From Deltaproteobacteria bacterium (lineage in GTDB: Bacteria > Myxococcota_A > Polyangia > Polyangiales > JADJMO01), in NCBI GenBank assembly GCA_025363655.1, contig JANYDK010000097.1, positions 1-64,000 of the forward strand: a stretch of 64,000 nucleotides of DNA, in the 5' to 3' direction. Of the stretch, positions 1 through 64,000 are shown piece after piece. Under the pieces are notes generated by a model. The model ran no database searches, had not been told where the DNA came from, and saw only the letters and a program-made list of their open reading frames with translations. Every line of letters begins with the position of its first letter. The first letter of the stretch is position 1. The position numbers were made by a program, and so were the translations under genes.

Positions 1-132
1 CGTGGGCCGCGCGACACAACGCTGACCCCGCGCCGATTCGCTGGCGCTTCACGACTGGCGACGCTCGGATCAAGCTCGCTCGCCTGTACCCATCGAGGCT
101 CGGTTGACGAACTACTAGCCGAAACCGCGCGG

Positions 133-927
133 CTACATCTCGAACATCAGGCCGAGGTTCCAGGTCTTGTCACCGACGTACATCGCGCCGGTCTGACCGA
201 GGCCGGTGAGCTGGTGCACCGTGTACTCGGCGAAGATGTTGCTGTGCTTGACGCCTTGCTCGATGGCGAAGGTCTTCGCCGCTTGGCGATCGAGGAAGTC
301 GAGCACGAACTGCATGCCGATCGCGTACGAGTAGCCGAACGTGTGGCCGCGCCCGAGCGTGCCGTTGCTCGAGCGTGAGACGCCGGTGTCGCTCGCCGCC
401 GACCAGAAAGCGACCGAGGGGCCGATTTTCACGTACGGCACGAAGGGGATCTTGAAGTCGCGATCGAGCGTGTCGACGCGGAGGACGGCGAGGGCGTCGA
501 AGGGAAAGACCTTGAACGTCGTCTGTTCGACGCTTCCGTCGGTGCCGTCTTTGAACTGGGCGGTGCCCGACGCGGTCGTGTAACCGACGGCGCCGCCAAC
601 CGCCAGCGAACCGAAGTGCGGCACATGGAGGAACTGCCAGTCGACCTCGATGCTGAGCATGAAGCGCTTGTCGTCACCGAAGACCGATTGGTACGGCCCG
701 GCCGGCGTGCACTTCGTCGTGGTCGAGGAGGTGTGGCAGGGGATGGTTCCGACGGCGTCGTCGACGTTCGGATGGTAGGGGCCGAACCGCAGCTCGAAGG
801 CGAGATACGGATCTTTGACGATCTTCGACTTCGTTTTGGTCGGGCCGTCCCAAGCCGCGGCGGGGAGGGCGACGGTGGCGGTCGCCACGACGAGCGCGAG
901 GGCAGCGCCGATGCGGAGCGCGCTCAT
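133..927 (-). CDS. Exported outer-membrane-like protein, unknown function
   Basis: The 264-residue protein starts with a Sec signal peptide (about residues 1-25, hydrophobic core then Ala-Ala-Ala-Trp). The rest has alternating polar and aromatic stretches and ends in an aromatic-rich segment (last residues Met-Phe-Glu-Met), which suggests a small beta-barrel of the outer membrane. Two cysteines (about 64 and 73) may form a disulfide. The ATG overlaps the stop of the upstream gene by 4 bases, so the two are probably translated together and may work as a surface pair. I do not recognise a named family; the barrel call is an inference from signal peptide and strand pattern. Confidence 0.7.
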   Translation of the reverse strand: MSALRIGAALALVVATATVALPAAAWDGPTKTKSKIVKDPYLAFELRFGPYHPNVDDAVGTIPCHTSSTTTKCTPAGPYQSVFGDDKRFMLSIEVDWQFLHVPHFGSLAVGGAVGYTTASGTAQFKDGTDGSVEQTTFKVFPFDALAVLRVDTLDRDFKIPFVPYVKIGPSVAFWSAASDTGVSRSSNGTLGRGHTFGYSYAIGMQFVLDFLDRQAAKTFAIEQGVKHSNIFAEYTVHQLTGLGQTGAMYVGDKTWNLGLMFEM

Positions 928-2315
928 CGCGGGCCTCGCAGCGTGCGACGACGAACGAGCAGACCGAGCGCGCAGATGGCGAGCGTCGAGAACATGGTCA
1001 GCTGCGTCGCAGGTGCATAACTACAATATCCACCACCGGCCTTTCCGCCAGATTGCTCGTAGGCGTCGTAGAAGGTGCTCGTCGCCTTTGGTGTCGTGCA
1101 GACGATGTTCGAGAGGATGCCCGCGTTGCCCCAGGTGTCGGTCGCGGAGATGGCGATCGCGTACTGGTGATCGTTGATGAGACCGCTGATTTGCAGCTCG
1201 GTCGACGTCAGCGAGCCCGAGCGTCCGCCGTTGTACTGGTCTTGGAGGAGCGTGTTGGTCGGCAGCGCGCCGGCCTGCATGAACGCCGGGATCGTGTACG
1301 TGCAGTGCGAGCCCGTGCTGCTCCCGGCTTCGCTCGTGCTCGTCGAATCGGTCGCGACCGTGGTGTCGGTACCGATGGTGTCGGTGGCCGTGGTGTCGGC
1401 GGTCGACGTGTCGGCGTCCGGATCGGGAGTGGTGTCCGGCGCAGGCGTGGTGTCGGGCGCGGGGGTGGTGTCGACGGGGGGAGCCGTGTCGGGCGAGATG
1501 ACGCCCCCGTCGGTTGGGCCGGCGTCGCTCATCGCGGTGAGGTCGACGACGAACGCTTGGAAACTGGCCAGCGAAGGCACGGTGCCGACGGTGCCCCACG
1601 AAGCTTTTGCCAGGGTATTTCCCGCTCCGACGTCGATGGTCGGCGGCGTCGGACCGGAGAGATCGTAGCCCATCGGAATGAGGGATTCGAAGGTCGAGCC
1701 GTTCAGCACGTCGCTGCCGTTGAAGGGCAGGAGGCTCAAGTAGAACGTCTCCGGCTCCATGCTCGCGAGGGCGTTGCAGGCGATCGATCGATCGATCGCG
1801 TCGAGCGGAGCGTTCTGATCTCTCGAGACGACGTTCTCCGTGATGTCGCGCTTGGTGCCGTCGACGTTGATCGCCGCGATGAAGGCGACGTCGGGGATGA
1901 AGAGATCTTGCGAGGCGTTGAGCGAGGTGTACGGGATGGTCGCGATGTGGAAGCAGACCTTGGAGCCCGCGGTGCTGTTGCGCGTGGTCGGATCGGCGCA
2001 GCTGCCGTTGTCGGTGCGCGCCCAGATTTGGATGTCGGAGGGCGTCGTCCAGCCCGGTGTGAAGGTCGGGAAGGCGAACTTGAACCAGTAGCGCGTGCCG
2101 GTGCTGAGGCAGTCGGCGCGGTTGGTGCCCGAGTTCACTCCGGCCGTGCCGGTCGTCGGCGTCGCGGTGCGCGAGGTCCCCACACGGAGCGGGAAGCTCG
2201 CGGCCATGGCGATCTTCTGCGCGCTGGCGGTGCCGGCGGCGAGGAGGATGCCGAGCGCGATGGTGAACGCAAAGACGAACGGCAAGAGGAAGCGGACGGA
2301 GGATCGCGAATGCAT
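924..2315 (-). CDS. Exported protein with Asp/Thr/Pro-rich linker and MYXO-CTERM-like tail
   Basis: About 463 residues. I chose the ATG at 2315 because GAGGGAG lies just upstream and a signal peptide follows at once (Arg then a long hydrophobic run ending Ala-Ser-Ala). A globular domain of about 220 residues with conserved Cys and Trp is followed by a low-complexity linker rich in Asp, Thr and Pro (repeated P-A-P-D-T-T), a second small domain of fibronectin-like character, and a C-terminal tail with Tyr-Cys-Ser, a hydrophobic helix and an Arg-rich end. That tail matches the MYXO-CTERM sorting signal of myxobacteria, so the protein is probably surface-anchored or processed. The N-terminal domain resembles that of the gene at 54850-55956, so the two are paralogues. 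Function unknown. Confidence 0.75.
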   Translation of the reverse strand: MHSRSSVRFLLPFVFAFTIALGILLAAGTASAQKIAMAASFPLRVGTSRTATPTTGTAGVNSGTNRADCLSTGTRYWFKFAFPTFTPGWTTPSDIQIWARTDNGSCADPTTRNSTAGSKVCFHIATIPYTSLNASQDLFIPDVAFIAAINVDGTKRDITENVVSRDQNAPLDAIDRSIACNALASMEPETFYLSLLPFNGSDVLNGSTFESLIPMGYDLSGPTPPTIDVGAGNTLAKASWGTVGTVPSLASFQAFVVDLTAMSDAGPTDGGVISPDTAPPVDTTPAPDTTPAPDTTPDPDADTSTADTTATDTIGTDTTVATDSTSTSEAGSSTGSHCTYTIPAFMQAGALPTNTLLQDQYNGGRSGSLTSTELQISGLINDHQYAIAISATDTWGNAGILSNIVCTTPKATSTFYDAYEQSGGKAGGGYCSYAPATQLTMFSTLAICALGLLVRRRTLRGPR

Positions 2316-2492
2316 CGGGGGCTCCCTCAGCATTCGTCGTGCCACCCCTGTGGCGCAAGTCCGAAGCGCGATTCGTGCAGCAAAAATCGAGCGCCGACCC
2401 CGGCGCGACGCAGCGGCCTCTGCCACTTTGTCATTCACCTCGGGGTCGGCTGCCGATTTCGGGACTGCTCGTGCGTACCCGCAGGCTCTAGG

Positions 2493-3503
2493 TCACACGC
2501 CGCCGCCCTTGGTCTCGATGACCTGAATCGGCGCGCGCTTGATCACGCAGGTGACCTCGCTCGTCGCTTGGGTCTCGATCGACTTGCCGCCGAGCGAGCG
2601 GATGCTCGAGATGACGCCTTCGTTGACGTGCTTGTTGATGTTGGCGACCTCGGGGAAGAGCGCGGGGGTCAGCTCGGCGCCGCCGACGTTCATGGTCTTC
2701 ACCGACACGAGGCTCGTCTGCTCGATGGCGTTGCCCGGGACGCTGACCGTCACCTGGACCTTGATGGTCATCGCTTGGCCCGGCATCACGTGGAAGCCGG
2801 CCGGGTTCTTCGCGTGCTGCGCGCAGAAGCTGGGACCGAGCTCCGAGTTGAGCTTCACCTGGACGCTGAAGCTGTTGGAGTCGTTGCCGATCTTCGTGCA
2901 CTGGTTGGTGTTGGCGTCGTAGACGGTGCCCGCCGCACAGTTGGTGGCGACGCAGCCGCTGCCCTCGAACTTGGTGCCGGCGCCGCAGGTGAGCTCGTTG
3001 GGGACGCAGGAGCCGTCACGACCGCTGATGACGTAGGTCTGTCCGGCGGGGCAGCCGATGGACTGGCCGGCCTTGATCGAAACGCCGGCGCTCGCGGCGA
3101 CCGCGGCATCGCTGTCGGATTTGTTCTCGCACGCGCCGGTGTCGGCGTTCATGACCTGGCCGGCCGCGCAGACGACGGCGACGCAGCCACCGTTGGCGTA
3201 CTGATAGCCCTTGCCGCACGAGGCAGTGGCCTCTGCTTCGGTCTTGCACGCGCCGCCGAGGGTGACGAAGCCGGCCGCGCATTCGCAGGCGTTCTTCGCG
3301 TCGACCCACTTGCTGTTCTTGACGCACGAGTCGACGAGACACTCGTCGCTCTTCACGTTGCCGGCGTTGTCGGTCTTCTGCAGGCGAATCCAGCACTGGC
3401 CATTGGGACAGCCGGCCGCCGCGAGCGCGAGGCCGGCGAGGGCGGTGGCGCCGAGGAGACGAGCTGCGCGGGCGGACAGCGAAGAAGCGGAAAGAGAAGA
3501 CAT
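2493..3503 (-). CDS. Cysteine-rich lipoprotein, unknown function
   Basis: About 336 residues. The ATG at 3503 has GGAGG 8-12 bases upstream and opens a signal peptide that ends in the lipobox Ala-Ala-Ala-Gly-Cys (about residue 32). Residues 40-200 hold several Cys-Xn-Cys units in the pattern C-A-A-G...C, like the short disulfide-knotted repeats of myxobacterial surface proteins. The last 130 residues are Cys-poor and read as a beta-rich domain. It is encoded just upstream of, and in the same direction as, the two exported proteins at 924-2315 and 133-927, but 177 bases separate it from the next gene. Probably a cell-surface lipoprotein; no specific role can be assigned. Confidence 0.75.
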   Translation of the reverse strand: MSSLSASSLSARAARLLGATALAGLALAAAGCPNGQCWIRLQKTDNAGNVKSDECLVDSCVKNSKWVDAKNACECAAGFVTLGGACKTEAEATASCGKGYQYANGGCVAVVCAAGQVMNADTGACENKSDSDAAVAASAGVSIKAGQSIGCPAGQTYVISGRDGSCVPNELTCGAGTKFEGSGCVATNCAAGTVYDANTNQCTKIGNDSNSFSVQVKLNSELGPSFCAQHAKNPAGFHVMPGQAMTIKVQVTVSVPGNAIEQTSLVSVKTMNVGGAELTPALFPEVANINKHVNEGVISSIRSLGGKSIETQATSEVTCVIKRAPIQVIETKGGGV

Positions 3504-3651
3504 GGCAGAAGCCTCCGACGATGGGGTGCTGGGTTTTCCCGTGGAGAAAGACGAGAACAGACCCGTGCGATTCACTGCGCGCCCCTTCTAGCAGGGCCCT
3601 TGCGGGGGGCAATCGACGAGGGGGACGGCGAGGAGTAGGCTTCCGCCGCGC

Positions 3652-4239
3652 ATGTCTCGTCGTCTTCGACCACGGATTCCCGTCCTCGCGTTCGCCCTCG
3701 GCGTCGCGATGGTGTGCGGTGTCGTGGCCGGGTCCGTTTTCGCCGACCCGCCGAAGTCGGGGTCGCCCAATGCGCCGCCCAATGGGATGGCGACGGCGAA
3801 AGCCAAAGCGAGTGCTGCGCCGACGGTGGTCAAACCGCCGCACCCCCAGCTCGTCGCCATGATCCAAAAAGGTCTGTCGATGATCGAGCAGGCCAACAAA
3901 GACCTGGCGGTGACGAAGGACGAAGCGACCAAGGCGAACGCTGCCCTCAAGGCCGCGAACGCGCTCGTCAACAAGGGCCGTCACGCCATCAGCGAAGGCC
4001 AGAAGCTGCAGAAGCAAGGGCGCGAGGCGAAGAAGCACGGCAAGGACGCGCTCGGCGACGAGAAAATCGCCAAGGGCCAGAAGGCCATCGACGAGGGCGC
4101 GAAAGACGTCGCGACCGGCGTCGTGCAGGTCAAGGGCGCCGAGGCGCTCCTCAACGCGATCCACGCCCGCGCGCAGAAATCGCGCACGCAGCTCGAAGAA
4201 GGTCAGAAGCTCGTGAAGACCGCCGAAGGACAGATGTAG
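3652..4239 (+). CDS. Exported Lys/Ala-rich coiled-coil protein
   Basis: 195 residues. A signal peptide (residues 1-31, ending Phe-Ala-Asp) is followed by a short Pro-rich stretch and then about 130 residues of charged helix with regular Ala and Leu spacing and repeated Gly-Gln-Lys / Gly-Lys-Asp-Ala motifs, typical of a long coiled coil. No transmembrane segment follows the signal, so it is likely periplasmic or loosely surface-bound. It leads a run of three small plus-strand genes with gaps of 51 and 20 bases; the other two are membrane-anchored helical proteins, suggesting a shared envelope or stress role. Family not recognised. Confidence 0.75.
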   Translation: MSRRLRPRIPVLAFALGVAMVCGVVAGSVFADPPKSGSPNAPPNGMATAKAKASAAPTVVKPPHPQLVAMIQKGLSMIEQANKDLAVTKDEATKANAALKAANALVNKGRHAISEGQKLQKQGREAKKHGKDALGDEKIAKGQKAIDEGAKDVATGVVQVKGAEALLNAIHARAQKSRTQLEEGQKLVKTAEGQM

Positions 4240-4290
4240 ACTCGCCGAGCAGTCACCGAGTGCTTGGCAATGCCACGGAGGACCGAAGCG

Positions 4291-4680
4291 ATGAGCGTCA
4301 AGAAATACCTCTCCAACTTGCGCGACTATGACATGGACGACGTCCTCGGCACGGTCGGCCTGCAGCGCCGTAACACTGGCGAGTGGGTCTTCCCCATGCT
4401 CGCCGGGCTCGGCGCTGGACTCGCGATCGGCGCTGGACTGGCGTTCTTCCTCACGCCGTACAAGGGCGCCGAGGCCCGCGAGAAGGTGAAGAAGGGCGCG
4501 AGCGACGCGCAGAAGGCCCTCTCCGACAAGGTGTCGGTGCTCTCCGACAAAGTCTCGTCGCTCGTCGGCGAAAAGGGCGAAAAGGGCGACAAGAAGGCCG
4601 CCGCGGGCGATCACGACGACGCCACCGATGGCCCCATCGCCGCCGACGTGCCGGCGAACACCAGCAACCGTAGCTACTGA
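4291..4680 (+). CDS. YtxH-like membrane protein
   Basis: 129 residues from the ATG at 4291, chosen because GGAGG sits 10 bases upstream (the in-frame ATGs at 4264 and 4270 have no such site). Residues 30-55 form one glycine-rich membrane helix, followed directly by the Thr-Pro-Tyr-Lys-Gly motif and a basic amphipathic helix. This is the layout of YtxH-type (gas vesicle / general-stress) proteins. The tail is a Lys/Asp-rich coil. It sits between a coiled-coil exported protein and a DUF883-like protein in one likely operon. The function of the family is poorly known; a role in envelope stress is inference. Confidence 0.75.
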   Translation: MSVKKYLSNLRDYDMDDVLGTVGLQRRNTGEWVFPMLAGLGAGLAIGAGLAFFLTPYKGAEAREKVKKGASDAQKALSDKVSVLSDKVSSLVGEKGEKGDKKAAAGDHDDATDGPIAADVPANTSNRSY

Positions 4681-4700
4681 AGCTACCGATTGGACGCGTG

Positions 4701-4937
4701 ATGACGAACGGCAACGGAACGACCAAGGCCACGGGCCCCGACCTCGGCCACGTGCTCGAGATGGCCGAACGCGCGCGCGAGAAGGTCGGCGAGGCTGCGG
4801 AACGCGCGCAACACGCCGTCCGCAAGGCCGACAATCTTCTCGTCGCGAAGGTGCGCGAGAATCCGATTCTCGTGCTCAGCGTCGCTGTCGGCGTGGGGTA
4901 TGTGCTCGGACGGCTCGTCTCGCGCTTCGGGCGCTGA
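4701..4937 (+). CDS. DUF883-like (ElaB/YqjD type) C-tail-anchored protein
   Basis: 78 residues. Residues 15-50 are an amphipathic helix rich in Ala, Glu, Lys and Arg, followed by Glu-Asn-Pro, one short membrane helix (about 55-72) and a final Arg-Phe-Gly-Arg. This is the pattern of the ElaB/YqjD/DUF883 family, inner-membrane proteins that bind ribosomes in Escherichia coli stationary phase. ATG at 4701 is preferred over the GTG at 4698. It lies 20 bases after the YtxH-like gene and is the last of the run; a strong hairpin follows at 4975-5009. The ribosome-binding role is known only for the enterobacterial relatives. Confidence 0.7.
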   Translation: MTNGNGTTKATGPDLGHVLEMAERAREKVGEAAERAQHAVRKADNLLVAKVRENPILVLSVAVGVGYVLGRLVSRFGR

Positions 4938-4974
4938 GCGAGACTGACGAGAGACTGACGGTCACACTGGCTGG

Positions 4975-5009
4975 CTTTCACTTCGTGCTGAAGAGGCACG
5001 AAGTGAAAG
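4975..5009. terminator. Perfect 14-bp stem hairpin between convergent genes
   Basis: The arms 4975-4988 and 4996-5009 are perfect inverted repeats around a 7-base loop. The hairpin lies between the stop of the DUF883-like gene (4937, plus strand) and the stop of the DUF72 gene (5023, minus strand), where a two-way terminator would be expected. There is no clear T-run, so it may act in a Rho-assisted way or as an mRNA 3'-end stabiliser. Confidence 0.6.
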
Positions 5010-5022
5010 ACCGGCTCTGCTT

Positions 5023-5673
5023 TCAGAGCTTGAGCAGCTTCTTCAGGCGCTTGGCGTCGGCGAACATGTCGACGTTGGTGAAGACCCAGACGCTGCTCTC
5101 GTGCTTCGTCGCTTTGACGATTTCGGCGAGCTTCTCGAGGGCCGGATCTTCGTAGCGCGACTTGTGACCCGCGGGTCCGGGCAGACGGTAGTAACCGAAC
5201 TTCGCCTTGTAGGTGCCGAGCGAGAGCGGATCGCGTGAAGCGACGGCCCCGGCTTCGAGCGCGACGTTGAGCGCCTCGTCGGGATCCCAATTCGGCGGCG
5301 CTTCCCAGACGACTCGATCGAAGCGCTTGCGCACGCCGCCGAGGAAGTCCTTCACGACGGCGCGGTTCGTCTTGTTCGAGGGAAAATCGGGCGGCGCGAG
5401 GAAGACGACCGTGCGCGAGCCGAGCTCGTCGGCGACCTCACCGAGCATGTTGAGCGCGGTCTCGACGACCTTGCCGTCGCGGAAGCCTTCCTGTCCGACC
5501 TCGCGCGGTCCGAGCAAGGCGAACTCGAAGCCCTCGGGCCCCTGGCGCTTCCATCGTCCGAGAGTTCCGCGTCCAGGGGAGGAGAAGTTGGTCTCCTGCA
5601 CCTCGACGAACATGAACTCCTTGACGTAGCGGGTCAGCGGGACAGCGAAGCCCGCGCAGCCGACGGTGATCAT
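5023..5673 (-). CDS. DUF72 family protein (YecE-like)
   Basis: 216 residues, about the usual length of the family (220-260). The start Met-Ile-Thr-Val-Gly-Cys-Ala-Gly-Phe and the motif Phe-Val-Glu-Val-Gln-Glu-Thr-Asn-Phe (about 22-32) followed by Trp-Lys-Arg-Gln-Gly-Pro-Glu-Gly-Phe-Glu-Phe are the hallmarks of the DUF72 TIM-barrel family; most members start with a Gly-Thr-Ser/Cys-Gly-(Trp/Phe) strand. The conserved Tyr-Tyr-Arg-Leu (about 155) and the late Val-Phe-Thr-Asn-Val-Asp motif are present. Soluble, no signal peptide. The biochemical role of DUF72 is not established. It lies 42 bases downstream of obg on the same strand and could be co-transcribed. Confidence 0.9.
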   Translation of the reverse strand: MITVGCAGFAVPLTRYVKEFMFVEVQETNFSSPGRGTLGRWKRQGPEGFEFALLGPREVGQEGFRDGKVVETALNMLGEVADELGSRTVVFLAPPDFPSNKTNRAVVKDFLGGVRKRFDRVVWEAPPNWDPDEALNVALEAGAVASRDPLSLGTYKAKFGYYRLPGPAGHKSRYEDPALEKLAEIVKATKHESSVWVFTNVDMFADAKRLKKLLKL

Positions 5674-5715
5674 GCGGGGGGCAAGCTAGCACGGCCCTCC
5701 GCGCGCGCGGTCAAA

Positions 5716-7089
5716 TCACCGTTTGGAGCTTTTTTTCTTGGGTTTTCGCGAACTAGCCGTGGTTTTGCCACGTTTCGCCGGCTTCTTCGCGGTCTTCCCG
5801 GTGGCCTTTTTCACGGCCCGTTGCGGCGCGGCCTTCTTCGCCGGTCGCTTCACGGGTCGCTTGGCAGGCGCTGGTTTCTTCTTCGCGGTCTTCGCGATGG
5901 GCTTCTTCGCGACCGACTTCTTCGGTGCGGGCTTCTTCGAAGACGACTTCTTCGCCGAGGATTTCTTCCTCGCCGCCGGCTTGGTCGTGCGGGCTGCGGG
6001 CTTCTTCTTCGCGATCGGCGGCGCGACGGGCGGCGGCGGCTCGGCTTCGGCGTCGTCTTCTTCCGGGCGATGACCGCGGAGCAGGTGGTAGAGATCGTTG
6101 GCCAGCTCGGGGAGCCCGGAGCCGGTCGCTGCGCTGATCAAACGGAGCTTGATTTTCCGCTTGGCGAAGGCTTTTTGGAGATCGACGAAGGCGTCTTGCG
6201 TCTCGGGGATGTCGCCCTTGGAGATGGCGACGACCATCGGCTTGTTGGCGAGCTCGGGCGCGAAGGTGCGCAGCTCGTGCATCAGCGCGTCGAAGTCGGC
6301 CAGCGGCGAGCGGCCCTCTTCGCGGAGCTCGTCGGTGGGCGGGGCGATGAGATGGAGCAGCGCGCGACAGCGCTCGACGTGCTTGAGGAAGCGCGTGCCG
6401 ATGCCGCGACCTTCGCTGGCGCCGGGGATGAGCCCGGGGATGTCGGCCATGACGAAGCTGGCGCTGCTCGAACGGCCGCCGATTTTCACCACGCCGAGGT
6501 GCGGCTGCAGCGTCGTGAAGGGGTAGTCGGCGATCTTCGGACGCGCGCGCGACATGGTGGCGACCAGCGTCGACTTGCCGACGTTGGGGAAGCCGAGGAG
6601 GCCGACGTCTGCCATGACCTTGAGCTCGAGGCGCACGGCGCGCTCTTGTCCGGGCTCGCCCGGCTCGGCGCGGCGGGGTGCGCGATCGAAGGGCGTGGCG
6701 AAGTGGATGTTGCCGCGGCCGCCTTTACCGCCTTGGGCGACGACGTGCTTCTCGCCGTGCGCGGACACGTCGGCGAGGATCTCGCCGCTGTCGCCTTCGA
6801 AGACCTGCGTGCCGATCGGTACCTTCACGAGGAGGTCTTCGCCGTGGCGGCCGTATTGGTCTTTGCCGCGACCGTGCTCGCCGCGTTGGGCGGTGAGCGT
6901 GCGCGAGTTGGCGAGGTCGAGGAGCGAGGTGCGGCCCTCGTCTCCGATGAACACCACCGAGCCGCCGGCAGCACCGTCGCCTCCGGCGGGGCCGCCGAAC
7001 GGAACGAATTTTTCGCGGCGAAAGGCGACGCAGCCGTTGCCGCCGTCTCCCGCCTTCACGCGCAGTCGCACCGAATCGACGAACTTCAT
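5716..7089 (-). CDS. obg: Obg/CgtA GTPase with Lys/Ala/Pro-rich C-terminal tail
   Basis: 457 residues. Residues 1-158 are the glycine-rich Obg fold (repeated G-D-G-G-N-G and G-G-K-G-G-R-G-N motifs), followed by the G domain: G1 at about 166-174 (Gly-Phe-Pro-Asn-Val-Gly-Lys-Ser-Thr), G3 Asp-Ile-Pro-Gly at 216-219, and G5 Ser-Ala-Ala at 319-321. The G4 site reads Ser-Lys-Gly-Asp (290-293) where Asn-Lys-x-Asp is normal, which could change base recognition. After residue 340 there is no OCT domain; instead about 100 residues rich in Lys, Ala, Pro and Ser resemble histone H1 tails. Obg acts in 50S ribosome assembly and stringent control. It follows xseB by 59 bases. Confidence 0.95.
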   Translation of the reverse strand: MKFVDSVRLRVKAGDGGNGCVAFRREKFVPFGGPAGGDGAAGGSVVFIGDEGRTSLLDLANSRTLTAQRGEHGRGKDQYGRHGEDLLVKVPIGTQVFEGDSGEILADVSAHGEKHVVAQGGKGGRGNIHFATPFDRAPRRAEPGEPGQERAVRLELKVMADVGLLGFPNVGKSTLVATMSRARPKIADYPFTTLQPHLGVVKIGGRSSSASFVMADIPGLIPGASEGRGIGTRFLKHVERCRALLHLIAPPTDELREEGRSPLADFDALMHELRTFAPELANKPMVVAISKGDIPETQDAFVDLQKAFAKRKIKLRLISAATGSGLPELANDLYHLLRGHRPEEDDAEAEPPPPVAPPIAKKKPAARTTKPAARKKSSAKKSSSKKPAPKKSVAKKPIAKTAKKKPAPAKRPVKRPAKKAAPQRAVKKATGKTAKKPAKRGKTTASSRKPKKKSSKR

Positions 7090-7148
7090 GGCGCGCTGCG
7101 TGTAGTACGGCGCGCCGCCGAGCGCGAGCCCGGCTCGTTCAGACTCGC

Positions 7149-7505
7149 TCAGAAGGGTAAATCGTCGTCGTCGCCGACCGGCTTCGCGCTCTTTCGCGTC
7201 GTCGCCGGCGCAACATCGCGCGTTGGCCGCGCTTCGCGCGCAGGAGGCGAGGGCGCCGGTGACTCTCCCGAGGCGATCGGTCGAGTGACGGCGCGGCCTT
7301 GATCGTCGACGCCGAGGAGCTCGTCGACGCGGGCCTCGGCGGTGTCGAGGCGGTGTTGGGCTTCACGCACCAGCGAGACGCCTTGCTCGAACGCGCGCAA
7401 CGATTCTTCGAGCGGCAGCTCGCCCTCTTCGAGCTTGCGCACGAGCTCGCCGAGACGGCGGATGGCCTCCTCGAAGCTCGGCGGCGCGCTGACTTGGTCG
7501 CTCAC
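7149..7505 (-). CDS. xseB: Exodeoxyribonuclease VII small subunit
   Basis: 118 residues. Residues 8-70 match the short helical XseB family: Ser-Phe-Glu-Glu-Ala-Ile-x-Arg-Leu, Glu-Leu-Val-x-Lys-Leu-Glu-Glu-Gly-Glu-Leu-Pro-Leu-Glu-Glu-Ser, then Phe-Glu-Gln-Gly. XseB subunits bind XseA to form exonuclease VII, which degrades single-stranded DNA. The last 45 residues (Pro/Ala/Arg-rich) exceed the usual 60-80 residues and are probably disordered. GTG start at 7505 overlaps the stop of the upstream HEAT-repeat gene by 4 bases. xseA is not in the window. Confidence 0.92.
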   Translation of the reverse strand: MSDQVSAPPSFEEAIRRLGELVRKLEEGELPLEESLRAFEQGVSLVREAQHRLDTAEARVDELLGVDDQGRAVTRPIASGESPAPSPPAREARPTRDVAPATTRKSAKPVGDDDDLPF

Positions 7506-9745
7506 GGCGTTGCGTCTTTCGTCGGCGCGTTCGTCGGCGTGTTCGTCGGCGCGACCGGGCGCACATCGACGCGCGTCGGTCCGCCCGGCAATCGGAACGC
7601 CAAGAGCACGCCCTCGGGATCGACCAACGTCGGGGCCGCGAAGCCATCGACGCGTACGACCACCGCGCGCGCGACGACCCCAGGCGCGGCAGCGACCTTC
7701 ACTTGCAACGTCTCGCGTCCGAGCGTGAGCGGTGACGTCGGCGTCGCGGAAGGGAGGAGCACCGCGCCCCCCGCGAGCGCACGCACGTCGGCGTCGGGGT
7801 CGAGTCGTCGCGCCAGCTCGAGGACCGCGCGCGCACCGGGGTTGCGCCTCGCGACCAGCGCCCGAGCTGCGGCGCGCCGCATTTCTGCGGTGATCAGCTC
7901 GGGATAGCGTCCCACGAGATCGCCCGTTGCCGTCGAGTCGGGGGCCATCGCGAGGCCGAGGAGTGCGGCGACGCGCACCGACAAGTCGTCGGATCGCAGG
8001 GCGCGCTCGACGACCGGCCTCGCCACGTCACCACCGCGTGCTGCCAAGAGGTAGGCCGCGAGCGCCGACGCTTCGCCGTCTTCGGCGAGCCAGACGGCCA
8101 ACGTCGAGGTCGTCACCGGAACGTCGCGACCCGGACTGCCGTCGATCGCGCGCGCGGCGACGGCGACGAGGCCGCGCACGACCAGCGCGTCTTCGGTGGC
8201 TGCTTTGGCGGTGAGATGCGCGCGAGCGACGGCCGCCGCCGCCGCGATCGGATGTGAACCGAGCGCCGAAGCAGCGGCGCGTCGGACGATGACGTCGGCG
8301 TCCTCGAGGCTGCTCTCGCAGCGCGCGATCGAGTCGACGCAGCGATAGAGCGTGCCGACCCAGCGATCGGCGTCGTCTTTCGAACCGACGAGCGACTTGG
8401 CGACGGCGTCGAGCTTGGAGGGCGCGCTGTCCATGCGCGCGAGTCGAACGGCGCCGGCGCGCAAGAGGCGGCGCACGCGCGCAGGAGAAGCGCCCTCGAC
8501 GAGCCCCTCGATGGCTTTTTCTGCGGCGGATCCAGGCATCGTCGCGAGCGCATAGGCCGCGGCGTCGGCAGCGCCATTCTTCGCGGCGTCGTCGGCGGCG
8601 AGCGAACGGAGCACGTCGACTGCGTCGGCACCGACCCGCCCGAGGGCGGCGATGGCGCGCGGATCGCCTGCGCTTGCGAGCTTGGCTAGCGCGGGTACCA
8701 GGTCCTTCGAAGGATACTCGTAGGCGAGGTTGCGACCGTCGAGCTGCGTCTTCTCTTTCTCGAGCAAGGCGAGGATTCGGCCTGCCGCGGCGGGCTCGCC
8801 GAGCTCCGCCAACGCTGCTGCGGCAGCCACGCGGAGGCGCACGTCGACGTCGGTGGGGACGTCCTTGGCGATGGCGACGACGCGTCCGTCCCCGAGCCGC
8901 GCGAGCCCGCGAATGGCTTCACTCGAGCCCGCGACGTCGAGCGCGCCGATTTTGGCGACGCGCACCAGCACGTCGGCGGCGCGGAGATCGCCGAGCTGTG
9001 CGAGGAGCTCGATGGTCTCCTTGCCGAGCTTGTCGTCGGCCTTGGAGAGCAGGGACGAGAGCGACGGCGGTGGAAAGGAGAGCAGCGCCTTGCGCGCCGC
9101 GAGCTGGGCAGCGACGTCACTGGGGCTGCGCGCGTGCGCGAGGAGCGATTCGAACTCGCCCTGCAGCGCCAACGCCAACGCCGCGGTCTCACGCACGAGC
9201 GCGACGAGGCCAGGATCGCCGTGCTTGAGCGGCTTCGGCGGCGGCGGCGGCATGTAGGGCCCCGGACCCCACGGCGGCATCGGTCCGATGCTTCCCGGAT
9301 AGGGGTAGGGGGTCGGCGGACGAAGGCTGGTTGGCTCGGGATGATCGAAGACGGCGCGCAACGCGGTCGTCGCCGAGGGTTTTCGCGGATCGCTGGCGAG
9401 CGCGCGCACTGCAGCGAGACGCACGCGAAGTGCGCCGTCGGTGTCGTCGCCGAAGTTGTCGGCGGCGCCTGCCTCCACGACCTTCCAACCGTCATCGGAG
9501 CCGAGCTGCGCCGCGCGTGCCACCGCACGTGCACGCACCGCCGCGTCGTTCGACTTGGCGTCACGTTGGAGGGCTGCGAGCCCGAGCACGCCGGCGAGCG
9601 AATTCGACGACACCGCCGACGGCATGCCGCTGCTCGTGCCCTCTTCGGGCTCCTCGTCGCTGATGCTCTTGGTGAAGCCCGGACGCGAGAGGCCGAGCAC
9701 GGCGATCGCCAGCGCGACTGCACCACCGGCCCGGGGGAAGCCCAT
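7502..9745 (-). CDS. Exported HEAT-repeat protein
   Basis: About 747 residues from the ATG at 9745; the frame stays open further upstream but only antisense to the TPR gene, so I reject the longer form. A signal peptide (residues 1-22) is followed by a Gly/Pro-rich stretch (about 140-165) and many HEAT-like helical pairs with the motif Leu-Gly-Asp-x-Arg-Ala/Val-Val and Val-R-x-Ala-Ala-Ala-Ala-Leu-A-x-Leu-G. Such repeats scaffold protein-protein contacts. The C-terminal about 90 residues look beta-rich, and the last 20 contain a Thr/Asn/Pro repeat from a 12-bp DNA repeat (about 7510-7550). Four-base overlap with xseB suggests coupling, although the exported location does not fit a nuclease partner. 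Confidence 0.8.
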   Translation of the reverse strand: MGFPRAGGAVALAIAVLGLSRPGFTKSISDEEPEEGTSSGMPSAVSSNSLAGVLGLAALQRDAKSNDAAVRARAVARAAQLGSDDGWKVVEAGAADNFGDDTDGALRVRLAAVRALASDPRKPSATTALRAVFDHPEPTSLRPPTPYPYPGSIGPMPPWGPGPYMPPPPPKPLKHGDPGLVALVRETAALALALQGEFESLLAHARSPSDVAAQLAARKALLSFPPPSLSSLLSKADDKLGKETIELLAQLGDLRAADVLVRVAKIGALDVAGSSEAIRGLARLGDGRVVAIAKDVPTDVDVRLRVAAAAALAELGEPAAAGRILALLEKEKTQLDGRNLAYEYPSKDLVPALAKLASAGDPRAIAALGRVGADAVDVLRSLAADDAAKNGAADAAAYALATMPGSAAEKAIEGLVEGASPARVRRLLRAGAVRLARMDSAPSKLDAVAKSLVGSKDDADRWVGTLYRCVDSIARCESSLEDADVIVRRAAASALGSHPIAAAAAVARAHLTAKAATEDALVVRGLVAVAARAIDGSPGRDVPVTTSTLAVWLAEDGEASALAAYLLAARGGDVARPVVERALRSDDLSVRVAALLGLAMAPDSTATGDLVGRYPELITAEMRRAAARALVARRNPGARAVLELARRLDPDADVRALAGGAVLLPSATPTSPLTLGRETLQVKVAAAPGVVARAVVVRVDGFAAPTLVDPEGVLLAFRLPGGPTRVDVRPVAPTNTPTNAPTKDATP

Positions 9746-9829
9746 CCTCGGCAGGTTGACGGAACGACGCGCGGGGGGCAACCACGACGCGGCGTGGGCG
9801 TTTGGCCGGCGGCCTTCTATAGTGGATGG

Positions 9830-10951
9830 GTGTTGCGTTCTTCGTTCCGCCTCTTCGCGTCGTCGGTCGTACTCGCCGCGTTTGCCGCGTTTGCCGCGTC
9901 GGTTACGTCTGTCGAGTGTCCCGTCGTCCACGCCGCTCCCGCTGCCGCGAGCGCCGACGCCTCGGGCCCGATGCTCTCGGCGGCTGCGGAAAAAGAGCTC
10001 GCCAACGCCGAGTCGCTCCTCTCGGCAGGCGACGCCACCAAGGCGGAGGCTTCCTTCCTCAAGGCCGAAGGCCTCGCGCCGAAGAACGCCAAGCCGCTCG
10101 TCGGACGCGCGCGCGCGATCCTCGCCTCGCTCGGCTTGCCGTTCGACCTCTCTTCGGCGAAGGGCTACCCCGCCAAAGAGAAGCGCGTGGCCGAGGCGCG
10201 AAAAATTCTGGCGGCTGCCGAGAAGCTCTCGCCGACCTACGCCACCGCCTATGTCGAAGCTGGACGCGCAGCGCTGATGGTCGGTGACGAGTCGTCGGCG
10301 CTCGCCGAGCTCGACAAGGCCGTGGCCCTCGCCCCCGACGACGCCGAAGCGGTGAGCGCACGCGGCATCGCCAAGCTCGCCCTCGGCAAAGGCGACGACG
10401 CCATCAAGGACCTGAAAAAATCGGTCGATCTCGATCCGAAGAGCGCCCCGCGTCGCCGCAACTACGCGACCGCGCTGCTGCTCCAAGGTCAACCCGAAGC
10501 GGCCGTGAAGTCGTACGAGGAAGCCCTCAAGCTCGACCCGACGTCGGCCGGCGCGCGCAACGATCTCGGCGCTGCGCTCCTCCAACTCGGCGACGTCCCC
10601 CGCGCCATCAAGGAGCTCGAGCTCGCGGTCAAACAGGCTCCCAACGAGGCCGTCTTCCGCGTCGTTCTCGGCTTCGCCTACCAAAGCGCCAAACGCTGGA
10701 CCGACGCCGAGTCGGCGTACAAAGAGGCGATAAAGCTCGACGCCCAACGCGTCTCGGCGTGGGTCAACCTCGGCAGCCTCTACATTCAGATGGGCAAGAA
10801 GGACGACGCCCGAACTGCCTTGAAAAAGGCTCTCTCACTCGATCCGAAGGAGCAGCGCGCGAAGATCATGCTCGAGGATCTCGACGCTCCGCCCGCGGCC
10901 GCGAGCACCAACGTCAAGCCTGTTCCTCCTCCGCCAGCGCCGAAGAAGTAG
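9830..10951 (+). CDS. Exported tetratricopeptide-repeat protein
   Basis: About 373 residues from the GTG at 9830 (a TTG follows as next codon). The signal peptide contains an Ala-Ala-Phe-Ala run made by a 9-bp DNA repeat and ends near Val-His-Ala-Ala. From about residue 50 there are at least six TPR units with the expected spacing (A-L-x-L-x-P ending each unit: Ala-Leu-Lys-Leu-Asp-Pro, Ala-Val-Ala-Leu-Ala-Pro, Ala-Ile-Lys-Leu-Asp-Ala). The tail is Pro-rich. Likely a periplasmic or outer-membrane assembly factor. It is divergent from the HEAT-repeat gene with 84 bases between the starts, so the two may share a control region. Confidence 0.82.
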   Translation: MLRSSFRLFASSVVLAAFAAFAASVTSVECPVVHAAPAAASADASGPMLSAAAEKELANAESLLSAGDATKAEASFLKAEGLAPKNAKPLVGRARAILASLGLPFDLSSAKGYPAKEKRVAEARKILAAAEKLSPTYATAYVEAGRAALMVGDESSALAELDKAVALAPDDAEAVSARGIAKLALGKGDDAIKDLKKSVDLDPKSAPRRRNYATALLLQGQPEAAVKSYEEALKLDPTSAGARNDLGAALLQLGDVPRAIKELELAVKQAPNEAVFRVVLGFAYQSAKRWTDAESAYKEAIKLDAQRVSAWVNLGSLYIQMGKKDDARTALKKALSLDPKEQRAKIMLEDLDAPPAAASTNVKPVPPPPAPKK

Positions 10952-10976
10952 GAATTGATCTACCCTCCTCTTCCCC

Positions 10977-12059
10977 ATGTCCCACTCCCACGAACGCCTC
11001 GCCCTCCTCACCCGTGCATCGGCCGAAGATGCGCTCTTCGCCATGCTCGCCAAGGGGCCGCGGGCGCTCGGGGGGGTCTCTCGGCGGCGCGCGGCGGCGC
11101 ACGATGCGATTGCGCGAGGTGAGCCGACGCCGACGATGCAGGAGTTCGAGCCGTGGCTCTGCGCGCTCTCGTGGGCGCTCGCGCCGGTGGGGGCGCCGTG
11201 GTTCGTGCCGATGCGCGAGGCGATCGACGACGGGCTGACGCTCGAGCGCGAGGCGAAGGGGCTGCGGGCGATGCTCCTCGGCGTCAGCGCCACCGAGCGG
11301 CTTCGTCGGGTGGGGCTCTTCGCGGTGCGCGTGGTGCGGGTGGTGTCGGTGGCCGATGGGCAGATCAGCGCCGACGAGCAGCGAGCGATCGACGTGCTCG
11401 TCTCGGCGATGGGGCTCCCCGAGGCCGACGTGCGCATGCTCGCGGCCGAGCCGATGCCGGCGATCGTATCGCTCGAGCTTCCGGAAGAGCTCGAGTGGAA
11501 CCTCGCGCGCGCGATCGTCGTCGGGGCGTGGGAGGTGGCGGCGACCGATGGGGTCGAGGAGGCGGAGCGCGCGGCGATCCTCGAAGTGGCGGCGCGTCTG
11601 CACGTGCAGGCCGACGTCATCGAAGAGGCGCGGCACTACGCCGAAGAGTCGACGGCGAAGCAACACCTCGTCGGCCTCGCGGCGGTCGATGCGCTTCGTT
11701 ACGTGCTCCAGCCGCTCGACGACGCCCAGACGTTGCCGCTCTTCACCGCCGCGGCGCATCTCTCGGTGCCACCGCTCAAGCGTGGCGAGGTGTTGCGCGT
11801 GCTCGAGAGCAAGACGGCGACGCCGCTCGCGGCCCAGCACCAGCTCGACAAGGAGGCGCGCGCTGCGGTCCTCGGCGCTGCCTGGGCAGCGGCGTTGGCG
11901 ACCGATCCGACCCTCACCATGCGCGCGCGTCTCGCCGCGAGGCACGATCGCGTCGCCGTCGATCTCGGCAGCGATCACGCCGGACGCGATGCGCGCGACA
12001 CCCTCGACGAGTACATGGCCGAGATCCTCGCGCGCGGCGTCGGCGTCGCGGGCGGCTGA
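10977..12059 (+). CDS. TerB-like helical protein
   Basis: 360 residues, no signal peptide. Two segments carry the TerB/DjlA-type motif of an acidic helix pair: Val-Ala-Asp-Gly-Gln-Ile-Ser-x-Asp-Glu at about 125-134 and Ala-Thr-Asp-Gly-Val-Glu-Glu-Ala-Glu at about 184-192, each followed by a hydrophobic helix. TerB-like domains bind metal and often occur in phage-defence or tellurite-resistance systems, but they also stand alone in myxobacteria. The rest is all-helical. It begins 25 bases after the TPR gene and may be transcribed with it. A hairpin follows at 12072-12089. The family call is moderate. Confidence 0.6.
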   Translation: MSHSHERLALLTRASAEDALFAMLAKGPRALGGVSRRRAAAHDAIARGEPTPTMQEFEPWLCALSWALAPVGAPWFVPMREAIDDGLTLEREAKGLRAMLLGVSATERLRRVGLFAVRVVRVVSVADGQISADEQRAIDVLVSAMGLPEADVRMLAAEPMPAIVSLELPEELEWNLARAIVVGAWEVAATDGVEEAERAAILEVAARLHVQADVIEEARHYAEESTAKQHLVGLAAVDALRYVLQPLDDAQTLPLFTAAAHLSVPPLKRGEVLRVLESKTATPLAAQHQLDKEARAAVLGAAWAAALATDPTLTMRARLAARHDRVAVDLGSDHAGRDARDTLDEYMAEILARGVGVAGG

Positions 12060-12071
12060 GACTCGTCACAT

Positions 12072-12089
12072 CCCCGGCCGTCGCCGGGG
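12072..12089 (+). terminator. GC-rich hairpin after the TerB-like gene
   Basis: A 7-bp perfect stem (12072-12078 with 12083-12089) and a 4-base loop lie 12 bases past the stop at 12059. A second, imperfect 9-bp inverted repeat with loop GCAT follows at 12113-12134. No T-run is present, so terminator function is only likely from position; the second repeat could instead be an operator for the gene starting at 12238. Confidence 0.4.
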
Positions 12090-12237
12090 CCGCTGCTGAC
12101 TCGTCGTTTCGCGAAGTACTTGCATAAGTGCTTCATGGAGCCGCACCGGCATTCGCTCGATGCTCGGCAAAAGGTCATGTGGGTATAGGTGCGCAGAGAG
12201 CTTGGCCCGAAGGGGCGCTAGGCTCGACGATCCGCGC

Positions 12238-13806
12238 ATGACGACGGCACCTCGCTCCCGCGCCTTCCGTTTCGCAATCGCGCTCGTCCCGTGCGCTGCC
12301 ATGGCTGGAGCTACCGGCTCCGGTCTGCGCGATCGCTTCTCGTGTGCCGGTGCGTCGAAGCCGGACCCGGTCGAGGCGACGGTTCCCAACAAGACTGCGC
12401 CGCCGACGCCGGTCCTCGAGGCGAACGCGGAGGCGAATGCACAAGCGAATCAGCCCAAGGCCGCGCCGGCGCCGATCGTCGCGCCACCGCCGACGCCGGA
12501 GGAAGCGCTGCGTGCATGGCTCGGGGCGCACATGCCGGAGGGCGGGCGCATCGTCGAAGGGGACGGACCGATCGGCCTCATGCACAGCGCTGCGGAGGGC
12601 GACACCTTCTCGAAGATCGCCGCGCACTACGTCGATTTGACGACCGCCTACAGCGAGGGCGAGCTCGTCTCCGATCTCATTCGTGCCAATCCGACGGTGA
12701 AGGGGCTCGGGCCGATCAAGGCCGGCGTCGAGGTGCGGGTGCCCAAGGTGGTGACGGCGCCGCTGAAGTCTCCGGCCGAAGCGCGGCTCGGCTGGCCCGA
12801 GGACAAGGCCCTTCGCGCCATCTACATGAACGCCGAGATGATGGGCGGTCACTGGGGCGGGGGCTTCTCCGAGAACCTCGACAAGATGGCGGCGCGCGGC
12901 ATCAACGCGGTCGTCGTCGACGCCAAAGACGTCACCGGTTGGTTCACCTACCCGACGAAGATCCCCCTCGCGCTCTCGATCAACGCCACCAAGCACTCGA
13001 CCATCGGCTCGCTCGCGCGCCTCGTGCGCGTCGCCCACGCCAAGGGCATCCGCGTCATCAGCCGCGTCTCCTGCTTCCGCGACGAGCACATGGGCCCCGT
13101 GCACGGCGAGCTGGCGATCAAGAACAAGAACGGTCAGCCGCACGTCGCGCCGAGCAAGATCGTCGACTGGCTCGATCCGACCAACGACACCGTGCAGCAA
13201 TACCTCGTCGACGTGGTGCAGGAATCGATCGACGCCGGCGTCGACGAAATTCAGCTCGACTACGTGCGTTATCCGACCGAAGGAATTTGGGACGCCGACT
13301 TCCATCTCAGCGAGAAGAACCTCACCACCGCCGACGTCATCACCGGCTTCGTCCATCGCGTGCACGAGACGACGAAGGCCGCGGGCGTACCGCTCTCGCT
13401 CGACGTCTTCGGGTGCGTCGCTTGGCAGTATCCGAAGGACATGGAGTCGACGGGGCAAGACCTCCGGAGGCTCGGCAAAGAAGTCGAGGCGCTCTCGCCG
13501 ATGGTCTACCCGTCGCACTTCGGCGTCGGCTTCCAGGGCTTCGAGGTCCCGGGCGATCATCCCGAGATCGTCGCCATCGGCACCAAGCGCGCGATCGACA
13601 CCTTGCACGAGGTGGGCGCCGACAACGTCGTCGTCCGCTCGTGGGTGCAGGCGTTTCCCTGGAAATCGCCGCACTTCGGCGCGCCGTACATCGCCGACCA
13701 AATCAAGGAAGCAGGCAAGGGCGGCGGCATCGGCTGGCTCGCGTGGAACTCGGGCGGCGAATACGGCGCGACGTACGCCGCGGTGCCGCCTCTCAAGAAG
13801 AAGTAG
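12238..13806 (+). CDS. Exported LysM plus DUF4015 (glycoside-hydrolase-like) protein
   Basis: About 522 residues. A signal peptide (to about 25) and an Ala/Pro-rich linker precede a LysM-like module (about 120-180; Gly-Asp-Thr-Phe-Ser-Lys-Ile-Ala then Asn-Pro and a final Val-Arg-Val-Pro). The remaining 320 residues match the DUF4015 family of TIM-barrel putative glycosidases: Gly-Ile-Asn-Ala-Val-Val-Val-Asp-Ala-Lys-Asp (about 222-232), Ala-His-Ala-Lys-Gly-Ile-Arg-Val-Ile-Ser-Arg, Asp-Trp-Leu-Asp-Pro-Thr, Glu-Ile-Gln-Leu-Asp-Tyr-Val-Arg-Tyr-Pro and a late Met-Val-Tyr-Pro-Ser-His-Phe. It probably binds and perhaps cuts peptidoglycan or another envelope glycan. The substrate is not known. Confidence 0.87.
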   Translation: MTTAPRSRAFRFAIALVPCAAMAGATGSGLRDRFSCAGASKPDPVEATVPNKTAPPTPVLEANAEANAQANQPKAAPAPIVAPPPTPEEALRAWLGAHMPEGGRIVEGDGPIGLMHSAAEGDTFSKIAAHYVDLTTAYSEGELVSDLIRANPTVKGLGPIKAGVEVRVPKVVTAPLKSPAEARLGWPEDKALRAIYMNAEMMGGHWGGGFSENLDKMAARGINAVVVDAKDVTGWFTYPTKIPLALSINATKHSTIGSLARLVRVAHAKGIRVISRVSCFRDEHMGPVHGELAIKNKNGQPHVAPSKIVDWLDPTNDTVQQYLVDVVQESIDAGVDEIQLDYVRYPTEGIWDADFHLSEKNLTTADVITGFVHRVHETTKAAGVPLSLDVFGCVAWQYPKDMESTGQDLRRLGKEVEALSPMVYPSHFGVGFQGFEVPGDHPEIVAIGTKRAIDTLHEVGADNVVVRSWVQAFPWKSPHFGAPYIADQIKEAGKGGGIGWLAWNSGGEYGATYAAVPPLKKK

Positions 13807-13833
13807 AAGAAGTCGAAGAAGGAGTCGCTTCTT

Positions 13834-14361
13834 CTAACGCTTGGTGCGGCCACGACGGCCGAGCACGACGCCGAGCGCGGCCATCGAGAGGGTGACCGGC
13901 AGGACGACCACGCCGAGCACCGTGCGCGAGAGCGCCCAGAGGACGACGCCGACCAAGGCGCCGACCAGGGCGCCCATTCGCACCGTGATTTTCGGCCCGA
14001 AACGCCCGATGAGCGCGCCACCGGCGAGGCTGGCGAGGACGACCGAGGCGATCGACACGAGGACGAAGGGAAGGAACGGCAGCTCGTTCGTGCCGGCGCT
14101 CGCTTCGGCTCCTCGGCGGTAGATCGCGGTCAGCGCCCACGTCGCGAGCATCGCCTCCGGGACGAGGACCACGAACGTGGCCATCGCGCCGAGGAGCACC
14201 CAGGCCGCGGGAGAGCGCGTGCCGGCTTCTTCGTCGCCGAGCTCGGCTTGCTCGAGAAACGTCTTCTTCGCGCCGGCGCCGACGACCGGGAGCGAGACCT
14301 TTTTTCTCGGTTTTTCCTGCGGCTTCTGCTTCTGCGGATCGTGCGCGTCGTGATCGCTCAC
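13834..14361 (-). CDS. Small integral membrane protein
   Basis: 175 residues with a charged N-terminal 50 residues (Lys/Gln/Asp) and about four membrane helices (near 51-72, 95-117, 125-141 and 145-165), ending Arg-Arg-Gly-Arg-Thr-Lys-Arg. GTG start at 14361. It lies 15 bases after miaB on the same strand, so it is probably co-transcribed. I recognise no family; the basic cytoplasmic ends fit a positive-inside topology. Its relation to tRNA modification is unclear and may be only positional. Confidence 0.7.
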   Translation of the reverse strand: MSDHDAHDPQKQKPQEKPRKKVSLPVVGAGAKKTFLEQAELGDEEAGTRSPAAWVLLGAMATFVVLVPEAMLATWALTAIYRRGAEASAGTNELPFLPFVLVSIASVVLASLAGGALIGRFGPKITVRMGALVGALVGVVLWALSRTVLGVVVLPVTLSMAALGVVLGRRGRTKR

Positions 14362-14376
14362 GGCGGTGCCCTTCGC

Positions 14377-15903
14377 TCAGCCCGCGACCACTTGGAGGCG
14401 GACGGCCTGACGCGGCGGTTCGGCGAGGGCCGGCAACGAGCGCAGGGTCGACTCGTCGAGCGCGCCGACGAGCGAGTGGGCGTTGGCGCGTTCGATGCGC
14501 ACGTCGAGGAAGCGGCCGACGAGCATCCGGCCATCGAGCCCCGGCGGGAGATCGAGGTGGACGATTTCGTTGCGCTCGCTGCGACCCATCATGCGCATGT
14601 GTGCGGGGCCGCCGTCGCGACCGGGGACGAGGCCGTCGGTGCGTCCTTTGGTGCCGCCCGGCTTGGAGGTGCCCTCGACGAGGACGTTCGCGCGACTGCC
14701 GACGAGCGTCAGGAGGTGCGCCTGCTGCAGCGCTTCGACCGTGGAAAATAGGCGCGCGAGGCGTTCGGCCTTCTCGGCTTCGGAGACGTCGTCGGCGAGC
14801 TTCAGCGCCGGCGTGTACGGACGCGGCGAGAACTTGAAGCCGAAGGCGGCGATGAAGCCGACCTCGCGGATCATCGACAACGTCTCGAGGAAGTCTTGCT
14901 CGGTCTCGCCGGGGAAGCCGACGATGATGTCGGTCGAGAGCGTGGTGCCGGGGCGCGAGTCGCGGAGCATGTGCGAGCGCTCGACGAGCTCGGCGCGCGT
15001 GTAGCGACGGAGCATGCGCTTCAGCAGACGATCGCTTCCCGACTGCGAGGGGAGGTGTACGTGGCGCGCGAGGACGTCGAGCTCGGCGTGCGCGGCGACG
15101 AGCTCGGGGGTGACGTGCCGCGGGTGCGGGCTGGTGTAACGAAGACGACGAAGGAGCGGGATTTCTCGGGCGATCGCGCGCAGGAGCTCGGGGAAGTGCG
15201 AGGCCTCGCCGCGGAACGACGGACGCGGCTCGGCGCTGCCGGCGATCGATTTGACGGTCGTCGTCTCGGGCGGTTGCCAGCTGTTCACCGTCTGGCCGAG
15301 GAGGGTGACCTCTTGCACGCCCGCGGCGACGAGGCGCGCGATTTCCTCGAGGATCTCCTGCATCGAGCGATAGCGCTCGGGACCGCGCGTGTAGGGGACG
15401 ACGCAGAACGAGCAGCGCTCGTCGCAGCCCTTCATCGTGGTGACGAACGCGGTGACCGGGCTGCCCTCGCGATGCGGACCGGGATCGGCGCCGAGAAATG
15501 TAGGCGACTCGACGTCGAAGACGGTGCGCGCGACGGGCAGACCTCCGAGCCGCGCAGCCTCGGCGAGCTCGGGGAGATCGGCGAGGTTGTCGGGACCGAC
15601 GACGATGTCGATGTGCGGGATCTCGGTGAGGAGCCGCTCGCCCTCTTGTTGGGCGACGCATCCGGCGACGGCGACGATGAGCTCGGGACGCGCGCGTTTG
15701 ATCGGACGAAGGCGACCGACCTCGCTGCGGAGTTTGTGCTCGGCCTTCTCGCGCACGCTGCAGGTGTTGAAGACGATGAGGTCGGCGTCGTCCTCGGACG
15801 TGCACGCCTCCCACCCGCGCGCACGCAGCGCCTCCTCCATGCGCGAGGAGTCGTGGACGTTCATCTGACAGCCGAACGTCTCGATGAGGTAGCGGGGAGC
15901 CAT
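14377..15903 (-). CDS. miaB: tRNA-2-methylthio-N6-dimethylallyladenosine synthase
   Basis: 508 residues. The N-terminal methylthiotransferase domain has its three cluster cysteines (Cys12 in Phe-Gly-Cys-Gln-Met-Asn, Cys48 in Phe-Asn-Thr-Cys-Ser-Val-Arg, Cys82 in Ala-Gly-Cys-Val-Ala-Gln). The radical SAM motif Cys-x3-Cys-x2-Cys lies at 160, 164 and 167, and a TRAM domain forms the last 80 residues. The sequence signatures (Ser-Val-Arg-Glu-Lys-Ala-Glu and Tyr-Thr-Arg-Gly) are those of MiaB rather than RimO. It adds the methylthio group to i6A37 of tRNAs. ATG at 15903. Confidence 0.96.
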   Translation of the reverse strand: MAPRYLIETFGCQMNVHDSSRMEEALRARGWEACTSEDDADLIVFNTCSVREKAEHKLRSEVGRLRPIKRARPELIVAVAGCVAQQEGERLLTEIPHIDIVVGPDNLADLPELAEAARLGGLPVARTVFDVESPTFLGADPGPHREGSPVTAFVTTMKGCDERCSFCVVPYTRGPERYRSMQEILEEIARLVAAGVQEVTLLGQTVNSWQPPETTTVKSIAGSAEPRPSFRGEASHFPELLRAIAREIPLLRRLRYTSPHPRHVTPELVAAHAELDVLARHVHLPSQSGSDRLLKRMLRRYTRAELVERSHMLRDSRPGTTLSTDIIVGFPGETEQDFLETLSMIREVGFIAAFGFKFSPRPYTPALKLADDVSEAEKAERLARLFSTVEALQQAHLLTLVGSRANVLVEGTSKPGGTKGRTDGLVPGRDGGPAHMRMMGRSERNEIVHLDLPPGLDGRMLVGRFLDVRIERANAHSLVGALDESTLRSLPALAEPPRQAVRLQVVAG

Positions 15904-15979
15904 CGGGGGAGGACGCGATCTAGTACGTCCGCGCAGCCTTGGCCAACGAGCACGGTGAAATCCGCGCTAGATTCCCGAT

Positions 15980-16387
15980 GTGTCGCGCGTCGTCTCCGCC
16001 TTCGGCATGCTTGCGCTGGTCACCGTGGGCGCGCTCGTCGTTACCGGCGGGGCGGGGATCGCCGGTGTCACGGGCGGTTGCTCCTCCGAGAGCACGCTCG
16101 TCGGCGACGGCGCGTGCGACGCGTACTGCACGAAAATCGTCGGCGCCAAGTGCCGCGGTAGCCTCGACAAGGACGCTTGCAAGAAGTCGTGCCTGAGCGA
16201 TCAAAGCTACTGCGCGACGGAAGAGAACGACTTCCTCCGCTGCGCCAACCAGAACGGCACCGTCAACTGCAACGGCGGGGCGGTGCCTTCGATCACGGGC
16301 TGCGATCACTACCTGCCGGCGAGGGATACGGCGTGCTCGTATGGGCGAGCCGATGCGGCGTCGCATGGGGACGAGGTCTCTTTTTAG
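15980..16387 (+). CDS. Small Cys-rich lipoprotein-like protein
   Basis: 135 residues from GTG at 15980; an overlapping ATG at 15978 is in the wrong frame. The hydrophobic signal ends in Gly-Gly-Cys-Ser-Ser, a non-standard lipobox. Six or more cysteines follow in the mature part, in pairs such as Cys-Asp-Ala-Tyr-Cys, Cys-Lys-Lys-Ser-Cys and Cys-Ser-Tyr, which suggests a small disulfide-bonded domain. Such short Cys-rich exported proteins are common and mostly uncharacterised in Polyangia. It is divergent from miaB and its stop lies 3 bases before the stop of the convergent PCMT gene. Confidence 0.65.
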   Translation: MSRVVSAFGMLALVTVGALVVTGGAGIAGVTGGCSSESTLVGDGACDAYCTKIVGAKCRGSLDKDACKKSCLSDQSYCATEENDFLRCANQNGTVNCNGGAVPSITGCDHYLPARDTACSYGRADAASHGDEVSF

Positions 16388-16390
16388 CGT

Positions 16391-17023
16391 TCAACGCGCG
16401 GCCACGAACCTCACCGCCCCCAAATCTTCCGCCACGATGCGCCCGTCCCTCCGCACATGCCGCACGAACCGCTGTTCGACGCTCGGCGGCCCCACCGGTG
16501 CGAGCAGCGCCCCTCCTTCGGGGATCGCCGCGAGGAGCGCGCCTGGCACTTCTCTCACCGCGAACGTCAGCCACGTCTTTCGATGGCGCGCGACGAGGTC
16601 GGGGCGCGTCAGGCCGTCGCCGACGAGGATCGCGACGTTCGTACGATCGATCGTGTTTTCCTGGGAAATCTGAGCGAGGAGCGGGTCGACCTCGATCGAG
16701 GTGACGTGACCCGTGGGGCCGACGACCTCGGAGGCGAGGGAAGCGCCGTAGCCGCTGCCGCTGCCGAGCTCGAGCCAGTCGTCGCCGCGAGAGAGCGCGA
16801 GGGCGGCGAAGGCGAGGGCGTAGACGTGTGGCGCGCTCACGGTCGCGAGGTGCGGGCCGGCGGGCGTGTCGAGGGGCAACGGTTCGTCGACGTAGGCTCG
16901 ATCGCGATCGACGATTCGGACGAAGCGCGTGCGATCGACCGCCAAGAGCGCAGCGCGATAGGGCGTGGCGACGGGGCCGATGTGCCTCTCGACGGAGGCG
17001 AGCAGATCGCTGGCGCTCTTCAC
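16391..17023 (-). CDS. pcm: Protein-L-isoaspartate O-methyltransferase family protein
   Basis: About 210 residues from the GTG at 17023, the usual length of the family. The Rossmann methyltransferase motif I is clear (Leu-Glu-Leu-Gly-Ser-Gly-Ser-Gly-Tyr-Gly, near residue 90), preceded by Thr-Val-Ser-Ala-Pro-His-Val and followed by Thr-Ser-Ile-Glu-Val-Asp and Gly-Asp-Gly. PCMT repairs isoaspartyl damage in proteins, using S-adenosylmethionine. The gene starts 26 bases after the stop of a Ser/Thr kinase, which itself follows a receiver-like gene, so the three read as one operon. The start choice is the least certain part. Confidence 0.8.
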   Translation of the reverse strand: MKSASDLLASVERHIGPVATPYRAALLAVDRTRFVRIVDRDRAYVDEPLPLDTPAGPHLATVSAPHVYALAFAALALSRGDDWLELGSGSGYGASLASEVVGPTGHVTSIEVDPLLAQISQENTIDRTNVAILVGDGLTRPDLVARHRKTWLTFAVREVPGALLAAIPEGGALLAPVGPPSVEQRFVRHVRRDGRIVAEDLGAVRFVAAR

Positions 17024-17049
17024 CCGCCCATCGTCGCTCTGGATGACGG

Positions 17050-19071
17050 CTATTGGTAGCAACGAAAGCCGAGCGTCGCGCTCTTCGTCGTCTTCGGCTT
17101 GGAGCGCCCGGGGCCGCGGATGGCGGTGAGCGATTCGATGGCCGAGAGTGCGATGCTGCCGCCACGGACGCCGGCATTGCCCTCGGCGACGCTGACCGCG
17201 GTCCATTCTTCGACGTTGCCGGCGAGATCGCGGACGCCGTCTTTCGTGCGGTCGTTCGGTTTGGTGGCGACGGCGACGGGCGTGGCTCCTCCGGCGCCGC
17301 CGAGCGCGAGGCCCTCGGTGCTCGGGGGAAAGAGCGGATCGCCGATCGCCTTGGTGAACTCTTCGTGCGTCGGCAAGTGGGCGCCGATCGCCGCGCAGAA
17401 GCTGCCTGCTTGATCCCAATCGACGCCGCTCACCGGGAGGTCGACGTCGGGATCGCTGTCGCTCGTCCAACCGAGCGGCCTCTGCGCGGGGCGATCGGCT
17501 TCGGCGAGCGTCGCGAGGTACGTGGCGTACTCGCCGCGCGTCACCTCGTGCTCTTGCACCGAGACCGAGCCGACGTCGACGTAGGCGTTCGTCTTCGCCA
17601 CCGAGGCTGACAGAGACTTCGAAGGGCTGTCATTGCCCGCACCGCTCGCTTTTTTGGCCTTTTTCTTCGTCGTCGGGTCGTCGTCATCGTCGAGGGGCGA
17701 AGGTGGAGGCGCGGGTTTCGGATCGTCGTGACCGCGATCGGCGAAGAGCGCGAAGTAGAGACCGCCGCCGCCGCCGCCGAGAAGGACGAGGAGGACGACG
17801 AAGAGCCAGATGCCGGAGCGACGACCTTCGTGCTCGACGAAGCTGGAGGCGGGGAGGGTTTGGCTGACGCTGGTGACGGGGATCGCCGGCGCAGGTGTCG
17901 GCGGCCTCGGCGCGGCGACCTGTTGTGGCGCGATTTGCGTCGCGTACATCGGCGCGGGCGTCGGCTCGTCGAAGCGCATGGTGCCGGTCCCGGGATGGCC
18001 GGCGACACCTTCGCTGCCCATACCCATACCCATCGCACCGCCGCTCGCGACCGTGCCGGCGACGGGCACCTGGCCGACCATCATCGTCGGCGGCGCAGCG
18101 AGCACGGTCTGCGCTTCGATGCGTGGCGGAGGCTCGGGCGGACGAAACGTCTGGTGCGGCGAGAGACGTCCGGCATCGGCAGAGACGTCGAGCGCCGCCG
18201 CGAGGCCGGCCACCGCTTGCGACGCGCGCGAGACACGCCGGGCCGGCTCGCGCACGAGGCAGGTGAAGAACCAGTCGTCGTACGCCTGCGGGAGCACCAC
18301 GCCGAGGCGACGCGCACGAAGCGACGGTGGCTCCAGCGGCGACACCAGCACCTCGCGGAAGAGGTGTTGGAGGTTGACCATCCCGCGCTCGTCGACCGAT
18401 TGCCAATACGTGCGACCGACGAGCAGCGTGTAGCTGAGAAGACCGAGCGCCCACACGTCCGTGCCGGGACCGATGTCGACCGAGCGCTGCGTCTGTTCGG
18501 GCGCCATGTAGAGCGGCGTTCCGGTCGCGCGCGTCGACTCCTGCACGTTCGCTTCGCGTACCTTGGCGATGCCGAAATCGAGCACTTTGACGACCGACGG
18601 CTCGTCTTCCTTGATCACCAAGAAGAGGTTTTCGGGCTTCAAATCGCGGTGGATGATGTTCTTCGCGTGCGCCTTGTCGAGCGCGCGTCCGACCTGCGAG
18701 AGGATCGACACCACCTCGGCGGGCGGCAGACGGCCGCGCTGCTTCAAGAGATCGCCGACCTCGATGCCGACGAGGAACTCCATCACCAGGTACGGCACGC
18801 CGTTGGGATCGACGCCGCTGTCGAGGACCGAGACGACGTACGAGCTGTCGATTTGCGCGGCGACGCGGGCCTCGCGAAGGAAGCGCATGCGTGCTTCTTC
18901 ATCGGCGACGACGTCGGGACGCATCAGCTTGAGCGCGACGCGACGCCCGGTGCGCTCCTCGCTGTCGTAGGCGTCGTAGACGGCGCCCATGCCACCGGCG
19001 CGAAGGAGCCCACGGACGTGATAACGACCGGCGAAGACGTCCCCCGGCTTCAGCGTCGCGAGCTCGAGCAC
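17050..19071 (-). CDS. Ser/Thr protein kinase fused to an FGE-like domain
   Basis: 673 residues, GTG start. The kinase domain (about 15-275) has Gly-Gly-Met-Gly-Ala-Val, catalytic Lys48 in Val-Ala-Leu-Lys, His-Arg-Asp-Leu-Lys-Pro-Glu-Asn at 141-148 and Asp-Phe-Gly at 165-167, so it looks active. A Pro-rich linker, one membrane helix (about 430-450) and an Asp/Lys spacer lead to an outside domain (about 500-673) of the FGE/SUMF1 family (Glu-Val-Thr-Arg-Gly-Glu-Tyr, Asn-Val-Glu-Glu-Trp-Thr, final Gly-Phe-Arg-Cys). The paired catalytic cysteines of true formylglycine enzymes are not visible, so it is more likely a sensor or ligand-binding domain. A paralogue lies at 45213-47249. Confidence 0.92.
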   Translation of the reverse strand: MLELATLKPGDVFAGRYHVRGLLRAGGMGAVYDAYDSEERTGRRVALKLMRPDVVADEEARMRFLREARVAAQIDSSYVVSVLDSGVDPNGVPYLVMEFLVGIEVGDLLKQRGRLPPAEVVSILSQVGRALDKAHAKNIIHRDLKPENLFLVIKEDEPSVVKVLDFGIAKVREANVQESTRATGTPLYMAPEQTQRSVDIGPGTDVWALGLLSYTLLVGRTYWQSVDERGMVNLQHLFREVLVSPLEPPSLRARRLGVVLPQAYDDWFFTCLVREPARRVSRASQAVAGLAAALDVSADAGRLSPHQTFRPPEPPPRIEAQTVLAAPPTMMVGQVPVAGTVASGGAMGMGMGSEGVAGHPGTGTMRFDEPTPAPMYATQIAPQQVAAPRPPTPAPAIPVTSVSQTLPASSFVEHEGRRSGIWLFVVLLVLLGGGGGGLYFALFADRGHDDPKPAPPPSPLDDDDDPTTKKKAKKASGAGNDSPSKSLSASVAKTNAYVDVGSVSVQEHEVTRGEYATYLATLAEADRPAQRPLGWTSDSDPDVDLPVSGVDWDQAGSFCAAIGAHLPTHEEFTKAIGDPLFPPSTEGLALGGAGGATPVAVATKPNDRTKDGVRDLAGNVEEWTAVSVAEGNAGVRGGSIALSAIESLTAIRGPGRSKPKTTKSATLGFRCYQ

Positions 19072-19120
19072 GGCGTGATTCTAGTCAGCGCGCGGCCAGT
19101 CCGACCACTTCCGCGACCGA

Positions 19121-19735
19121 TCAGCGGCCGGCGATGCTGGTTCGCGGCTGAATTGCGGGGGTCGCGATCGGCGTGACCGCGGCGGCGCGGATGCGGGTGC
19201 CAGACTTGGCCTGGCGAACGACCAAGAGGGACGGGCGGTCGCTCAGCGACGAGGGCGGGGGCATCGAGCTGCCATCGGCGGGGAGCTCGGGCGCGATGCA
19301 GCGGAGGAACTCGTCGGCCTGGTCAGGACAGTCGACCGTGAGGACGCGCGTGTTTCGCACGATCGACGAGTCGCCGACGACGACGCTGTCGGGCTTGGGC
19401 GGGTTCATCGGCATCACCGAGATGCCGTGCGAGCTGCAGGCCTGCGCGACGCGCGTCGGATCGGTGAGGAGAATCATCGCCGGCGCCGGTCGCATCAAGA
19501 GGCGCAGCTGCTCGACGATCGCGTGCGCGTCGGTCCAGGGGAGGTTGTATTCGAACACGATCACGCCGGGGCGATCGACCAGCGCTTCTTCGGCCCCCAC
19601 TGCCCGCGTCTCTCGCGTCCGCGCCGTACACCCCTCGAGTCGCAGCGCCGCGAAGAGCGCGCCACGCACGGCCGGATCGTCTTCGAGGACGATGACCTGG
19701 GAGGGGAGGAAAACTGGGGGAACGGAGTTGCGCAT
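19121..19735 (-). CDS. Receiver-domain protein with Glu at the phospho-site
   Basis: 204 residues. The first 120 residues fit a CheY-like receiver (Gln-Val-Ile-Val-Leu-Glu-Asp-Asp-Pro, then Val-Ile-Val-Phe-Glu-Tyr-Asn-Leu-Pro, then a Lys-Pro near 113). At the place of the phosphorylated Asp there is a Glu, which could mimic the active form and would not be phosphorylated. The second half is loose and has no DNA-binding motif that I can see. It lies 49 bases upstream of the kinase gene on the same strand, and the kinase is followed by PCMT; this suggests a three-gene operon. The receiver call is likely but the sequence is divergent. Confidence 0.6.
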   Translation of the reverse strand: MRNSVPPVFLPSQVIVLEDDPAVRGALFAALRLEGCTARTRETRAVGAEEALVDRPGVIVFEYNLPWTDAHAIVEQLRLLMRPAPAMILLTDPTRVAQACSSHGISVMPMNPPKPDSVVVGDSSIVRNTRVLTVDCPDQADEFLRCIAPELPADGSSMPPPSSLSDRPSLLVVRQAKSGTRIRAAAVTPIATPAIQPRTSIAGR

Positions 19736-20081
19736 GGGGGACTGCTCTCCAGCGACGCTTACGAGGGACGTCTTCTTCCCAACGGTGGCGTCGTCTCCGG
19801 CTTACGGCTCAGGGCCGTTGGAAGCTGGCGAGCACTCTCCTATTCAATTCTGGAGCCAACACCTTCGCCGACGCCCCATCCTCCGTGAGGAATCAACGAT
19901 TTGCCGCACATTGGGGTAAATTCGACCCCGGCGTGAGCGCGACAGAGCTGTCATGTCCCAGGCCACGGATCGTGAACTGTGCGCAGGCCCCCGCGCTCCG
20001 CGTGCATGGATTCACGGCCCCTGAGGCTTGGGGGCATCGGTCACCGAATGGGGTGCTGCAGCCCCATCCCCGACAGGCACC
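19736..20081. other. 346-bp intergenic stretch without a gene
   Basis: This gap lies downstream of the FabH-like gene and upstream of the receiver-like gene (both minus strand). It probably holds the promoter of the receiver-kinase-PCMT operon. A small inverted repeat (GGGGT and ACCCC, 7-base spacer) lies at 19913-19929. I see no ORF with coding signs, no RNA gene and no clear promoter match. Confidence 0.5.
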
Positions 20082-21113
20082 TCACCAGTCGACGATCGCC
20101 GCGCCCCAGGTGAAGCCGCTGCCGAAGGCGACCATCGCGACCTTCATGCCCTTCTTGAGCTTGCCGCTGCGGGTGGCCTCGGCGAGGAGGATCGGGATCG
20201 TCGCGGCGGTGGTGTTGCCGTAGCGCTGGATGTTGTGGACGACCTTCGAGTCGGGGATGCCGAGCATCTGCTGGAGGTACTGGTTGATGCGGAGGTTCGC
20301 CTGGTGGAACACGAAGAGGTCGATGTTCTCGCCGGTGATGCCTTCGGCCATGCAGGCTTCCATGAGCACCATCGCCATGCGTTCGATGGCGTGCTTGAAG
20401 ACGGTCTTGCCTTGCATCTGCGCCCACATCATCTCGGGCTGCACCTGACCGACGCCGTTCGCGTCGTTGGGGATGAACGGCCGCTTGCTGATGTCCCAGA
20501 TCTTCTGCGCGAGGATGTCGGCGTGACGACCGTCGGCGCCGAGCTTCCAGGTGCGCACGCCGCGATCTTCTTCGGTCGCGCTGACGACGACCGCGCCGGC
20601 GCCGTCGCCGAAGAGTGAGGCGACCGTGCGACCGCGCGTGGTGAGATCGAGCGCGGCGGAGTGCACCTCGCTGCCGACGACGAGGACGTTCTTCATCGCG
20701 CCGCTCTTCACCATCGAGGTGGCGGTGCCGAGGCTGTAGAGGAAGCCCGAACACTGGTTGCGCACGTCCATGCAGGGGACGAACTTGGCGTTCGAGCCCT
20801 CGCAGAGGCCGAGCTTGCGCTGCAGATAGACGCCCGAGCCGGGGAAGCAGTGATCGCTCGAGAGCGTCGCGAGGATGATCATGTCGAGGTCGGTCTTCTT
20901 GATGCCGGCCTGTTCGATGGCCATCTCGGCAGCAGGAAGCGCGAGGTCGGCGCAGCCCACGCCCTCCTCCGCGAAGCGGCGCTCTTCGATCCCGGTGCGC
21001 TGCACGATCCACTCGTGCGTGGTGTCGATGCCGTAGGTTTTCACGAGGTCGTCGTTGGTGACGACGCGCGGGGGGACGTAGAAGCCGGTTCCGGAGATGT
21101 ACGCGTTGGGCAT
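20082..21113 (-). CDS. 3-oxoacyl-ACP synthase III family protein (FabH-like)
   Basis: 343 residues from the ATG at 21113, typical family length. The catalytic triad is present: Cys121 in Asn-Gln-Cys-Ser-Gly-Phe, His270 in Val-Phe-His-Gln-Ala-Asn and Asn300 in Tyr-Gly-Asn-Thr-Thr-Ala. The N-terminal Ile-Ser-Gly-Thr-Gly-Phe-Tyr-Val-Pro and Trp-Ile-Val-Gln-Arg-Thr-Gly-Ile motifs fit FabH. It would condense an acyl-CoA with malonyl-ACP to start fatty-acid chains or a related pathway. No other fab genes are nearby, so it could also serve a secondary-metabolite or lipid branch. The upstream extension starting at 21197 is rejected. Confidence 0.93.
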   Translation of the reverse strand: MPNAYISGTGFYVPPRVVTNDDLVKTYGIDTTHEWIVQRTGIEERRFAEEGVGCADLALPAAEMAIEQAGIKKTDLDMIILATLSSDHCFPGSGVYLQRKLGLCEGSNAKFVPCMDVRNQCSGFLYSLGTATSMVKSGAMKNVLVVGSEVHSAALDLTTRGRTVASLFGDGAGAVVVSATEEDRGVRTWKLGADGRHADILAQKIWDISKRPFIPNDANGVGQVQPEMMWAQMQGKTVFKHAIERMAMVLMEACMAEGITGENIDLFVFHQANLRINQYLQQMLGIPDSKVVHNIQRYGNTTAATIPILLAEATRSGKLKKGMKVAMVAFGSGFTWGAAIVDW

Positions 21114-21240
21114 GAGGCTCGATAGCTCAGACCTGGTACGAAGCGGCGGCAAGCGTGCGTGACACTCGTGCGACGAATTGCGGAAATTCGCCCACATTTC
21201 TCGCCGTTCGTCGTATGCATGAGCTGCGGAGCAACATCAC

Positions 21241-22122
21241 GTGCCATCGACTCCTCCCCCCTCCGAAGCCCAAATCAACGAGGCGTCCGACACCCTCGCC
21301 GAGGTCTCGTTCTTCGCCCTCCTCGACGATCAGGAGCGCGCGGTCCTCGCGCAGCGAATCGAGCGGATGACGTTCCCCGCCGGGAAGGTCATCTTCAGCC
21401 GCGGCGACCCAGGCGATGCCATCTACGTCATCGTTCGCGGCGTCGCCGAGGTCTCGGTGAAGAACGACACCGGCGAGAAGATGGTCCTCGAGACCGTCAA
21501 GCCCGGCGAGTTCTTCGGCGAAATCTCCCTCCTCGACGCCGGTCCCCGCACCGCCACCGTGACGGCGACGGAAGACCTCGAGGCGCTGGTCATCGATCGC
21601 GGCGATCTCGAAGAGTTCCTCAAGCTGCGCCCTGCCGCGGCGATGGATCTGCTCACCGCCGCGGGCAAGCGCCTCCGCGAGTCGGCGAACATTCTCCGTC
21701 GCACCGTCTCGCGCAATGTGAACGCCGAAGAAGAGGACACGCGCAGCACGGTGATGAAGGTCGCCGACTGGATCAGCGAGTTCTCCGGCAGCCTCACGTT
21801 CCTCTTCATCCACGTCGGCATCTTCTTCGTGTGGGTCGTCCTCAACGTCAAACCGCTGGCGAACCATCCGCCGGTCGGCGGGTTCGATCCGTTTCCCTTC
21901 GGGCTCCTGACGATGGTGGTGTCGCTCGAGGCGATCATCCTCTCGGTCTTCGTGCTCCTCAGCCAGAACCGGCAGATCGCGCGTGACCGCGTGCGGAGCG
22001 ACATCGAGTACCAGGTCAACGTCCGCGCCGAGCTCGAGGTGTCGCACCTTCACGAGAAGGTCGACCTTCTGCACGAGGAGCTGACCAAGCGACTGGACAG
22101 CCTGGAAAAGCGAGCGAAGTAG
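21241..22122 (+). CDS. Cyclic-nucleotide-binding domain fused to DUF1003
   Basis: 293 residues, GTG start. Residues 20-135 are a CNB (Crp-like) jelly roll with Phe-x-Arg-Gly-Asp-Pro-Gly-Asp-Ala-Ile-Tyr and the phosphate-binding cassette Gly-Glu-Phe-Phe-Gly-Glu-Ile-Ser-Leu-Leu...Arg-Thr-Ala-Thr. Residues 165-285 match DUF1003: two membrane helices (about 180-202 and 218-240) with the connecting Pro-Phe-Gly-Leu-Leu and then Ser-Gln-Asn-Arg-Gln and a coiled tail ending in Leu-His-Glu-Glu. A ligand-controlled membrane protein is likely; whether it binds cAMP, c-di-GMP or nothing is open. Divergent from the FabH-like gene, 127 bases between starts. Confidence 0.9.
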   Translation: MPSTPPPSEAQINEASDTLAEVSFFALLDDQERAVLAQRIERMTFPAGKVIFSRGDPGDAIYVIVRGVAEVSVKNDTGEKMVLETVKPGEFFGEISLLDAGPRTATVTATEDLEALVIDRGDLEEFLKLRPAAAMDLLTAAGKRLRESANILRRTVSRNVNAEEEDTRSTVMKVADWISEFSGSLTFLFIHVGIFFVWVVLNVKPLANHPPVGGFDPFPFGLLTMVVSLEAIILSVFVLLSQNRQIARDRVRSDIEYQVNVRAELEVSHLHEKVDLLHEELTKRLDSLEKRAK

Positions 22123-22161
22123 CGTTTTCGCGCTCTCACGCACGCCAGCGCGACCCGCTGA

Positions 22162-23004
22162 CTACTCCCAGCCTTCGTCGAGCTCTTCGTCTTTCTTCGG
22201 CTTCGCCTGTGTCTTCTCGCCCGGCTCGCTCGGCTCGCTCGGCTTGCTCGTGCCCGTCTCGTCCTGCGGTTGGCCTAGAGGCCTCGTCGGCGGTGGCTCG
22301 GTGCGTGGCTTCGGCGGAGGTACGTCGGATCGGAGCGCGTTCTTGTCGACCTTGGGCATGCGCACCGCCGTCTTGGCGGCGTGGAGCGCGGGGTCGTAGG
22401 GACGCTTCTTGTTCTTCTCGCTGAGGTGGTCCTTGGCGAAGGGCGGCACCAGCGACGCGGTCGGGGCAGGGGTCTCGTCGGGCGCCTCGACCATGATGTT
22501 GAGCGAGCCGAGCATGTCACCCGAGCTGGTGGCGTCGCCCTCTTCGTGCCCTTCGACCTCGACGAGCTCGGGCGGCGGCTCGGACTCGTCGATCTCGCGC
22601 GCGCTGAAGATGAGGCGGTCGTCGCCGCGCTTCTGCATGTTGAGCGGAGAGATCATCCGCGGCACCAGGCGCACCGAGCGGATGAACTCGTCGATCGGCA
22701 CCTTCATCTCGAGGGGCGGAAAAACGCGCTCGCGGAAGCCGCCGCCGAGATCGCAGAGCACGTCGATGGCACACGCGCCGGCGTCGTCGGTGATCTCGAC
22801 GCGCAGCTCGCCCTCCAGCCAATCGCACGAGCTGCTCGCCATCCGCGCGAAGGCCAGGAGCACCTTCGGTCCGCCTTCGCCGGCACGGGCGATGGTCATC
22901 ACGTGCTCGAGGAGCTCACGCATGGCGGCCCGCGTGCGCACCGCGCGAATGACGTGCGTGTCGCTGATGTCCGAGCAGCGCTTGATGTCGTCGTAGTCGC
23001 CCAT
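22162..23004 (-). CDS. Conserved-looking protein of unknown function
   Basis: 280 residues, no signal peptide. Residues 1-160 form a mixed alpha/beta domain with a recurrent hydrophobic core (Val-Ile-Arg-Ala-Val-Arg-Thr, Leu-Leu-Glu-His-Val-Met, Ile-Asp-Val-Leu-Cys-Asp-Leu). The remaining 120 residues are disordered and rich in Pro, Glu and Lys. I recognise no family. It is convergent with the CNB-DUF1003 gene (39 bases between stops). Confidence 0.6.
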   Translation of the reverse strand: MGDYDDIKRCSDISDTHVIRAVRTRAAMRELLEHVMTIARAGEGGPKVLLAFARMASSSCDWLEGELRVEITDDAGACAIDVLCDLGGGFRERVFPPLEMKVPIDEFIRSVRLVPRMISPLNMQKRGDDRLIFSAREIDESEPPPELVEVEGHEEGDATSSGDMLGSLNIMVEAPDETPAPTASLVPPFAKDHLSEKNKKRPYDPALHAAKTAVRMPKVDKNALRSDVPPPKPRTEPPPTRPLGQPQDETGTSKPSEPSEPGEKTQAKPKKDEELDEGWE

Positions 23005-23147
23005 GCGCTGGGATCAAGAATGCCTGACGCGGAGGGCCGGGGCGAATTTTCGAGGGGGGACGCGGGGTTGGGTGGGGTGGCGCCGGCGGCTGGGGGCTCG
23101 TGCTGGGATCCTTTGGCGCGGGGGGTGTGCTAAGAGTCGAGCTTCTC

Positions 23148-23221
23148 CGGGGAGTCGCACAGTCCGGTAGTGCACGAGCTTTGGGTGCTCGTTGTCGCGG
23201 GTTCAAATCCCGCCTCCCCGA
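23148..23221 (+). tRNA. tRNA-Pro (UGG)
   Basis: A full cloverleaf can be drawn: acceptor CGGGGAG with CTCCCCG, anticodon stem CGAGC/GCTCG around a 7-base loop with anticodon TGG at 23182-23184, and a T-arm with the standard GGTTCAAATCC core. The 3' CCA is not encoded. A strong hairpin follows directly. Confidence 0.95.
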
Positions 23222-23223
23222 CT

Positions 23224-23249
23224 GGAGAAGCCGCATTGGCGGCTTCTCC
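23224..23249 (+). terminator. Hairpin terminator after tRNA-Pro
   Basis: An 11-bp perfect stem (23224-23234 with 23239-23249) and a loop of ATTG lie 2 bases after the tRNA. The position suggests termination of tRNA transcription or a processing signal. A T-run is missing. Confidence 0.6.
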
Positions 23250-23384
23250 GTCGTGTCGGCGGGCGTTGGCGAGCAAGTCGTCGCGGGGCGACGACTTACG
23301 GCTCGGGCAAATCCCGCCGAGAGGGGCGAGAGGGAGAGCGCGAGCGAGGCGTCGCGGCGCGACGGCTCGACTCCGGTGAGGGGG

Positions 23385-24179
23385 TCAGGGCAGATCTGGC
23401 GGATAGGACCCGCCCTCGACTTCGCCCGTGTCGACGTCCAGTTCGAAGGGCGACCATGTGTCGCCGAGCGGGCTGTAGGCCTGGCCGCGAAGCCGAACGC
23501 CGTCGAGCGCCAGTTCCGTCATCCCGTCCCACGAGATGCGGCGGGTCGTCCAGCGGAGTCCTTCCGGGCCATGGCACTCGAACCAGAGTCCGTTGCCGAA
23601 GATCATCGCTTCGCGGTCGGGTAGCGAGAAGACATCCGCAATCTGCCCGCCGAAAGATCGAACGAGCGTCCGAGTCTCGAGCTCGACGACGTAGCCGAGC
23701 CCCTCCGCGATCACCACTGCCAAGTCTCGGTGGGTGGGGTGCGCGAAAACGGCGTTCGCTCCGAAGGTTCCGGCCTCGAAATTCCCAACCCAGCTCGGCC
23801 AGCTCGGGCCCGAGAACTCGACGACGAAGTGCTCCGAGTGGAGGCGCTTGGCCGTGGGACTGAACGTTTCAGCCGGTTCGCCAGTGCCGGGCAAGCCGGG
23901 CAGGATCTTGAAAGTGAAGCGCGGCACGTTCGCGAGCTGGTCTTCGAGCCGCCATCCGTCAGGTCGCTCCGCCGGAAGGAACCATTCGTGACCGCTCGCG
24001 ACCCAGCTCTCGCGATGACGACGAACGCCCGCCGGATCGCAGTCCTCGTAACCGAACTCGCAGCCACAGCACGCGCAGATGTCGTACGTCGGGCACCGCC
24101 CGTCCGCGCCCCAGATCGATTCGTCTTGGCGAAGCCCGCAGACGCGGCAGTCGTGCTCGGCTCCCTTGTCGACAACCAT
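23385..24179 (-). CDS. CPCC-type zinc-finger-like protein
   Basis: About 264 residues from the ATG at 24179 (an upstream GTG at 24203 is possible). Residues 5-55 carry four cysteine pairs in the style of the CPCC family: Cys-Arg-Val-Cys-Gly, Tyr-Asp-Ile-Cys-Ala-Cys-Cys-Gly-Cys-Glu-Phe-Gly-Tyr-Glu-Asp, then Trp and Gly-His-Glu-Trp-Phe. This part probably binds zinc. The last 190 residues look all-beta with Trp-rich repeats, as in a small propeller or jelly roll. Proteins with the CPCC head often occur in polymorphic-toxin neighbourhoods as immunity-like proteins, but no toxin is adjacent here. It lies between tRNA-Pro and the 43-bp repeat array. Confidence 0.6.
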   Translation of the reverse strand: MVVDKGAEHDCRVCGLRQDESIWGADGRCPTYDICACCGCEFGYEDCDPAGVRRHRESWVASGHEWFLPAERPDGWRLEDQLANVPRFTFKILPGLPGTGEPAETFSPTAKRLHSEHFVVEFSGPSWPSWVGNFEAGTFGANAVFAHPTHRDLAVVIAEGLGYVVELETRTLVRSFGGQIADVFSLPDREAMIFGNGLWFECHGPEGLRWTTRRISWDGMTELALDGVRLRGQAYSPLGDTWSPFELDVDTGEVEGGSYPPDLP

Positions 24180-24196
24180 CGTCCTCTTCTTTGCGA

Positions 24197-24222
24197 CGTG
24201 CACGCGCGACGTGCACGCGCGA
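24197..24222. repeat. Two copies of a 13-bp direct repeat
   Basis: A short repeat (about ACGTGCACGCGCG) occurs twice in tandem immediately left of the 43-bp array. It lies in the leader region of the CPCC-type gene and may be a remnant of the same repeat expansion or a binding site. Confidence 0.5.
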
Positions 24223-24230
24223 CCTCGGGA

Positions 24231-24487
24231 CCCTCCGAACGGTCATCTCACGACCTGCGCCAAGCGTGTCCGACCCTCCGAACCGGCAGGTCTACGCCGC
24301 GGCCAAGCACCACCACCCCTCCGAACCGGCACCCCCCAGCGTGCCGTCGACCGAAGCGACCCTCGGAACCGGCCCGACCACGCCGTCGCCAAGCATCAGC
24401 ACCCCTCCGAACCGGCCGGACCACGCTGTCGCCAAGCATTCCGACCCTCCAACCCCCCTCAACCCCGCGAAATCACACGCCTCTCCA
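24231..24487. repeat. 43-bp tandem repeat array, about 6 units
   Basis: Units begin at 24231, 24274, 24317, 24360, 24403 and 24445, a spacing of 43, 43, 43, 43 and 42 bases. Each starts with CCCTCCGAACCGGC or a close form, and most hold CCAAGC near base 30. The last unit is degenerate. Because 43 is not a multiple of 3 and no frame carries a repeated peptide, the array is non-coding. It fills most of the 422 bases between the CPCC gene (start 24179) and the gene at 24602; the remainder (24488-24601) is Pro-codon-like C-rich sequence without a clear feature. It is not a CRISPR, since there are no unique spacers. Confidence 0.9.
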
Positions 24488-24601
24488 CGGCTCGCCCCAA
24501 ATCCCCAACTACCCGCAACCGTCGCGGGCCTGCGGTCGATGGACGGTCACCAGCAGCAATCATGCTGTCCGACCTCGTCAACATCGATCGTGGAGACACA
24601 G

Positions 24602-25537
24602 ATGACCGCTCGCAGCGCAACCCCCGCCCAAACCTCTTCGCATTCCCGTTCCCGTTCCCGTTCCCGTATCCGTTCGACGTCGACGCCGACTCCTCGCGCG
24701 GCAACGCAGTCGAAGAAGAAGACCAGCGCCGATCCTTACCTCCAAGCCTTCGACGCCACCGCCGCCGCGCGCGCGGCGCTGAAGCCCGAACAGCTCCTCG
24801 TCGTCAACCTCGACATCCCGACGGCGGTGAGCACGCTCGACACGGTCTTTCCGCGTCTCTACGAGCGGCGCGCGGCGATCGTGAAGGTCGTTCCGAGCTT
24901 CGACGTGAAGCAGTTCGACGCGATTCCCGCGTACGCATTGGCGCTCGGGCACGCGCACAGCGAGTGGCTCGTTGCGGCGATGCCGCCGGAAGAGTCGGCC
25001 GACCTTTACGCCGAGGCGCTGACGCTCCGTGAGACGCTGATGGTCGACGTGCGCGCGCTGATGCATCGGCGTCTCCTGTCCGAAGAATCGCTGGCGAAGC
25101 TGTCGGGCAGCACGGGATTCCGCAACGTGGCCGTCGATCTCTTGGCGGTGCACACGCTCGTGCGCAACAACTGGAAGAGCCTCGAAGGCCACACCGGCGT
25201 GCAGCCCAAGGAGCTCGAACGGGCGGTGGAGCTTTGCCGGGTGTTGCAGAAGATCTCGGGCGCGCGCGACCTGATCCCGGAGAAGGTCTCGGTGGCTGCG
25301 GACCAGCGCACCCGCGCCTTCACGTTGGCGATGAATGCGTACGACGAGGCGCGCGCGGCGCTCGGGTTCGTGCGTCGTCGCGAGGGCGACCTCGAGACGA
25401 TCGCGCCGAACCTCTACGGCGGTCGCAGCCACGCCACCGGTCCGAAGGACAAGGGCACGACGACGAGCCCCACGCCTGTGCCGCCGGCCGTGACGCCCGC
25501 CTCGACGCCTACGACGGGCACTGGCCCCTTCGCCTGA
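24602..25537 (+). CDS. Helical protein of unknown function
   Basis: 311 residues from the ATG at 24602. Residues 1-45 are Ser/Arg/Thr-rich and partly made by a CCCGTT repeat in the DNA (24645-24668, encoding Ser-Arg pairs). Residues 45-275 look all-helical and carry Asp-Ile-Pro-Thr-Ala-Val, Arg-Leu-Tyr-Glu-Arg-Arg, Leu-Met-Val-Asp-Val-Arg-Ala-Leu and Ala-Phe-Thr-Leu-Ala-Met-Asn-Ala-Tyr. The tail is Thr/Pro-rich. No family is recognised. It stands alone, just right of the 43-bp array, which could lie in its promoter. Confidence 0.6.
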   Translation: MTARSATPAQTSSHSRSRSRSRIRSTSTPTPRAATQSKKKTSADPYLQAFDATAAARAALKPEQLLVVNLDIPTAVSTLDTVFPRLYERRAAIVKVVPSFDVKQFDAIPAYALALGHAHSEWLVAAMPPEESADLYAEALTLRETLMVDVRALMHRRLLSEESLAKLSGSTGFRNVAVDLLAVHTLVRNNWKSLEGHTGVQPKELERAVELCRVLQKISGARDLIPEKVSVAADQRTRAFTLAMNAYDEARAALGFVRRREGDLETIAPNLYGGRSHATGPKDKGTTTSPTPVPPAVTPASTPTTGTGPFA

Positions 25538-25551
25538 ATTCTTCGTGTTGG

Positions 25552-25596
25552 GTGAGTGACGTGAGTGACGTGAGTTTCGCGAGTGACATGAGTGGA
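25552..25596. repeat. 9-bp direct repeats after the stop of the gene at 24602-25537
   Basis: Five units of 9 bp (GTGAGTGAC and close variants) follow each other from 25552. The unit lies in the 215-bp gap between two convergent genes, so it is non-coding. It is one of several 9-bp expansions in the window. Confidence 0.85.
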
Positions 25597-25752
25597 CTGG
25601 TTGGGTGACTGCTGGCTCCGTTGGATCACACGACTTCGCGTGTGCCAACGGCGACGACCGACGACCTTGCATGAGCGCGCTCCGGGTGAGGCTCGCGCAC
25701 CGCAAGGCCGTCGGTTCGTCGTTTTGTGGCTAGCGCGCTCGCCGGAGCCCGC

Positions 25753-26643
25753 TCAGGGATCGGCGCAGCAACGGAAGCCGTTGCCGTAGTCGGGATTGCT
25801 CCCGAGCGCCGACACACCCGTGGCCACGCAGGTCACTTCGGCGTCGGCGCTGCGCCAGTCGCCACCGCGTGTGCGGTCCACGAGGTGTCCGGAGCCGTCG
25901 TCGGCGAGGAAGTCGTCGAACTCGGCGCGGCCCCCGGTCATGCCGAAGATGCGATCGAAGGGCGGAGCGGTGCCGTGGCAACCGGGATGCGCGTCGACGT
26001 CGGCCGGCCCCGCCGCCCCGGTCCCCGTGTCGCACTTCTTCGGATCGTACGTGTCGCCGTAGCTGAAGCGCGTGGCGCTCGAGCCGTTGGTGCACGCGTA
26101 GGTCCATTCGCTCTGTACCGAGGCCGGGTCGGCGACCGCCGCGCCGCCGCCGATCTTGCCGCAGAGCCGCTTGCCGGCCCATTTGCAGTAGGCGTAGGCG
26201 TAGCAGTACATGACCTGTCCCTTCGGCGTCTTGCCGACGAGCGGCTCGGCGTCGAGGCCTGGGCGTGGGTCGCGTAGCGCGGCGCAGCTCGGCGGCGTGT
26301 CGTAGGGTTCGCCTGGCGCCGCGAGGAACGCGTTGAAGTCGCTCACCGTCACCTCGTAGGCGTCGATGCAATACGGCGTCGACGCCGTGTCGACGAGCAC
26401 CATCGAGGAGCCATGCGCCCCTTTGCACTTCGACGAACTGACGGCGTCGGCGTCGACCTGGGCATCCGCCGCGTCGGCGAGCGCGTCGAGTCCGGCATCG
26501 GCGTCGACGCCGACGTCGTGGTCGAGCGGGAGCCCGACGGGATCGCTATGACAGCCGAGCGTAGTCAGTACGATCAGTACGATCGGTACGATCGGTACGA
26601 TCGGTACGATCGGTACGATCGAGGAGACGAGGAGCGCGCGCAC
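25753..26643 (-). CDS. FGE-like (SUMF1-type) lipoprotein
   Basis: About 296 residues from the GTG at 26643. The signal peptide consists largely of Ile-Val-Pro units, encoded by a 9-bp repeat, then a lipobox Leu-Thr-Thr-Leu-Gly-Cys. An Asp/Ala-rich spacer is followed by an FGE/SUMF1 domain (Tyr-Cys-Ile-Asp-Ala-Tyr-Glu-Val-Thr-Val-Ser-Asp-Phe, Lys-Trp-Ala-Gly-Lys-Arg-Leu-Cys, Arg-Gly-Gly-Asp-Trp and final Gly-Phe-Arg-Cys). Most bacterial lipoproteins of this type do not make formylglycine; they act as binding modules of the C-type lectin fold. It may belong functionally with the two kinase-FGE fusions. It is encoded after the vWA-like lipoprotein in the same direction, 140 bases apart. Confidence 0.85.
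   Translation of the reverse strand: MRALLVSSIVPIVPIVPIVPIVLIVLTTLGCHSDPVGLPLDHDVGVDADAGLDALADAADAQVDADAVSSSKCKGAHGSSMVLVDTASTPYCIDAYEVTVSDFNAFLAAPGEPYDTPPSCAALRDPRPGLDAEPLVGKTPKGQVMYCYAYAYCKWAGKRLCGKIGGGAAVADPASVQSEWTYACTNGSSATRFSYGDTYDPKKCDTGTGAAGPADVDAHPGCHGTAPPFDRIFGMTGGRAEFDDFLADDGSGHLVDRTRGGDWRSADAEVTCVATGVSALGSNPDYGNGFRCCADP
26567..26620. repeat. Six tandem copies of a 9-bp unit inside a signal peptide
   Basis: Two AGTACGATC units and four GGTACGATC units follow without a gap. They are read on the minus strand as Ile-Val-Pro or Ile-Val-Leu and form the hydrophobic core of the FGE-like lipoprotein signal. Since the unit is 3 codons, gain or loss keeps the frame and only changes the core length. 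Confidence 0.95.
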
Positions 26644-26783
26644 CCGCCGAGCATGCGTCGCGTACTTCGCCCTCGCAAGCCGCCGCGGCGCAGATGCACG
26701 CTCGATCTGTTCCCCGACACTGACTTCGACCGGCGACGAGCCGCGTCGCGAGGTCGTGCGTGAAGTCTCTGGTCTTTGCCGTG

Positions 26784-29126
26784 TCAACCCGGTGAGGGCG
26801 AGCGGCCGCTGCAGAGCGGGAAGACCTCGGAGCCGTCCTTGGGCTGCACGTCGCCGAGCCAGCGCAACGTGCCGACCGCGCCGATGCTCGCGCAGGCATC
26901 GCCGACGACGGCGCGGCTCGTCGCGTAGCACCAGCCGCCACGGCCCGCGGGCAGCTCGAAAGAGGGATCGTTCAGGCACGCGTTCGACGTCGCCGGGTCG
27001 ACGTCGTGGCCGACGAGCTGGCGCGTCTCGCAGACGAGATGGCGGACGCCGTCGCTCCCCGTCACGGTGACGTTCGTGCCGTCCGACTGGGCTTGCACCT
27101 TCTCCTGCGTGGCGATGCCGTCGGCACCGACGACGGTGACGGCGAGGTTGAGCTGCCTTGCGGCATCGATGGGGGAGAGGATGGGAAAGACGCTCCCGGC
27201 CGCGCGGCAGGGCTCGGCGCCGACCGTGCAATAGCCGTCGCCGATCGTCTCGCAACGCGTCGCCTTCGCGCTCAGCGGCGCGGTGAACACCTCGAGGATC
27301 TGGCAGTCGACTTGGCCGTCGGAGCTGGCGATGAGGAGCGTCCTGAAGCACTGGCTGTTCATCGCGCTCTGCAGCTTGTCGCGGATGCCCTGGAGAATCG
27401 GCGCGTAGCTGTCGTTGCAGATCGAACCAAGGAACGCCGAGGCCCCGAGATCGTGGAGGATGCGCGCGTGACGAAGGCCGGGATACGCCTTGAAATAGGG
27501 CTGTTTTCCGCTCGCGTCGCAGAGCGGGTTCTTCGCCGCATCGGACCCGCAGTCGCCTTTGGGCGTGTCGACGTCGCGGGGGCCGATGCAGGCGTATTGC
27601 AGATCGTCGCCGGTCGGCACGTCGCGATCGCCGCCGTTCACCGCGTCGATCGCGCGATCGCCGGCATAGCCGAGGATTCCGTACTTCGTCCGCGGCGCGA
27701 TCGACTCGATCATGCGCGGATCGCGCTTGGAGAGATCGGCGGAGATGATCTTGTCCCAGTCGGCCTCGGTGAGCTTCTTGGGACGGAACGTGTACGGATC
27801 GGCGGCCGCCGCATCACCGACCAGCTTTCCCGGGACACCGACGATGCCGCCGACGACGAGCAGGTCCGGTGAACGAAAGCCTCCGGCGAACACGGGGTTG
27901 GCCATGTCGACGTGAGCGCCGGTGGCGTCGATGCCGGGCACCACTTGGCTCTTGAACGCGTTGACGTAGCGCTGGCGCGACCAGAGGAAATTGTAGCCGA
28001 AGCGCTGGGTCATCGCGAACGCGCGGAGGCTCGGCGCGTCGGGGTCGGCGTTGCGCGGATCGATCGCCCAGCGCACGGAGCAGTTGGGATCGCTCGTGTC
28101 CTCGAAGCACGACTTGCAGCGATATTTTTCGTGCAACTCGTTGTACTCGCTCGTCGTCTCCGGTTCGAAAGCGTCGGGCACGTCTGCGCACGCCGCCCAA
28201 CCGCGCTGCATCTGCCCGGCGCCATAACCGAAGGGGAGCCAGTTGAGCTGTGCTGGCTTGAGCGAGGCGTCGTTCTCGTCGCTGACGATCACCACCGCGA
28301 GGAGAGAGTCGGGCCGGAGAAAGGCGTTTCTTTCCTTGAGCAGCTCGTCGTCGATGCCGGTCACTTGGATCGGGTTCGGCTTGCCGCCGCTCGTGCAGTC
28401 GTCGCCCTTGTCGCCGAACGTGCACGCCGCTTCGGCCTTGGCGTACGGCGTCGGGTCGACGAGGAAGTGGTACATCGCCTCCCACGGCTGCTCGTAGCCG
28501 CAGCCGTCTTCGCCGACCGTCTCGATCACGCACGAGCTCGCCACCTGAAGCTCGTTGCTCCCCGGAGCGCCGACGTGCGCGGCCGCCGGATCGCGCGTGG
28601 CGTCGTTCACCCAATGAAGCGACGAGGCGCCGACGCTCGTCGGACAGAGATCGGGAGTCGGCGTCTTCGCGTCGTCGGTCTCCGCGTAATAGCCCACGGC
28701 TGCGATCTCGCCGGCGCGCGGCAGGAGGTGTCCGTGATCGTTCTCGTGCGCGCCCTTCGTCTTCGCATCGCAAGCGCTGGTGCCGAACGACCCGAGTGAA
28801 GAGCTGACGACGGCGACGTGCAGATCGGCGGCCGCGCGGTACTTCGGCTTGCCCGTCGCGGGATCGATGTCGGGGTGGGTGAGCTGTTTGACGAACGCGG
28901 GAAGACGCCGCGCCAGCTCGCGCTGCTTGTCGCCCATCGATGGCGAATTGTCGACGACGAGGAGGAGATCGACCTTGTCGATCTTGGTCAGGCGAATGCG
29001 CGGCGGTGTCATCATGTCGTCGCCGCCCGAGACGAGCGGCACGACGGTGGCGCGCTGGCAGCCGCCCGTCTCGAGGGCGCAGAGCGCGCCGATCAAGGTC
29101 AACGTCGGGGCCAGCCGAGCGCGCAT
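26784..29126 (-). CDS. Large vWA-like lipoprotein
   Basis: About 780 residues from the ATG at 29126 (TTG at 29144 is less likely). The signal peptide ends in Thr-Gly-Gly-Cys-Gln. Residues 45-320 look like a von Willebrand factor A fold: Val-Asp-Leu-Leu-Leu-Val-Val-Asp-Asn-Ser-Pro-Ser-Met holds a MIDAS-type Asp-x-Ser-x-Ser, and a later Val-Val-Ile-Val-Ser-Asp-Glu-Asn-Asp follows. Over a dozen cysteines occur in the second half. Myxobacterial lipoproteins of this class carry metal-dependent adhesion surfaces, but a role is not shown. Downstream on the same strand lies the FGE-like lipoprotein. Confidence 0.8.
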   Translation of the reverse strand: MRARLAPTLTLIGALCALETGGCQRATVVPLVSGGDDMMTPPRIRLTKIDKVDLLLVVDNSPSMGDKQRELARRLPAFVKQLTHPDIDPATGKPKYRAAADLHVAVVSSSLGSFGTSACDAKTKGAHENDHGHLLPRAGEIAAVGYYAETDDAKTPTPDLCPTSVGASSLHWVNDATRDPAAAHVGAPGSNELQVASSCVIETVGEDGCGYEQPWEAMYHFLVDPTPYAKAEAACTFGDKGDDCTSGGKPNPIQVTGIDDELLKERNAFLRPDSLLAVVIVSDENDASLKPAQLNWLPFGYGAGQMQRGWAACADVPDAFEPETTSEYNELHEKYRCKSCFEDTSDPNCSVRWAIDPRNADPDAPSLRAFAMTQRFGYNFLWSRQRYVNAFKSQVVPGIDATGAHVDMANPVFAGGFRSPDLLVVGGIVGVPGKLVGDAAAADPYTFRPKKLTEADWDKIISADLSKRDPRMIESIAPRTKYGILGYAGDRAIDAVNGGDRDVPTGDDLQYACIGPRDVDTPKGDCGSDAAKNPLCDASGKQPYFKAYPGLRHARILHDLGASAFLGSICNDSYAPILQGIRDKLQSAMNSQCFRTLLIASSDGQVDCQILEVFTAPLSAKATRCETIGDGYCTVGAEPCRAAGSVFPILSPIDAARQLNLAVTVVGADGIATQEKVQAQSDGTNVTVTGSDGVRHLVCETRQLVGHDVDPATSNACLNDPSFELPAGRGGWCYATSRAVVGDACASIGAVGTLRWLGDVQPKDGSEVFPLCSGRSPSPG

Positions 29127-29235
29127 GTCGGCCTGGCAACGCAAGATGCATGCACGCGCAAAGCGGCGAGGATTTCCCGACTCTCCCGCGCGCAGCCGCG
29201 CCCTTCGATGGCGCCCACGTCAACCTGGTTGGCGA

Positions 29236-31197
29236 CTATGCCGGTCCGCGCACTCCATACTTCTCGCTGAAAAACCCATCCATCGCCGCCAGCAGCCCAT
29301 CGACATCGGCATGCTCCGGCACCGAAATCCGGCAAATCTGCACATCGTCCTGCTTCTGCGCGTTCTTCACTTCCGCCGAGAGTGCGCCCTGCGTCGATTC
29401 CTCCGGATTGATCACGTAGAAGTAATCCGCCTTCCCGCCGCCGGTCGACTGGCCGTAGCTGACGCGGCTCTTCACCAACGTCGGCGCATGCTGCAGCAGG
29501 TAGTCGACGAACTCGTCGACGAGGTCTGCGTGACGCGTCGGCGCCTTCGGCAGGTAGAACGACAGCATGCCGGTCGCCATGCCCTCGGCGACTTGGGGCT
29601 CGGAGATCGCATACAGAGTGATCTCGTGACCTCGCGCGCGCAGAGCCGCACGTAGGCCCTTGGCTAAGCGGATCGTGTGATCGCTGATCGCCTTCATCCG
29701 CGGCGTGAGATCGTCGAGGCCTTTGCTCAGCTCGGCGAGCTGGTGGGGACGGGCGAACGAGTCGGCGTCGCTGCCCAGCTCCCGCGCACGGGCGAGGATC
29801 GCGAGGCCGACCGGCTCGTCGGCGCAGGCGGCGACTCCGAGCGTGGTCTTCCCTTTGGTGAAGTACTTCGACCCACTCTTCACGAGGACGAAGGGCCATC
29901 CCTGGGAGAACTGCTTCTCGAAGATCGGAAAGAGCGGCGCCAGCGTGGTGTCGACGATGACGGGCACTTTGCGACCCCAGCGCTCGGCATCGGCGCGCAG
30001 GCCCTTCATCAGCGCCTCGAAGTCGTGGGCCTGGAGCTCGGGGTTGGTCGGAGTTTCGAGGAAGACGCAGGCCGGTGCGCCGTTCAGCTCTTCGACGCCG
30101 GCGAGCACGCGATCGACGAGCGTGAGTCGACGGCCGTGCGCGTCTCGACCGATCACGACGAGCGGCCTCGGCGAGATGGCGCCGCCGCGTGCGAGCAGCT
30201 CGCTGATGAGCTGGCCGGTGCCGCCGTAGCCGTTCTGTGCGTAGAAAAAGGTGAGTGGAGCGGCTCCGAGTACGTCGGCGGCCGCACCGAAGACTGCGGC
30301 CTCGGCGGCGAGCCCGGTGCAGAAGTAGAGGCTGCCGCGGATCTGGGGAAAGAGCGCGCACAGCTTGTCATCGCAGGTGCTGACGGTGGCTTCTTCGAGC
30401 ACCGTCGGCGTCTGTCCGGCGATTCGTTCCAGCTCCGTGCGCGCGTCGGCGCCGAGCATCGCGGCCACCGTGCGCTTGCGGATCAGTTGAATGCCGCGCG
30501 GATCGATTCGGGTCGTGTCGCGAAGGAGCAGCACGCCACCCCGCGACGGTCCGGCGTCACGGTCGGGGAGGGCAAAGCACACCGCATCGGCCGTGAGCGT
30601 TCGTAGATCGCCGAGGAAGGGCTTGTCGGTGACCAGCACCGTCAGCGCGGTGGGGTCGAATTGTGGGAGCGGCGCTCGCCAGTTCTCGTGAAGCACGCAG
30701 CCTTCGGCGCGCAGCGACGCCGCCTTGGCCGGGGAAATCGGTAGCGTGGACTCGGCATGGACATGGACCGGCAACTTCCGGCCCGGCGCTTCGATCACGG
30801 CGAGCCAGGGCTTGGTCACCGACGCGAACGTGAAGCATCGCGCCGCGTGGGTGCGCGCTTGGAGAACCAGCTCCAAGATCGTCGAGAGCGGCTGACCGAG
30901 GCGTGCGTAGTCGAACGGCAGACCGACGGCGGCGAGTCGCTCGCGAAGGAGACGCGGCTCGGTCACATCTTCGCGAAGGATCGCCGCGAGGGCTTGCTCG
31001 AACCGCTGACCGAACGCCTCGTCGGAGTCGAAGCGCTTCAGATCGTACGTCGTCGCGCGGGGATCCCAGTCTTCGGGCATCGCGTCGCGCGCGAGCAGTC
31101 GCGGCAGCGCCCGCAGCAGATTCTGCGCAAAGTCGGCGCCGAGGGGAATCGCTCCCGAGAGAGCTCCCGAAACTGCGAGCGTCGAGGTCGTCGTCAT
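29236..31197 (-). CDS. PLP-dependent enzyme of the Cys/Met metabolism family, N-terminally extended
   Basis: 653 residues, compared with about 400 for ordinary cystathionine gamma-synthase (CGS) relatives. The family signatures lie in the second half: Tyr-Gly-Gly-Thr (323-327), Glu-Thr-Pro-Thr-Asn-Pro (381-386), Val-Asp-Thr-Thr (415-418) and the PLP-binding Lys444 in Ser-Gly-Ser-Lys-Tyr. The first 250 residues form a separate domain with no known match to me. It could process a sulfur amino acid or another gamma-substituted substrate. Its ATG overlaps the stop of the AraC-type regulator by 4 bases, so the regulator is probably translated together with it. The open frame upstream of 31197 is antisense to other genes and rejected. 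Confidence 0.82.
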   Translation of the reverse strand: MTTTSTLAVSGALSGAIPLGADFAQNLLRALPRLLARDAMPEDWDPRATTYDLKRFDSDEAFGQRFEQALAAILREDVTEPRLLRERLAAVGLPFDYARLGQPLSTILELVLQARTHAARCFTFASVTKPWLAVIEAPGRKLPVHVHAESTLPISPAKAASLRAEGCVLHENWRAPLPQFDPTALTVLVTDKPFLGDLRTLTADAVCFALPDRDAGPSRGGVLLLRDTTRIDPRGIQLIRKRTVAAMLGADARTELERIAGQTPTVLEEATVSTCDDKLCALFPQIRGSLYFCTGLAAEAAVFGAAADVLGAAPLTFFYAQNGYGGTGQLISELLARGGAISPRPLVVIGRDAHGRRLTLVDRVLAGVEELNGAPACVFLETPTNPELQAHDFEALMKGLRADAERWGRKVPVIVDTTLAPLFPIFEKQFSQGWPFVLVKSGSKYFTKGKTTLGVAACADEPVGLAILARARELGSDADSFARPHQLAELSKGLDDLTPRMKAISDHTIRLAKGLRAALRARGHEITLYAISEPQVAEGMATGMLSFYLPKAPTRHADLVDEFVDYLLQHAPTLVKSRVSYGQSTGGGKADYFYVINPEESTQGALSAEVKNAQKQDDVQICRISVPEHADVDGLLAAMDGFFSEKYGVRGPA

Positions 31198-32015
31198 GGC
31201 GCCCGAGTACCTCGTGCGGGGCAGGGCGCGAACGCTCCTGGGGACTGTCCGACCGCGCGCTTGAAATCGCGCCCGAAGTGGGCCTGATCGGCGTAGCCGA
31301 GGGAGGTCGCCAGGTCGACGAGCGAAGGTGGATGCGGCGCGCGGAGTTGGATGGCCGCCTCGTGGAGACGGTACCGACGGATGACCGCTTTCGGAGAGAG
31401 ACCGACGTGGGTGCGAAAGCTTCGTTGGAGCGTGCGCATGTCGACCGTGCTCAGGCGCGCGAGGTCGTCGACGCGGACAATCGATCGACCGACCGCGATG
31501 CGCTCGACCAGGTCGCGAACGCGTTCGAGGTCTGGCGATGGCGTACCGAGCCGTGGTGCGAGGAGCGCTTCTGTGAGCGCGACCTTCTCTTCCGCGTCGT
31601 GCGTCGCGTCGATGGCGCGGGCCCAGGCACGCGCGGGCTCGCCGAGAAGGGTCGCGAGCGGCACGACGCGATCGGTGACGCTCGACATCGAAGCGCCGAG
31701 GAGCGCGCGGAACATCACCGGCCGGAAGCTGACGCCGAAGGTCTCGCCTTCGCCGGCGAGCGTGCGGGAGAAGGCACTCGACGAAACGCCGAGAACGATG
31801 GCGCTTCGTTCGGTGGCGGAGGCGATGCGGAGAATTTGTGCGGCGGGGTGCGGAAGGGCCTCGCCGCGAAAGGGAGAGCGGAGTGACCAGCGAATCGACC
31901 AATAGTGATGCACGAACGGAGCGAGCGGCGACGAGGGGACGAGGCGTCGACCGTCGAGGAGGCCATCGGGCTCGGGGGCGCGGAGAATTCCGCGGGGTGG
32001 CGGAAGCGCCAGCAT
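31194..32015 (-). CDS. AraC family transcription regulator
   Basis: About 273 residues from the ATG at 32015. The N-terminal half resembles the DUF6597-type sensing domain (Pro-Leu-Ala-Pro-Phe-Val-His-His-Tyr-Trp-Ser). The C-terminal HTH (about 175-265) shows the two AraC helices: Leu-Ala-Arg-Leu-Ser-Thr-Val-Asp-Met-Arg-Thr-Leu-Gln-Arg-Ser-Phe and the end Asp-Leu-Ala-Thr-Ser-Leu-Gly-Tyr-Ala-Asp-Gln-Ala-His-Phe-Gly-Arg-Asp-Phe-Lys-Arg. It lies upstream of, and overlaps, the PLP-enzyme gene, its likely target. The start is 69 bases from the divergent DinB-like gene. Confidence 0.9.
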   Translation of the reverse strand: MLALPPPRGILRAPEPDGLLDGRRLVPSSPLAPFVHHYWSIRWSLRSPFRGEALPHPAAQILRIASATERSAIVLGVSSSAFSRTLAGEGETFGVSFRPVMFRALLGASMSSVTDRVVPLATLLGEPARAWARAIDATHDAEEKVALTEALLAPRLGTPSPDLERVRDLVERIAVGRSIVRVDDLARLSTVDMRTLQRSFRTHVGLSPKAVIRRYRLHEAAIQLRAPHPPSLVDLATSLGYADQAHFGRDFKRAVGQSPGAFAPCPARGTRAP

Positions 32016-32084
32016 TTCGAGAACGCTACGACGCAGGTCGCGTTTGTTCAATACGGGCCCACCGGCGTCGCGTACCCGTCGGAC

Positions 32085-32567
32085 ATGCTGCACGCGTACG
32101 AAATCTCCGCCGGCGTCTTCGTGCGCGGGCTCACCCAGCTGAAGACGATCCTCTCGAAAGGCGAAGCGCACGGTGCGAAGGTGACGGCCTGCCTCGTCGA
32201 CGGGATGCAAGATCTCGCCGCGCAAGTGCACTGGGCGAGCGAAGGCTCCAAGCTCGCGCTCGACAGAGTGCTCGGCGTCTCCAGCGCCCCCGCGCCCGCC
32301 CCCTCGAGCGCGACCACGTACGCCAGTCTCCACGAAGCGATCGACGGCGCGATCGGAGCACTCGAAGCGATCGACCAGGCCGCCCTCGAAGCGAGCCTCG
32401 ATCGGACCGTCGATCTCCCGTTGCCGCGCGGGACGAGAACCTATCGCGGCGATCGCTTCTTGATCGAGTTCGCGCTCCCGAACTTCTTCTTTCACCTCAC
32501 GCTCGCGTACGCGATCCTTCGCAAGGAGGGCGTGCCGCTCGAGAAGGGCGATTTCATGGGGCGATAG
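32085..32567 (+). CDS. DUF1993 (DinB-superfamily) protein
   Basis: 160 residues from the ATG at 32085. It matches the DUF1993 family: an initial Ile-Ser-Ala-Gly-Val-Phe-Val-Arg-Gly-Leu, a middle Lys-Val-x-Ala-Cys-Leu-x-Asp-Gly-Met-x-Asp-Leu, and Phe-Phe-Phe-His-Leu-Thr-Leu-Ala-Tyr-Ala-Ile-Leu-Arg near the end. DinB-like four-helix bundles often bind metal and some are thiol-dependent transferases; the role of DUF1993 is not known. Divergent from the AraC regulator with only 69 bases between starts, so it may be under the same regulator. Its stop is 12 bases from that of the phytochelatin synthase. Confidence 0.82.
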   Translation: MLHAYEISAGVFVRGLTQLKTILSKGEAHGAKVTACLVDGMQDLAAQVHWASEGSKLALDRVLGVSSAPAPAPSSATTYASLHEAIDGAIGALEAIDQAALEASLDRTVDLPLPRGTRTYRGDRFLIEFALPNFFFHLTLAYAILRKEGVPLEKGDFMGR

Positions 32568-32579
32568 CGTCTTGGCGCC

Positions 32580-33680
32580 TCACCGTCGCGCCGCGCAGGT
32601 CATCGTCGCGAGCTGTTCTCGGATGCGGACCACCTCCGCCAGCACCACCGCGGGCAGCGCAGCATCGACGCGTAGCTGCGCGAACCCCGGCACGCCCTCG
32701 AAGGTGCGATCGGGCGCGAGGAGCGCGACGATCGTCATCACGTCGTCGTCACGACCGAGGACGCGACGGACCGCGACGCCGAGCTGGGTCGTGCGCAACG
32801 CATCGACGAGCGCGCAGACCATCCCGCGGTGCTCGGGCGACTCGGCGTCGTGCGGCTCGATCAGTTTCCGCAGCTCGGGAGGCAGCGTGGCGAAGAAGAC
32901 GCGCAGCGCATCGTCGACCGAGGGAGCAATGCGCACCTGGTCGCCGAGGCCATCGAACGCGCGCGCTATTTGCGGCCACGTCGAGGACTGCGGCGAGAGC
33001 CGATACGCCAGCGGCGGATGCTCTCCGCGACGAAGCGTGATCCATCCGCGCGATCGGCCCGTCGCCGGATCGTGCGGCTGCATCGCTTCGAAGAGCATGG
33101 AGACCGGCGCCCAATGCGGCGGATACTTGAACCGCGCGACGTCGAGCACGAGGGCGAGATCGCGCGCGCGATGGAAGCCGGCGATCGTCGAGAAGTGACC
33201 GTCGCCCGTCTGACCGAGGACGCGCCGGGTGTAGGCGATCGCGAGGACCTCGCCCTCGGCCGCGCGCACCGACGACTCGATGGCGGCTCGAAACGCGTCG
33301 ATCGAAGCTTCGCTGGCGCGGGTCTCGCTCGCGGTGGCGCCGTTGCATCGAGCGAGGCAAGCGAACTGATCGAACGTGATGCCCTTCACCTTCACCTCGT
33401 CGAGCGGCGCGCAACAGTCGAGGAGCTCTTCCCCGTACCAGCGCCATGGGCCCTTCCACATGCGGCCGGGATCGATGGCGAGCGCGTTGAGCGCCACCAC
33501 CAGCGTCGCGAGGCCGCAGAAGGCAGGCTCTTGCTGGGTGTGGAACTGCTCGGCTTGGGCGAAGTAGCCCTCCATCGTGCCGGCGGCGAGCGCTTCGCGG
33601 AAGAGGAGACGGCCTTCGGCGCAGGCGAAGGGGATTTGCGAGTCGGGGAGTGGGCGGCGGTAGAAGCTCGGCGCGGTCAT
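32580..33680 (-). CDS. Phytochelatin synthase, plant-type with C-terminal domain
   Basis: 366 residues. Residues 1-222 match the papain-like catalytic domain almost position for position with the plant enzymes: Gln-Gln-Glu-Pro-Ala-Phe-Cys55-Gly, Trp-Lys-Gly-Pro-Trp-Arg-Trp (75-81), Leu-Asp-Cys-Cys (87-90), Gly-Asp-Gly-His162-Phe-Ser, and Leu-Asp180-Val-Ala-Arg-Phe-Lys-Tyr-Pro-Pro-His-Trp. Cys55, His162 and Asp180 are the expected triad. Residues 223-366 resemble the plant C-terminal domain, including its final Glu-Val-Val-x-Ile-Arg-Glu-Gln-Leu helix, but a Cys-rich stretch present in plants is missing. Bacterial relatives usually have only the catalytic part. It would join gamma-Glu-Cys units from glutathione into metal-chelating phytochelatins. 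Follows a cupin lipoprotein by 37 bases. Confidence 0.95.
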   Translation of the reverse strand: MTAPSFYRRPLPDSQIPFACAEGRLLFREALAAGTMEGYFAQAEQFHTQQEPAFCGLATLVVALNALAIDPGRMWKGPWRWYGEELLDCCAPLDEVKVKGITFDQFACLARCNGATASETRASEASIDAFRAAIESSVRAAEGEVLAIAYTRRVLGQTGDGHFSTIAGFHRARDLALVLDVARFKYPPHWAPVSMLFEAMQPHDPATGRSRGWITLRRGEHPPLAYRLSPQSSTWPQIARAFDGLGDQVRIAPSVDDALRVFFATLPPELRKLIEPHDAESPEHRGMVCALVDALRTTQLGVAVRRVLGRDDDVMTIVALLAPDRTFEGVPGFAQLRVDAALPAVVLAEVVRIREQLATMTCAARR

Positions 33681-33717
33681 CGAACGAGAAAGGTAGCTTG
33701 GAGCGCCGGCCCTTCGT

Positions 33718-34179
33718 CTACGGCAAGGGTCGAAACTGCTCGTCTTCCACGCGCGTCGTGTACGCGATCACGAACCGGAGCGCGTGGTCGGGGCTCGGGT
33801 TGCGGAAGAATCGATGCGGTATGTCGGCCGGATCGACGAAGCCCTCGCCTTCGTGGACCGTCGTGATCGGCTCGTCGCCGAACGCCGATTCGAAGCTTCC
33901 TTCGACGACCCAACCGATGCCGACGGCCGGGTGCACGTGCGGGTTCGCCTTCGCCAGCGGCGGATATTCGACGAGGTACAGGCGCGTTTCGTAACCTGGC
34001 TCGTGCGCGGGCTGACGCCGAACGAGCGTGCGACGGATGGTGGTGCTCGCCTTCTCGGTTGCGAGAGGCGCGGCTGGAGGGGGTTCGGAGGCGTGCGTGG
34101 CTCCGCATCCGACGAGGCTCGCGACGAGCGTCGGAAAGACGATGGAAGGTGCGGACGAGAACCAGGTGCGGTGAGCCAC
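33718..34179 (-). CDS. Cupin-domain lipoprotein
   Basis: About 153 residues from GTG at 34179. The signal peptide ends in Leu-Val-Gly-Cys, a good lipobox. Residues 60-150 form a single cupin: Pro-His-Val-His-Pro-Ala-Val-Gly (metal-binding His pair), Gly-Glu-Gly and Pro-His-Arg-Phe-Phe, followed by Phe-Val-Ile-Ala-Tyr. A small metal-binding or sensory protein facing the periplasm is likely. It lies 37 bases upstream of the phytochelatin synthase on the same strand and may be its operon partner. Longer frames reaching 34332 lack a signal peptide. Confidence 0.8.
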   Translation of the reverse strand: MAHRTWFSSAPSIVFPTLVASLVGCGATHASEPPPAAPLATEKASTTIRRTLVRRQPAHEPGYETRLYLVEYPPLAKANPHVHPAVGIGWVVEGSFESAFGDEPITTVHEGEGFVDPADIPHRFFRNPSPDHALRFVIAYTTRVEDEQFRPLP

Positions 34180-34318
34180 GGTGCGTAGTGGCCCTAGATG
34201 GCCGGAAGTTACAGTGCGGTTGGTGAAAGACAACTTCCAGCGCGTTGCACGATGCGGAGCAGATCTCGGTCGGTGAAGAAGGGCGCTCGCCGCCATCATG
34301 TGCGACGTTGAATTCCCC

Positions 34319-34561
34319 ATGCCGCACGTCATCGTGAAGCTTTACGCAGGTAGATCCGAAGAACAAAAACAGCGTGTCGCCGATGCCGTGCAGAAGGCCG
34401 TGATGTCGACGCTCGACTTCGCCGACGCGGCCGTGTCGGTCGCGATCGAAGAGTTCGCGCCGGAGCGATGGGCCGAGGACGTCTACAAGCCCGACATCCT
34501 CGAGAGCGCCGACAGGCTTTACAAGAAGCCTGGCTACAATCCATTCGCTGCACGCAAGTGA
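34319..34561 (+). CDS. Tautomerase family protein (4-oxalocrotonate tautomerase-like)
   Basis: 80 residues from the ATG at 34319, followed directly by Pro2, which becomes the N-terminal catalytic proline once Met is removed. The typical Pro-His-Val-Ile-Val-Lys-Leu, Arg-Ser-Glu-Glu-Gln-Lys-Gln and Val-Ser-Val-Ala-Ile-Glu-Glu-Phe-Ala-Pro segments are present. Members of this superfamily move double bonds in oxo acids or dehalogenate, and the real substrate here is unknown. The upstream ATG at 34298 is rejected, since only the shorter form exposes Pro. Divergent from the cupin gene. Confidence 0.88.
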   Translation: MPHVIVKLYAGRSEEQKQRVADAVQKAVMSTLDFADAAVSVAIEEFAPERWAEDVYKPDILESADRLYKKPGYNPFAARK

Positions 34562-34645
34562 TGTAGGACGATTCCGACGTAGCCGCCGAGAGTTGTCCCA
34601 GCGCATCCGCTGGAATCGCCGCCGCCTCTACCTGGTTGGCGGCGG

Positions 34646-35389
34646 ATGACGTACGTCCGCCCGATGCGTGCGACGAATCGAGCTAGGCCGGTTCTCTCGA
34701 CTATTTCCGCGGTTTCCGCGCTCTTGGTGCTCACGGTGGCGACGGCTGCGTCGGCGGATCCGACGGCCGAGCCAGGCGAATCGCCAAGCTCCAATGTCGT
34801 TCGCCCGGAAGCGGGCCTTCGCCTCGCCTACGGACAGCCCGCCGGGCGCATGTTCGTCGGAGAGCCCATCCGTGACGCGTATGCAGGCCAGGTGCTCTTG
34901 CAAGGAGACATGGGCGCGCGCACCGGCGGCACGTTCGTCGGGCTCTTTCTCCAGGCCGGATGGCTCAGCACGAAGAGCGATGGCTTGCCCGCGTGCAGCA
35001 CGTCGCTCCCCAGGCCGACCTCGGACAGCTGCGTCGCCTATCACTACGGCGCGGGCGCGCAGGTCATGCAGCACGTGAGCCCAGAGCTGCCCATCGATCC
35101 GTGGCTCGGCCTCGGGTTCGGCTTCGACATCACCCACGTCGACGGCTCCCGCAACGGCGTGAGCCTTCGGTCCGACAACGTCAGCTCCGTCTTCGCCAAG
35201 TTCGAGGCCGGCCTCGATCTCGGCAGCGACACCTTCGCATTGGGCCCCTTCATCTCGTGGTCGTTCGGCACGCACCTGCAGCGCACGTATCAAGAGCTCG
35301 GCGCGGAGAAGGTCATCGAACATCCGACGACGGCGTTGCACAATTGGCTGCTATTGGGGATTCGCGGGGCCTACACGAAGGGAGGGTGA
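34646..35389 (+). CDS. Exported outer-membrane-like protein
   Basis: 247 residues (ATG at 34646 or 34664; both give a signal peptide, ending near Ala-Ser-Ala-Asp at 38). The mature part alternates Gly- and aromatic-rich strands (Ala-Gly-Leu-Arg-Leu-Ala-Tyr-Gly, Gly-Leu-Gly-Phe-Gly-Phe-Asp-Ile, Gly-Pro-Phe-Ile-Ser-Trp-Ser-Phe) as in a small beta-barrel, with one pair of cysteines. It resembles the protein at 133-927 only in general architecture. It lies 84 bases after the tautomerase gene. The function is unknown. Confidence 0.65.
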   Translation: MTYVRPMRATNRARPVLSTISAVSALLVLTVATAASADPTAEPGESPSSNVVRPEAGLRLAYGQPAGRMFVGEPIRDAYAGQVLLQGDMGARTGGTFVGLFLQAGWLSTKSDGLPACSTSLPRPTSDSCVAYHYGAGAQVMQHVSPELPIDPWLGLGFGFDITHVDGSRNGVSLRSDNVSSVFAKFEAGLDLGSDTFALGPFISWSFGTHLQRTYQELGAEKVIEHPTTALHNWLLLGIRGAYTKGG

Positions 35390-35539
35390 TGCGATGGACA
35401 TTCCGGAGCGCTGAGGCCTATGGGCCTGGAAGGCGACGTATGACCGCGTGTCCGACCGCTTCGGCGATGCTGGACCTCGGAACGACGCCCGCGCTGCCGG
35501 CAGCGGGGAGCTGCAGTCGTTCTTGGCGAGATTGAAGCC

Positions 35540-37093
35540 CTAGATCCCGATGCTCACCCACGCGACGCGAAGGTCGAAATCGCGAACCTCGTCGCTCGCG
35601 CCCACCTCGACGACCTTGGCTGGATACGATTCTCCGGCCACGAAGAGGTGACATTCGGGACACGATTTTCCCTCGGCGAGCGGCGCGAGATCATCGTCCA
35701 TCGGCCCGACGAACACCGTGCCAGGCGTCGTCACACGTGCTTCGTAATGACCTGTAGCGTCGGTCTTCACGACCAGCTCACCCACTTGCACGCGCACCGA
35801 CGTCGCGGGCTTGCCGTTGACGCGTACGAGTCCTCGGAGCGTCGTGGACACGGGCTTCGGCGCAGCTGCCGCGCGCGCGAGCATCACCAAGTCGCCGTGG
35901 GTCTCGAAGGCGATCACCTCTCCGAGCTCTCGATCCTTCGACGCATGCAGGCGCGGCACGACGCCTTGTCCAGTCGCGCATGCGCTCGCGTAGGTGGTCA
36001 CGACATCTCCCGTGCGCGGATCGAGCGCGCGGAGCATGCACGTCGTTCCCGTGACGTACACCGCATCTTCCACGGTCACGTAGTCGTAGACCCCATCCCG
36101 CGACCAGAGTTGCCTCTCACCGACGACGTCGAATGCGACGAGCTGCGCGCGATCGCGCGAGTGAAGCAGGAGGACGCCTCCGACCACGGAAGCGCCCGTC
36201 GGAGCCATCGTAGTCCGCACGCGATGCTGGGCAGCACCGGTGATCGCATTTCGTACGGTGACCTCGCGTTGGCCTGGCGCTGGCGCAGGCGTCCTTCGCC
36301 AGGTCACGACGTCGGGTCCCTCTGCAGTCAGCATCGGCTCGTCGACCGACCAGAGCGTGCATCCCTGCTCTGGATGCATCGCGAACGTCCGCGCGCGCGT
36401 GGTCGTGACGAGACGGCCGGTCGCGAGCGCGAAATGCGCATCCTCGAAGGCGCCGCCGACGCGCCACAGTTCGTGGCCGTCGGCATCGAACGCACGCGCT
36501 TCGTCGCGGTCGTGGACGAGGAAGAGCGACAAGTCACCCCCCGAAACCGAACGCAAGTACCGCAAACTACCGCTCAGGAGCCCGAACTCGACGGCCCATG
36601 GTCGCGCGTCGAGTTGGGAGGGAGTCGTCGCGTCTCCCGGTGCGTGCGGCGAGACGGCGAAGAGGCGGCTCGTGCTGGTCGTGCAATCGGGTTGATCGGG
36701 GCAGGGGGCGACGAAGGATTCGAGCGCGGCGATGCGACCGGGGACGATCGCCAGCGCGGAGTCGAACACGCCCTTCTCCGGAAACGCATCGAGCGCACTG
36801 GTGGTGCGTCCGGTGCGCGGGTCGAGGGCGACGAGCTTGTTCGCGCGCTGCACCACCATCGACTCGTCGCCGACCGCGATCAACGCAGTGTCATGCGCGC
36901 GCCAAACAAGCGCGAGATTCCCGAGGGGATGCGCGACTCGCGGAGCGGCGGGCGCGACGCTGACCTCGAACGGCGCCTCGCAAGTCGTCAGCGGACGCGG
37001 GGAGGCGCTCGCCTTGATGCGACAGGCGCTCGCTCCGAACGTGATCAGGCCGACCAAGCCCATCCAGCTGAACGTGCGTCTTCCGAGGTTCAT
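35540..37093 (-). CDS. PQQ-like beta-propeller lipoprotein
   Basis: About 517 residues from the ATG at 37093. The signal peptide ends in Phe-Gly-Ala-Ser-Ala-Cys, a lipobox. Residues 50-400 hold repeated propeller blades with Leu-Val-Ala-Leu-Asp-Pro-Arg-Thr-Gly, Ala-Phe-Asp-Ala-Asp-Gly-His-Glu-Leu-Trp and Leu-Arg-Ala-Leu-Asp-Pro-Arg-Thr-Gly-Asp-Val motifs, as in PQQ-binding-like or BamB-like proteins. The last 90 residues look like a carboxypeptidase-regulatory-like beta-sandwich with Gly-Leu-Val-Arg-Val-Asn-Gly-Lys-Pro, then Cys-Pro-Glu-Cys-His. The role could be assembly of the outer membrane or cargo binding. No partner is adjacent. Confidence 0.8.
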   Translation of the reverse strand: MNLGRRTFSWMGLVGLITFGASACRIKASASPRPLTTCEAPFEVSVAPAAPRVAHPLGNLALVWRAHDTALIAVGDESMVVQRANKLVALDPRTGRTTSALDAFPEKGVFDSALAIVPGRIAALESFVAPCPDQPDCTTSTSRLFAVSPHAPGDATTPSQLDARPWAVEFGLLSGSLRYLRSVSGGDLSLFLVHDRDEARAFDADGHELWRVGGAFEDAHFALATGRLVTTTRARTFAMHPEQGCTLWSVDEPMLTAEGPDVVTWRRTPAPAPGQREVTVRNAITGAAQHRVRTTMAPTGASVVGGVLLLHSRDRAQLVAFDVVGERQLWSRDGVYDYVTVEDAVYVTGTTCMLRALDPRTGDVVTTYASACATGQGVVPRLHASKDRELGEVIAFETHGDLVMLARAAAAPKPVSTTLRGLVRVNGKPATSVRVQVGELVVKTDATGHYEARVTTPGTVFVGPMDDDLAPLAEGKSCPECHLFVAGESYPAKVVEVGASDEVRDFDLRVAWVSIGI

Positions 37094-37230
37094 CGAGCCG
37101 CCGTTGGACGGACATCCGGCCGCCGCATGCAACCTCCCCTCTTGGGCCCGAAAAATTCCGTCGCTCCGTGCCTCCGTCGCCCCGTGACCCTCTCGATCTC
37201 GGTCTCTCGCTCTCGATCTTTCGACCTCTC

Positions 37231-38826
<1,596 letters not shown>

Positions 38827-38863
38827 CCTCCATTTTTCAGGCTAGTCCGCCGTGTCGCGCACG

Positions 38864-39460
38864 TCACCTGCTCGATGCGGTCTCTGCGGGCTGCGAGGGA
38901 AAGCGCGCGGCCCACGGCTCGTACGCGACCTGCGCGCCGTTCACCACGAACGAGATGAGGTGATAGAAGCCGACCACGGCGAGCATCTCGAGGAGCGAGG
39001 CGTCGTCGAAACGTCGGGATGCGCCATGCCAAGTCGAATTTTCGACATGCCCATGGTCGTGCAGCTCGTCGGCGAAGCGCATCACGAGGTCGTCGTCCGT
39101 CTCGCTGTTCGCCAGCTCGGCCGCGGGCGCGAGGCGTGTCCGGGCGACGAGCGCTTCGTCGAGCGAGGCCGCCGCGGCGAAGGCCGTGACGTGGACGCCC
39201 CACTCGTACTCGGCCCCGCAGCGGGCACACGTGCGGAGGATCAGCAGCTCACGCACGCGAATTGGCAGCTCTCCGCGACCAAGCAGGCCGGCGCCGAGGG
39301 GACGCATGCGCTCGGACAGCAGCTCATGGCGGGCGAGGGTGCGGAAGATGGCGAGGGGCGCGAGGCCGCTGCCCGGCGGCATCCACTTCTCGAGCATGTG
39401 CGCCATCTCCGGCGTGTAGGGCGGGCTGACGGGAGCGATGCGCGGCGTCGGTTCGGTCAT
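38864..39460 (-). CDS. Carboxymuconolactone decarboxylase / AhpD-like protein
   Basis: 198 residues. The core has Arg-Glu-Leu-Leu-Ile-Leu-Arg-Thr, then Cys-Gly-Ala-Glu-Tyr-Glu-Trp-Gly-Val-His, which fits the CMD family with a single Cys near a His rather than the Cys-x-x-Cys of AhpD. Members act as decarboxylases or as antioxidant proteins. ATG at 39460. It is divergently arranged with an HxlR regulator and an operator-like inverted repeat lies right at its start, so HxlR control is likely. Confidence 0.85.
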   Translation of the reverse strand: MTEPTPRIAPVSPPYTPEMAHMLEKWMPPGSGLAPLAIFRTLARHELLSERMRPLGAGLLGRGELPIRVRELLILRTCARCGAEYEWGVHVTAFAAAASLDEALVARTRLAPAAELANSETDDDLVMRFADELHDHGHVENSTWHGASRRFDDASLLEMLAVVGFYHLISFVVNGAQVAYEPWAARFPSQPAETASSR

Positions 39461-39477
39461 GCTACGGAATCTGTAGC
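39461..39477. promoter_or_regulatory. Operator-like inverted repeat, site 1
   Basis: GCTAC and GTAGC are perfect inverted repeats with a 7-bp spacer. The site sits directly upstream of the CMD start at 39460. It shares half-sites and spacer length with the site at 39501-39519. The two centres are about 41 bp apart, close to four helical turns, as expected for two HxlR dimers. Confidence 0.65.
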
Positions 39478-39500
39478 AGCCGGCGGGGCTGTCAAGGGCG

Positions 39501-39519
39501 TGCTACCGTTTTTGTAGCA
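39501..39519. promoter_or_regulatory. Operator-like inverted repeat, site 2
   Basis: TGCTAC and GTAGCA form perfect arms around a 7-bp T-rich spacer. The last base is the A of the HxlR start codon at 39519, so a bound repressor would block both initiation and, with site 1, the divergent gene. Matches site 1. Confidence 0.7.
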
Positions 39520-39917
39520 TGCCCGCTCGCTCCCCTCGTTCCCCTCGTTCATCTCGCTCGCCTCGCGCAGCTCGTCCCGTTCGTGGGTCCCGCACCGGCA
39601 GGCCGATCATGGCGCTCCTCGATTTGCTCGGGCGACGGTGGACTTTGCGCGTGCTCTGGGAGCTGCGCGCGGGGCCGGCGACGTTTCGCGAGTTGCGCAC
39701 GCGGTGTGACGAGGTGTCGCCGACGGTGCTCAACACGCGATTGCAAGAGCTGCGCGAGGCCCGGTTGGTGGTGCACGACGAAGCAAGCGCGTCGGGCGGG
39801 TCGGGCGGGTCGGGCGGGGACGGAGGCTATGCGCTGACCATGACCGGCGAGGCGCTCCTTCGCCTGTTCGAGCCGCTCGATCGTTTCGCCAAGAGTTGGG
39901 CGCTGCTCGTATCCTGA
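39519..39917 (+). CDS. HxlR family regulator
   Basis: 132 residues. A Pro/Arg/Ser-rich start (residues 2-25, from a 9-bp DNA repeat) precedes the HxlR winged helix: Ala-Leu-Leu-Asp-Leu-Leu-Gly-Arg-Arg-Trp-Thr-Leu-Arg-Val-Leu-Trp-Glu-Leu, then Thr-Phe-Arg-Glu-Leu, Ser-Pro-Thr-Val-Leu-Asn-Thr-Arg-Leu-Gln-Glu-Leu, and Tyr-Ala-Leu-Thr. An Gly/Ser insert at the wing comes from a TCGGGCGGG repeat. An ATG at 39609 is the alternative start. It is divergent from the CMD gene, and two operator-like repeats lie between. HxlR regulators often sense quinones or aldehydes. Confidence 0.9.
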   Translation: MPARSPRSPRSSRSPRAARPVRGSRTGRPIMALLDLLGRRWTLRVLWELRAGPATFRELRTRCDEVSPTVLNTRLQELREARLVVHDEASASGGSGGSGGDGGYALTMTGEALLRLFEPLDRFAKSWALLVS

Positions 39918-39923
39918 CGGGCC

Positions 39924-41549
39924 ATGGAAACGCCGCTCACCCCGCTCGAGTTCATGCGGCGCTCTCGCCGGCTCCACCCGCGCCGCGAGGCCTTGGTCGA
40001 CGGTCAGCTGCGCCTCACCTACGCCGAGCTGTTCGATCGCTGCGATCGCTTTTCGACCGTGCTCCAACGGCGTTTTCAGGTGCAGAAGGGCGATCGTGTC
40101 GCCTACATCGCGCCGAACACGCACGCGCAGCTCGAGTCGTTCTACGCAGTGCCGCAGCTCGGCGCGGTGCTGGTGCCGGTGAACTATCGGCTCATCGCGG
40201 ACGACTTCGCGTACATCCTCGCGCACTCTGGCGCCAAGGTGGTCTGCGCCCACCCCGACTACCTGGAGATGGTCGATTCGATCCGCGCGTCGGTACCGAA
40301 CGTGAAGCACTTCGTCTCGCTCGAAGATGGGTCGCTCGAAGATGGGTCGCTCGAAGACGCGCCGCGCAAGTCGAATGGGCCGCGAGAGGGCTGGCTCGAC
40401 TACGAGACGCTGGTGCGAGAGACGCCGGCCGACTTCACCGCGCCAGAGATCGCCGAGACCGATCTCTTGACCATCAACTACACGAGCGGGACGACGGCGC
40501 GTCCGAAGGGCGTGATGATCACGCACCGCAACGCCTACCTCAACATCGTCGGCACGCTCATCCACGTGCACATGACGCCAGCCGATCGCTACCTCTGGAC
40601 GTTGCCGATGTTCCACGCCAACGGTTGGACCTTCACCTGGACGGTGACCGCGGTCGGGGGCACGCACGTTTGTCTGCGGCGCGTCGATCCGCCGAACATC
40701 TTCGCGACGCTGGAAAAAGAGCAGATTTCGATGTTGTGCGCGGCGCCGACGGTGCTCATCTCCATCGCCAACGCGCCGGAAGAGCTACGTCGAACGGCGC
40801 CTCGAGGCGTGCGCGTCCTCACCGCGGGAGCGCCGCCGGCCGCAGCGACGATCGGTCGCATCGAAGGCGAGCTCGGTTGGGACGTCACCCACGTCTATGG
40901 TCTCACCGAGACGGCGCCGTTCATCACCGTCTGCGAAGTCCGCCCCGAGCACCTCGAGCTGCTGCCCGCCGAGCGCGCGGTGATCAAGGCGCGACAGGGC
41001 GTCGAATTGGTGACCTCGGGCGAGGTGCGGGTCGTCGACGAAGAGGGACGCGAGGTGCCCTGCGACGGAGCCACGCAAGGTGAGATCACCGTGCGCGGAA
41101 ATGTCGTGATGAAAGGCTATTACGACGATCCCGAAGCGAGCGCGGTGGCCCTGCGTGGCGGCTATTTCCACTCTGGCGATGCGGCGGTGGTGCACCCCGA
41201 CGGCTTCATCGAGGTGCGCGATCGCATCAAGGACGTGATCATCAGCGGCGGCGAGAACATCTCTTCGGTCGAGGTCGAAGGGGTGCTCTTGCGACACCCG
41301 GCGGTGCAAGAGGTCGCGGTGGTGGGGATGCCGCACGAGAAGTGGGGCGAGGCGCCGCATGCCTTCGTCGTCTTCCGCGCGTCGATGAGCGCCACGGCCG
41401 AGGAGCTACGCGCGTTCGTTCGTGAGCACCTGGCGCACTTCAAGTGTCCGCAGGCGTTCCACTTCGTGGGTGAATTGCCGAAGACGGCGACGGGGAAGGT
41501 GCAGAAGTTCGTGCTCCGAGGGAAGCGCGCGGGGATTGCGACGCAGTGA
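39924..41549 (+). CDS. Acyl-CoA ligase / AMP-binding protein
   Basis: 541 residues, normal family length. The adenylation motifs are intact: Tyr-Thr-Ser-Gly-Thr-Thr-Ala-Arg-Pro-Lys-Gly (near 188-198), Tyr-Gly-Leu-Thr-Glu-Thr (near 326), Tyr-Phe-His-Ser-Gly-Asp and Asp-Arg-Ile-Lys-Asp-Val-Ile (near 431-437), and the terminal Lys-Thr-Ala-Thr-Gly-Lys. It resembles medium- or long-chain fatty acid CoA ligases. A Ser-Leu-Glu-Asp-Gly repeat (about 134-146) comes from a 15-bp DNA repeat at 40317-40360. It starts 6 bases after the HxlR gene, so it is probably part of the HxlR-controlled transcript. The substrate is not known. Confidence 0.93.
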   Translation: METPLTPLEFMRRSRRLHPRREALVDGQLRLTYAELFDRCDRFSTVLQRRFQVQKGDRVAYIAPNTHAQLESFYAVPQLGAVLVPVNYRLIADDFAYILAHSGAKVVCAHPDYLEMVDSIRASVPNVKHFVSLEDGSLEDGSLEDAPRKSNGPREGWLDYETLVRETPADFTAPEIAETDLLTINYTSGTTARPKGVMITHRNAYLNIVGTLIHVHMTPADRYLWTLPMFHANGWTFTWTVTAVGGTHVCLRRVDPPNIFATLEKEQISMLCAAPTVLISIANAPEELRRTAPRGVRVLTAGAPPAAATIGRIEGELGWDVTHVYGLTETAPFITVCEVRPEHLELLPAERAVIKARQGVELVTSGEVRVVDEEGREVPCDGATQGEITVRGNVVMKGYYDDPEASAVALRGGYFHSGDAAVVHPDGFIEVRDRIKDVIISGGENISSVEVEGVLLRHPAVQEVAVVGMPHEKWGEAPHAFVVFRASMSATAEELRAFVREHLAHFKCPQAFHFVGELPKTATGKVQKFVLRGKRAGIATQ

Positions 41550-41566
41550 GTCGGCTCCTCACGCTC

Positions 41567-43636
41567 TCACGCCTTGCTCGACACCCCAAATCGATGAAAC
41601 GCGCTCCGAAACCCGCTCGGAAGCACCGTCGACCAAAACCTCTCCCCCACGCAGACGTCAAGCGCATCGCCCGCGCCAGCTTTTCCGCTCGCTTTCCCGC
41701 CGTCTACGCTGGCGACGCTGACCTCCACGTCCACCACCTCGTCGTACGTGGTCTCGATCTCGACGTGCACCTTCCGACCTTGTCCACCGCACACGGTCAG
41801 CGCAGCCGTGAGCTCGTCCTGGAGAAACTTCGCGTGATCGTACATCGCGACGATCTTCGCGCCGTAGCCGTGGCCGAAGCTGCCGAGGCTGCCGAGTCCG
41901 ATGCCGTCGCCGTAGCCCGCACCGCCCTCTTCGAGACCTTCCGTCGACGGACGAACGCCCGGTTCGATCGCGAGGTAGCTCGTCACGGGTGAGACGGCGC
42001 CGCCCTTCATCGCCAAGGTCATCATCTCTTTCTCGTTCAACGAGTCGCGGACATCGCTGCCGAAGACGAGCGCCGACCAGAGTTTTTCGCTCTCGGAGGT
42101 GCTCGAGAGGAGCGCGCTGACCTTCTTCGACCAGAGCTCGCCGGTGACGGCGATCGCCGGTGATGCGTACGTCGCGAAGGTGAGCTGCTCCCAGCCTTCG
42201 CCTTCGCGCATCACCGAGGGAATCGAGAGCGCGGCGCCGTCGAGGCCGATGCCGGTGGCGACGATGCGTTCGACGTGACGCGGGCGCACCCACTCCTCGA
42301 AGGTGTCGCGCATGACTTCCACGTCCATCGACGAGGTGCTCGCAGCGCCTTGGTAGAGGAGTCCGCCGGTGGCGCGGGCAAGCTTCGCCCACGGGTGATC
42401 GTCGTCGCGTTCGAGGTGCGCCGAGCCTTTGCCGATGGTGGCGAGGTGGACAATCGTGTCCGCGTCGAAGGCCGAGATGGTCTTCGGCTCGATGGCGGAG
42501 CGGGTGTGGAAGTCGGTGAGCGCGACCACCCGACGAGGTGCGCCGGCCGGTGCGGTGGCGAGGAGGCGCGCGGCCTCGGCGAGCGCAGCGTCGATGGCGC
42601 TGCCGTTTTCATCGGGAAACGAAGCCGAAAGCGTCTCGAGGTCGCTGAGCGCGATCTTGGTCCCGACGAAGCCGACGTTGCGCGCCTTCACCTTGCGCGC
42701 GAACGTGAGGACCGCGACGTGGGCGTCGGGGAGGCCCGCCAGATATGCGCTCGCGGCGGCGACTTCGGCGAGGCGATCGTCGTCGCGAATCGAGCGTGAG
42801 CCATCGAGGACCACCACCACGTACGCACCCTTCGGCTCTTCGGACAGTCGTTCGGGGAGCCCGAGGCTGGCGTGGACGAACGCGCGCGATTTCGCGAAGG
42901 AGACACTGGCGAGCGTGCCCCCGATCGATGGCGGCGTTGCTGGCGCGAGAGTGAGCGTGCACGCGTCGTCGAGCGGGATTCCCTTGGCCGCGAGCTTTGC
43001 GTCGAGCTTCGCGCCGTCGAGGTAGAGCGCGTCTTTGGGATCGGCCGCGCGCGGGTGCATCAGCGCCGGGAGCTGCTCGGTGCCCATCGCCGAGAGGTCG
43101 AGCGCGTACCGCCCATCGACGTAGCGCGTCGGCATTTCCAGCGTGTATTCGACGGTCTTCTTCGTCTTCGGCGCGATCGGAAAGACCTGCAACTTGAGCT
43201 CGGTGGGCGATCGCCACGAGAGGAGCGCAGGGTCCTTCGGATACCAACCGCCGATGCCAGTGAGCTCTTTGTAGCGCGCGGCCGCGAGCTCGGCTTCGAG
43301 CAGCTCACCGGTGAACCACACCGGCTTGCCGTCGACGATTCCCAAGGTGCGCAGCCCGACCGCGACGGCCGTCTTCGGAATGTAGATGTCGAAGAGCGCC
43401 TGATCGTGCTTCGGCCCCAGGTTCTCGACGGTGCGCTGGACGACGAGCGTGGCGTGACCATGATCGAAGACCAAGTCGACGACGTCGCTTCGCTCGAAGA
43501 GGAGGAAGCTCCGCGTGCCGCTCACCATGTCGGCACCCGCGGGCGAGGGAGCGAGCACGAGCGCGAGTGCGAGCGAAAGAGAGCTGAAGCCGACGAGGCT
43601 GCTGACGGGAGAGGTCGCGAAGAGCGTTCGGCGCAT
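41567..43636 (-). CDS. Exported VIT and vWA domain protein
   Basis: About 689 residues from the ATG at 43636. A signal peptide ends in Ala-Gly-Ala-Asp-Met. The VIT-like domain (about 40-175) has Val-Val-Gln-Arg-Thr-Val-Glu-Asn-Leu-Gly, Phe-Asp-Ile-Tyr-Ile-Pro and Ala-x-Arg-Tyr-Lys-Glu-Leu-Thr. The vWA domain follows with Val-Val-Val-Leu-Asp-Gly-Ser-Arg-Ser (MIDAS, near 280) and Val-Ala-Leu-Thr-Asp-Phe. A Gly-rich stretch (about 570-605) may be flexible. Such proteins often act in adhesion or as surface scaffolds. It is convergent with the acyl-CoA ligase. Partial similarity in fold, not close relation, to the vWA lipoprotein at 26784-29126. Confidence 0.88.
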   Translation of the reverse strand: MRRTLFATSPVSSLVGFSSLSLALALVLAPSPAGADMVSGTRSFLLFERSDVVDLVFDHGHATLVVQRTVENLGPKHDQALFDIYIPKTAVAVGLRTLGIVDGKPVWFTGELLEAELAAARYKELTGIGGWYPKDPALLSWRSPTELKLQVFPIAPKTKKTVEYTLEMPTRYVDGRYALDLSAMGTEQLPALMHPRAADPKDALYLDGAKLDAKLAAKGIPLDDACTLTLAPATPPSIGGTLASVSFAKSRAFVHASLGLPERLSEEPKGAYVVVVLDGSRSIRDDDRLAEVAAASAYLAGLPDAHVAVLTFARKVKARNVGFVGTKIALSDLETLSASFPDENGSAIDAALAEAARLLATAPAGAPRRVVALTDFHTRSAIEPKTISAFDADTIVHLATIGKGSAHLERDDDHPWAKLARATGGLLYQGAASTSSMDVEVMRDTFEEWVRPRHVERIVATGIGLDGAALSIPSVMREGEGWEQLTFATYASPAIAVTGELWSKKVSALLSSTSESEKLWSALVFGSDVRDSLNEKEMMTLAMKGGAVSPVTSYLAIEPGVRPSTEGLEEGGAGYGDGIGLGSLGSFGHGYGAKIVAMYDHAKFLQDELTAALTVCGGQGRKVHVEIETTYDEVVDVEVSVASVDGGKASGKAGAGDALDVCVGERFWSTVLPSGFRSAFHRFGVSSKA

Positions 43637-43852
43637 GCGAGTCTCGACCGCGCGCGACCTGCCGGAGTTCCCGACCTTGGGCGGAGGCCGTTCGGGCAGG
43701 AAGATTCCATTCGTGATTCTCCGCCAGCACGGCGCACGTCGGCGTCCGCGATGACGGGTGGAGGGCTCGCGAGAAAATGGCGCACTGCAGTCCTCAGGAT
43801 CACGTCTGCGTGACACGGTGCACTTGCTCGCCCGAGCGTTTATGGTTCCGCG

Positions 43853-44563
43853 ATGAGCTCCACGCGCGGCATCTTCCCGGTCGTCCTCGTCTCCGTCCTC
43901 GGCGCGGGATTCGCCCTCGCATGCGGCGCGTGCGGCTCGAGCAAGCCGAGCCCCGACACGGCGGCCGACGAAGCCTCGAGCGCCGGCTCACACGAGAAGA
44001 AGCTCGACTGCGCGTTCCTCAAGGGCGATCAGAATTGTTGGAAGATCGTCGCCGCCAAAGTGAGCGCGTGTCTCGGCGCGGTGCACGCGACAGGCAAGCT
44101 AGAGGCCGATCTCTCGGTCTGTCGTCTCCAAGACGAAGGCATGGTCAAGCTCGGCAGCGCTTGCGATCCGGACAAGGAGTGCGAGGTGCAGGACGTCTTC
44201 ATGGGGAAGGCCGGGAAGAAGTGCCTCGAGTTCCACGCCACGGTGACCAAGCCGGCGAGCGAGATGGACCGCGGCGCTGGACACTTCGAGCTCGCCGGCG
44301 CCGACGGCACCGTCAAGGTCGAGTACGACGAGAAGAAGAAGTCGATCACCTGCCCCGACGGCATGGTCTACAGCGGCAGCGGCGACTGGAAGAAGGAGCT
44401 CGCCGAGTGCAACGACGAGAGCGGCTTCTCCGGAATGCCGTCGTATTCCTTCACCAAGACCGCGACCGTGATGGAGAACAAGAAGACGAAAAAGGCAGGC
44501 ACCGGGAACGTTTCCTTCGAGATTTCCTCGGTCGATCCGCTCTTCGATTGCTCCAAGCCCTGA
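43853..44563 (+). CDS. Cys-rich lipoprotein, unknown function
   Basis: 236 residues. The signal ends near Ala-Leu-Ala-Cys-Gly-Ala-Cys-Gly-Ser, so lipidation at one of the two cysteines is probable. The mature part has about eight cysteines (Cys-Ala-Phe-Leu, Asn-Cys-Trp, Ala-Cys-Asp-Pro-Asp-Lys-Glu-Cys) and a Lys/Asp-rich later half. No family recognised. Divergent from the VIT-vWA gene, with 216 bases between the starts, which may hold both promoters. Confidence 0.65.
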   Translation: MSSTRGIFPVVLVSVLGAGFALACGACGSSKPSPDTAADEASSAGSHEKKLDCAFLKGDQNCWKIVAAKVSACLGAVHATGKLEADLSVCRLQDEGMVKLGSACDPDKECEVQDVFMGKAGKKCLEFHATVTKPASEMDRGAGHFELAGADGTVKVEYDEKKKSITCPDGMVYSGSGDWKKELAECNDESGFSGMPSYSFTKTATVMENKKTKKAGTGNVSFEISSVDPLFDCSKP

Positions 44564-44603
44564 AGGCCGGGAACTCTCGGGGGCCCGCCATGTCGGCCCG
44601 AGG

Positions 44604-45212
44604 ATGGCGCCATCGGCGAGCTTCGAGTCTGCGTCCGAGCCAGGGCACGCGTATCGCTCCCCGACGGTGCTCATGGCGCCCGGCGTGCTGCTTCGAAGCA
44701 TGCAATGGATGACGCTCGGATCGCTCGTGATCGTCGCGGCGATCGCCCTGGTGCAGCTCGGGGGCACGATCACCTACGACCTCTGCATCGCTGGCGGGAC
44801 GGCGCCGCACGTCTGCGCGATGCGTTCGGGACCGATTTCGATGAGCGATTTCGGTGTTCCGCTGACGTGGCAGGAGGTCTGGCTCGACGTCCCGCAGTGG
44901 CTTTCGGCGCTCGTGCTCATCGCCGACCTCGTCGCTGCCGGCGTGCTCATTCGCCCACGCACGGTGCACGTCGACCCCGTCACCCGCACGCTGATCGTGA
45001 AGCAGCGGCGGCTCTTTCTGCCGAACACGGTCGCACGCATCGAGCTCGAGGGCGCGAACGTCGTCTGCGAGCAGAGCGGCGTGCTGACGTCGAGCGTGCT
45101 GATCGTCGAGAGGGACGGGATTCGCCACGACGTTTCGGGGCCGCGCCTTGGGCGGTGGCGTCAGGAGAGGCTGGTGCGTGCGCTCGTGGCGACGATCGAG
45201 CGAGGGGTGTGA
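44604..45212 (+). CDS. Two-helix membrane protein with a PH-like tail
   Basis: 202 residues (ATG at 44604; the ATG at 44673 is also possible). Two hydrophobic helices (about 35-52 and 95-112) flank a Cys-containing loop; the C-terminal 85 residues (Arg-Thr-Val-His-Val-Asp-Pro, Leu-Ile-Val-Lys-Gln-Arg-Arg, Ile-Glu-Leu-Glu) look like a small beta domain of PH-like type, as in bacterial membrane-associated proteins. Function unknown. Its stop codon is directly followed by the stop of the convergent kinase gene. Confidence 0.6.
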   Translation: MAPSASFESASEPGHAYRSPTVLMAPGVLLRSMQWMTLGSLVIVAAIALVQLGGTITYDLCIAGGTAPHVCAMRSGPISMSDFGVPLTWQEVWLDVPQWLSALVLIADLVAAGVLIRPRTVHVDPVTRTLIVKQRRLFLPNTVARIELEGANVVCEQSGVLTSSVLIVERDGIRHDVSGPRLGRWRQERLVRALVATIERGV

Positions 45213-47249
45213 CTACTCCGCGAACCGCGTCACGCAGCGAAACCCGATGAACGCCGCGCTGTTCGCGAGCGCGAGGGCGGGGTCCTGGCCGATCACGCGG
45301 CGCGCTTCGGTTTCGTCCATCGGCAGCGAGGCCCCGAGGACGACGCGGTTCGAACCTTCGAGCGTGGCGGTCCACTCGCGCACGTTGCCGGCGAGATCGA
45401 AGATGCCCGTCTTCGTCACGTCGAGCTTCGCCGTCATCACGTTGCGCGGCAGAACGGCGTCTTTTTGTGCGATCGCGAGATCTCCCGGCGCTCCTGGCCA
45501 ATCGGAGCCCCAAGGATAGGTGGTCGTGAACGTCTGTCGCCACTCGTCGCGGGTCGGCAGGCCCGAGTCGGGGCCGAGCGCCTTGCAGAAGCCCTGCGCA
45601 GACTCGAAGTTGATGTCGTCGACGGCGCGCGTCTCGTTGAGCGGATCGAGGTAGCCGAGCGGCACGCCTCCGAGGGGCATCTTCGAGAAGAAGTCGTCGC
45701 CGAAGCCGCGGACCCACTCGGCATACTCGCGGCGCGTGACCTCGTGCTGTTGGATGAAGACCGTCGGCGTGACCTCGATCCAGCGATTGGCGGTGGCGAG
45801 GTCGCCCGTCATCGGCGGCAAGACGGAGTCGACCAGCGGGCTCGCGCTCGTCGCCAGCTTCTGCACCGGGAGGACGTGTTGCGAGCCCGTGCTCGACGTC
45901 GTGCTCGCGGACTTCGGCGCGGGAGAACGGTTCACCCGAGTGACGACCATCACCGTCAGCGCCGTCAGCGCGCCGAAGACCACGCCCGCGCGAATCCAAT
46001 TCTGTTGTTTCTCGGAGAGCCCGCTGGGCTTCGTTTCAGCTTGTTTTTCCGCCTGTTTCGCGCCATCGCGTTCTTTCTGCGCCTCGAGCGTGCGTTCGCG
46101 AACGACGTCGGCGATGGCAGGGGCAAGACCATCCATCGGTATCGTCATCGCCGGACCAACCTGCGTGCGCGCGGGCGCTTCGGGCGGCGGGCCGATCGGC
46201 TCCTTCGTCGGCGTCTGCACGATCGTCTCGACGAACGGCTGCACCGTCGGCACCTCGGGCATCGCCATCGTGCCGCTGACGTCCTTGCGCACCGGCGGCG
46301 GCTCGGGGGTCAAGAGCATCGTCTCGGACGCCAACACCGTCTTCGCGACCTCGGCTTGGGTGACGACCTTCGGCGCCTCGCCCCTGAGGCCCCCGAGGAT
46401 CGGCGCGAGCGCACGAAAGGCTTCTCCTGCCGTGGGAAATCGCTGCGTGACGTCGCGGTTCACGCAGCGCGAGAACCACGCGTCGAAGCCCTCGGGCAAA
46501 GTGACCCCACGCGCGCGCGCGGCCACCGACGCGGGGATCAGCTCGTCGATGATGAGCGCGCGGTAGATCTGCGCGATGTCCTCGAACTGCCAATACGTGG
46601 CGCCGACGATGCTTGTGTAGACGATGAGCCCGAAGGCCCAGATGTCGCTGTGCGGACCGATGTGCGTCGAGCGCGAGGTCTGCTCCGGCGCCATGTAGAC
46701 GGGCGTGCCGGCGGCCTGCGTGGCGGTGCCCGAGCTCCCTTGCAGGAGCTTGGCGATGCCGAAATCGAGCACCTTCAGCGAGAGCGGCTTGCCCTGCCGG
46801 ATGACGACGAAGAGGTTCTCCGGCTTCAAGTCGCGATGGACGACGCCCTTCTCGTGCGCACGATCGAGCGCGGCGGCGACCTGTTCGAGGAGGAGCAGCG
46901 CCTCGGCCCTCGGGAGCGCACCGACGCGGGCGATGCGCGCGCCAAGCTCTTCGCCTTGGAGCAACTCCATGACGATGAAGGGCGCGCCGGTCTCGTCGTC
47001 GATGCCGGCGTGACTGACGTCGACGACGTGATCGGGATCGTCGATCAGGGAGGCGACCTGCGCTTCCTGGCGAAAGCGTGCGCGCTGCGAGGCGTCGGCG
47101 ACGATCTCGGCGCGCATCAGCTTCAGCGCCTGCCGCTTGCCGGTCTCGGTGTGCTGGACGACGTAGACCGCGCCCATCCCGCCCGCCTTGAGCAGGCGTT
47201 CGACTCGATAATACTTGGCGAAAATGTCGCCAGCGCCGAGCGGTCGCAT
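45213..47249 (-). CDS. Ser/Thr protein kinase fused to an FGE-like domain (second copy)
   Basis: 678 residues. The kinase domain has Gly-Gly-Met-Gly-Ala-Val, Lys43 in Ala-Leu-Lys, His-Arg-Asp-Leu-Lys-Pro-Glu-Asn (138-145) and Asp-Phe-Gly (162-164). After a Pro/Thr linker and a membrane helix (about 430-445), the outside part (500-678) resembles FGE/SUMF1 (Glu-Val-Thr-Arg-Arg-Glu-Tyr-Ala, Pro-Trp-Gly, Ala-Gly-Asn-Val-Arg-Glu-Trp-Thr, Gly-Phe-Arg-Cys) and again lacks the catalytic Cys pair. It has the same architecture as the protein at 17050-19071, but it is not in a kinase-PCMT operon. It is likely a transmembrane sensor. Confidence 0.92.
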   Translation of the reverse strand: MRPLGAGDIFAKYYRVERLLKAGGMGAVYVVQHTETGKRQALKLMRAEIVADASQRARFRQEAQVASLIDDPDHVVDVSHAGIDDETGAPFIVMELLQGEELGARIARVGALPRAEALLLLEQVAAALDRAHEKGVVHRDLKPENLFVVIRQGKPLSLKVLDFGIAKLLQGSSGTATQAAGTPVYMAPEQTSRSTHIGPHSDIWAFGLIVYTSIVGATYWQFEDIAQIYRALIIDELIPASVAARARGVTLPEGFDAWFSRCVNRDVTQRFPTAGEAFRALAPILGGLRGEAPKVVTQAEVAKTVLASETMLLTPEPPPVRKDVSGTMAMPEVPTVQPFVETIVQTPTKEPIGPPPEAPARTQVGPAMTIPMDGLAPAIADVVRERTLEAQKERDGAKQAEKQAETKPSGLSEKQQNWIRAGVVFGALTALTVMVVTRVNRSPAPKSASTTSSTGSQHVLPVQKLATSASPLVDSVLPPMTGDLATANRWIEVTPTVFIQQHEVTRREYAEWVRGFGDDFFSKMPLGGVPLGYLDPLNETRAVDDINFESAQGFCKALGPDSGLPTRDEWRQTFTTTYPWGSDWPGAPGDLAIAQKDAVLPRNVMTAKLDVTKTGIFDLAGNVREWTATLEGSNRVVLGASLPMDETEARRVIGQDPALALANSAAFIGFRCVTRFAE

Positions 47250-47312
47250 CGATCTTCCCCCGTCCGTTCAGGAACGTAGACGATCGGCGCGGTCCTGGGA
47301 GGAGCGAACCCG

Positions 47313-47328
47313 CCGCATGAACATGCGG
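47313..47328. promoter_or_regulatory. 16-bp palindrome upstream of a Ser/Thr kinase gene
   Basis: CCGCATG and CATGCGG are perfect arms around AA. The site is 64 bases upstream of the kinase start at 47249 and directly after the stop of the MBL gene (47330). It may be an operator or a terminator of the upstream gene. Confidence 0.4.
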
Positions 47329-47329
47329 T

Positions 47330-48052
47330 TCAGCCGACCTTCGCCGTCGAATCGAGGAACGCCAGCGCGGCTTCCCGAGCGCCGCCGACGATCGGCGGGC
47401 CGTGGCCAGGAAGAAGATGCTCGTAGGGGACACCCCGCGCATGGAACGCGCGCACCGATTCGATGGCGCGCGGGAGATCGGCGCTGAAGGTGGAGTAGGG
47501 GAGGGCGAAGCCGCGACGGATCACGAGCGGAGGAAGGGCAGTCAGTAGCGAGTCGCCCGACAAGAGCGCGCCGGTGCCTTCGTGGCGATAGAAGACCGAG
47601 CCGTCGGTGTGACCGGGAATCCAGTGCACTTCGAGGCCGGCGACTCGTTCGCCGTCGTCGAGCGCGCGATCGACGTCGAGCCGCGCGGGCCAGTAGTTTT
47701 CGAATTCGGCGATGAGCCCGGCGATTTGCGAGCCTTCTCCGCGGACCATTCGCGCGCGCTCGGCCCGCGCCAACGTCTCGGCGTCGCGACGATGGGCGTG
47801 GATGCGCACGCCGTGCACGCGTTGGAGATAACGAGCGTTGCCGGCGTGATCGCTGTGCAGGTGCGTCAGCAGCACGCCGGTGAGGTCGCTCGGTCGCAGT
47901 CCGGCGCGGCGGAGCTCGAAAAGAAGGGTGAATCGCTCGCTCCAGTGTCCGCAGTCGATGAGCCAGCGATCGCCGCGTCCACCGTCGAGGAGGAAGACGT
48001 TGCTCACCAGCACCGCACGAAGGTGCCGAAACGAACCGATGACGCGTCCCAC
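47330..48052 (-). CDS. MBL-fold metallo-hydrolase
   Basis: About 240 residues from GTG at 48052. The metal motif Thr-His-Leu-His-Ser-Asp-His (residues near 65-71) is intact, with later His in Trp-Ile-Pro-Gly-His-Thr-Asp-Gly-Ser, Asp in Leu-Leu-Ser-Gly-Asp-Ser, and His in Leu-Leu-Pro-Gly-His-Gly. It may act as a lactonase, glyoxalase II-like or thioesterase enzyme; the sequence does not decide. It is downstream of a SBP-like gene on the same strand, with 79 bases between. Confidence 0.88.
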   Translation of the reverse strand: MGRVIGSFRHLRAVLVSNVFLLDGGRGDRWLIDCGHWSERFTLLFELRRAGLRPSDLTGVLLTHLHSDHAGNARYLQRVHGVRIHAHRRDAETLARAERARMVRGEGSQIAGLIAEFENYWPARLDVDRALDDGERVAGLEVHWIPGHTDGSVFYRHEGTGALLSGDSLLTALPPLVIRRGFALPYSTFSADLPRAIESVRAFHARGVPYEHLLPGHGPPIVGGAREAALAFLDSTAKVG

Positions 48053-48131
48053 GCGTCGAGCATAGCTTCTCGTTTCGCCAAAGCTTGCTTCGCAACTTTG
48101 GCCGCTTCGGTCCATCTCGCTCCGCTAGCTT

Positions 48132-49628
48132 TCAGACGAGGCGACCGGTGTGGAACCACGGCACGCCTTGCGCGCTCACCTCGAGATCGCGCAGGCGAAA
48201 CGCATGGACGACCACGTTCGGTCCGTGGAGCAGCGGCACCAGCGGACAGAGCTCGGCGCAGAGGCGAACCACCTCGTCGCGTCGTCCGGCAGTCGGCTCT
48301 TCACGCAGCTTGCGGAGCGCCTCGTCCATCTCGCGCGAGCGCAGGCGCCCACGGTTGACGGCCGACGTCGACGTCGTGCGCGCGCTCGGCACTCGCCCCG
48401 AACGGAGATGAACGTCGAGAAAATCGGCCGGATCGGGCGTGTCGGAGACCCAGCCGGTGAGCAGGAGCTCGTAGTCGCCGAGGCGCGCGTGGGCGAAGTA
48501 GGCGTCGGCCGTCTTCGGCACGATCACCTCGACGTCGAGCCCGATCTCGCCGAGCTGCGCGGCGATGAGATCACCGACCAGCTGCGGTTGCGGCAGGTAC
48601 GGCCTCGGCGCCCAGACGACGACGAGGCGGAGCTTCTTCTGCGCGCCCTGCCAAGTCTTCCACGCTGGAGAGCTGGCGAGCGCGGCGAGTTGATCCCTGG
48701 CCGCCTGGCGATCGAAGACGATTCGATCGCGCGCGGTGCCCATCGAAGGCGGGAGCAGGCTGCCGGCGACGAACGCGAGCGGGTTGGCGTAGGAGATGGC
48801 GGCGAGCGCCACGCGATCGATCCCTTGGGCGATCGCGCGTCGCACGCGGACGTCGTCGAGCGGCGCCTTCTCGACGTTGAGATAGAGGATCGCCGTCGAA
48901 TTGCTCGGCTGGAAGAGCTTGCGCACGCCCTGCACGCCGGCGGCGTCGGTGCGCGAGAGCATCGTCGTGAAGTCGATTTCTCCGCTCTCGAGCGCACGCA
49001 CGAGCGAGCGCGGTCGCCCTTCTTTGTCGGGCGGATGGACGACGAAGGTGACGCGCTCGATGTCGGCGTGCTGCCTCGCGTAGGGGTTGCGCACGAGTCG
49101 CAGGTCGTCGAGCCGCGCGTTCGGCGCCAGCATGTACGGTCCGGTCCCGACGAGGCGCCCTCCACGCAGCGCGGCCACCCCGCAGTGCGTCTGCGTCAGC
49201 ACCAAATCGAAGCGGGGGCTGTCTTGCGTGGGCGTGAAGACGACCTCGTCGCCACGCGCGCGGATGTCGGCGAGCGCGGTCACTTCGGTCACCGCGCCGA
49301 GCGACGCGGCGAGGAGTTGGGCGGTGAGCGGCGTGCCGTCGCTGAAGCGTGCGTCGTTGCGGATGCGTCCGACGCGCGTCCCGTCCGACATCGTGACGAG
49401 CGGCGACGCGAAGAGAATCGGCACCGCTGGGCCGTCTCCCTTCGGCGGCGCGAACGGCGTCTCGAAAATTTGAGAGACCGCGAAGGCGCTGACGAGATCG
49501 AACGCTTCCCGCGGATTGAGCGTGCGAGGAGGAGCGAGCAGACCGACGCGCAGCGTCTCGTCGGCGTCGTCTCCGGCGCCGGACTTCGTCACTGACGGAC
49601 CTTCGGCTCTCGCATCGCCTCGGTCCAT
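48132..49628 (-). CDS. Family-5 substrate-binding-like protein without signal peptide
   Basis: About 498 residues from ATG at 49628 (TTG at 49655 adds nine polar residues). It resembles SBP_bac_5 proteins that bind oligopeptides: Leu-Val-Gly-Leu-Leu-Ala-Pro, Phe-Ser-Asp-Gly-Thr-Pro-Leu-Thr-Ala, Gly-Thr-Gly-Pro-Tyr, Leu-Val-Arg-Asn-Pro-Tyr, and Asp-Val-Arg-Val-Arg-Arg-Ala-Ile-Ala-Gln-Gly-Ile-Asp-Arg. Unlike these, it starts with a Ser/Gly/Asp-rich stretch and has no hydrophobic signal, so it may stay in the cytoplasm. In such proteins a fused HTH (SgrR type) would be a typical explanation, but I see none. No permease is nearby. Possibly a regulator or enzyme of derived function. Confidence 0.78.
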   Translation of the reverse strand: MDRGDARAEGPSVTKSGAGDDADETLRVGLLAPPRTLNPREAFDLVSAFAVSQIFETPFAPPKGDGPAVPILFASPLVTMSDGTRVGRIRNDARFSDGTPLTAQLLAASLGAVTEVTALADIRARGDEVVFTPTQDSPRFDLVLTQTHCGVAALRGGRLVGTGPYMLAPNARLDDLRLVRNPYARQHADIERVTFVVHPPDKEGRPRSLVRALESGEIDFTTMLSRTDAAGVQGVRKLFQPSNSTAILYLNVEKAPLDDVRVRRAIAQGIDRVALAAISYANPLAFVAGSLLPPSMGTARDRIVFDRQAARDQLAALASSPAWKTWQGAQKKLRLVVVWAPRPYLPQPQLVGDLIAAQLGEIGLDVEVIVPKTADAYFAHARLGDYELLLTGWVSDTPDPADFLDVHLRSGRVPSARTTSTSAVNRGRLRSREMDEALRKLREEPTAGRRDEVVRLCAELCPLVPLLHGPNVVVHAFRLRDLEVSAQGVPWFHTGRLV

Positions 49629-49680
49629 CGTAGAGGCTGACGGCCGCGCGCTCAAATCGAGCGCAAATTCGACGTGAACC

Positions 49681-50115
49681 TCAGGCGCGCAGGGCCTTCA
49701 CGGCGAGCGCGACGTCGTTGCCATCGAAGACGAGCGCGGTCGACTTCAGGTGCTTCATCGCCACGCCCGTCGCTTGTCCGTCGCTCTTGGCGGCGCGGAG
49801 GGCTTCCTTCTGCGACTCGAGCGCGGCCGTCAGCTCGGCCACCGACATCGTCTTCGGAAGGAGCGAAGAGAGAATCTCGATCTCGCGCCGCAACGCTGGC
49901 GCCTGCGGTCCATCGCCGATGAGCGCGAGCGTCTCTTCGTTCGATTTGACCAGTTTTTTCAGGATCGCGGCGACCTCGCCGTCGTCGAGCGGACGACTGG
50001 CGCGCGCCTCGCCGGTCTGGATTTCACCGAACGCCAGCCGGAGCACGTCGCGCGCGACCTCGTCCTTCGCCTTCACCGCGACCGTGATCTTCGCCTTGAG
50101 GTCGTCGAGCAACAT
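49681..50115 (-). CDS. yqeY: GatB/YqeY domain protein
   Basis: 144 residues, typical of YqeY (about 147). Residues 1-144 match the two-helix-bundle family related to the tail of the amidotransferase subunit GatB: Ile-x-x-Ala-Val-Lys-Ala-Lys-Asp, Asp-Val-Leu-Arg-Leu-Ala-Phe-Gly-Glu-Ile, Leu-Asp-Asp-Gly-Glu-Val-Ala-Ala-Ile-Leu-Lys-Lys, and Glu-Ile-x-Ile-Leu-Ser-Ser-Leu-Leu-Pro. The role is thought to be linked to tRNA or tRNA-amidation. It lies 51 bases after the CvfB-like gene on the same strand and may be co-transcribed. Confidence 0.93.
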   Translation of the reverse strand: MLLDDLKAKITVAVKAKDEVARDVLRLAFGEIQTGEARASRPLDDGEVAAILKKLVKSNEETLALIGDGPQAPALRREIEILSSLLPKTMSVAELTAALESQKEALRAAKSDGQATGVAMKHLKSTALVFDGNDVALAVKALRA

Positions 50116-50166
50116 GCGCCGGTCGTAGCACAGCTGGGTGTGCGACTTCGCACCTGCTGGTCGCGT

Positions 50167-51057
50167 TCAACGCCGCGGTCGCAAGTAGCCTTCGGCGTCG
50201 AGCTCGACCGAGCCGTCCTTGAGCAGCCGGGAGGCGGCGCGTTTCCAAGCTTTCTTGCTCAGCCCGAAGGCGTTGCGCAGCTCTTCCGGGCTCGATCGAT
50301 CGCCGTAGCGACGTGCGCCGGGACGGGCGATGACCGCCAGCACGGCGGCGGCGTCGGTGGCCATTTCTTCATGCGCGAGGCGCCTGAGCGAGAGCTCGAC
50401 CTTGCCGTCACCGTGCACCGTTCCCACACGAAACTGCGCTTCCTGTCCACGTGAGAGCGCGTGCGGTTCGGTGCGGGGGAGGAGACCGAGGGCGCGACGT
50501 TCGAGGATGACGAAGAGGCCGAGCTCGGGCTCGTCGCGCCAAGCCTGACCCGCGACCCACTCTCCGGGGACGAAGCGTCGATGCATGCGCAGCATCTCAC
50601 GCACCTTCATCGTGCCCGCGAGCCGCTCGGTGTCGTCGAGGAAGAGCCCGATCGGATGCCAGTCGCCGCGCAAGAGCTCGCGCGTCTGTTCGGCGAAGGG
50701 GACGAGGAGCTCCTTCGGCAGGCCCCAGTCGACGAAGGCACCGAACTGCGTGACGCTGGTGACCTCGAGGAAGGCCACCTCGTCGCGCGCCAATTTGGGC
50801 GTGCGGGTCGTGGCGAGGGGTCGGTCTTCGGAGTCGCGCGTGAGAAAGACGTCGATGAGATCGCCTTCTTTTGCGCCGTCCGGCACCTCGGCGCCGGGGA
50901 GTAGCACGACCGTGTCCGCCGCCTCGCCGCTCCCGTCGCCGCCCCTATCGCCGATCCTGTCGCCAATCCTGTCGACCACGAGAAAAGCGCCAGGCGCAGC
51001 GAAGCGACGAAGCTCGAGCTTCGCCCGTCGGCCAAGCAGTTGGGAGAAGGCGCTCAT
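50167..51057 (-). CDS. CvfB-like S1 RNA-binding protein
   Basis: 296 residues. Several S1-like segments are seen (Gly-Ala-Phe-Leu-Val, Val-Thr-Gln-Phe-Gly-Ala-Phe-Val-Asp-Trp-Gly, then Gly-Leu-Phe-Val-Ile) and a C-terminal winged-helix-like part with Ser-Pro-Glu-Glu-Leu-Arg-Asn-Ala-Phe-Gly-Leu-Ser-Lys-Lys-Ala-Trp-Lys-Arg-Ala. This is the layout of CvfB, an RNA-binding regulator. A short Ile-Gly-Asp-Arg/Gly insert (residues 31-45) comes from a 12-bp repeat at about 50940-50970. Divergent from the DUF4388 gene; upstream of yqeY. Confidence 0.85.
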   Translation of the reverse strand: MSAFSQLLGRRAKLELRRFAAPGAFLVVDRIGDRIGDRGGDGSGEAADTVVLLPGAEVPDGAKEGDLIDVFLTRDSEDRPLATTRTPKLARDEVAFLEVTSVTQFGAFVDWGLPKELLVPFAEQTRELLRGDWHPIGLFLDDTERLAGTMKVREMLRMHRRFVPGEWVAGQAWRDEPELGLFVILERRALGLLPRTEPHALSRGQEAQFRVGTVHGDGKVELSLRRLAHEEMATDAAAVLAVIARPGARRYGDRSSPEELRNAFGLSKKAWKRAASRLLKDGSVELDAEGYLRPRR

Positions 51058-51179
51058 GGAGGAGGCGCGAATCTACTCCGAAACGAGGCAGTCTCGAAGT
51101 TTGCGCGAGGACAAGGCGCGAGTTGCCTACACCATTCGACCCCTGTGGCGAAGGACATTTGACGCGTAAGCTCCGCGTC

Positions 51180-52376
51180 ATGCATCCCGCGTTCGTCGGC
51201 GTGCTGGCGAGGACGCCACTCGAGCACTTGCTCGGCACCATCGCCGAGAAGCGGCTGCGTGGATCGCTCGTGCTGCATGCCGAAAGCGTCGCCGACCTCG
51301 CGCTCTCCGACGTCGTCACCTTCGTCGACGGGCTGCCGGCGAAGATTCGGATCACCGATCCGGTCTTTCGTCTCGGCGAGCTGCTCGTCGAGCTCGGCGT
51401 CATCGACGACGAGATGAGAGCCGCCGCGGAAAATTCCCGCGCGCGCGGCGCTGGGCTCCTCGGTGAAGTGCTCGTGCGCACCGGTGCCATCGACGCCACC
51501 GCGCTCGGTCGTGCGCTCCGCGTGCAGACCGTGCGCAAGCTCATCCTGCTCTTCGGGCTCCCGTCGAGCACGCAGTTCGAGTTCTACGAAGGCGTCGATG
51601 CGCTCGCGTTTCATGGCGCGCCCGAGCTGCTCCCCGTCGAAATCGCGCCCATCGTCTTCGCCGGCGTGCGCGCCCATCCGCGGCCGCACGCCGAGTTCGT
51701 CATCGACGCGCTCGAGGGCTCACCGCTCCGCGTGAAGCGCGACGCCGATTTTCGCGGCCTGACGATGACGCCCGACGAGCGTGACCTGCTCGGGCTCTTG
51801 CGCATGTCGCCGATGAACGTCGAGCAGCTCGAGCAGGCCGGCGTGCTCGATCCGACACGCGCGCGCACGCTCGCCTATGCGCTCTTGATGGCGGGACAGA
51901 TCGAAGCGGTCGTCACCTCGGCGGCGCCGCGAAGGGCCTCGCGAGAGATGCGCGCACTCGGACGAATCTCGAGCGCGCCGGTCGTGAAAATCGCGCTCAA
52001 GCGCGTTCCTTCCCCGGGCATCGTCGAAGAGGGCGGCGGCGATGGTCGTGAAGATTGCGTGCCGCCGAGCTCGCGCAAACAGCTCGCGAGCTTCGTCGGC
52101 GTCGATGCCTTCCGCGACGAGCTTCGTGCGCGCTACGCCGCCAGCGTCGCCGCGCTCGCGAACGGGCGTCCACAAGAAGTCCTCGGGGTCGCCGATCGCC
52201 CGATGCTGACCGAGATCGAGAGCGCATACCTCGGCCTGGCAATGCGATTTCATCCCGATCAGCTCGCGCCCGAGGTGGCCGAGCTGCGCGCCGAGTGTGA
52301 GCAGCTCTGGGCCCGCATCGTCCTCGCCCACGAGGCGCTCGTCGTCGAGTGCGAGCGACGTCGCAACCAGCGCTGA
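51180..52376 (+). CDS. DUF4388 protein with DnaJ-like tail
   Basis: About 398 residues from ATG at 51180. The start (Leu-Arg-Gly-Ser-Leu-Val-Leu-His, Gly-Leu-Pro-Ala-Lys-Ile, Arg-Leu-Gly-Glu-Leu-Leu-Val-Glu-Leu-Gly-Val-Ile) resembles the DUF4388 (PATAN) domain, which in myxobacteria is linked to motility and signalling. The C-terminal about 75 residues carry Val-Leu-Gly-Val, Ala-Tyr-Leu-Gly-Leu-Ala-Met-Arg-Phe-His-Pro-Asp-Gln, a J-domain with His-Pro-Asp as in DnaJ. It may recruit Hsp70 to a signalling complex. The long frame upstream of 51180 is antisense to cvfB and rejected. Confidence 0.78.
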   Translation: MHPAFVGVLARTPLEHLLGTIAEKRLRGSLVLHAESVADLALSDVVTFVDGLPAKIRITDPVFRLGELLVELGVIDDEMRAAAENSRARGAGLLGEVLVRTGAIDATALGRALRVQTVRKLILLFGLPSSTQFEFYEGVDALAFHGAPELLPVEIAPIVFAGVRAHPRPHAEFVIDALEGSPLRVKRDADFRGLTMTPDERDLLGLLRMSPMNVEQLEQAGVLDPTRARTLAYALLMAGQIEAVVTSAAPRRASREMRALGRISSAPVVKIALKRVPSPGIVEEGGGDGREDCVPPSSRKQLASFVGVDAFRDELRARYAASVAALANGRPQEVLGVADRPMLTEIESAYLGLAMRFHPDQLAPEVAELRAECEQLWARIVLAHEALVVECERRRNQR

Positions 52377-52543
52377 GCACTGTTTCAGCCGTCATTCCCG
52401 CTTTCGCGCCTCGACGCTCAAAGTTGGGTGTCGCCGGCTTCATCCGCGTATGATGGCGAGGTGTTGTCGGAAACCCGTCTCGACCACGGGGGGTCAAGGG
52501 GTCGGGCATTCGTCCGTCCCACGGAACGCCATCCCCGAGGCCC

Positions 52544-53152
52544 ATGCCCGACGACCACTCGCCCCCCAAGCCCCCGCAAGCGCTTTCCATGAGCGAGGCC
52601 CAGAAGCCCGAGCTCATCAGCACCGGCGACGCTGCTCGAGCGTGTGGCGTGAGCACGCAGACGATCGTCAATTGGATCCGCCAAGGTCGTCTGCGCGCGG
52701 CGACGACGGGCGGCGGGCGCTTCCGCGTTCACGTCGACTCGCTCGTCGACTTCCTCAAGGTCAGCGGATTCGAGGTCCCGAGCGAGCTGCGTCCAGGGCC
52801 GCGCCTCATCTACGTCGTCGACGACGATCCGGCGTGGCTCGCCGCCGCGAAGCGACACCTTGCACCCCTAGGGGTCGTCGAGACCTTCCCTGACGGGTAC
52901 AAAGGTCTTGTCGCCATCGCTGCGCGACCGCCGAGCTTGGTCGTGCTCGACATGAAGATGCCTGGGCTCGACGGCGCCGGCGTGCTCACGGCGCTTCGCA
53001 ACGACGAGGCCACTCGCTCGCTCCGCATCCTCGTCGCCACCAGCTTCGAGGAGGAGACCGCGCTCGCCCGCCGCTACGGCGCGACCGCAGCGGTGGTGAA
53101 GGGCAGCGCGGGCAAGCTCAAGGAAGCCGCAGAAAAGCTGCTCGCCGAGTGA
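52544..53152 (+). CDS. Excisionase-type HTH fused to a receiver domain
   Basis: 202 residues (an ATG at 52589 is an alternative). Residues 23-75 are a MerR/excisionase-type HTH (Ile-Ser-Thr-Gly-Asp-Ala-Ala-Arg-Ala-Cys-Gly-Val-Ser...Asn-Trp-Ile-Arg-Gln-Gly-Arg-Leu) and 85-200 a receiver with Val-Val-Asp-Asp-Asp, the phospho-Asp in Val-Val-Leu-Asp-Met-Lys-Met-Pro-Gly and the conserved Lys in Val-Val-Lys-Gly. A phospho-controlled DNA-binding protein is likely. Directly downstream (54 bases) lies a degenerate histidine-kinase-like gene, suggesting a signalling pair. Confidence 0.85.
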   Translation: MPDDHSPPKPPQALSMSEAQKPELISTGDAARACGVSTQTIVNWIRQGRLRAATTGGGRFRVHVDSLVDFLKVSGFEVPSELRPGPRLIYVVDDDPAWLAAAKRHLAPLGVVETFPDGYKGLVAIAARPPSLVVLDMKMPGLDGAGVLTALRNDEATRSLRILVATSFEEETALARRYGATAAVVKGSAGKLKEAAEKLLAE

Positions 53153-53206
53153 CGAGCCGCGTGAGGGCTTAAGTCACTGCGCTGATTGCCCGTACACTGT
53201 CGTCGA

Positions 53207-53746
53207 ATGCCGCGTACGAAGTCGAGCTCGGGAGGCGAGCCGCCGGACATTCCGGTCGAGCCGGCTCTCCCCGCGCAGCTGCGACACGACCTCCGGGGGC
53301 TGATCGCGGCGGCGACCACCAACATCGAGTACCTCCGCGATTTGCCCGACCTCCCGGGCGAAGCGCCCGAGGTCCTCGTCGAGATCGAGAACGTGCTGCG
53401 CCTCGCCGCCAACGTCGTCGAGCACGCGGGACCAGCGCGTGATCCGAGGGCCGTCGTCGAGGTCGACCTCCGCGCGCTCTTCTGGATCGCTCGTCGCAGA
53501 GGCGCTGCCATCGTCGTCGACGCCACCCTTGCGCCCTTCACCGTGCGCGGCTCGCTTTCCTCGTTGCACGCGCTCGTCGACGCCATCGCTGGCTGCGCGA
53601 TCGAAGGTTCGATCTCCGTCGACCAAGCCTTCGGCGTGCACGGGCTCGATCCCGTGAAGGCATTGGGCGTCGTCTCCGGCGGTACCACCTTGCCGGTGAC
53701 GCTCCACTTGCTCGCCGACGGCTCGATCGAAATTCGTCGGCGCTAG
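53207..53746 (+). CDS. Degenerate histidine-kinase-like protein
   Basis: About 179 residues from ATG at 53207. Near residue 26 the sequence Gln-Leu-Arg-His-Asp-Leu-Arg-Gly-Leu-Ile fits a DHp H-box with a His followed by Asp-Leu-Arg, as in some bacterial kinases. The rest has the strand order of an HATPase but lacks the Asn box and glycine loops, so ATP binding is unlikely. It could act as a phosphotransfer or dimeric scaffold protein for the HTH-receiver upstream. No membrane helix. The kinase relation is an inference from the single motif and the neighbour. Confidence 0.55.
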   Translation: MPRTKSSSGGEPPDIPVEPALPAQLRHDLRGLIAAATTNIEYLRDLPDLPGEAPEVLVEIENVLRLAANVVEHAGPARDPRAVVEVDLRALFWIARRRGAAIVVDATLAPFTVRGSLSSLHALVDAIAGCAIEGSISVDQAFGVHGLDPVKALGVVSGGTTLPVTLHLLADGSIEIRRR

Positions 53747-53753
53747 TCTGCGA

Positions 53754-54839
53754 CTAAATCGGGAGCGTTCCCTGTTCGCCGTTGCCCGGCGGGCGACGGG
53801 GCGGCGCGATGCCGAGGTGCTCGTAGGCGCGACGTTGGGCGACGCGACCGCGGTTGGTTCGAGAGAGCAGACCTCGTTGGAGGAGGAACGGCTCGTAGAC
53901 GTCTTCGATGGTGTCGCGTGGCTCGGCGAGCGAGGCGGCGAGCGCTTCGACGCCGACCGGACCGCCGTCGTAGACCTCGATGATCGTGCGGAGGAGCCGC
54001 CGGTCCATTGCGTCGAGCCCGAGCGCGTCGATGCCCAGCCGCTCGCAGGTCGACTCGGCGATCTTGGCGTCGACGACGCCGCGCCCGACGACCTCGGCGA
54101 AGTCGCGCACGTTGCGGAGGAGGCGGTTGGCGATGCGCGGCGTACCTCGAGCGCGGGCGGCGATGGCAGCGGCGCCTTCGACGTCGACCGGAATGTGGAG
54201 CAGCGCCGCCGACCGACGGACGATCGCGGCGAGCTCTTCTTCGCTGTAGAAATCGAGGCGAATGACGTGACCGAAGCGAGAGAGCAGGGGGCTCGTGAGG
54301 AGCCCGGTGCGGGTGGTGGCGCCGACGACGGTGAAGGGACGGAGCGGCAACGTGATCGACGAGGCGTAGGCCCCTTCACCGGTGACGACGTCGATTTGAA
54401 AATCTTCCATCGCCGGATAGAGGTTCTCTTCCACGACCGCCGAGAGCCGGTGGATTTCGTCGATGAAGAGGATGTCGTTGCCGTCGAGCTTGGTGACGAT
54501 GGCGGCGAGCGCGCCCTTGTGCTCGATCGCCGGACCGCTCGTGGCGTGCAGCTGCGTCCCCATCTCCTTGGCGAGGATGTGCGCCAGCGTCGTCTTGCCG
54601 AGGCCCGGCGGTCCGCAAAGAAGCACGTGATCGAGCGGCTCCCCGCGACGACGCGCCGCTTCGACGAAGATCTTCAGGTTCTCGACGTGCGCGCTCTGAC
54701 CGACGTATTCGGCGAGCGAGGCCGGGCGGAGGGCGCGATCGAACCGCTCTTCCTCGCGCATCGGCGTCGGGTCGAGGACCTCTTGCGAGACCGCGCGGTC
54801 GCTCTCCGCCGCTTTCTCCGTGCGTTTGCGCGTCGCCAT
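53754..54839 (-). CDS. ruvB: Holliday junction branch migration helicase RuvB
   Basis: About 361 residues from ATG at 54839. Walker A at 76-84 (Gly-Pro-Pro-Gly-Leu-Gly-Lys-Thr-Thr), Walker B near 123-128 (Ile-Leu-Phe-Ile-Asp-Glu), sensor 1 Gly-Ala-Thr-Thr-Arg, and the Arg finger region Pro-Leu-Leu-Ser-Arg-Phe-Gly are present, followed by the winged helix. RuvB is the hexameric motor of branch migration with RuvA. ruvA and ruvC are not in the window. It lies 10 bases after an exported-protein gene, an odd operon partner. Confidence 0.97.
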
Positions 54840-54849
54840 TCGGGCAGCT

Positions 54850-55956
54850 TCACACGGTGCGCGCGCGGCGTGTACGCAAGAATCGGCTGCCAATTCGTGC
54901 GAGGCCGGACAGCGAGAGCATCAAGAGCGACGATATCGACGATAGCGCGCTCGATGTCGTAGGTGCGTTCGAGCCGGGGAGCCGACAGCTGCAGTTGTTG
55001 ATCGGCGGTGGGGGCGCCGACGGGGCGGTGTCTTCGAGCACCTCGGGCTGCTTGCTCGCGGTGAAGCACTGCACCGGCGAGATTGGGCCCGTATTTCCCG
55101 AGGTATCGGTGCTGACGAGGCCGATCGCGTAGGGCTGGCCAGGGATGAAGCCGGTGAGGTGCATCGAGGTGACGAGAGACGTGCCGTTCCCGCAGACGTT
55201 GCCTTCGAGGAGGAGTCCGGGGAGCTCGTGCGTGTGGAGCATGCCGGTGGCGACGGCGCAGGTGCCCGTCTCGGCGTCGACGAGCGGGAAGCAGTAGGCG
55301 GCGACGCCACGCGCATCTTTGGCGGGCGTGGCGATCGAGAAGCTGACGTCGGCGCTGGTACCCGACGGGCGGAGGGCCACCGCGGTCGGCGCTTCGGGAC
55401 CGCGACGATCGAACTTCAGGCTCGTCGTCGCCTCGAAGGGTGCGCCGGTGGCATCGAGGGCGACGTCGGCGCCGTCGAAGAGGAGTGACGAGAGCACGAA
55501 ATCGCGTGGAACTTCGTCGGCAGCGGGATAGCAAATCGCCTCGCGATCGAGGGTCGCGGCGGGATCGACGTCGACCTTGTCGACCAGCGCGTGGAGCATG
55601 GCCGCCGAAGGAATGGTGACGACTTGGTTGCTCGTCACCGCCGTGCGCGCGAACGACGCGACGCGACGGCACGCCGGTGCGCTGCCGCTGCGCGCCGAGG
55701 GAGGAGCGCAGCTGCCGGCGTCGGAGCGCGCGTAAACGACGAGATCGGTGTACGTCGACGACACCGGGATGGAGAACGCGAACTGCCAGTGCTCGAGCGG
55801 TTGCGCGCAATCGTTGCGATTGATGAGCGCGGCGTTGGGCGAGAGCGGGTGCTTCGGATAGCCGGTCGTGACCGCGAGCGCGTCGGCGTCGGCGATTTCG
55901 TGGACCGTGAAGAGCGCGAGGGCCGCGACGACGGCGACGAGACGCGACGTCTTCAT
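54850..55956 (-). CDS. Exported protein with MYXO-CTERM-like tail, paralogue of the 924-2315 protein
   Basis: About 368 residues. The signal peptide ends near Ala-Asp-Ala. The N-terminal half resembles the protein at 924-2315 in order and spacing of motifs: Asn-Arg-x-Asp-Cys, Trp-x-Phe-x-Phe, Val-x-Ala-Arg-x-Asp-x-Gly-Ser-Cys-Ala, then Cys-x-x-Val/Ile-Ala. The C-terminal half contains a fibronectin-like part (Tyr-Cys-Phe-Pro-Leu-Val-Asp and Ser-Thr-Asp-Thr-Ser-Gly-Asn-Thr-Gly). The end has Asn-Cys-Ser-Cys-Arg, a hydrophobic helix and Arg-rich residues, like a MYXO-CTERM. ATG at 55956 overlaps the stop of the methyltransferase gene upstream. Function unknown. Confidence 0.75.
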
Positions 55957-56723
55957 CCGTGAAGAGACGCACGAAAGAGCGTGCGCCGAAAGGGATAGAA
56001 GACGGGTCGAGCAGGAAACGCCTCGGCGAGCCGCGCGCGGTAACGGGTGAGGAGCGCCTCGTGCAGCTCTGCAGGGAGACGCTCGAGGTAGGGGACGAGC
56101 GTGGTGCCCGTCGTCCACGTCGCGAGCGCGTCGGACGACTCGAGCACGTGCGGATAGACCTTCTCGAAGACCACCAAATTGCTTCCACCGGCCGCAAAAA
56201 GCAGCTCTGCGTAGCGATCGACGGAGAGCACGCTCGAGGCGCGGACGTAGCCGCCGAGCGCGGCGCCAAACGGCTCTTCACTGGCGAGCTCGCGGATGAG
56301 CCGGTGCGTCGGATGATCGTGATTGCTCGGCAGCTGCACCACCAACTGTCCTCCCGGCTTCACGAGCGAGCACAGCTTCGGCACCAGCTGCGCGTGATCG
56401 TCGACCCACTGGATGGCCGCGTGCGAGAAGACCAAGTCGTAGTTCTCGCGTGAAGCGTGCACGTCTTCGATCGATCGCCGCTCGAAGCGTAGACCCGGAC
56501 GCGCGTGCGTCTTCGCCCCTTCGAGCATCTCGGCCGACGAATCGATTCCGACGACGTCACTTTCGGGAAGCGCATCCGCCAGCTGCCTGGTCAGCTCTCC
56601 GGTGCCACACCCGAGATCGATCACCGACAGGCCCGCCCTCACCTCGACGAGCGCCATCGCATCGACGAACGGCGCCGCGCGCTCTTTCTGAAAGCGATGA
56701 TAGAGCGATGGATCCCAAGCCAT
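55953..56723 (-). CDS. tam: Trans-aconitate 2-methyltransferase-like protein
   Basis: 256 residues. It has the Tam head Met-Ala-Trp-Asp-Pro-Ser-Leu-Tyr-His-Arg-Phe, SAM motif I Val-Ile-Asp-Leu-Gly-Cys-Gly-Thr-Gly-Glu-Leu-Thr (near 34-45), then Ile-Asp-Ser-Ser-Ala-Glu-Met and Phe-Ser-His-Ala-Ala-Ile-Gln-Trp. Tam methylates trans-aconitate, a by-product of the citric acid cycle. The name is from similarity only and other small carboxylic acids are possible. It lies 55 bases after the M20 peptidase gene and overlaps the next gene by 4 bases. Confidence 0.85.
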   Translation of the reverse strand: MAWDPSLYHRFQKERAAPFVDAMALVEVRAGLSVIDLGCGTGELTRQLADALPESDVVGIDSSAEMLEGAKTHARPGLRFERRSIEDVHASRENYDLVFSHAAIQWVDDHAQLVPKLCSLVKPGGQLVVQLPSNHDHPTHRLIRELASEEPFGAALGGYVRASSVLSVDRYAELLFAAGGSNLVVFEKVYPHVLESSDALATWTTGTTLVPYLERLPAELHEALLTRYRARLAEAFPARPVFYPFRRTLFRASLHG

Positions 56724-56778
56724 GCATCTTCGCTAGGTACGGCAGCCGTGAACGACAAGCCCGCGCCTGCCGGAGTGC

Positions 56779-57882
56779 TCAGAGCGAAGCGAGAAACGTG
56801 CGCAAGATCTTCCAACCGTCGTGGAGACCTTTGACCGAAGTGCTTTCGTTTCGTTGATGGGCCTCGTCCTGGTCGCCCGGTCCCCAGTTCACGGCAGGGA
56901 CGCCGAGCGTGGCGAAGCGGGCGACGTCGGTCCACGCCTGTTTCGATTCGACGGCGGGAACGCCTGACTCGACGAGGCGGCGGACGAGGGCGTTTTCGCG
57001 GTGCGGAGGAGCGCTCGGCGATCGATCGGTGATCGTCACCTCGGCGCCGTTCTCGCCGAGGCTGCCATCGACCATCGCGCGGACGTCGGCCTCCGCCTGT
57101 TCGAGGGAGACGCCGGGGAGGAAGCGGTAGTTGAGGTTGAGCTCGAAGCCGTCGGGAACGATGTTGCGACCGCGGCCGGCTTGTCCCATCGTCGCGCTCA
57201 TCACCGCGCGGTATGGGAGGCCGTCGAGGGTGGCATCGACGGGCGCGCGCGCGGAGAGATCACGAAGGAGCGGCCACGCCTTGTGGAGCGCGTTCTCGCC
57301 TTGCCACGGACGCGCCGAATGCGCGGTGCGACCGCGGACGACGACCTTGGCGTGGAGCGACCCCATGCATCCAAGCTGCAATTTCCCGTAGGAAGGCTCG
57401 AGGCAGATGGCGAGATCATGCTGCGCGAGGTCGGGGTGCTTCTCGAAGAAAGGACCGAGTTCGTTCTCGGCGAACGGCCCCTCTTCGCGCGCGTAGAAGA
57501 TGAGCGTGACGTCGGCGCGTAGGGAAAGCGATGCGTCCTCTGCGGCGGCGATCATCAACGCTAGGCCGCTCTTCATGTCGGCCGCGCCCGCGCCATAGAG
57601 ACGATCGCCTTCGATGCGTGTCGGCCCGTCGTGCTGCGTGCGGACCGTGTCGGTGTGTCCGACCAAGGCGAGGCGAGGTCCGCCCGTTCCCCGCGTCAGC
57701 GGCACCGCAAACGAATTGAGGACGCGCGTCGCTGGACCTGCCGCCTTCCATCGCGCGGCGCGAGCGAGCAACGCCTCACAGATTTCGGCTTCTTCGCCGA
57801 TGGGCGAGGCGATGGCGCAGAGCCAATGGGTCAGTTCGATGGGATCGGCGCCGAGCTCGGGGGGGGTCAATCGTCGCTCCAT
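56779..57882 (-). CDS. M20 family peptidase (succinyl-diaminopimelate desuccinylase-like)
   Basis: About 367 residues from ATG at 57882; the longer frame to 58239 is antisense to the next gene. Metal-binding residues of M20A are present: Val-Gly-His-Thr-Asp-Thr-Val, Tyr-Gly-Ala-Gly-Ala-Ala-Asp-Met-Lys-Ser-Gly, Tyr-Ala-Arg-Glu-Glu-Gly-Pro-Phe, Glu-Pro in Cys-Leu-Glu-Pro and the final His in Glu-Ala-His-Gln. The Gly-Leu-Ala-Leu and the HSA motif (Thr-Ala-His-Ser-Ala-Arg-Pro) resemble DapE. It may remove the succinyl group in lysine / diaminopimelate synthesis, or may be a related carboxypeptidase. It heads a minus-strand run of four genes ending with ruvB. Confidence 0.88.
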   Translation of the reverse strand: MERRLTPPELGADPIELTHWLCAIASPIGEEAEICEALLARAARWKAAGPATRVLNSFAVPLTRGTGGPRLALVGHTDTVRTQHDGPTRIEGDRLYGAGAADMKSGLALMIAAAEDASLSLRADVTLIFYAREEGPFAENELGPFFEKHPDLAQHDLAICLEPSYGKLQLGCMGSLHAKVVVRGRTAHSARPWQGENALHKAWPLLRDLSARAPVDATLDGLPYRAVMSATMGQAGRGRNIVPDGFELNLNYRFLPGVSLEQAEADVRAMVDGSLGENGAEVTITDRSPSAPPHRENALVRRLVESGVPAVESKQAWTDVARFATLGVPAVNWGPGDQDEAHQRNESTSVKGLHDGWKILRTFLASL

Positions 57883-57954
57883 CTGGGTTGCTCTTTCGCA
57901 TCCCCGTGCCGCTCGCGGACGGCAACCGTGCACGACAACGCGACCAGCCGCGCT

Positions 57955-59091
57955 ATGGTGAGCGTCGCAATGCGGCGCGCCTCGTCGTTCTTCTGCGCGC
58001 TCTCGACGCTCCTTTCGGGCGCGTTCGGCGTGCTCGCGATCCCGGCGAGCGCGGCCCCGACGAAGCCGACGGCGAAGCTCGACTACGTGCGCGGGGAGGG
58101 CGCGCAGTCGTGTCCTGACGAACCGACGCTGCGTGGCTCGGTCGCCGCCAGGCTCGGCTACGACCCCTTCGTCGACGCCGATGGGAGCAAGACCGTCGTC
58201 GTCGCGATGATCCACGATTTCAAGGGTTTTCACGGCCAAATCGACGTCCGCGACAAAGACGGCGTCACCAAGGGGACGCGCCGCCTCGATGCGAAGGGAA
58301 GCGATTGCAGCGAGCTCGCCGGCGCCATCACGCTCGCCATCAGCATCGCCATCGACCCGATGTCCGGCCTCGTCGGCGACCCACCACCCCTTCCGCTTCC
58401 GCCGCTCGCACCCGATGAAACCAACGGTACCAACGGTACCAACGGTACCAACGGCAAGACGTCCGGGGCGACCAACGTCGGTCCTCCGAACGGTGGCGGC
58501 GGTTCTTCCTCAGAGCCCCCGATTTCCCACGTCGAAGACCGTCCGAGCCTCGAGAGTCCGCCGGAGCCGATCCCGCCGCGTCGTCTCCTCGCCAGCGCCG
58601 GCTTCATCACCGCGCTCGGCTACGAACCGCACTTCGGCGTCGGCGCGATCCTCGGCGTCGCCTATCGCGTTCCCAATGCCTCCATCGGCCTCGAAGGCCG
58701 CGCCGATCTCCCCGTCGAGAGCTCGTATGCGTCCCTCGCCGGCTCCACGAGCACCGTCACCGTGCGCACCGCGGTGCTCCTCGCCACGGTGATCCCCTGC
58801 CTTCACGAAGACGTCGTCCTCGTCTGCCTCCTCGGCTCCGTCGGCTCGCACCGCACCACCGCTTCTTCGAGTCTCGGTGTCGTCTCGGCCGCGTCGCTCC
58901 ACGCCTCGGTCGGCGCGCGCATGGGCCTCGAGGTGCCGGCGAGTCGAAGGGTGCTGTTTCGCTTCACGCTCGATGCGGTCTTCAACATCACGCGGGCCGA
59001 GTTGACCTTCGGCAATCCATCGCAGGAATTGTGGGTGAGCCCGCAGGTTGCCGGGGGGATTACGGCGGCGATGGTGGGAGCGTTCTATTGA
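57955..59091 (+). CDS. Exported protein at the head of an ECF sigma operon
   Basis: About 378 residues from ATG at 57955 (57970 is also possible). A signal peptide ends near Ala-Ser-Ala-Ala. Residues 35-140 form a beta/alpha domain with two Cys (Cys-Pro-Asp and Asp-Cys-Ser-Glu-Leu-Ala). A Thr-Asn-Gly repeat (four 9-bp DNA units at 58420-58455) and a Gly/Ser/Pro linker lead to an alternating-strand part (about 215-378) like an outer-membrane beta-barrel. It is followed by a sigma factor gene with a 4-base overlap and so may be a surface sensor or target. Unknown family. Confidence 0.7.
   Translation: MVSVAMRRASSFFCALSTLLSGAFGVLAIPASAAPTKPTAKLDYVRGEGAQSCPDEPTLRGSVAARLGYDPFVDADGSKTVVVAMIHDFKGFHGQIDVRDKDGVTKGTRRLDAKGSDCSELAGAITLAISIAIDPMSGLVGDPPPLPLPPLAPDETNGTNGTNGTNGKTSGATNVGPPNGGGGSSSEPPISHVEDRPSLESPPEPIPPRRLLASAGFITALGYEPHFGVGAILGVAYRVPNASIGLEGRADLPVESSYASLAGSTSTVTVRTAVLLATVIPCLHEDVVLVCLLGSVGSHRTTASSSLGVVSAASLHASVGARMGLEVPASRRVLFRFTLDAVFNITRAELTFGNPSQELWVSPQVAGGITAAMVGAFY
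58420..58455. repeat. Four tandem copies of a 9-bp unit in coding sequence
   Basis: ACCAACGGT three times and ACCAACGGC once, coding for Thr-Asn-Gly repeats in the linker of the exported protein. In-frame, so copy change alters linker length only. Confidence 0.95.
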
Positions 59092-59777
59092 GCGCGGGCG
59101 CAGATGCAGGCGCAGGCGCGGGCGCAGGCGTGACGGATTCGGCGGGCACGCCCCAATCACCTCCCGTGCAGGCATTGATGCAAGCGGACATCTTCCCCGC
59201 GTCGGACGAGATCGAAGAGATCTCGGAGGTCGTGGAGGTCACCGTGCCGCGCGAGAGGCCTGATTTTAGGGCGATTTTCGACGCCGAGTGCGGGTACGTG
59301 TGGCACACGCTGCGGCGGCTGGGGGTGCACGAGCGCGATCTCGAGGACGTGGCGCACGACGTCTTCGTCACGGTGCACCGTCGGCTCGGCGACTTCGACC
59401 CGACGCGACCGATTCGACCATGGATTTTCGGCATCGCCTATCGGGTGGCGAGTGACTATCGACGGCTCGCGCGTCATCGGCGCGAGGTGGTCTCGCCCCT
59501 CGGAGGGGAGGGGAGCTTCGAGCCGGCCGACGAGCGTCCCGACGCCGAGTCGAGCCTCGAAACGGCGCGCGCCAAGCAGCTGGTGATGGAGGCGCTGGAG
59601 GTGCTCGACCTCGATCGACGCGCCATCTTCGTCATGCACGAGCTCGACGGGCACGCGATGCCCGAGATCGCACGCGCCCTGTCGGTGCCGCTCAACACCG
59701 CCTATTCTCGGCTCCGGCTCGCGCGTGAGCAGTTCGCCGTCGCCGTGCGCCGGCTCCGCGCTCGAGGAATCAAATGA
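59088..59777 (+). CDS. ECF-type RNA polymerase sigma factor
   Basis: About 229 residues if the TTG at 59088 is the start (TTGA overlap with the stop of the upstream gene); an ATG near 59178 gives a shorter form. An Ala/Gly-rich head comes from a 6- or 9-bp repeat. Region 2 is clear (Tyr-Val-Trp-His-Thr-Leu-Arg-Arg-Leu-Gly-Val...Asp-Leu-Glu-Asp-Val-Ala-His-Asp-Val-Phe; Arg-Pro-Trp-Ile-Phe-Gly-Ile-Ala) and region 4 has the HTH Met-Pro-Glu-Ile-Ala-Arg-Ala-Leu-Ser-Val-Pro-Leu-Asn-Thr-Ala-Tyr-Ser-Arg-Leu. It would direct polymerase to its own regulon; the downstream membrane protein is a possible anti-sigma. Confidence 0.93.
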   Translation: MSAGADAGAGAGAGVTDSAGTPQSPPVQALMQADIFPASDEIEEISEVVEVTVPRERPDFRAIFDAECGYVWHTLRRLGVHERDLEDVAHDVFVTVHRRLGDFDPTRPIRPWIFGIAYRVASDYRRLARHRREVVSPLGGEGSFEPADERPDAESSLETARAKQLVMEALEVLDLDRRAIFVMHELDGHAMPEIARALSVPLNTAYSRLRLAREQFAVAVRRLRARGIK

Positions 59778-60565
59778 GCTCCACCGCCAACGAACGTCTC
59801 TCGCCCGTCCCGCCGCTCCCGGCCGACGTGCGCGCCATCCTCGAGGTGGAACGAAGCGGCGAGCACACGATTCCCGGCAACGCCGAGGCACGGCTTCGTC
59901 GTCGGGTCGAGATGAGCGTCGGCGTCCTCGCGCTCTCGGCCGGCACCGTCACCGCCGTCGCCGCGACGGGAACCGCCGCGAAAATTGCGGCCAAGCCGTG
60001 GATCCTCGCCTTCGTCGCCTTCGTCCTCGGCGGCCTCGCCGGTGCCGGGTTCCACGCGTATCTCCAGCCCCACTCGCAGACGACGGTGATGCCGACGACG
60101 GTCACCACCACGGTGACCACCGTCTACGTCGAGAAGACGGTGAGCGTCCCCGTTCCCGCGGCTGCGACGGATCAACTTCCCACGGCGGCGGCGTCAGGTT
60201 CATCGTCAACGACGGTGGCGATGGGCGTCTCGCCCGCGGCACAGGGGGACAAATCCTCACCGTCCACAGCGGTCGGTGCTGGCGGCACGCAGGGCTCCGA
60301 CGTCGGCCTCGCCGCCGAACGCTCCCTCCTCGAAGTCGCTCGCACCGCGCTTTCTCGAGGCGATTTCGCATCGGCGATGAGCTCGCTCGACACCCACCAG
60401 AAGAAGTTTCCGAAAGGGGTCCTCCGTGAAGAACGTGAGGCACTGTACGTGCAAGCCTTGGCGCGCTCCGGCCGTCACGACGAGGCCAAAGCGCGTGCCG
60501 AACGGTTCGTGAAAGCGTACCCCAAGAGCATGCTCCTCCCCGTCGTCGAGGCCGCCACGGAGTAG
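59774..60565 (+). CDS. Membrane protein with TPR-like tail, possible anti-sigma
   Basis: 263 residues; ATG overlaps the stop of the sigma gene by 4 bases. Residues 1-60 are cytoplasmic, followed by a hydrophobic zone (about 50-97) with at least one membrane helix, a Thr/Val/Ser-rich spacer, and a helical C-terminus (about 175-260) with TPR-like features (Ala-Arg-Thr-Ala-Leu-Ser-Arg-Gly-Asp, Ala-Leu-Ala-Arg-Ser-Gly-Arg-His-Asp-Glu-Ala). Similar proteins in Polyangia stand next to ECF genes. The sequence has no ZAS anti-sigma motif, so the anti-sigma role is inferred from position. Confidence 0.65.
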   Translation: MSSTANERLSPVPPLPADVRAILEVERSGEHTIPGNAEARLRRRVEMSVGVLALSAGTVTAVAATGTAAKIAAKPWILAFVAFVLGGLAGAGFHAYLQPHSQTTVMPTTVTTTVTTVYVEKTVSVPVPAAATDQLPTAAASGSSSTTVAMGVSPAAQGDKSSPSTAVGAGGTQGSDVGLAAERSLLEVARTALSRGDFASAMSSLDTHQKKFPKGVLREEREALYVQALARSGRHDEAKARAERFVKAYPKSMLLPVVEAATE

Positions 60566-60637
60566 TCCCTGCCCCTCTCGTCCCGCCCACCTCGAACTGC
60601 ATCTGCCCACGGCCATCGGTCAGGGCTCGTAGCGGCG

Positions 60638-61063
60638 TTGGCATTCGCGACGTTCGCGATGGGCAGTGTCGCGTGCCTGCAAACGCAAAACCTCGGCGGC
60701 GGATCCCCAGGCGACGCGGGCCCCGACGCGGCTCCGGCGCTCGTGCCGATTCCCCACGCCAAGGGCGCGCGCGTCTGTCCCATCAACGTCCCCGTCCCCG
60801 GCGACGCTTGCGACGTCGCGCCGCAGCAGTGTCTCTACGCGCTCGACGAGGGAGCCACCTGCGCGCGCACCTGCGTCTGCGCCTACGAGGCGCGTACCCA
60901 TCGCGGCACTTGGCTGTGCGTGAAATCCGAGTGCGCCCCGCCGTCGCGCAACACCTGTCGTGAAGGCTTCGCCTGCCTCGGCGACGAGCACTGCAACGTC
61001 GCCGACATCCAGTGCACCTGCCGCGAAGACCAGCTCCTCCACTGCGAGCAGGTGATCCAATGA
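60638..61063 (+). CDS. Cys-rich exported protein
   Basis: 141 residues if TTG at 60638 starts the protein; the lipobox Gly-Ser-Val-Ala-Cys then follows after only nine residues. The in-frame sequence before TTG already encodes a basic and hydrophobic segment, so a rarer CTG at 60569, just after the previous stop, may be the real start. The mature part has about 14 cysteines, with units like Cys-Ala-Arg-Thr-Cys-Val-Cys and Cys-Thr-Cys-Arg. Unknown function. It belongs to the operon with the sigma factor and overlaps the next gene by 4 bases. Confidence 0.6.
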   Translation: MAFATFAMGSVACLQTQNLGGGSPGDAGPDAAPALVPIPHAKGARVCPINVPVPGDACDVAPQQCLYALDEGATCARTCVCAYEARTHRGTWLCVKSECAPPSRNTCREGFACLGDEHCNVADIQCTCREDQLLHCEQVIQ

Positions 61064-61479
61064 TGTGCATCGCCCGTGCATCGAGCGTCGCCGCCTTCAG
61101 CGCGTTCGTCCTCAGCCTCGGCGGCGGGCTCGGATGTGCCGGCGATGAGCAACGCCTCTCGATCGACCCTCCCCCGCCGGACGATCCCCACGCCGCGTCG
61201 GGCGTCGACCACGCCTGCCCGTGGTTACGACCTTCCGAAGGTGCCGCGTGCGAGCTCGCGACGGTCGACGTGTGCTCCTACTTCAGCGTCGACGACGGCA
61301 CGCGCACCGCCTGCGTCTGCGGAAGCGATCGCCAATGGACGTGTCTCGCCAGCTCGCTCGGCGTGCTTTCGCCGTCGCGCTGCTCACCCGGCAGCGATTG
61401 CAACGACGGGGCGACCTGCCAAACGGCGAACCAGCTGTGCAGGTGCGACGCCGGCCGTCTGCGCTGTCTCCACGAGTGA
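61060..61479 (+). CDS. Cys-rich lipoprotein, paralogue-like partner
   Basis: About 139 residues from the first ATG of an ATGATG pair at 61060 (overlapping the previous stop). The signal ends in Gly-Gly-Gly-Leu-Gly-Cys, a lipobox. The mature part has Asp/Pro-rich sequence and about nine cysteines, with Cys-Val-Cys-Gly-Ser-Asp-Arg-Gln-Trp-Thr-Cys, also found in similar form in the previous gene (Trp-Leu-Cys), so the two may share a fold. Last gene before the tRNA cluster. Function unknown. Confidence 0.65.
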   Translation: MMCIARASSVAAFSAFVLSLGGGLGCAGDEQRLSIDPPPPDDPHAASGVDHACPWLRPSEGAACELATVDVCSYFSVDDGTRTACVCGSDRQWTCLASSLGVLSPSRCSPGSDCNDGATCQTANQLCRCDAGRLRCLHE

Positions 61480-61569
61480 TCGCACCGAAGGTCTTGACAG
61501 TCCGGTGCCGGTCTCGTACGAAACGCCCCTTCGCGTAGCTCGAGTGCGCTTCTGGCCCTCGAGCTCCGA

Positions 61570-61643
61570 GCGCTCGTAGCTCAGCTGGATAGAGCGTCGG
61601 ACTTCGAATCCGTTGGTCGCCCGTTCGAATCGGGCCGAGCGCG
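61570..61643 (+). tRNA. tRNA-Arg (UCG)
   Basis: Acceptor GCGCTCG with CGAGCGC, a standard D-arm (TAGCTCAGCTGGATAGAGC), an anticodon loop with TCG at 61604-61606 and a T-arm with GTTCGAATC. No encoded CCA. It lies 90 bases after the last gene of the sigma operon. Confidence 0.95.
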
Positions 61644-61720
61644 CGAGGATCGACCGAAGATGAAAATCACGGTTGATCGGAAACGGTGTGACGAGTAGAG
61701 AGTGCGTCGGTTTCTTCTTC

Positions 61721-61793
61721 GGGCCAATAGCTCAATTGGTAGAGCAGCGGACTCTTAATCCGTTGGCTGACGGTTCAAGTCCGTCTTGGCCCA
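61721..61793 (+). tRNA. tRNA-Lys (CUU)
   Basis: Acceptor GGGCCAA with TTGGCCC, anticodon CTT at 61754-61756 in the loop CTCTTAA, and a T-arm with GGTTCAAGTCC. It lies 77 bases after tRNA-Arg. The accessory patch with the SUFU and RHS genes begins right after it. Confidence 0.95.
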
Positions 61794-61836
61794 CTCAGTA
61801 AAAATAGGCCGGTCCGCGATCCGCGGGGTTCCGTTG

Positions 61837-61856
61837 TCTGCAAATCATCTGCAAAT
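61837..61856. repeat. Pair of 9-bp direct repeats after tRNA-Lys
   Basis: TCTGCAAAT occurs twice with 2 bases between, so with an 11-bp period (about one helical turn). Such arm-type repeats can be integrase-binding sites. The site is in the 115-bp gap between tRNA-Lys and the SUFU gene. I do not see a tRNA-Lys 3' copy elsewhere in the window. Confidence 0.5.
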
Positions 61857-61908
61857 GGTCGCCGTCCGAGCGTTCGGGTAAGACGACGCCTGCCAGGCTG
61901 CCAGCCGG

Positions 61909-62496
61909 TTAGTTGGTGCCTGCGAAGACTGGTGCAGGCCTTCTCCTGGGATCGGTGAGGTCGGGGTCGGCTACCTCAAGGATCTCTTCGAACCCTTTCC
62001 ATCCAGTCCGACGCAGCCACCGGGCTTCTTCGGGCACCAGGGGCACCGCCCACATCAGAACGATTGGCTCGGCGCTCGGTGGCTCTATTTTGCGCAGGGC
62101 GTCGTCGAAGTACACGGGCAGGGTGACGTAGAGGTCCTCGACGTTGCGCGCGCCACTGAGGAGGCCCGGCGCGAGCCCATGGAGACTACCCCGAAGCAGC
62201 GACTCACCAGCTCGCATGTGGCCGCTCAGGAGATCGATCAGTCGAACGACCTCGCCGTCCGATACAGATCCCGGCCGAAAGGTGAGAAGCAGCTCTTGCC
62301 GAATCGGACTCTTGTCGGGCTGCCGCACCACTACGGAAGACAGACCGCACGAGGCGAACGCGACAGCCCCGGTCATTGGCTCGTCGTCGAAGACCAAGAC
62401 ATCCCAGCTGTCGTCTACGCCAGCAATACGCCGCGAAATCGAACCAAGGTGGGACTGAAGGTGCTCACTGACGATCTGCCGCATGTTCGTGCTCAC
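61909..62496 (-). CDS. SUFU-domain protein, likely toxin immunity
   Basis: About 195 residues from GTG at 62496, which overlaps the stop of the RHS toxin gene by 4 bases. The sequence resembles the suppressor-of-fused fold used as an immunity protein in polymorphic toxin systems: Trp-Asp-Val-Leu-Val-Phe, Arg-Gln-Glu-Leu-Leu-Leu-Thr-Phe, a block ending Leu-Pro-Val-Tyr-Phe-Asp-Asp-Ala, Val-Pro-Leu-Val-Pro-Glu-Glu-Ala-Arg-Trp-Leu, and Phe-Glu-Glu-Ile-Leu. No signal peptide, so it is cytoplasmic, as expected for an immunity protein acting on a nuclease. The fold call is moderate; pairing with a toxin directly upstream supports it. Confidence 0.75.
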   Translation of the reverse strand: MSTNMRQIVSEHLQSHLGSISRRIAGVDDSWDVLVFDDEPMTGAVAFASCGLSSVVVRQPDKSPIRQELLLTFRPGSVSDGEVVRLIDLLSGHMRAGESLLRGSLHGLAPGLLSGARNVEDLYVTLPVYFDDALRKIEPPSAEPIVLMWAVPLVPEEARWLRRTGWKGFEEILEVADPDLTDPRRRPAPVFAGTN

Positions 62497-63878
62497 GGAG
62501 TGGTGGGAGGGGCGCCGAGGTAGCCTCCGGTGCCGAGGGGATTGGGCTTCGGCTCGAATTGGTGCCCGATGTTGCACGCACGGCATTGGAGGCGCACGCC
62601 TTTTTGATACTCATCGTTCGCCTCCTTCTTCGTTGCGCCCTTCGCCTTCAGGTCTTTCAGTGTGTCCGACCACTTCTTGTCCTTGTGATCCAAGTCCCAC
62701 TGCCGGCGGCCGTGCTTGTCCTTGCTGTCGTCGATCGTCTTGCCGCACGTTGGGCATTTCTTCGTGCCGATGATCGGACCGTCCTCGGCTTCAGATACGG
62801 CCTGCTCGACCGTCTTGGCTCGGAACTTGGGTCGAGCCTCCTTCTTCGGCTTCTCGCCGCCGCCCTCGGACGCTTCGCCCTTCTTCTTAGCGAACGTGCC
62901 CGCGGCCGTTGCGAGGTCATACATGCCCGCGTGCGCGACCGTGCCCACGGACGAGTCCGTCGAACTGCTGCTGTTGTGAACGGCGGCGTAGGTCAGCACG
63001 CCGATGCCGATGGTGATCCCGATCGTGATCGCGATCGGCGCAGAGCCAACCACGAGAATTGCTTCGGCGTCGTAGCCGGAGGGATCGTTTCGAGAGATTG
63101 GATCGGCGTTCGCGTACAGGTACGCGTTCGCCGCGGACAACGTGCGACCGACGAGCGTCTCAGGCCGCTCGATGCGCAATGGATCCGGGCGCGTCCAGGC
63201 GCCGATGTCGGCCGCGTACGCACGCGCGCCCATCATGTCGAGCCCGACGCCGACGTCGCGCGGCGTGTTCGCAAACTTCCGCTCGGTGCTCACGGAGTCG
63301 TAGCGCGCGAGTCCGCCCGGGTAGACAGCGCAGCTCCCCTTCACCTTGCCGGAGCCCGAGACCTGCTCGTTCACGGAGCCGACGACGTCGTCGAGAAGAA
63401 TCTCGTCGTCCTCGGAGAGAGTGAGGATGGTGCCGTCGGGCACATCGGGCGGAGGGGGCGTGCCGCCTCCATGTCCGCACGCGCCGAGGCTGAGTGCGAG
63501 CGCCGCGATGACCGCGGGCAGGGCTACCTCGAGCTGGCGCCGGTAGCGGGCACCGAGCGCAGCGATGAGCGCGAGCGAGACGAAGAACCAACCCGCGTTC
63601 ATCGAGAGAACGCGCAGCCGAGCGGCGTGGGCTGCTGGGGGCTCTTCGGCCTTAGTTCCCTCGGTATCGGCAGCGAGTGCGGCCTGCGTCTGTCCTGTGG
63701 CGCTCGCGAGCCGCGCGACGCGGCGGTCACCGTGGACGAGGTAGCGAACGAGCTGCCCGTCGCGGACCTCGCTCCATGTGTCGAGGAAGTAGGTCACGTG
63801 ATCGGCGCCATCGGAGCCGTGCTCGCGCTTTCGAGGAGCTCGGCCTCGCTCAGCTCCCCCCGAAGTCTCGCCCTCCAC
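62493..63878 (-). CDS. Truncated RHS toxin with C-terminal HNH-type nuclease
   Basis: 461 residues in an ORF whose in-frame stop upstream lies near 63906; only the end of an RHS protein remains. Residues 30-60 match the end of RHS repeats (Tyr-Phe-Leu-Asp, Val-Arg-Asp-Gly-Gln-Leu-Val, His-Gly-Asp-Arg-Arg-Val-Ala-Arg). Two hydrophobic segments (about 94-110, 120-136) and the RHS core (Gly-Ala-Arg-Ala-Tyr...Trp-Thr-Arg-Pro-Asp-Pro, Ala-Tyr-Leu-Tyr-Ala-Asn-Ala-Asp-Pro-Ile) follow. The tail has Cys-Pro-Thr-Cys-Gly, Trp-Asp-Leu-Asp-His and Cys-Arg-Ala-Cys-Asn-x-x-His, a treble-clef HNH/endonuclease VII-type toxin. The secretion head is missing, so it may be an orphan module. GTG start at 63878 is uncertain. 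Confidence 0.8.
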   Translation of the reverse strand: MEGETSGGAERGRAPRKREHGSDGADHVTYFLDTWSEVRDGQLVRYLVHGDRRVARLASATGQTQAALAADTEGTKAEEPPAAHAARLRVLSMNAGWFFVSLALIAALGARYRRQLEVALPAVIAALALSLGACGHGGGTPPPPDVPDGTILTLSEDDEILLDDVVGSVNEQVSGSGKVKGSCAVYPGGLARYDSVSTERKFANTPRDVGVGLDMMGARAYAADIGAWTRPDPLRIERPETLVGRTLSAANAYLYANADPISRNDPSGYDAEAILVVGSAPIAITIGITIGIGVLTYAAVHNSSSSTDSSVGTVAHAGMYDLATAAGTFAKKKGEASEGGGEKPKKEARPKFRAKTVEQAVSEAEDGPIIGTKKCPTCGKTIDDSKDKHGRRQWDLDHKDKKWSDTLKDLKAKGATKKEANDEYQKGVRLQCRACNIGHQFEPKPNPLGTGGYLGAPPTTP

Positions 63879-63930
63879 GAAGTCTCGGAGAGCTATCGCC
63901 AGCGAACGACTTCAATCGATAGCAAGGGGC

Positions 63931-63973
63931 GCGCCACGTGCGATTCGAACGCACGACCTTTGGCTTCGGAGGC
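63931..63973 (-). other. 3' half of tRNA-Arg (CCG), putative att site
   Basis: On the minus strand these bases give an anticodon loop CTCCGAA (anticodon CCG), the variable loop, the T-arm GTGCG-TTCGAAT-CGCAC and an acceptor end GTGGCGC. The 5' side has no D-arm or acceptor partner, and the anticodon stem pairs only in the three pairs next to the loop, so identity stops at about tRNA position 28/29. This is the expected remnant when an integrase inserts an element in the 3' end of a tRNA gene. An intact copy would lie to the right of the window if an element is present. Confidence 0.75.
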
Positions 63974-64000
63974 CCTTCAAGGGGAGGGGTCGGGAAGCGA

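Follow-up and report, generated by a model that had tools for sequence, protein, structure and literature searches.

A two-domain E-type phytochelatin synthase in Myxococcota with a plant-like C-terminal tail and probable membership in an old bacterial branch

Resistance to metals through phytochelatin-type chemistry is generally regarded as a trait of plants, algae, fungi, and worms. A phytochelatin synthase (PCS) gene in a 64-kb stretch of myxobacterial DNA (here called the window) raises the question of whether a bacterium can carry the two-domain enzyme of plants and, if so, where the gene came from. The gene (positions 32580 to 33680, minus strand) is an ATG-initiated ORF of 366 codons plus stop, and a profile search of the 9.0-Mb genome found no other PF05023 gene. 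Our reading, to which we assign a probability of roughly two in three, is that it encodes a genuine two-domain E-type PCS native to Myxococcota, which would synthesize phytochelatins from glutathione with a tail that adjusts the metal response, and that its branch of the family is bacterial and old.

The catalytic domain was examined with the PF05023 profile and by alignment to AtPCS1 of plants. Residues 6 to 213 (33042 to 33665, minus strand) match the profile from position 1 to position 210 of 210, at 275 to 277 bits (cutoff, 24.9). Alignment identified Cys55 as the nucleophile (AtPCS1 Cys56; codon 33516 to 33518), with His162 (33195 to 33197) and Asp180 (33141 to 33143) as the other catalytic residues, all on the minus strand and invariant in 18 relatives. 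The motifs WKGPWRW (residues 75 to 81), LDCC (87 to 90), and VARFKYPPHW (181 to 190) lie within one residue of their AtPCS1 numbering; the preliminary description of this DNA had reported the triad and these motifs at nearly plant positions, and the alignment agrees. The motif ahead of the catalytic Cys is QQEPAFC, and two Cys pairs are present on the minus strand: Cys89-Cys90 (33411 to 33416; AtPCS1 Cys90/Cys91) and Cys108-x3-Cys112 (33345 to 33359; AtPCS1 Cys109/Cys113). An E/D-type motif together with CC and CxxxC pairs has been used to define E-type enzymes, and the CC pair is absent from the Alr0975-type short group (PMC11314372); by motif and by both pairs, the window protein is E-type.

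The second-substrate site was compared in the same way. Mutagenesis of AtPCS1 assigned Arg152, Lys185, Gln50, Gln157, and Tyr55 to this site (PMC3855540). All are kept in the window protein except Tyr55, which is Phe, a substitution with which AtPCS1 retained partial activity (PMC3855540). These residues are no proof of synthase activity, because Nostoc NsPCS, whose phytochelatin output is little or none, has most of them too (PMC3855540, PMC11314372). The structure predicted for the window protein (mean pLDDT, 82) has a catalytic fold that matches the Alr0975 structures 6tho and 2bu3 (Foldseek E, about 1e-13). Any member of the family should give such a match, so it carries no information on which of the two branches the protein belongs to; a plant PCS structure was not found in the PDB up to an E value of 1.

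The remaining 149 residues (218 to 366; 32583 to 33029, minus strand) form the C-terminal tail. Predicted alone, the tail is all-helical with a mean pLDDT of 91, and it ends in a predicted long helix (residues 344 to 365; 32586 to 32651, minus strand) that contains the invariant residues E349 and Q356. Among PDB structures, no fold relative of the tail was found at E values below 0.001, and the window tail had no PF09328 match even at an E value of 10. Since pairwise comparison (blastp and phmmer) of the window and AtPCS1 tails gave only a weak match, the tails were compared by profiles. Against a profile built from 17 bacterial tails, with E values scaled to 177,635 PDB sequences, the AtPCS1 tail scored 76.3 bits (E = 3e-20) and the best unrelated PDB chain scored 17.1 bits. 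A profile of myxobacterial tails only gave 54.6 bits for the AtPCS1 tail, compared with 8.7 bits for the best of 1,000 shuffles, and hhalign of bacterial against plant tails gave P values of about 1e-11 (all bacteria) and 1.6e-8 (myxobacteria only). PF09328 itself (cutoff, 25 bits) scored in the cyanobacterial relatives L009 (27.6 bits), L020 (41.2 bits), L065 (29.4 bits), and L102 (26.6 bits), as well as in 1 of 146 cyanobacterial genomes. Judged by these profiles, the bacterial tail is homologous to the plant C-terminal domain, because the plant tail reaches 76 bits against 17 for an unrelated chain and because cyanobacterial relatives pass the PF09328 cutoff.

The sequences taken to be AtPCS1, fission yeast PCS, and nematode PCS were checked with Pfam profiles. 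The AtPCS1 sequence scored 303 bits with PF05023 and 302 bits with PF09328, both profiles being covered nearly end to end; the yeast and nematode sequences were compared with PF05023 only, which they matched, and the yeast tail was too weak to use. The claim for the tail does not depend solely on the AtPCS1 sequence used here, since several cyanobacterial relatives are found by PF09328 directly.

The plant protein differs in carrying an additional Cys-rich stretch of ∼90 residues, which interrupts the aligned region between its two halves. Bacteria lack this stretch or have a short version of it, and the window tail contains only two Cys residues, C289 and C362. Both a plant-like end of about 140 residues, including the final helix, and the absence of the Cys-rich stretch had been proposed beforehand, and both are borne out here. 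In seven sequence pairs, dN/dS was 0.20 to 0.92 for the tail and 0.05 to 0.28 for the catalytic part, with the tail below 1 in every pair; these ratios indicate that the tail changes more quickly than the catalytic part, under weak purifying selection.

The plant-type character that the preliminary description had staked on a phylogeny of plants, protists, and bacteria was upheld. In a tree of 64 catalytic domains, including the three rows taken as eukaryote PCS, the Alr0975-like and E-type branches were split with support of 100/99, and the window protein, which has a PF09328-like tail, fell not with the short Alr0975-type enzymes but in the E-type branch, with plant, fungal, and nematode PCS. 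There it is sister to the sequence L002 (100/99), within a clade of 22 myxobacterial sequences (98/97). That clade contains short forms at four places: L025, L041, L035, and a set of seven. They are true short forms, because no hidden tail was found in another frame downstream of L025, L035, L041, and others. The fewest tail-state changes over the E-type rows is five; the tail has been lost or gained repeatedly in an old bacterial branch. One E-type PCS (L028, positions 1471 to 2415) continues for ∼89 residues past the catalytic domain and scores 20 bits with the tail profile, a possible intermediate of tail loss.

Tailed and short forms were then counted across genomes. PF05023 was present in 37 of 379 Myxococcota genomes, and among 20 myxobacterial E-type loci, 11 were tailed (one of them shortened) and 9 were short. 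In Cyanobacteria, PF05023 was present in 18 of 146 genomes, and four of the loci fetched were tailed E-type; the only clear E-type enzyme found among 398 Pseudomonadota was that of the Paucibacter genome used as a center, a short form. When 84,980 species were scanned with exact 8-residue patterns, a method that passes over divergent copies, E-type loci were found solely in Myxococcota, Cyanobacteria, and Paucibacter, setting aside records whose titles seem mistaken. One such title is that of L021 (CAMCWU010000151.1), a bin named Klebsiella pneumoniae that carries a myxobacterial-type PCS. No phage or virus copies were found. The initial view that known bacterial relatives generally stop after the catalytic domain is no longer current: tailed cyanobacterial enzymes are reported in PMC11314372, and many tailed forms were found here.

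No metal-resistance neighbor of the window gene was found in the 64 kb by P1B-ATPase and CzcA searches or by a Pfam scan of neighbors. A cupin-domain gene (33718 to 34332, minus strand) ends 37 bp before the PCS start and may be cotranscribed with it. A conserved operon of PCS with the adjacent cupin gene or a DUF1993 gene was considered and rejected, because neither gene was found beside PCS in any relative. The genome encodes GshB (355 bits, above cutoff) and a GCS2-type glutamate-cysteine ligase, and the cell can thus make glutathione.

Some relatives of the gene have other neighbors. P1B heavy-metal ATPases lie within a few kb of PCS at eight Nostocales loci and at the more distant L020, and the Nostocales clusters combine copper-translocating (TIGR01511) and heavy-metal (TIGR01525) ATPases with CopM and a cupredoxin. 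Two copies are plasmid borne (Aulosira laxa AP018310 and Scytonema AP018264), and the Aulosira plasmid is conjugative according to PLSDB (MOBP/MPF_T). Tailed PCS genes lying between or next to P1B copper/heavy-metal ATPase genes, with CopM and cupredoxin, were observed at L102 (AP018310.1, 122565 to 133503), L009, L010, L012, L014, L016 to L018, and L020, an arrangement that may represent a mobile copper-resistance phytochelatin module. In one myxobacterium, a Myxococcales bin (L024, identical to L117; L024 positions 288 to 6086), a CusB/CzcB-like adaptor gene is followed by a CusA/CzcA pump gene (TIGR00914, 1,012.7 bits; cutoff, 701) and, 20 bp on, by a tailed PCS gene; the three genes probably form an operon. 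This lineage is the only one of ∼20 myxobacterial E-type loci with a metal-resistance neighbor. Two further arrangements were seen: at L023 (2516 to 3904), an ArsB/CitMHS-type transporter gene, with an ArsB match under the NCBIfam cutoff, precedes a tailed PCS gene in the same orientation, and in two related myxobacterial bins (L004 and L019), the PCS gene overlaps at its end with a methionine sulfoxide reductase (MsrB) gene.

A mechanism can be proposed for the window protein. Cys55, activated by His162 and Asp180, would attack glutathione, releasing glycine and leaving a gamma-Glu-Cys acyl-enzyme, a reaction established for the family. A second thiol, ideally metal-bis-glutathione, held in a cavity formed by Gln49, Glu51, Phe54, Arg152, Gln157, Phe184, Lys185, and Tyr186, would then accept gamma-Glu-Cys to yield phytochelatin. 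In liverwort PCS, the tail limits overactivation by metal through Cys residues (PMC7586750). Any regulation by the window tail must use another contact, because the plant Cys residues are missing here; the helical tail may stabilize the enzyme and tune its metal response through packing, without ligation of metal by Cys.

The acceptor in the second step might instead be water. The protein would then act mainly as a carboxypeptidase on glutathione or glutathione conjugates, producing gamma-Glu-Cys for thiol turnover or xenobiotic breakdown, with the tail serving only as a stabilizer. Alr0975, with the same triad, mainly hydrolyzes glutathione according to a passage in PMC11314372 that cites Harada 2004, and both the lack of metal neighbors at the window gene and the absence of the tail from several E-type lineages would suit such a role. 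The window protein, however, lies in the E-type branch (100/99) and has retained E51, a marker residue, along with both Cys pairs (CC and CxxxC), and its relatives occur in copper and CzcA-type metal clusters. We consider a mainly hydrolytic enzyme rather unlikely and retain synthesis of phytochelatin as the preferred reading.

The origin of the gene was addressed by constrained trees. The preliminary description had offered either an inter-kingdom transfer or an ancestral bacterial form. A recent transfer from a plant or alga into a myxobacterium, after which the Cys-rich insert was lost, would account for catalytic motifs highly like those of plants, and the plant does group with the tailed bacteria against the fungus, the nematode, and Paucibacter (91/84, not starred). 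Such a recent transfer is nevertheless very unlikely, because a pair consisting of the window protein and AtPCS1 alone is rejected (AU test, P = 0.007) and the window protein is nested among 22 myxobacterial sequences. Cyanobacteria also carry the same compact tail, the gene is a single continuous ORF, its third-position GC (0.85) equals that of neighboring genes, and the local GC content is that of the rest of the window. Neither the three eukaryotes as one clade (P = 0.35) nor the plant with the 22 myxobacterial rows (P = 0.29) was rejected. We read the PCS gene as part of a long-standing bacterial branch that also includes cyanobacterial enzymes, not as a recent acquisition from plants; of the earlier alternatives, a very old transfer and an ancestral bacterial form would each be compatible with these trees. 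A further step is more tentative and, in our judgment, somewhat doubtful, namely, that the ancestral two-domain PCS was the compact tailed form now found in Myxococcota and Cyanobacteria, carried partly on metal-resistance plasmids, and that land plants inherited the core of its tail, into which the Cys-rich insert came later.

That the gene is a contaminant of the assembly, or that its tail is helical by chance and has no relation to PF09328, might be read from the lack of a PF09328 match in the window tail alone and from the many relatives that are metagenome bins, but it is scarcely credible given a 72% identical tailed copy in a genome of the same family (G241), the even composition of the contig, and the 76-bit profile match to the plant tail against 17 bits for the best unrelated PDB chain.

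Among known systems, the E-type PCS of cyanobacteria (e.g., Nostoc punctiforme WP_190951078, 397 aa; PMC11314372) is similar to the window protein in two-domain layout, length class, E-type motif, CC and CxxxC pairs, and a compact tail that lacks the plant Cys-rich insert, with 41 to 50% full-length identity. The window protein differs in its phylum, its shorter tail (149 versus about 180 residues), and the absence of metal-ATPase neighbors. With AtPCS1, the window protein has in common the triad and other catalytic motifs, the residues of the second site, and a homologous core of the C-terminal domain with its final helix; the window protein lacks the ∼90-residue insert, has Phe in place of Tyr55, and shows no close evolutionary pairing with it. 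Alr0975/NsPCS (2bu3, 6tho) shares the catalytic fold and triad but falls in the separate branch (100/99), has N before the Cys where the window protein has E, and lacks CC, CxxxC, and the tail. All cyanobacterial PCS were said in 2020 to lack the C-terminal domain (PMC7586750), and tailed cyanobacterial PCS (∼397 aa) were described in 2024, in a paper that makes no mention of plasmids, ATPases, or myxobacteria (PMC11314372). In the open literature searched, a few papers mention PCS together with Myxococcota or Deltaproteobacteria, but by title or abstract none has this as its subject. What is new is the occurrence and diversity of tailed forms in Myxococcota, the profile-level homology of the tail, and the metal-efflux contexts; the kind of enzyme itself is known in cyanobacteria.

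What the plant C-terminal domain does is under debate. A natural enzyme that has the core of this domain without the Cys-rich insert separates two proposed roles, stability and regulation on the one hand and Cys-based metal sensing on the other. The finding of tailed PCS in another bacterial phylum, with heavy-metal pumps as neighbors of some, suggests phytochelatin-type metal resistance in bacteria. If the compact tailed enzyme is indeed the ancestral bacterial form, metal sensing by Cys ligation would have been added late, in plants, to a helical regulatory domain of greater age.
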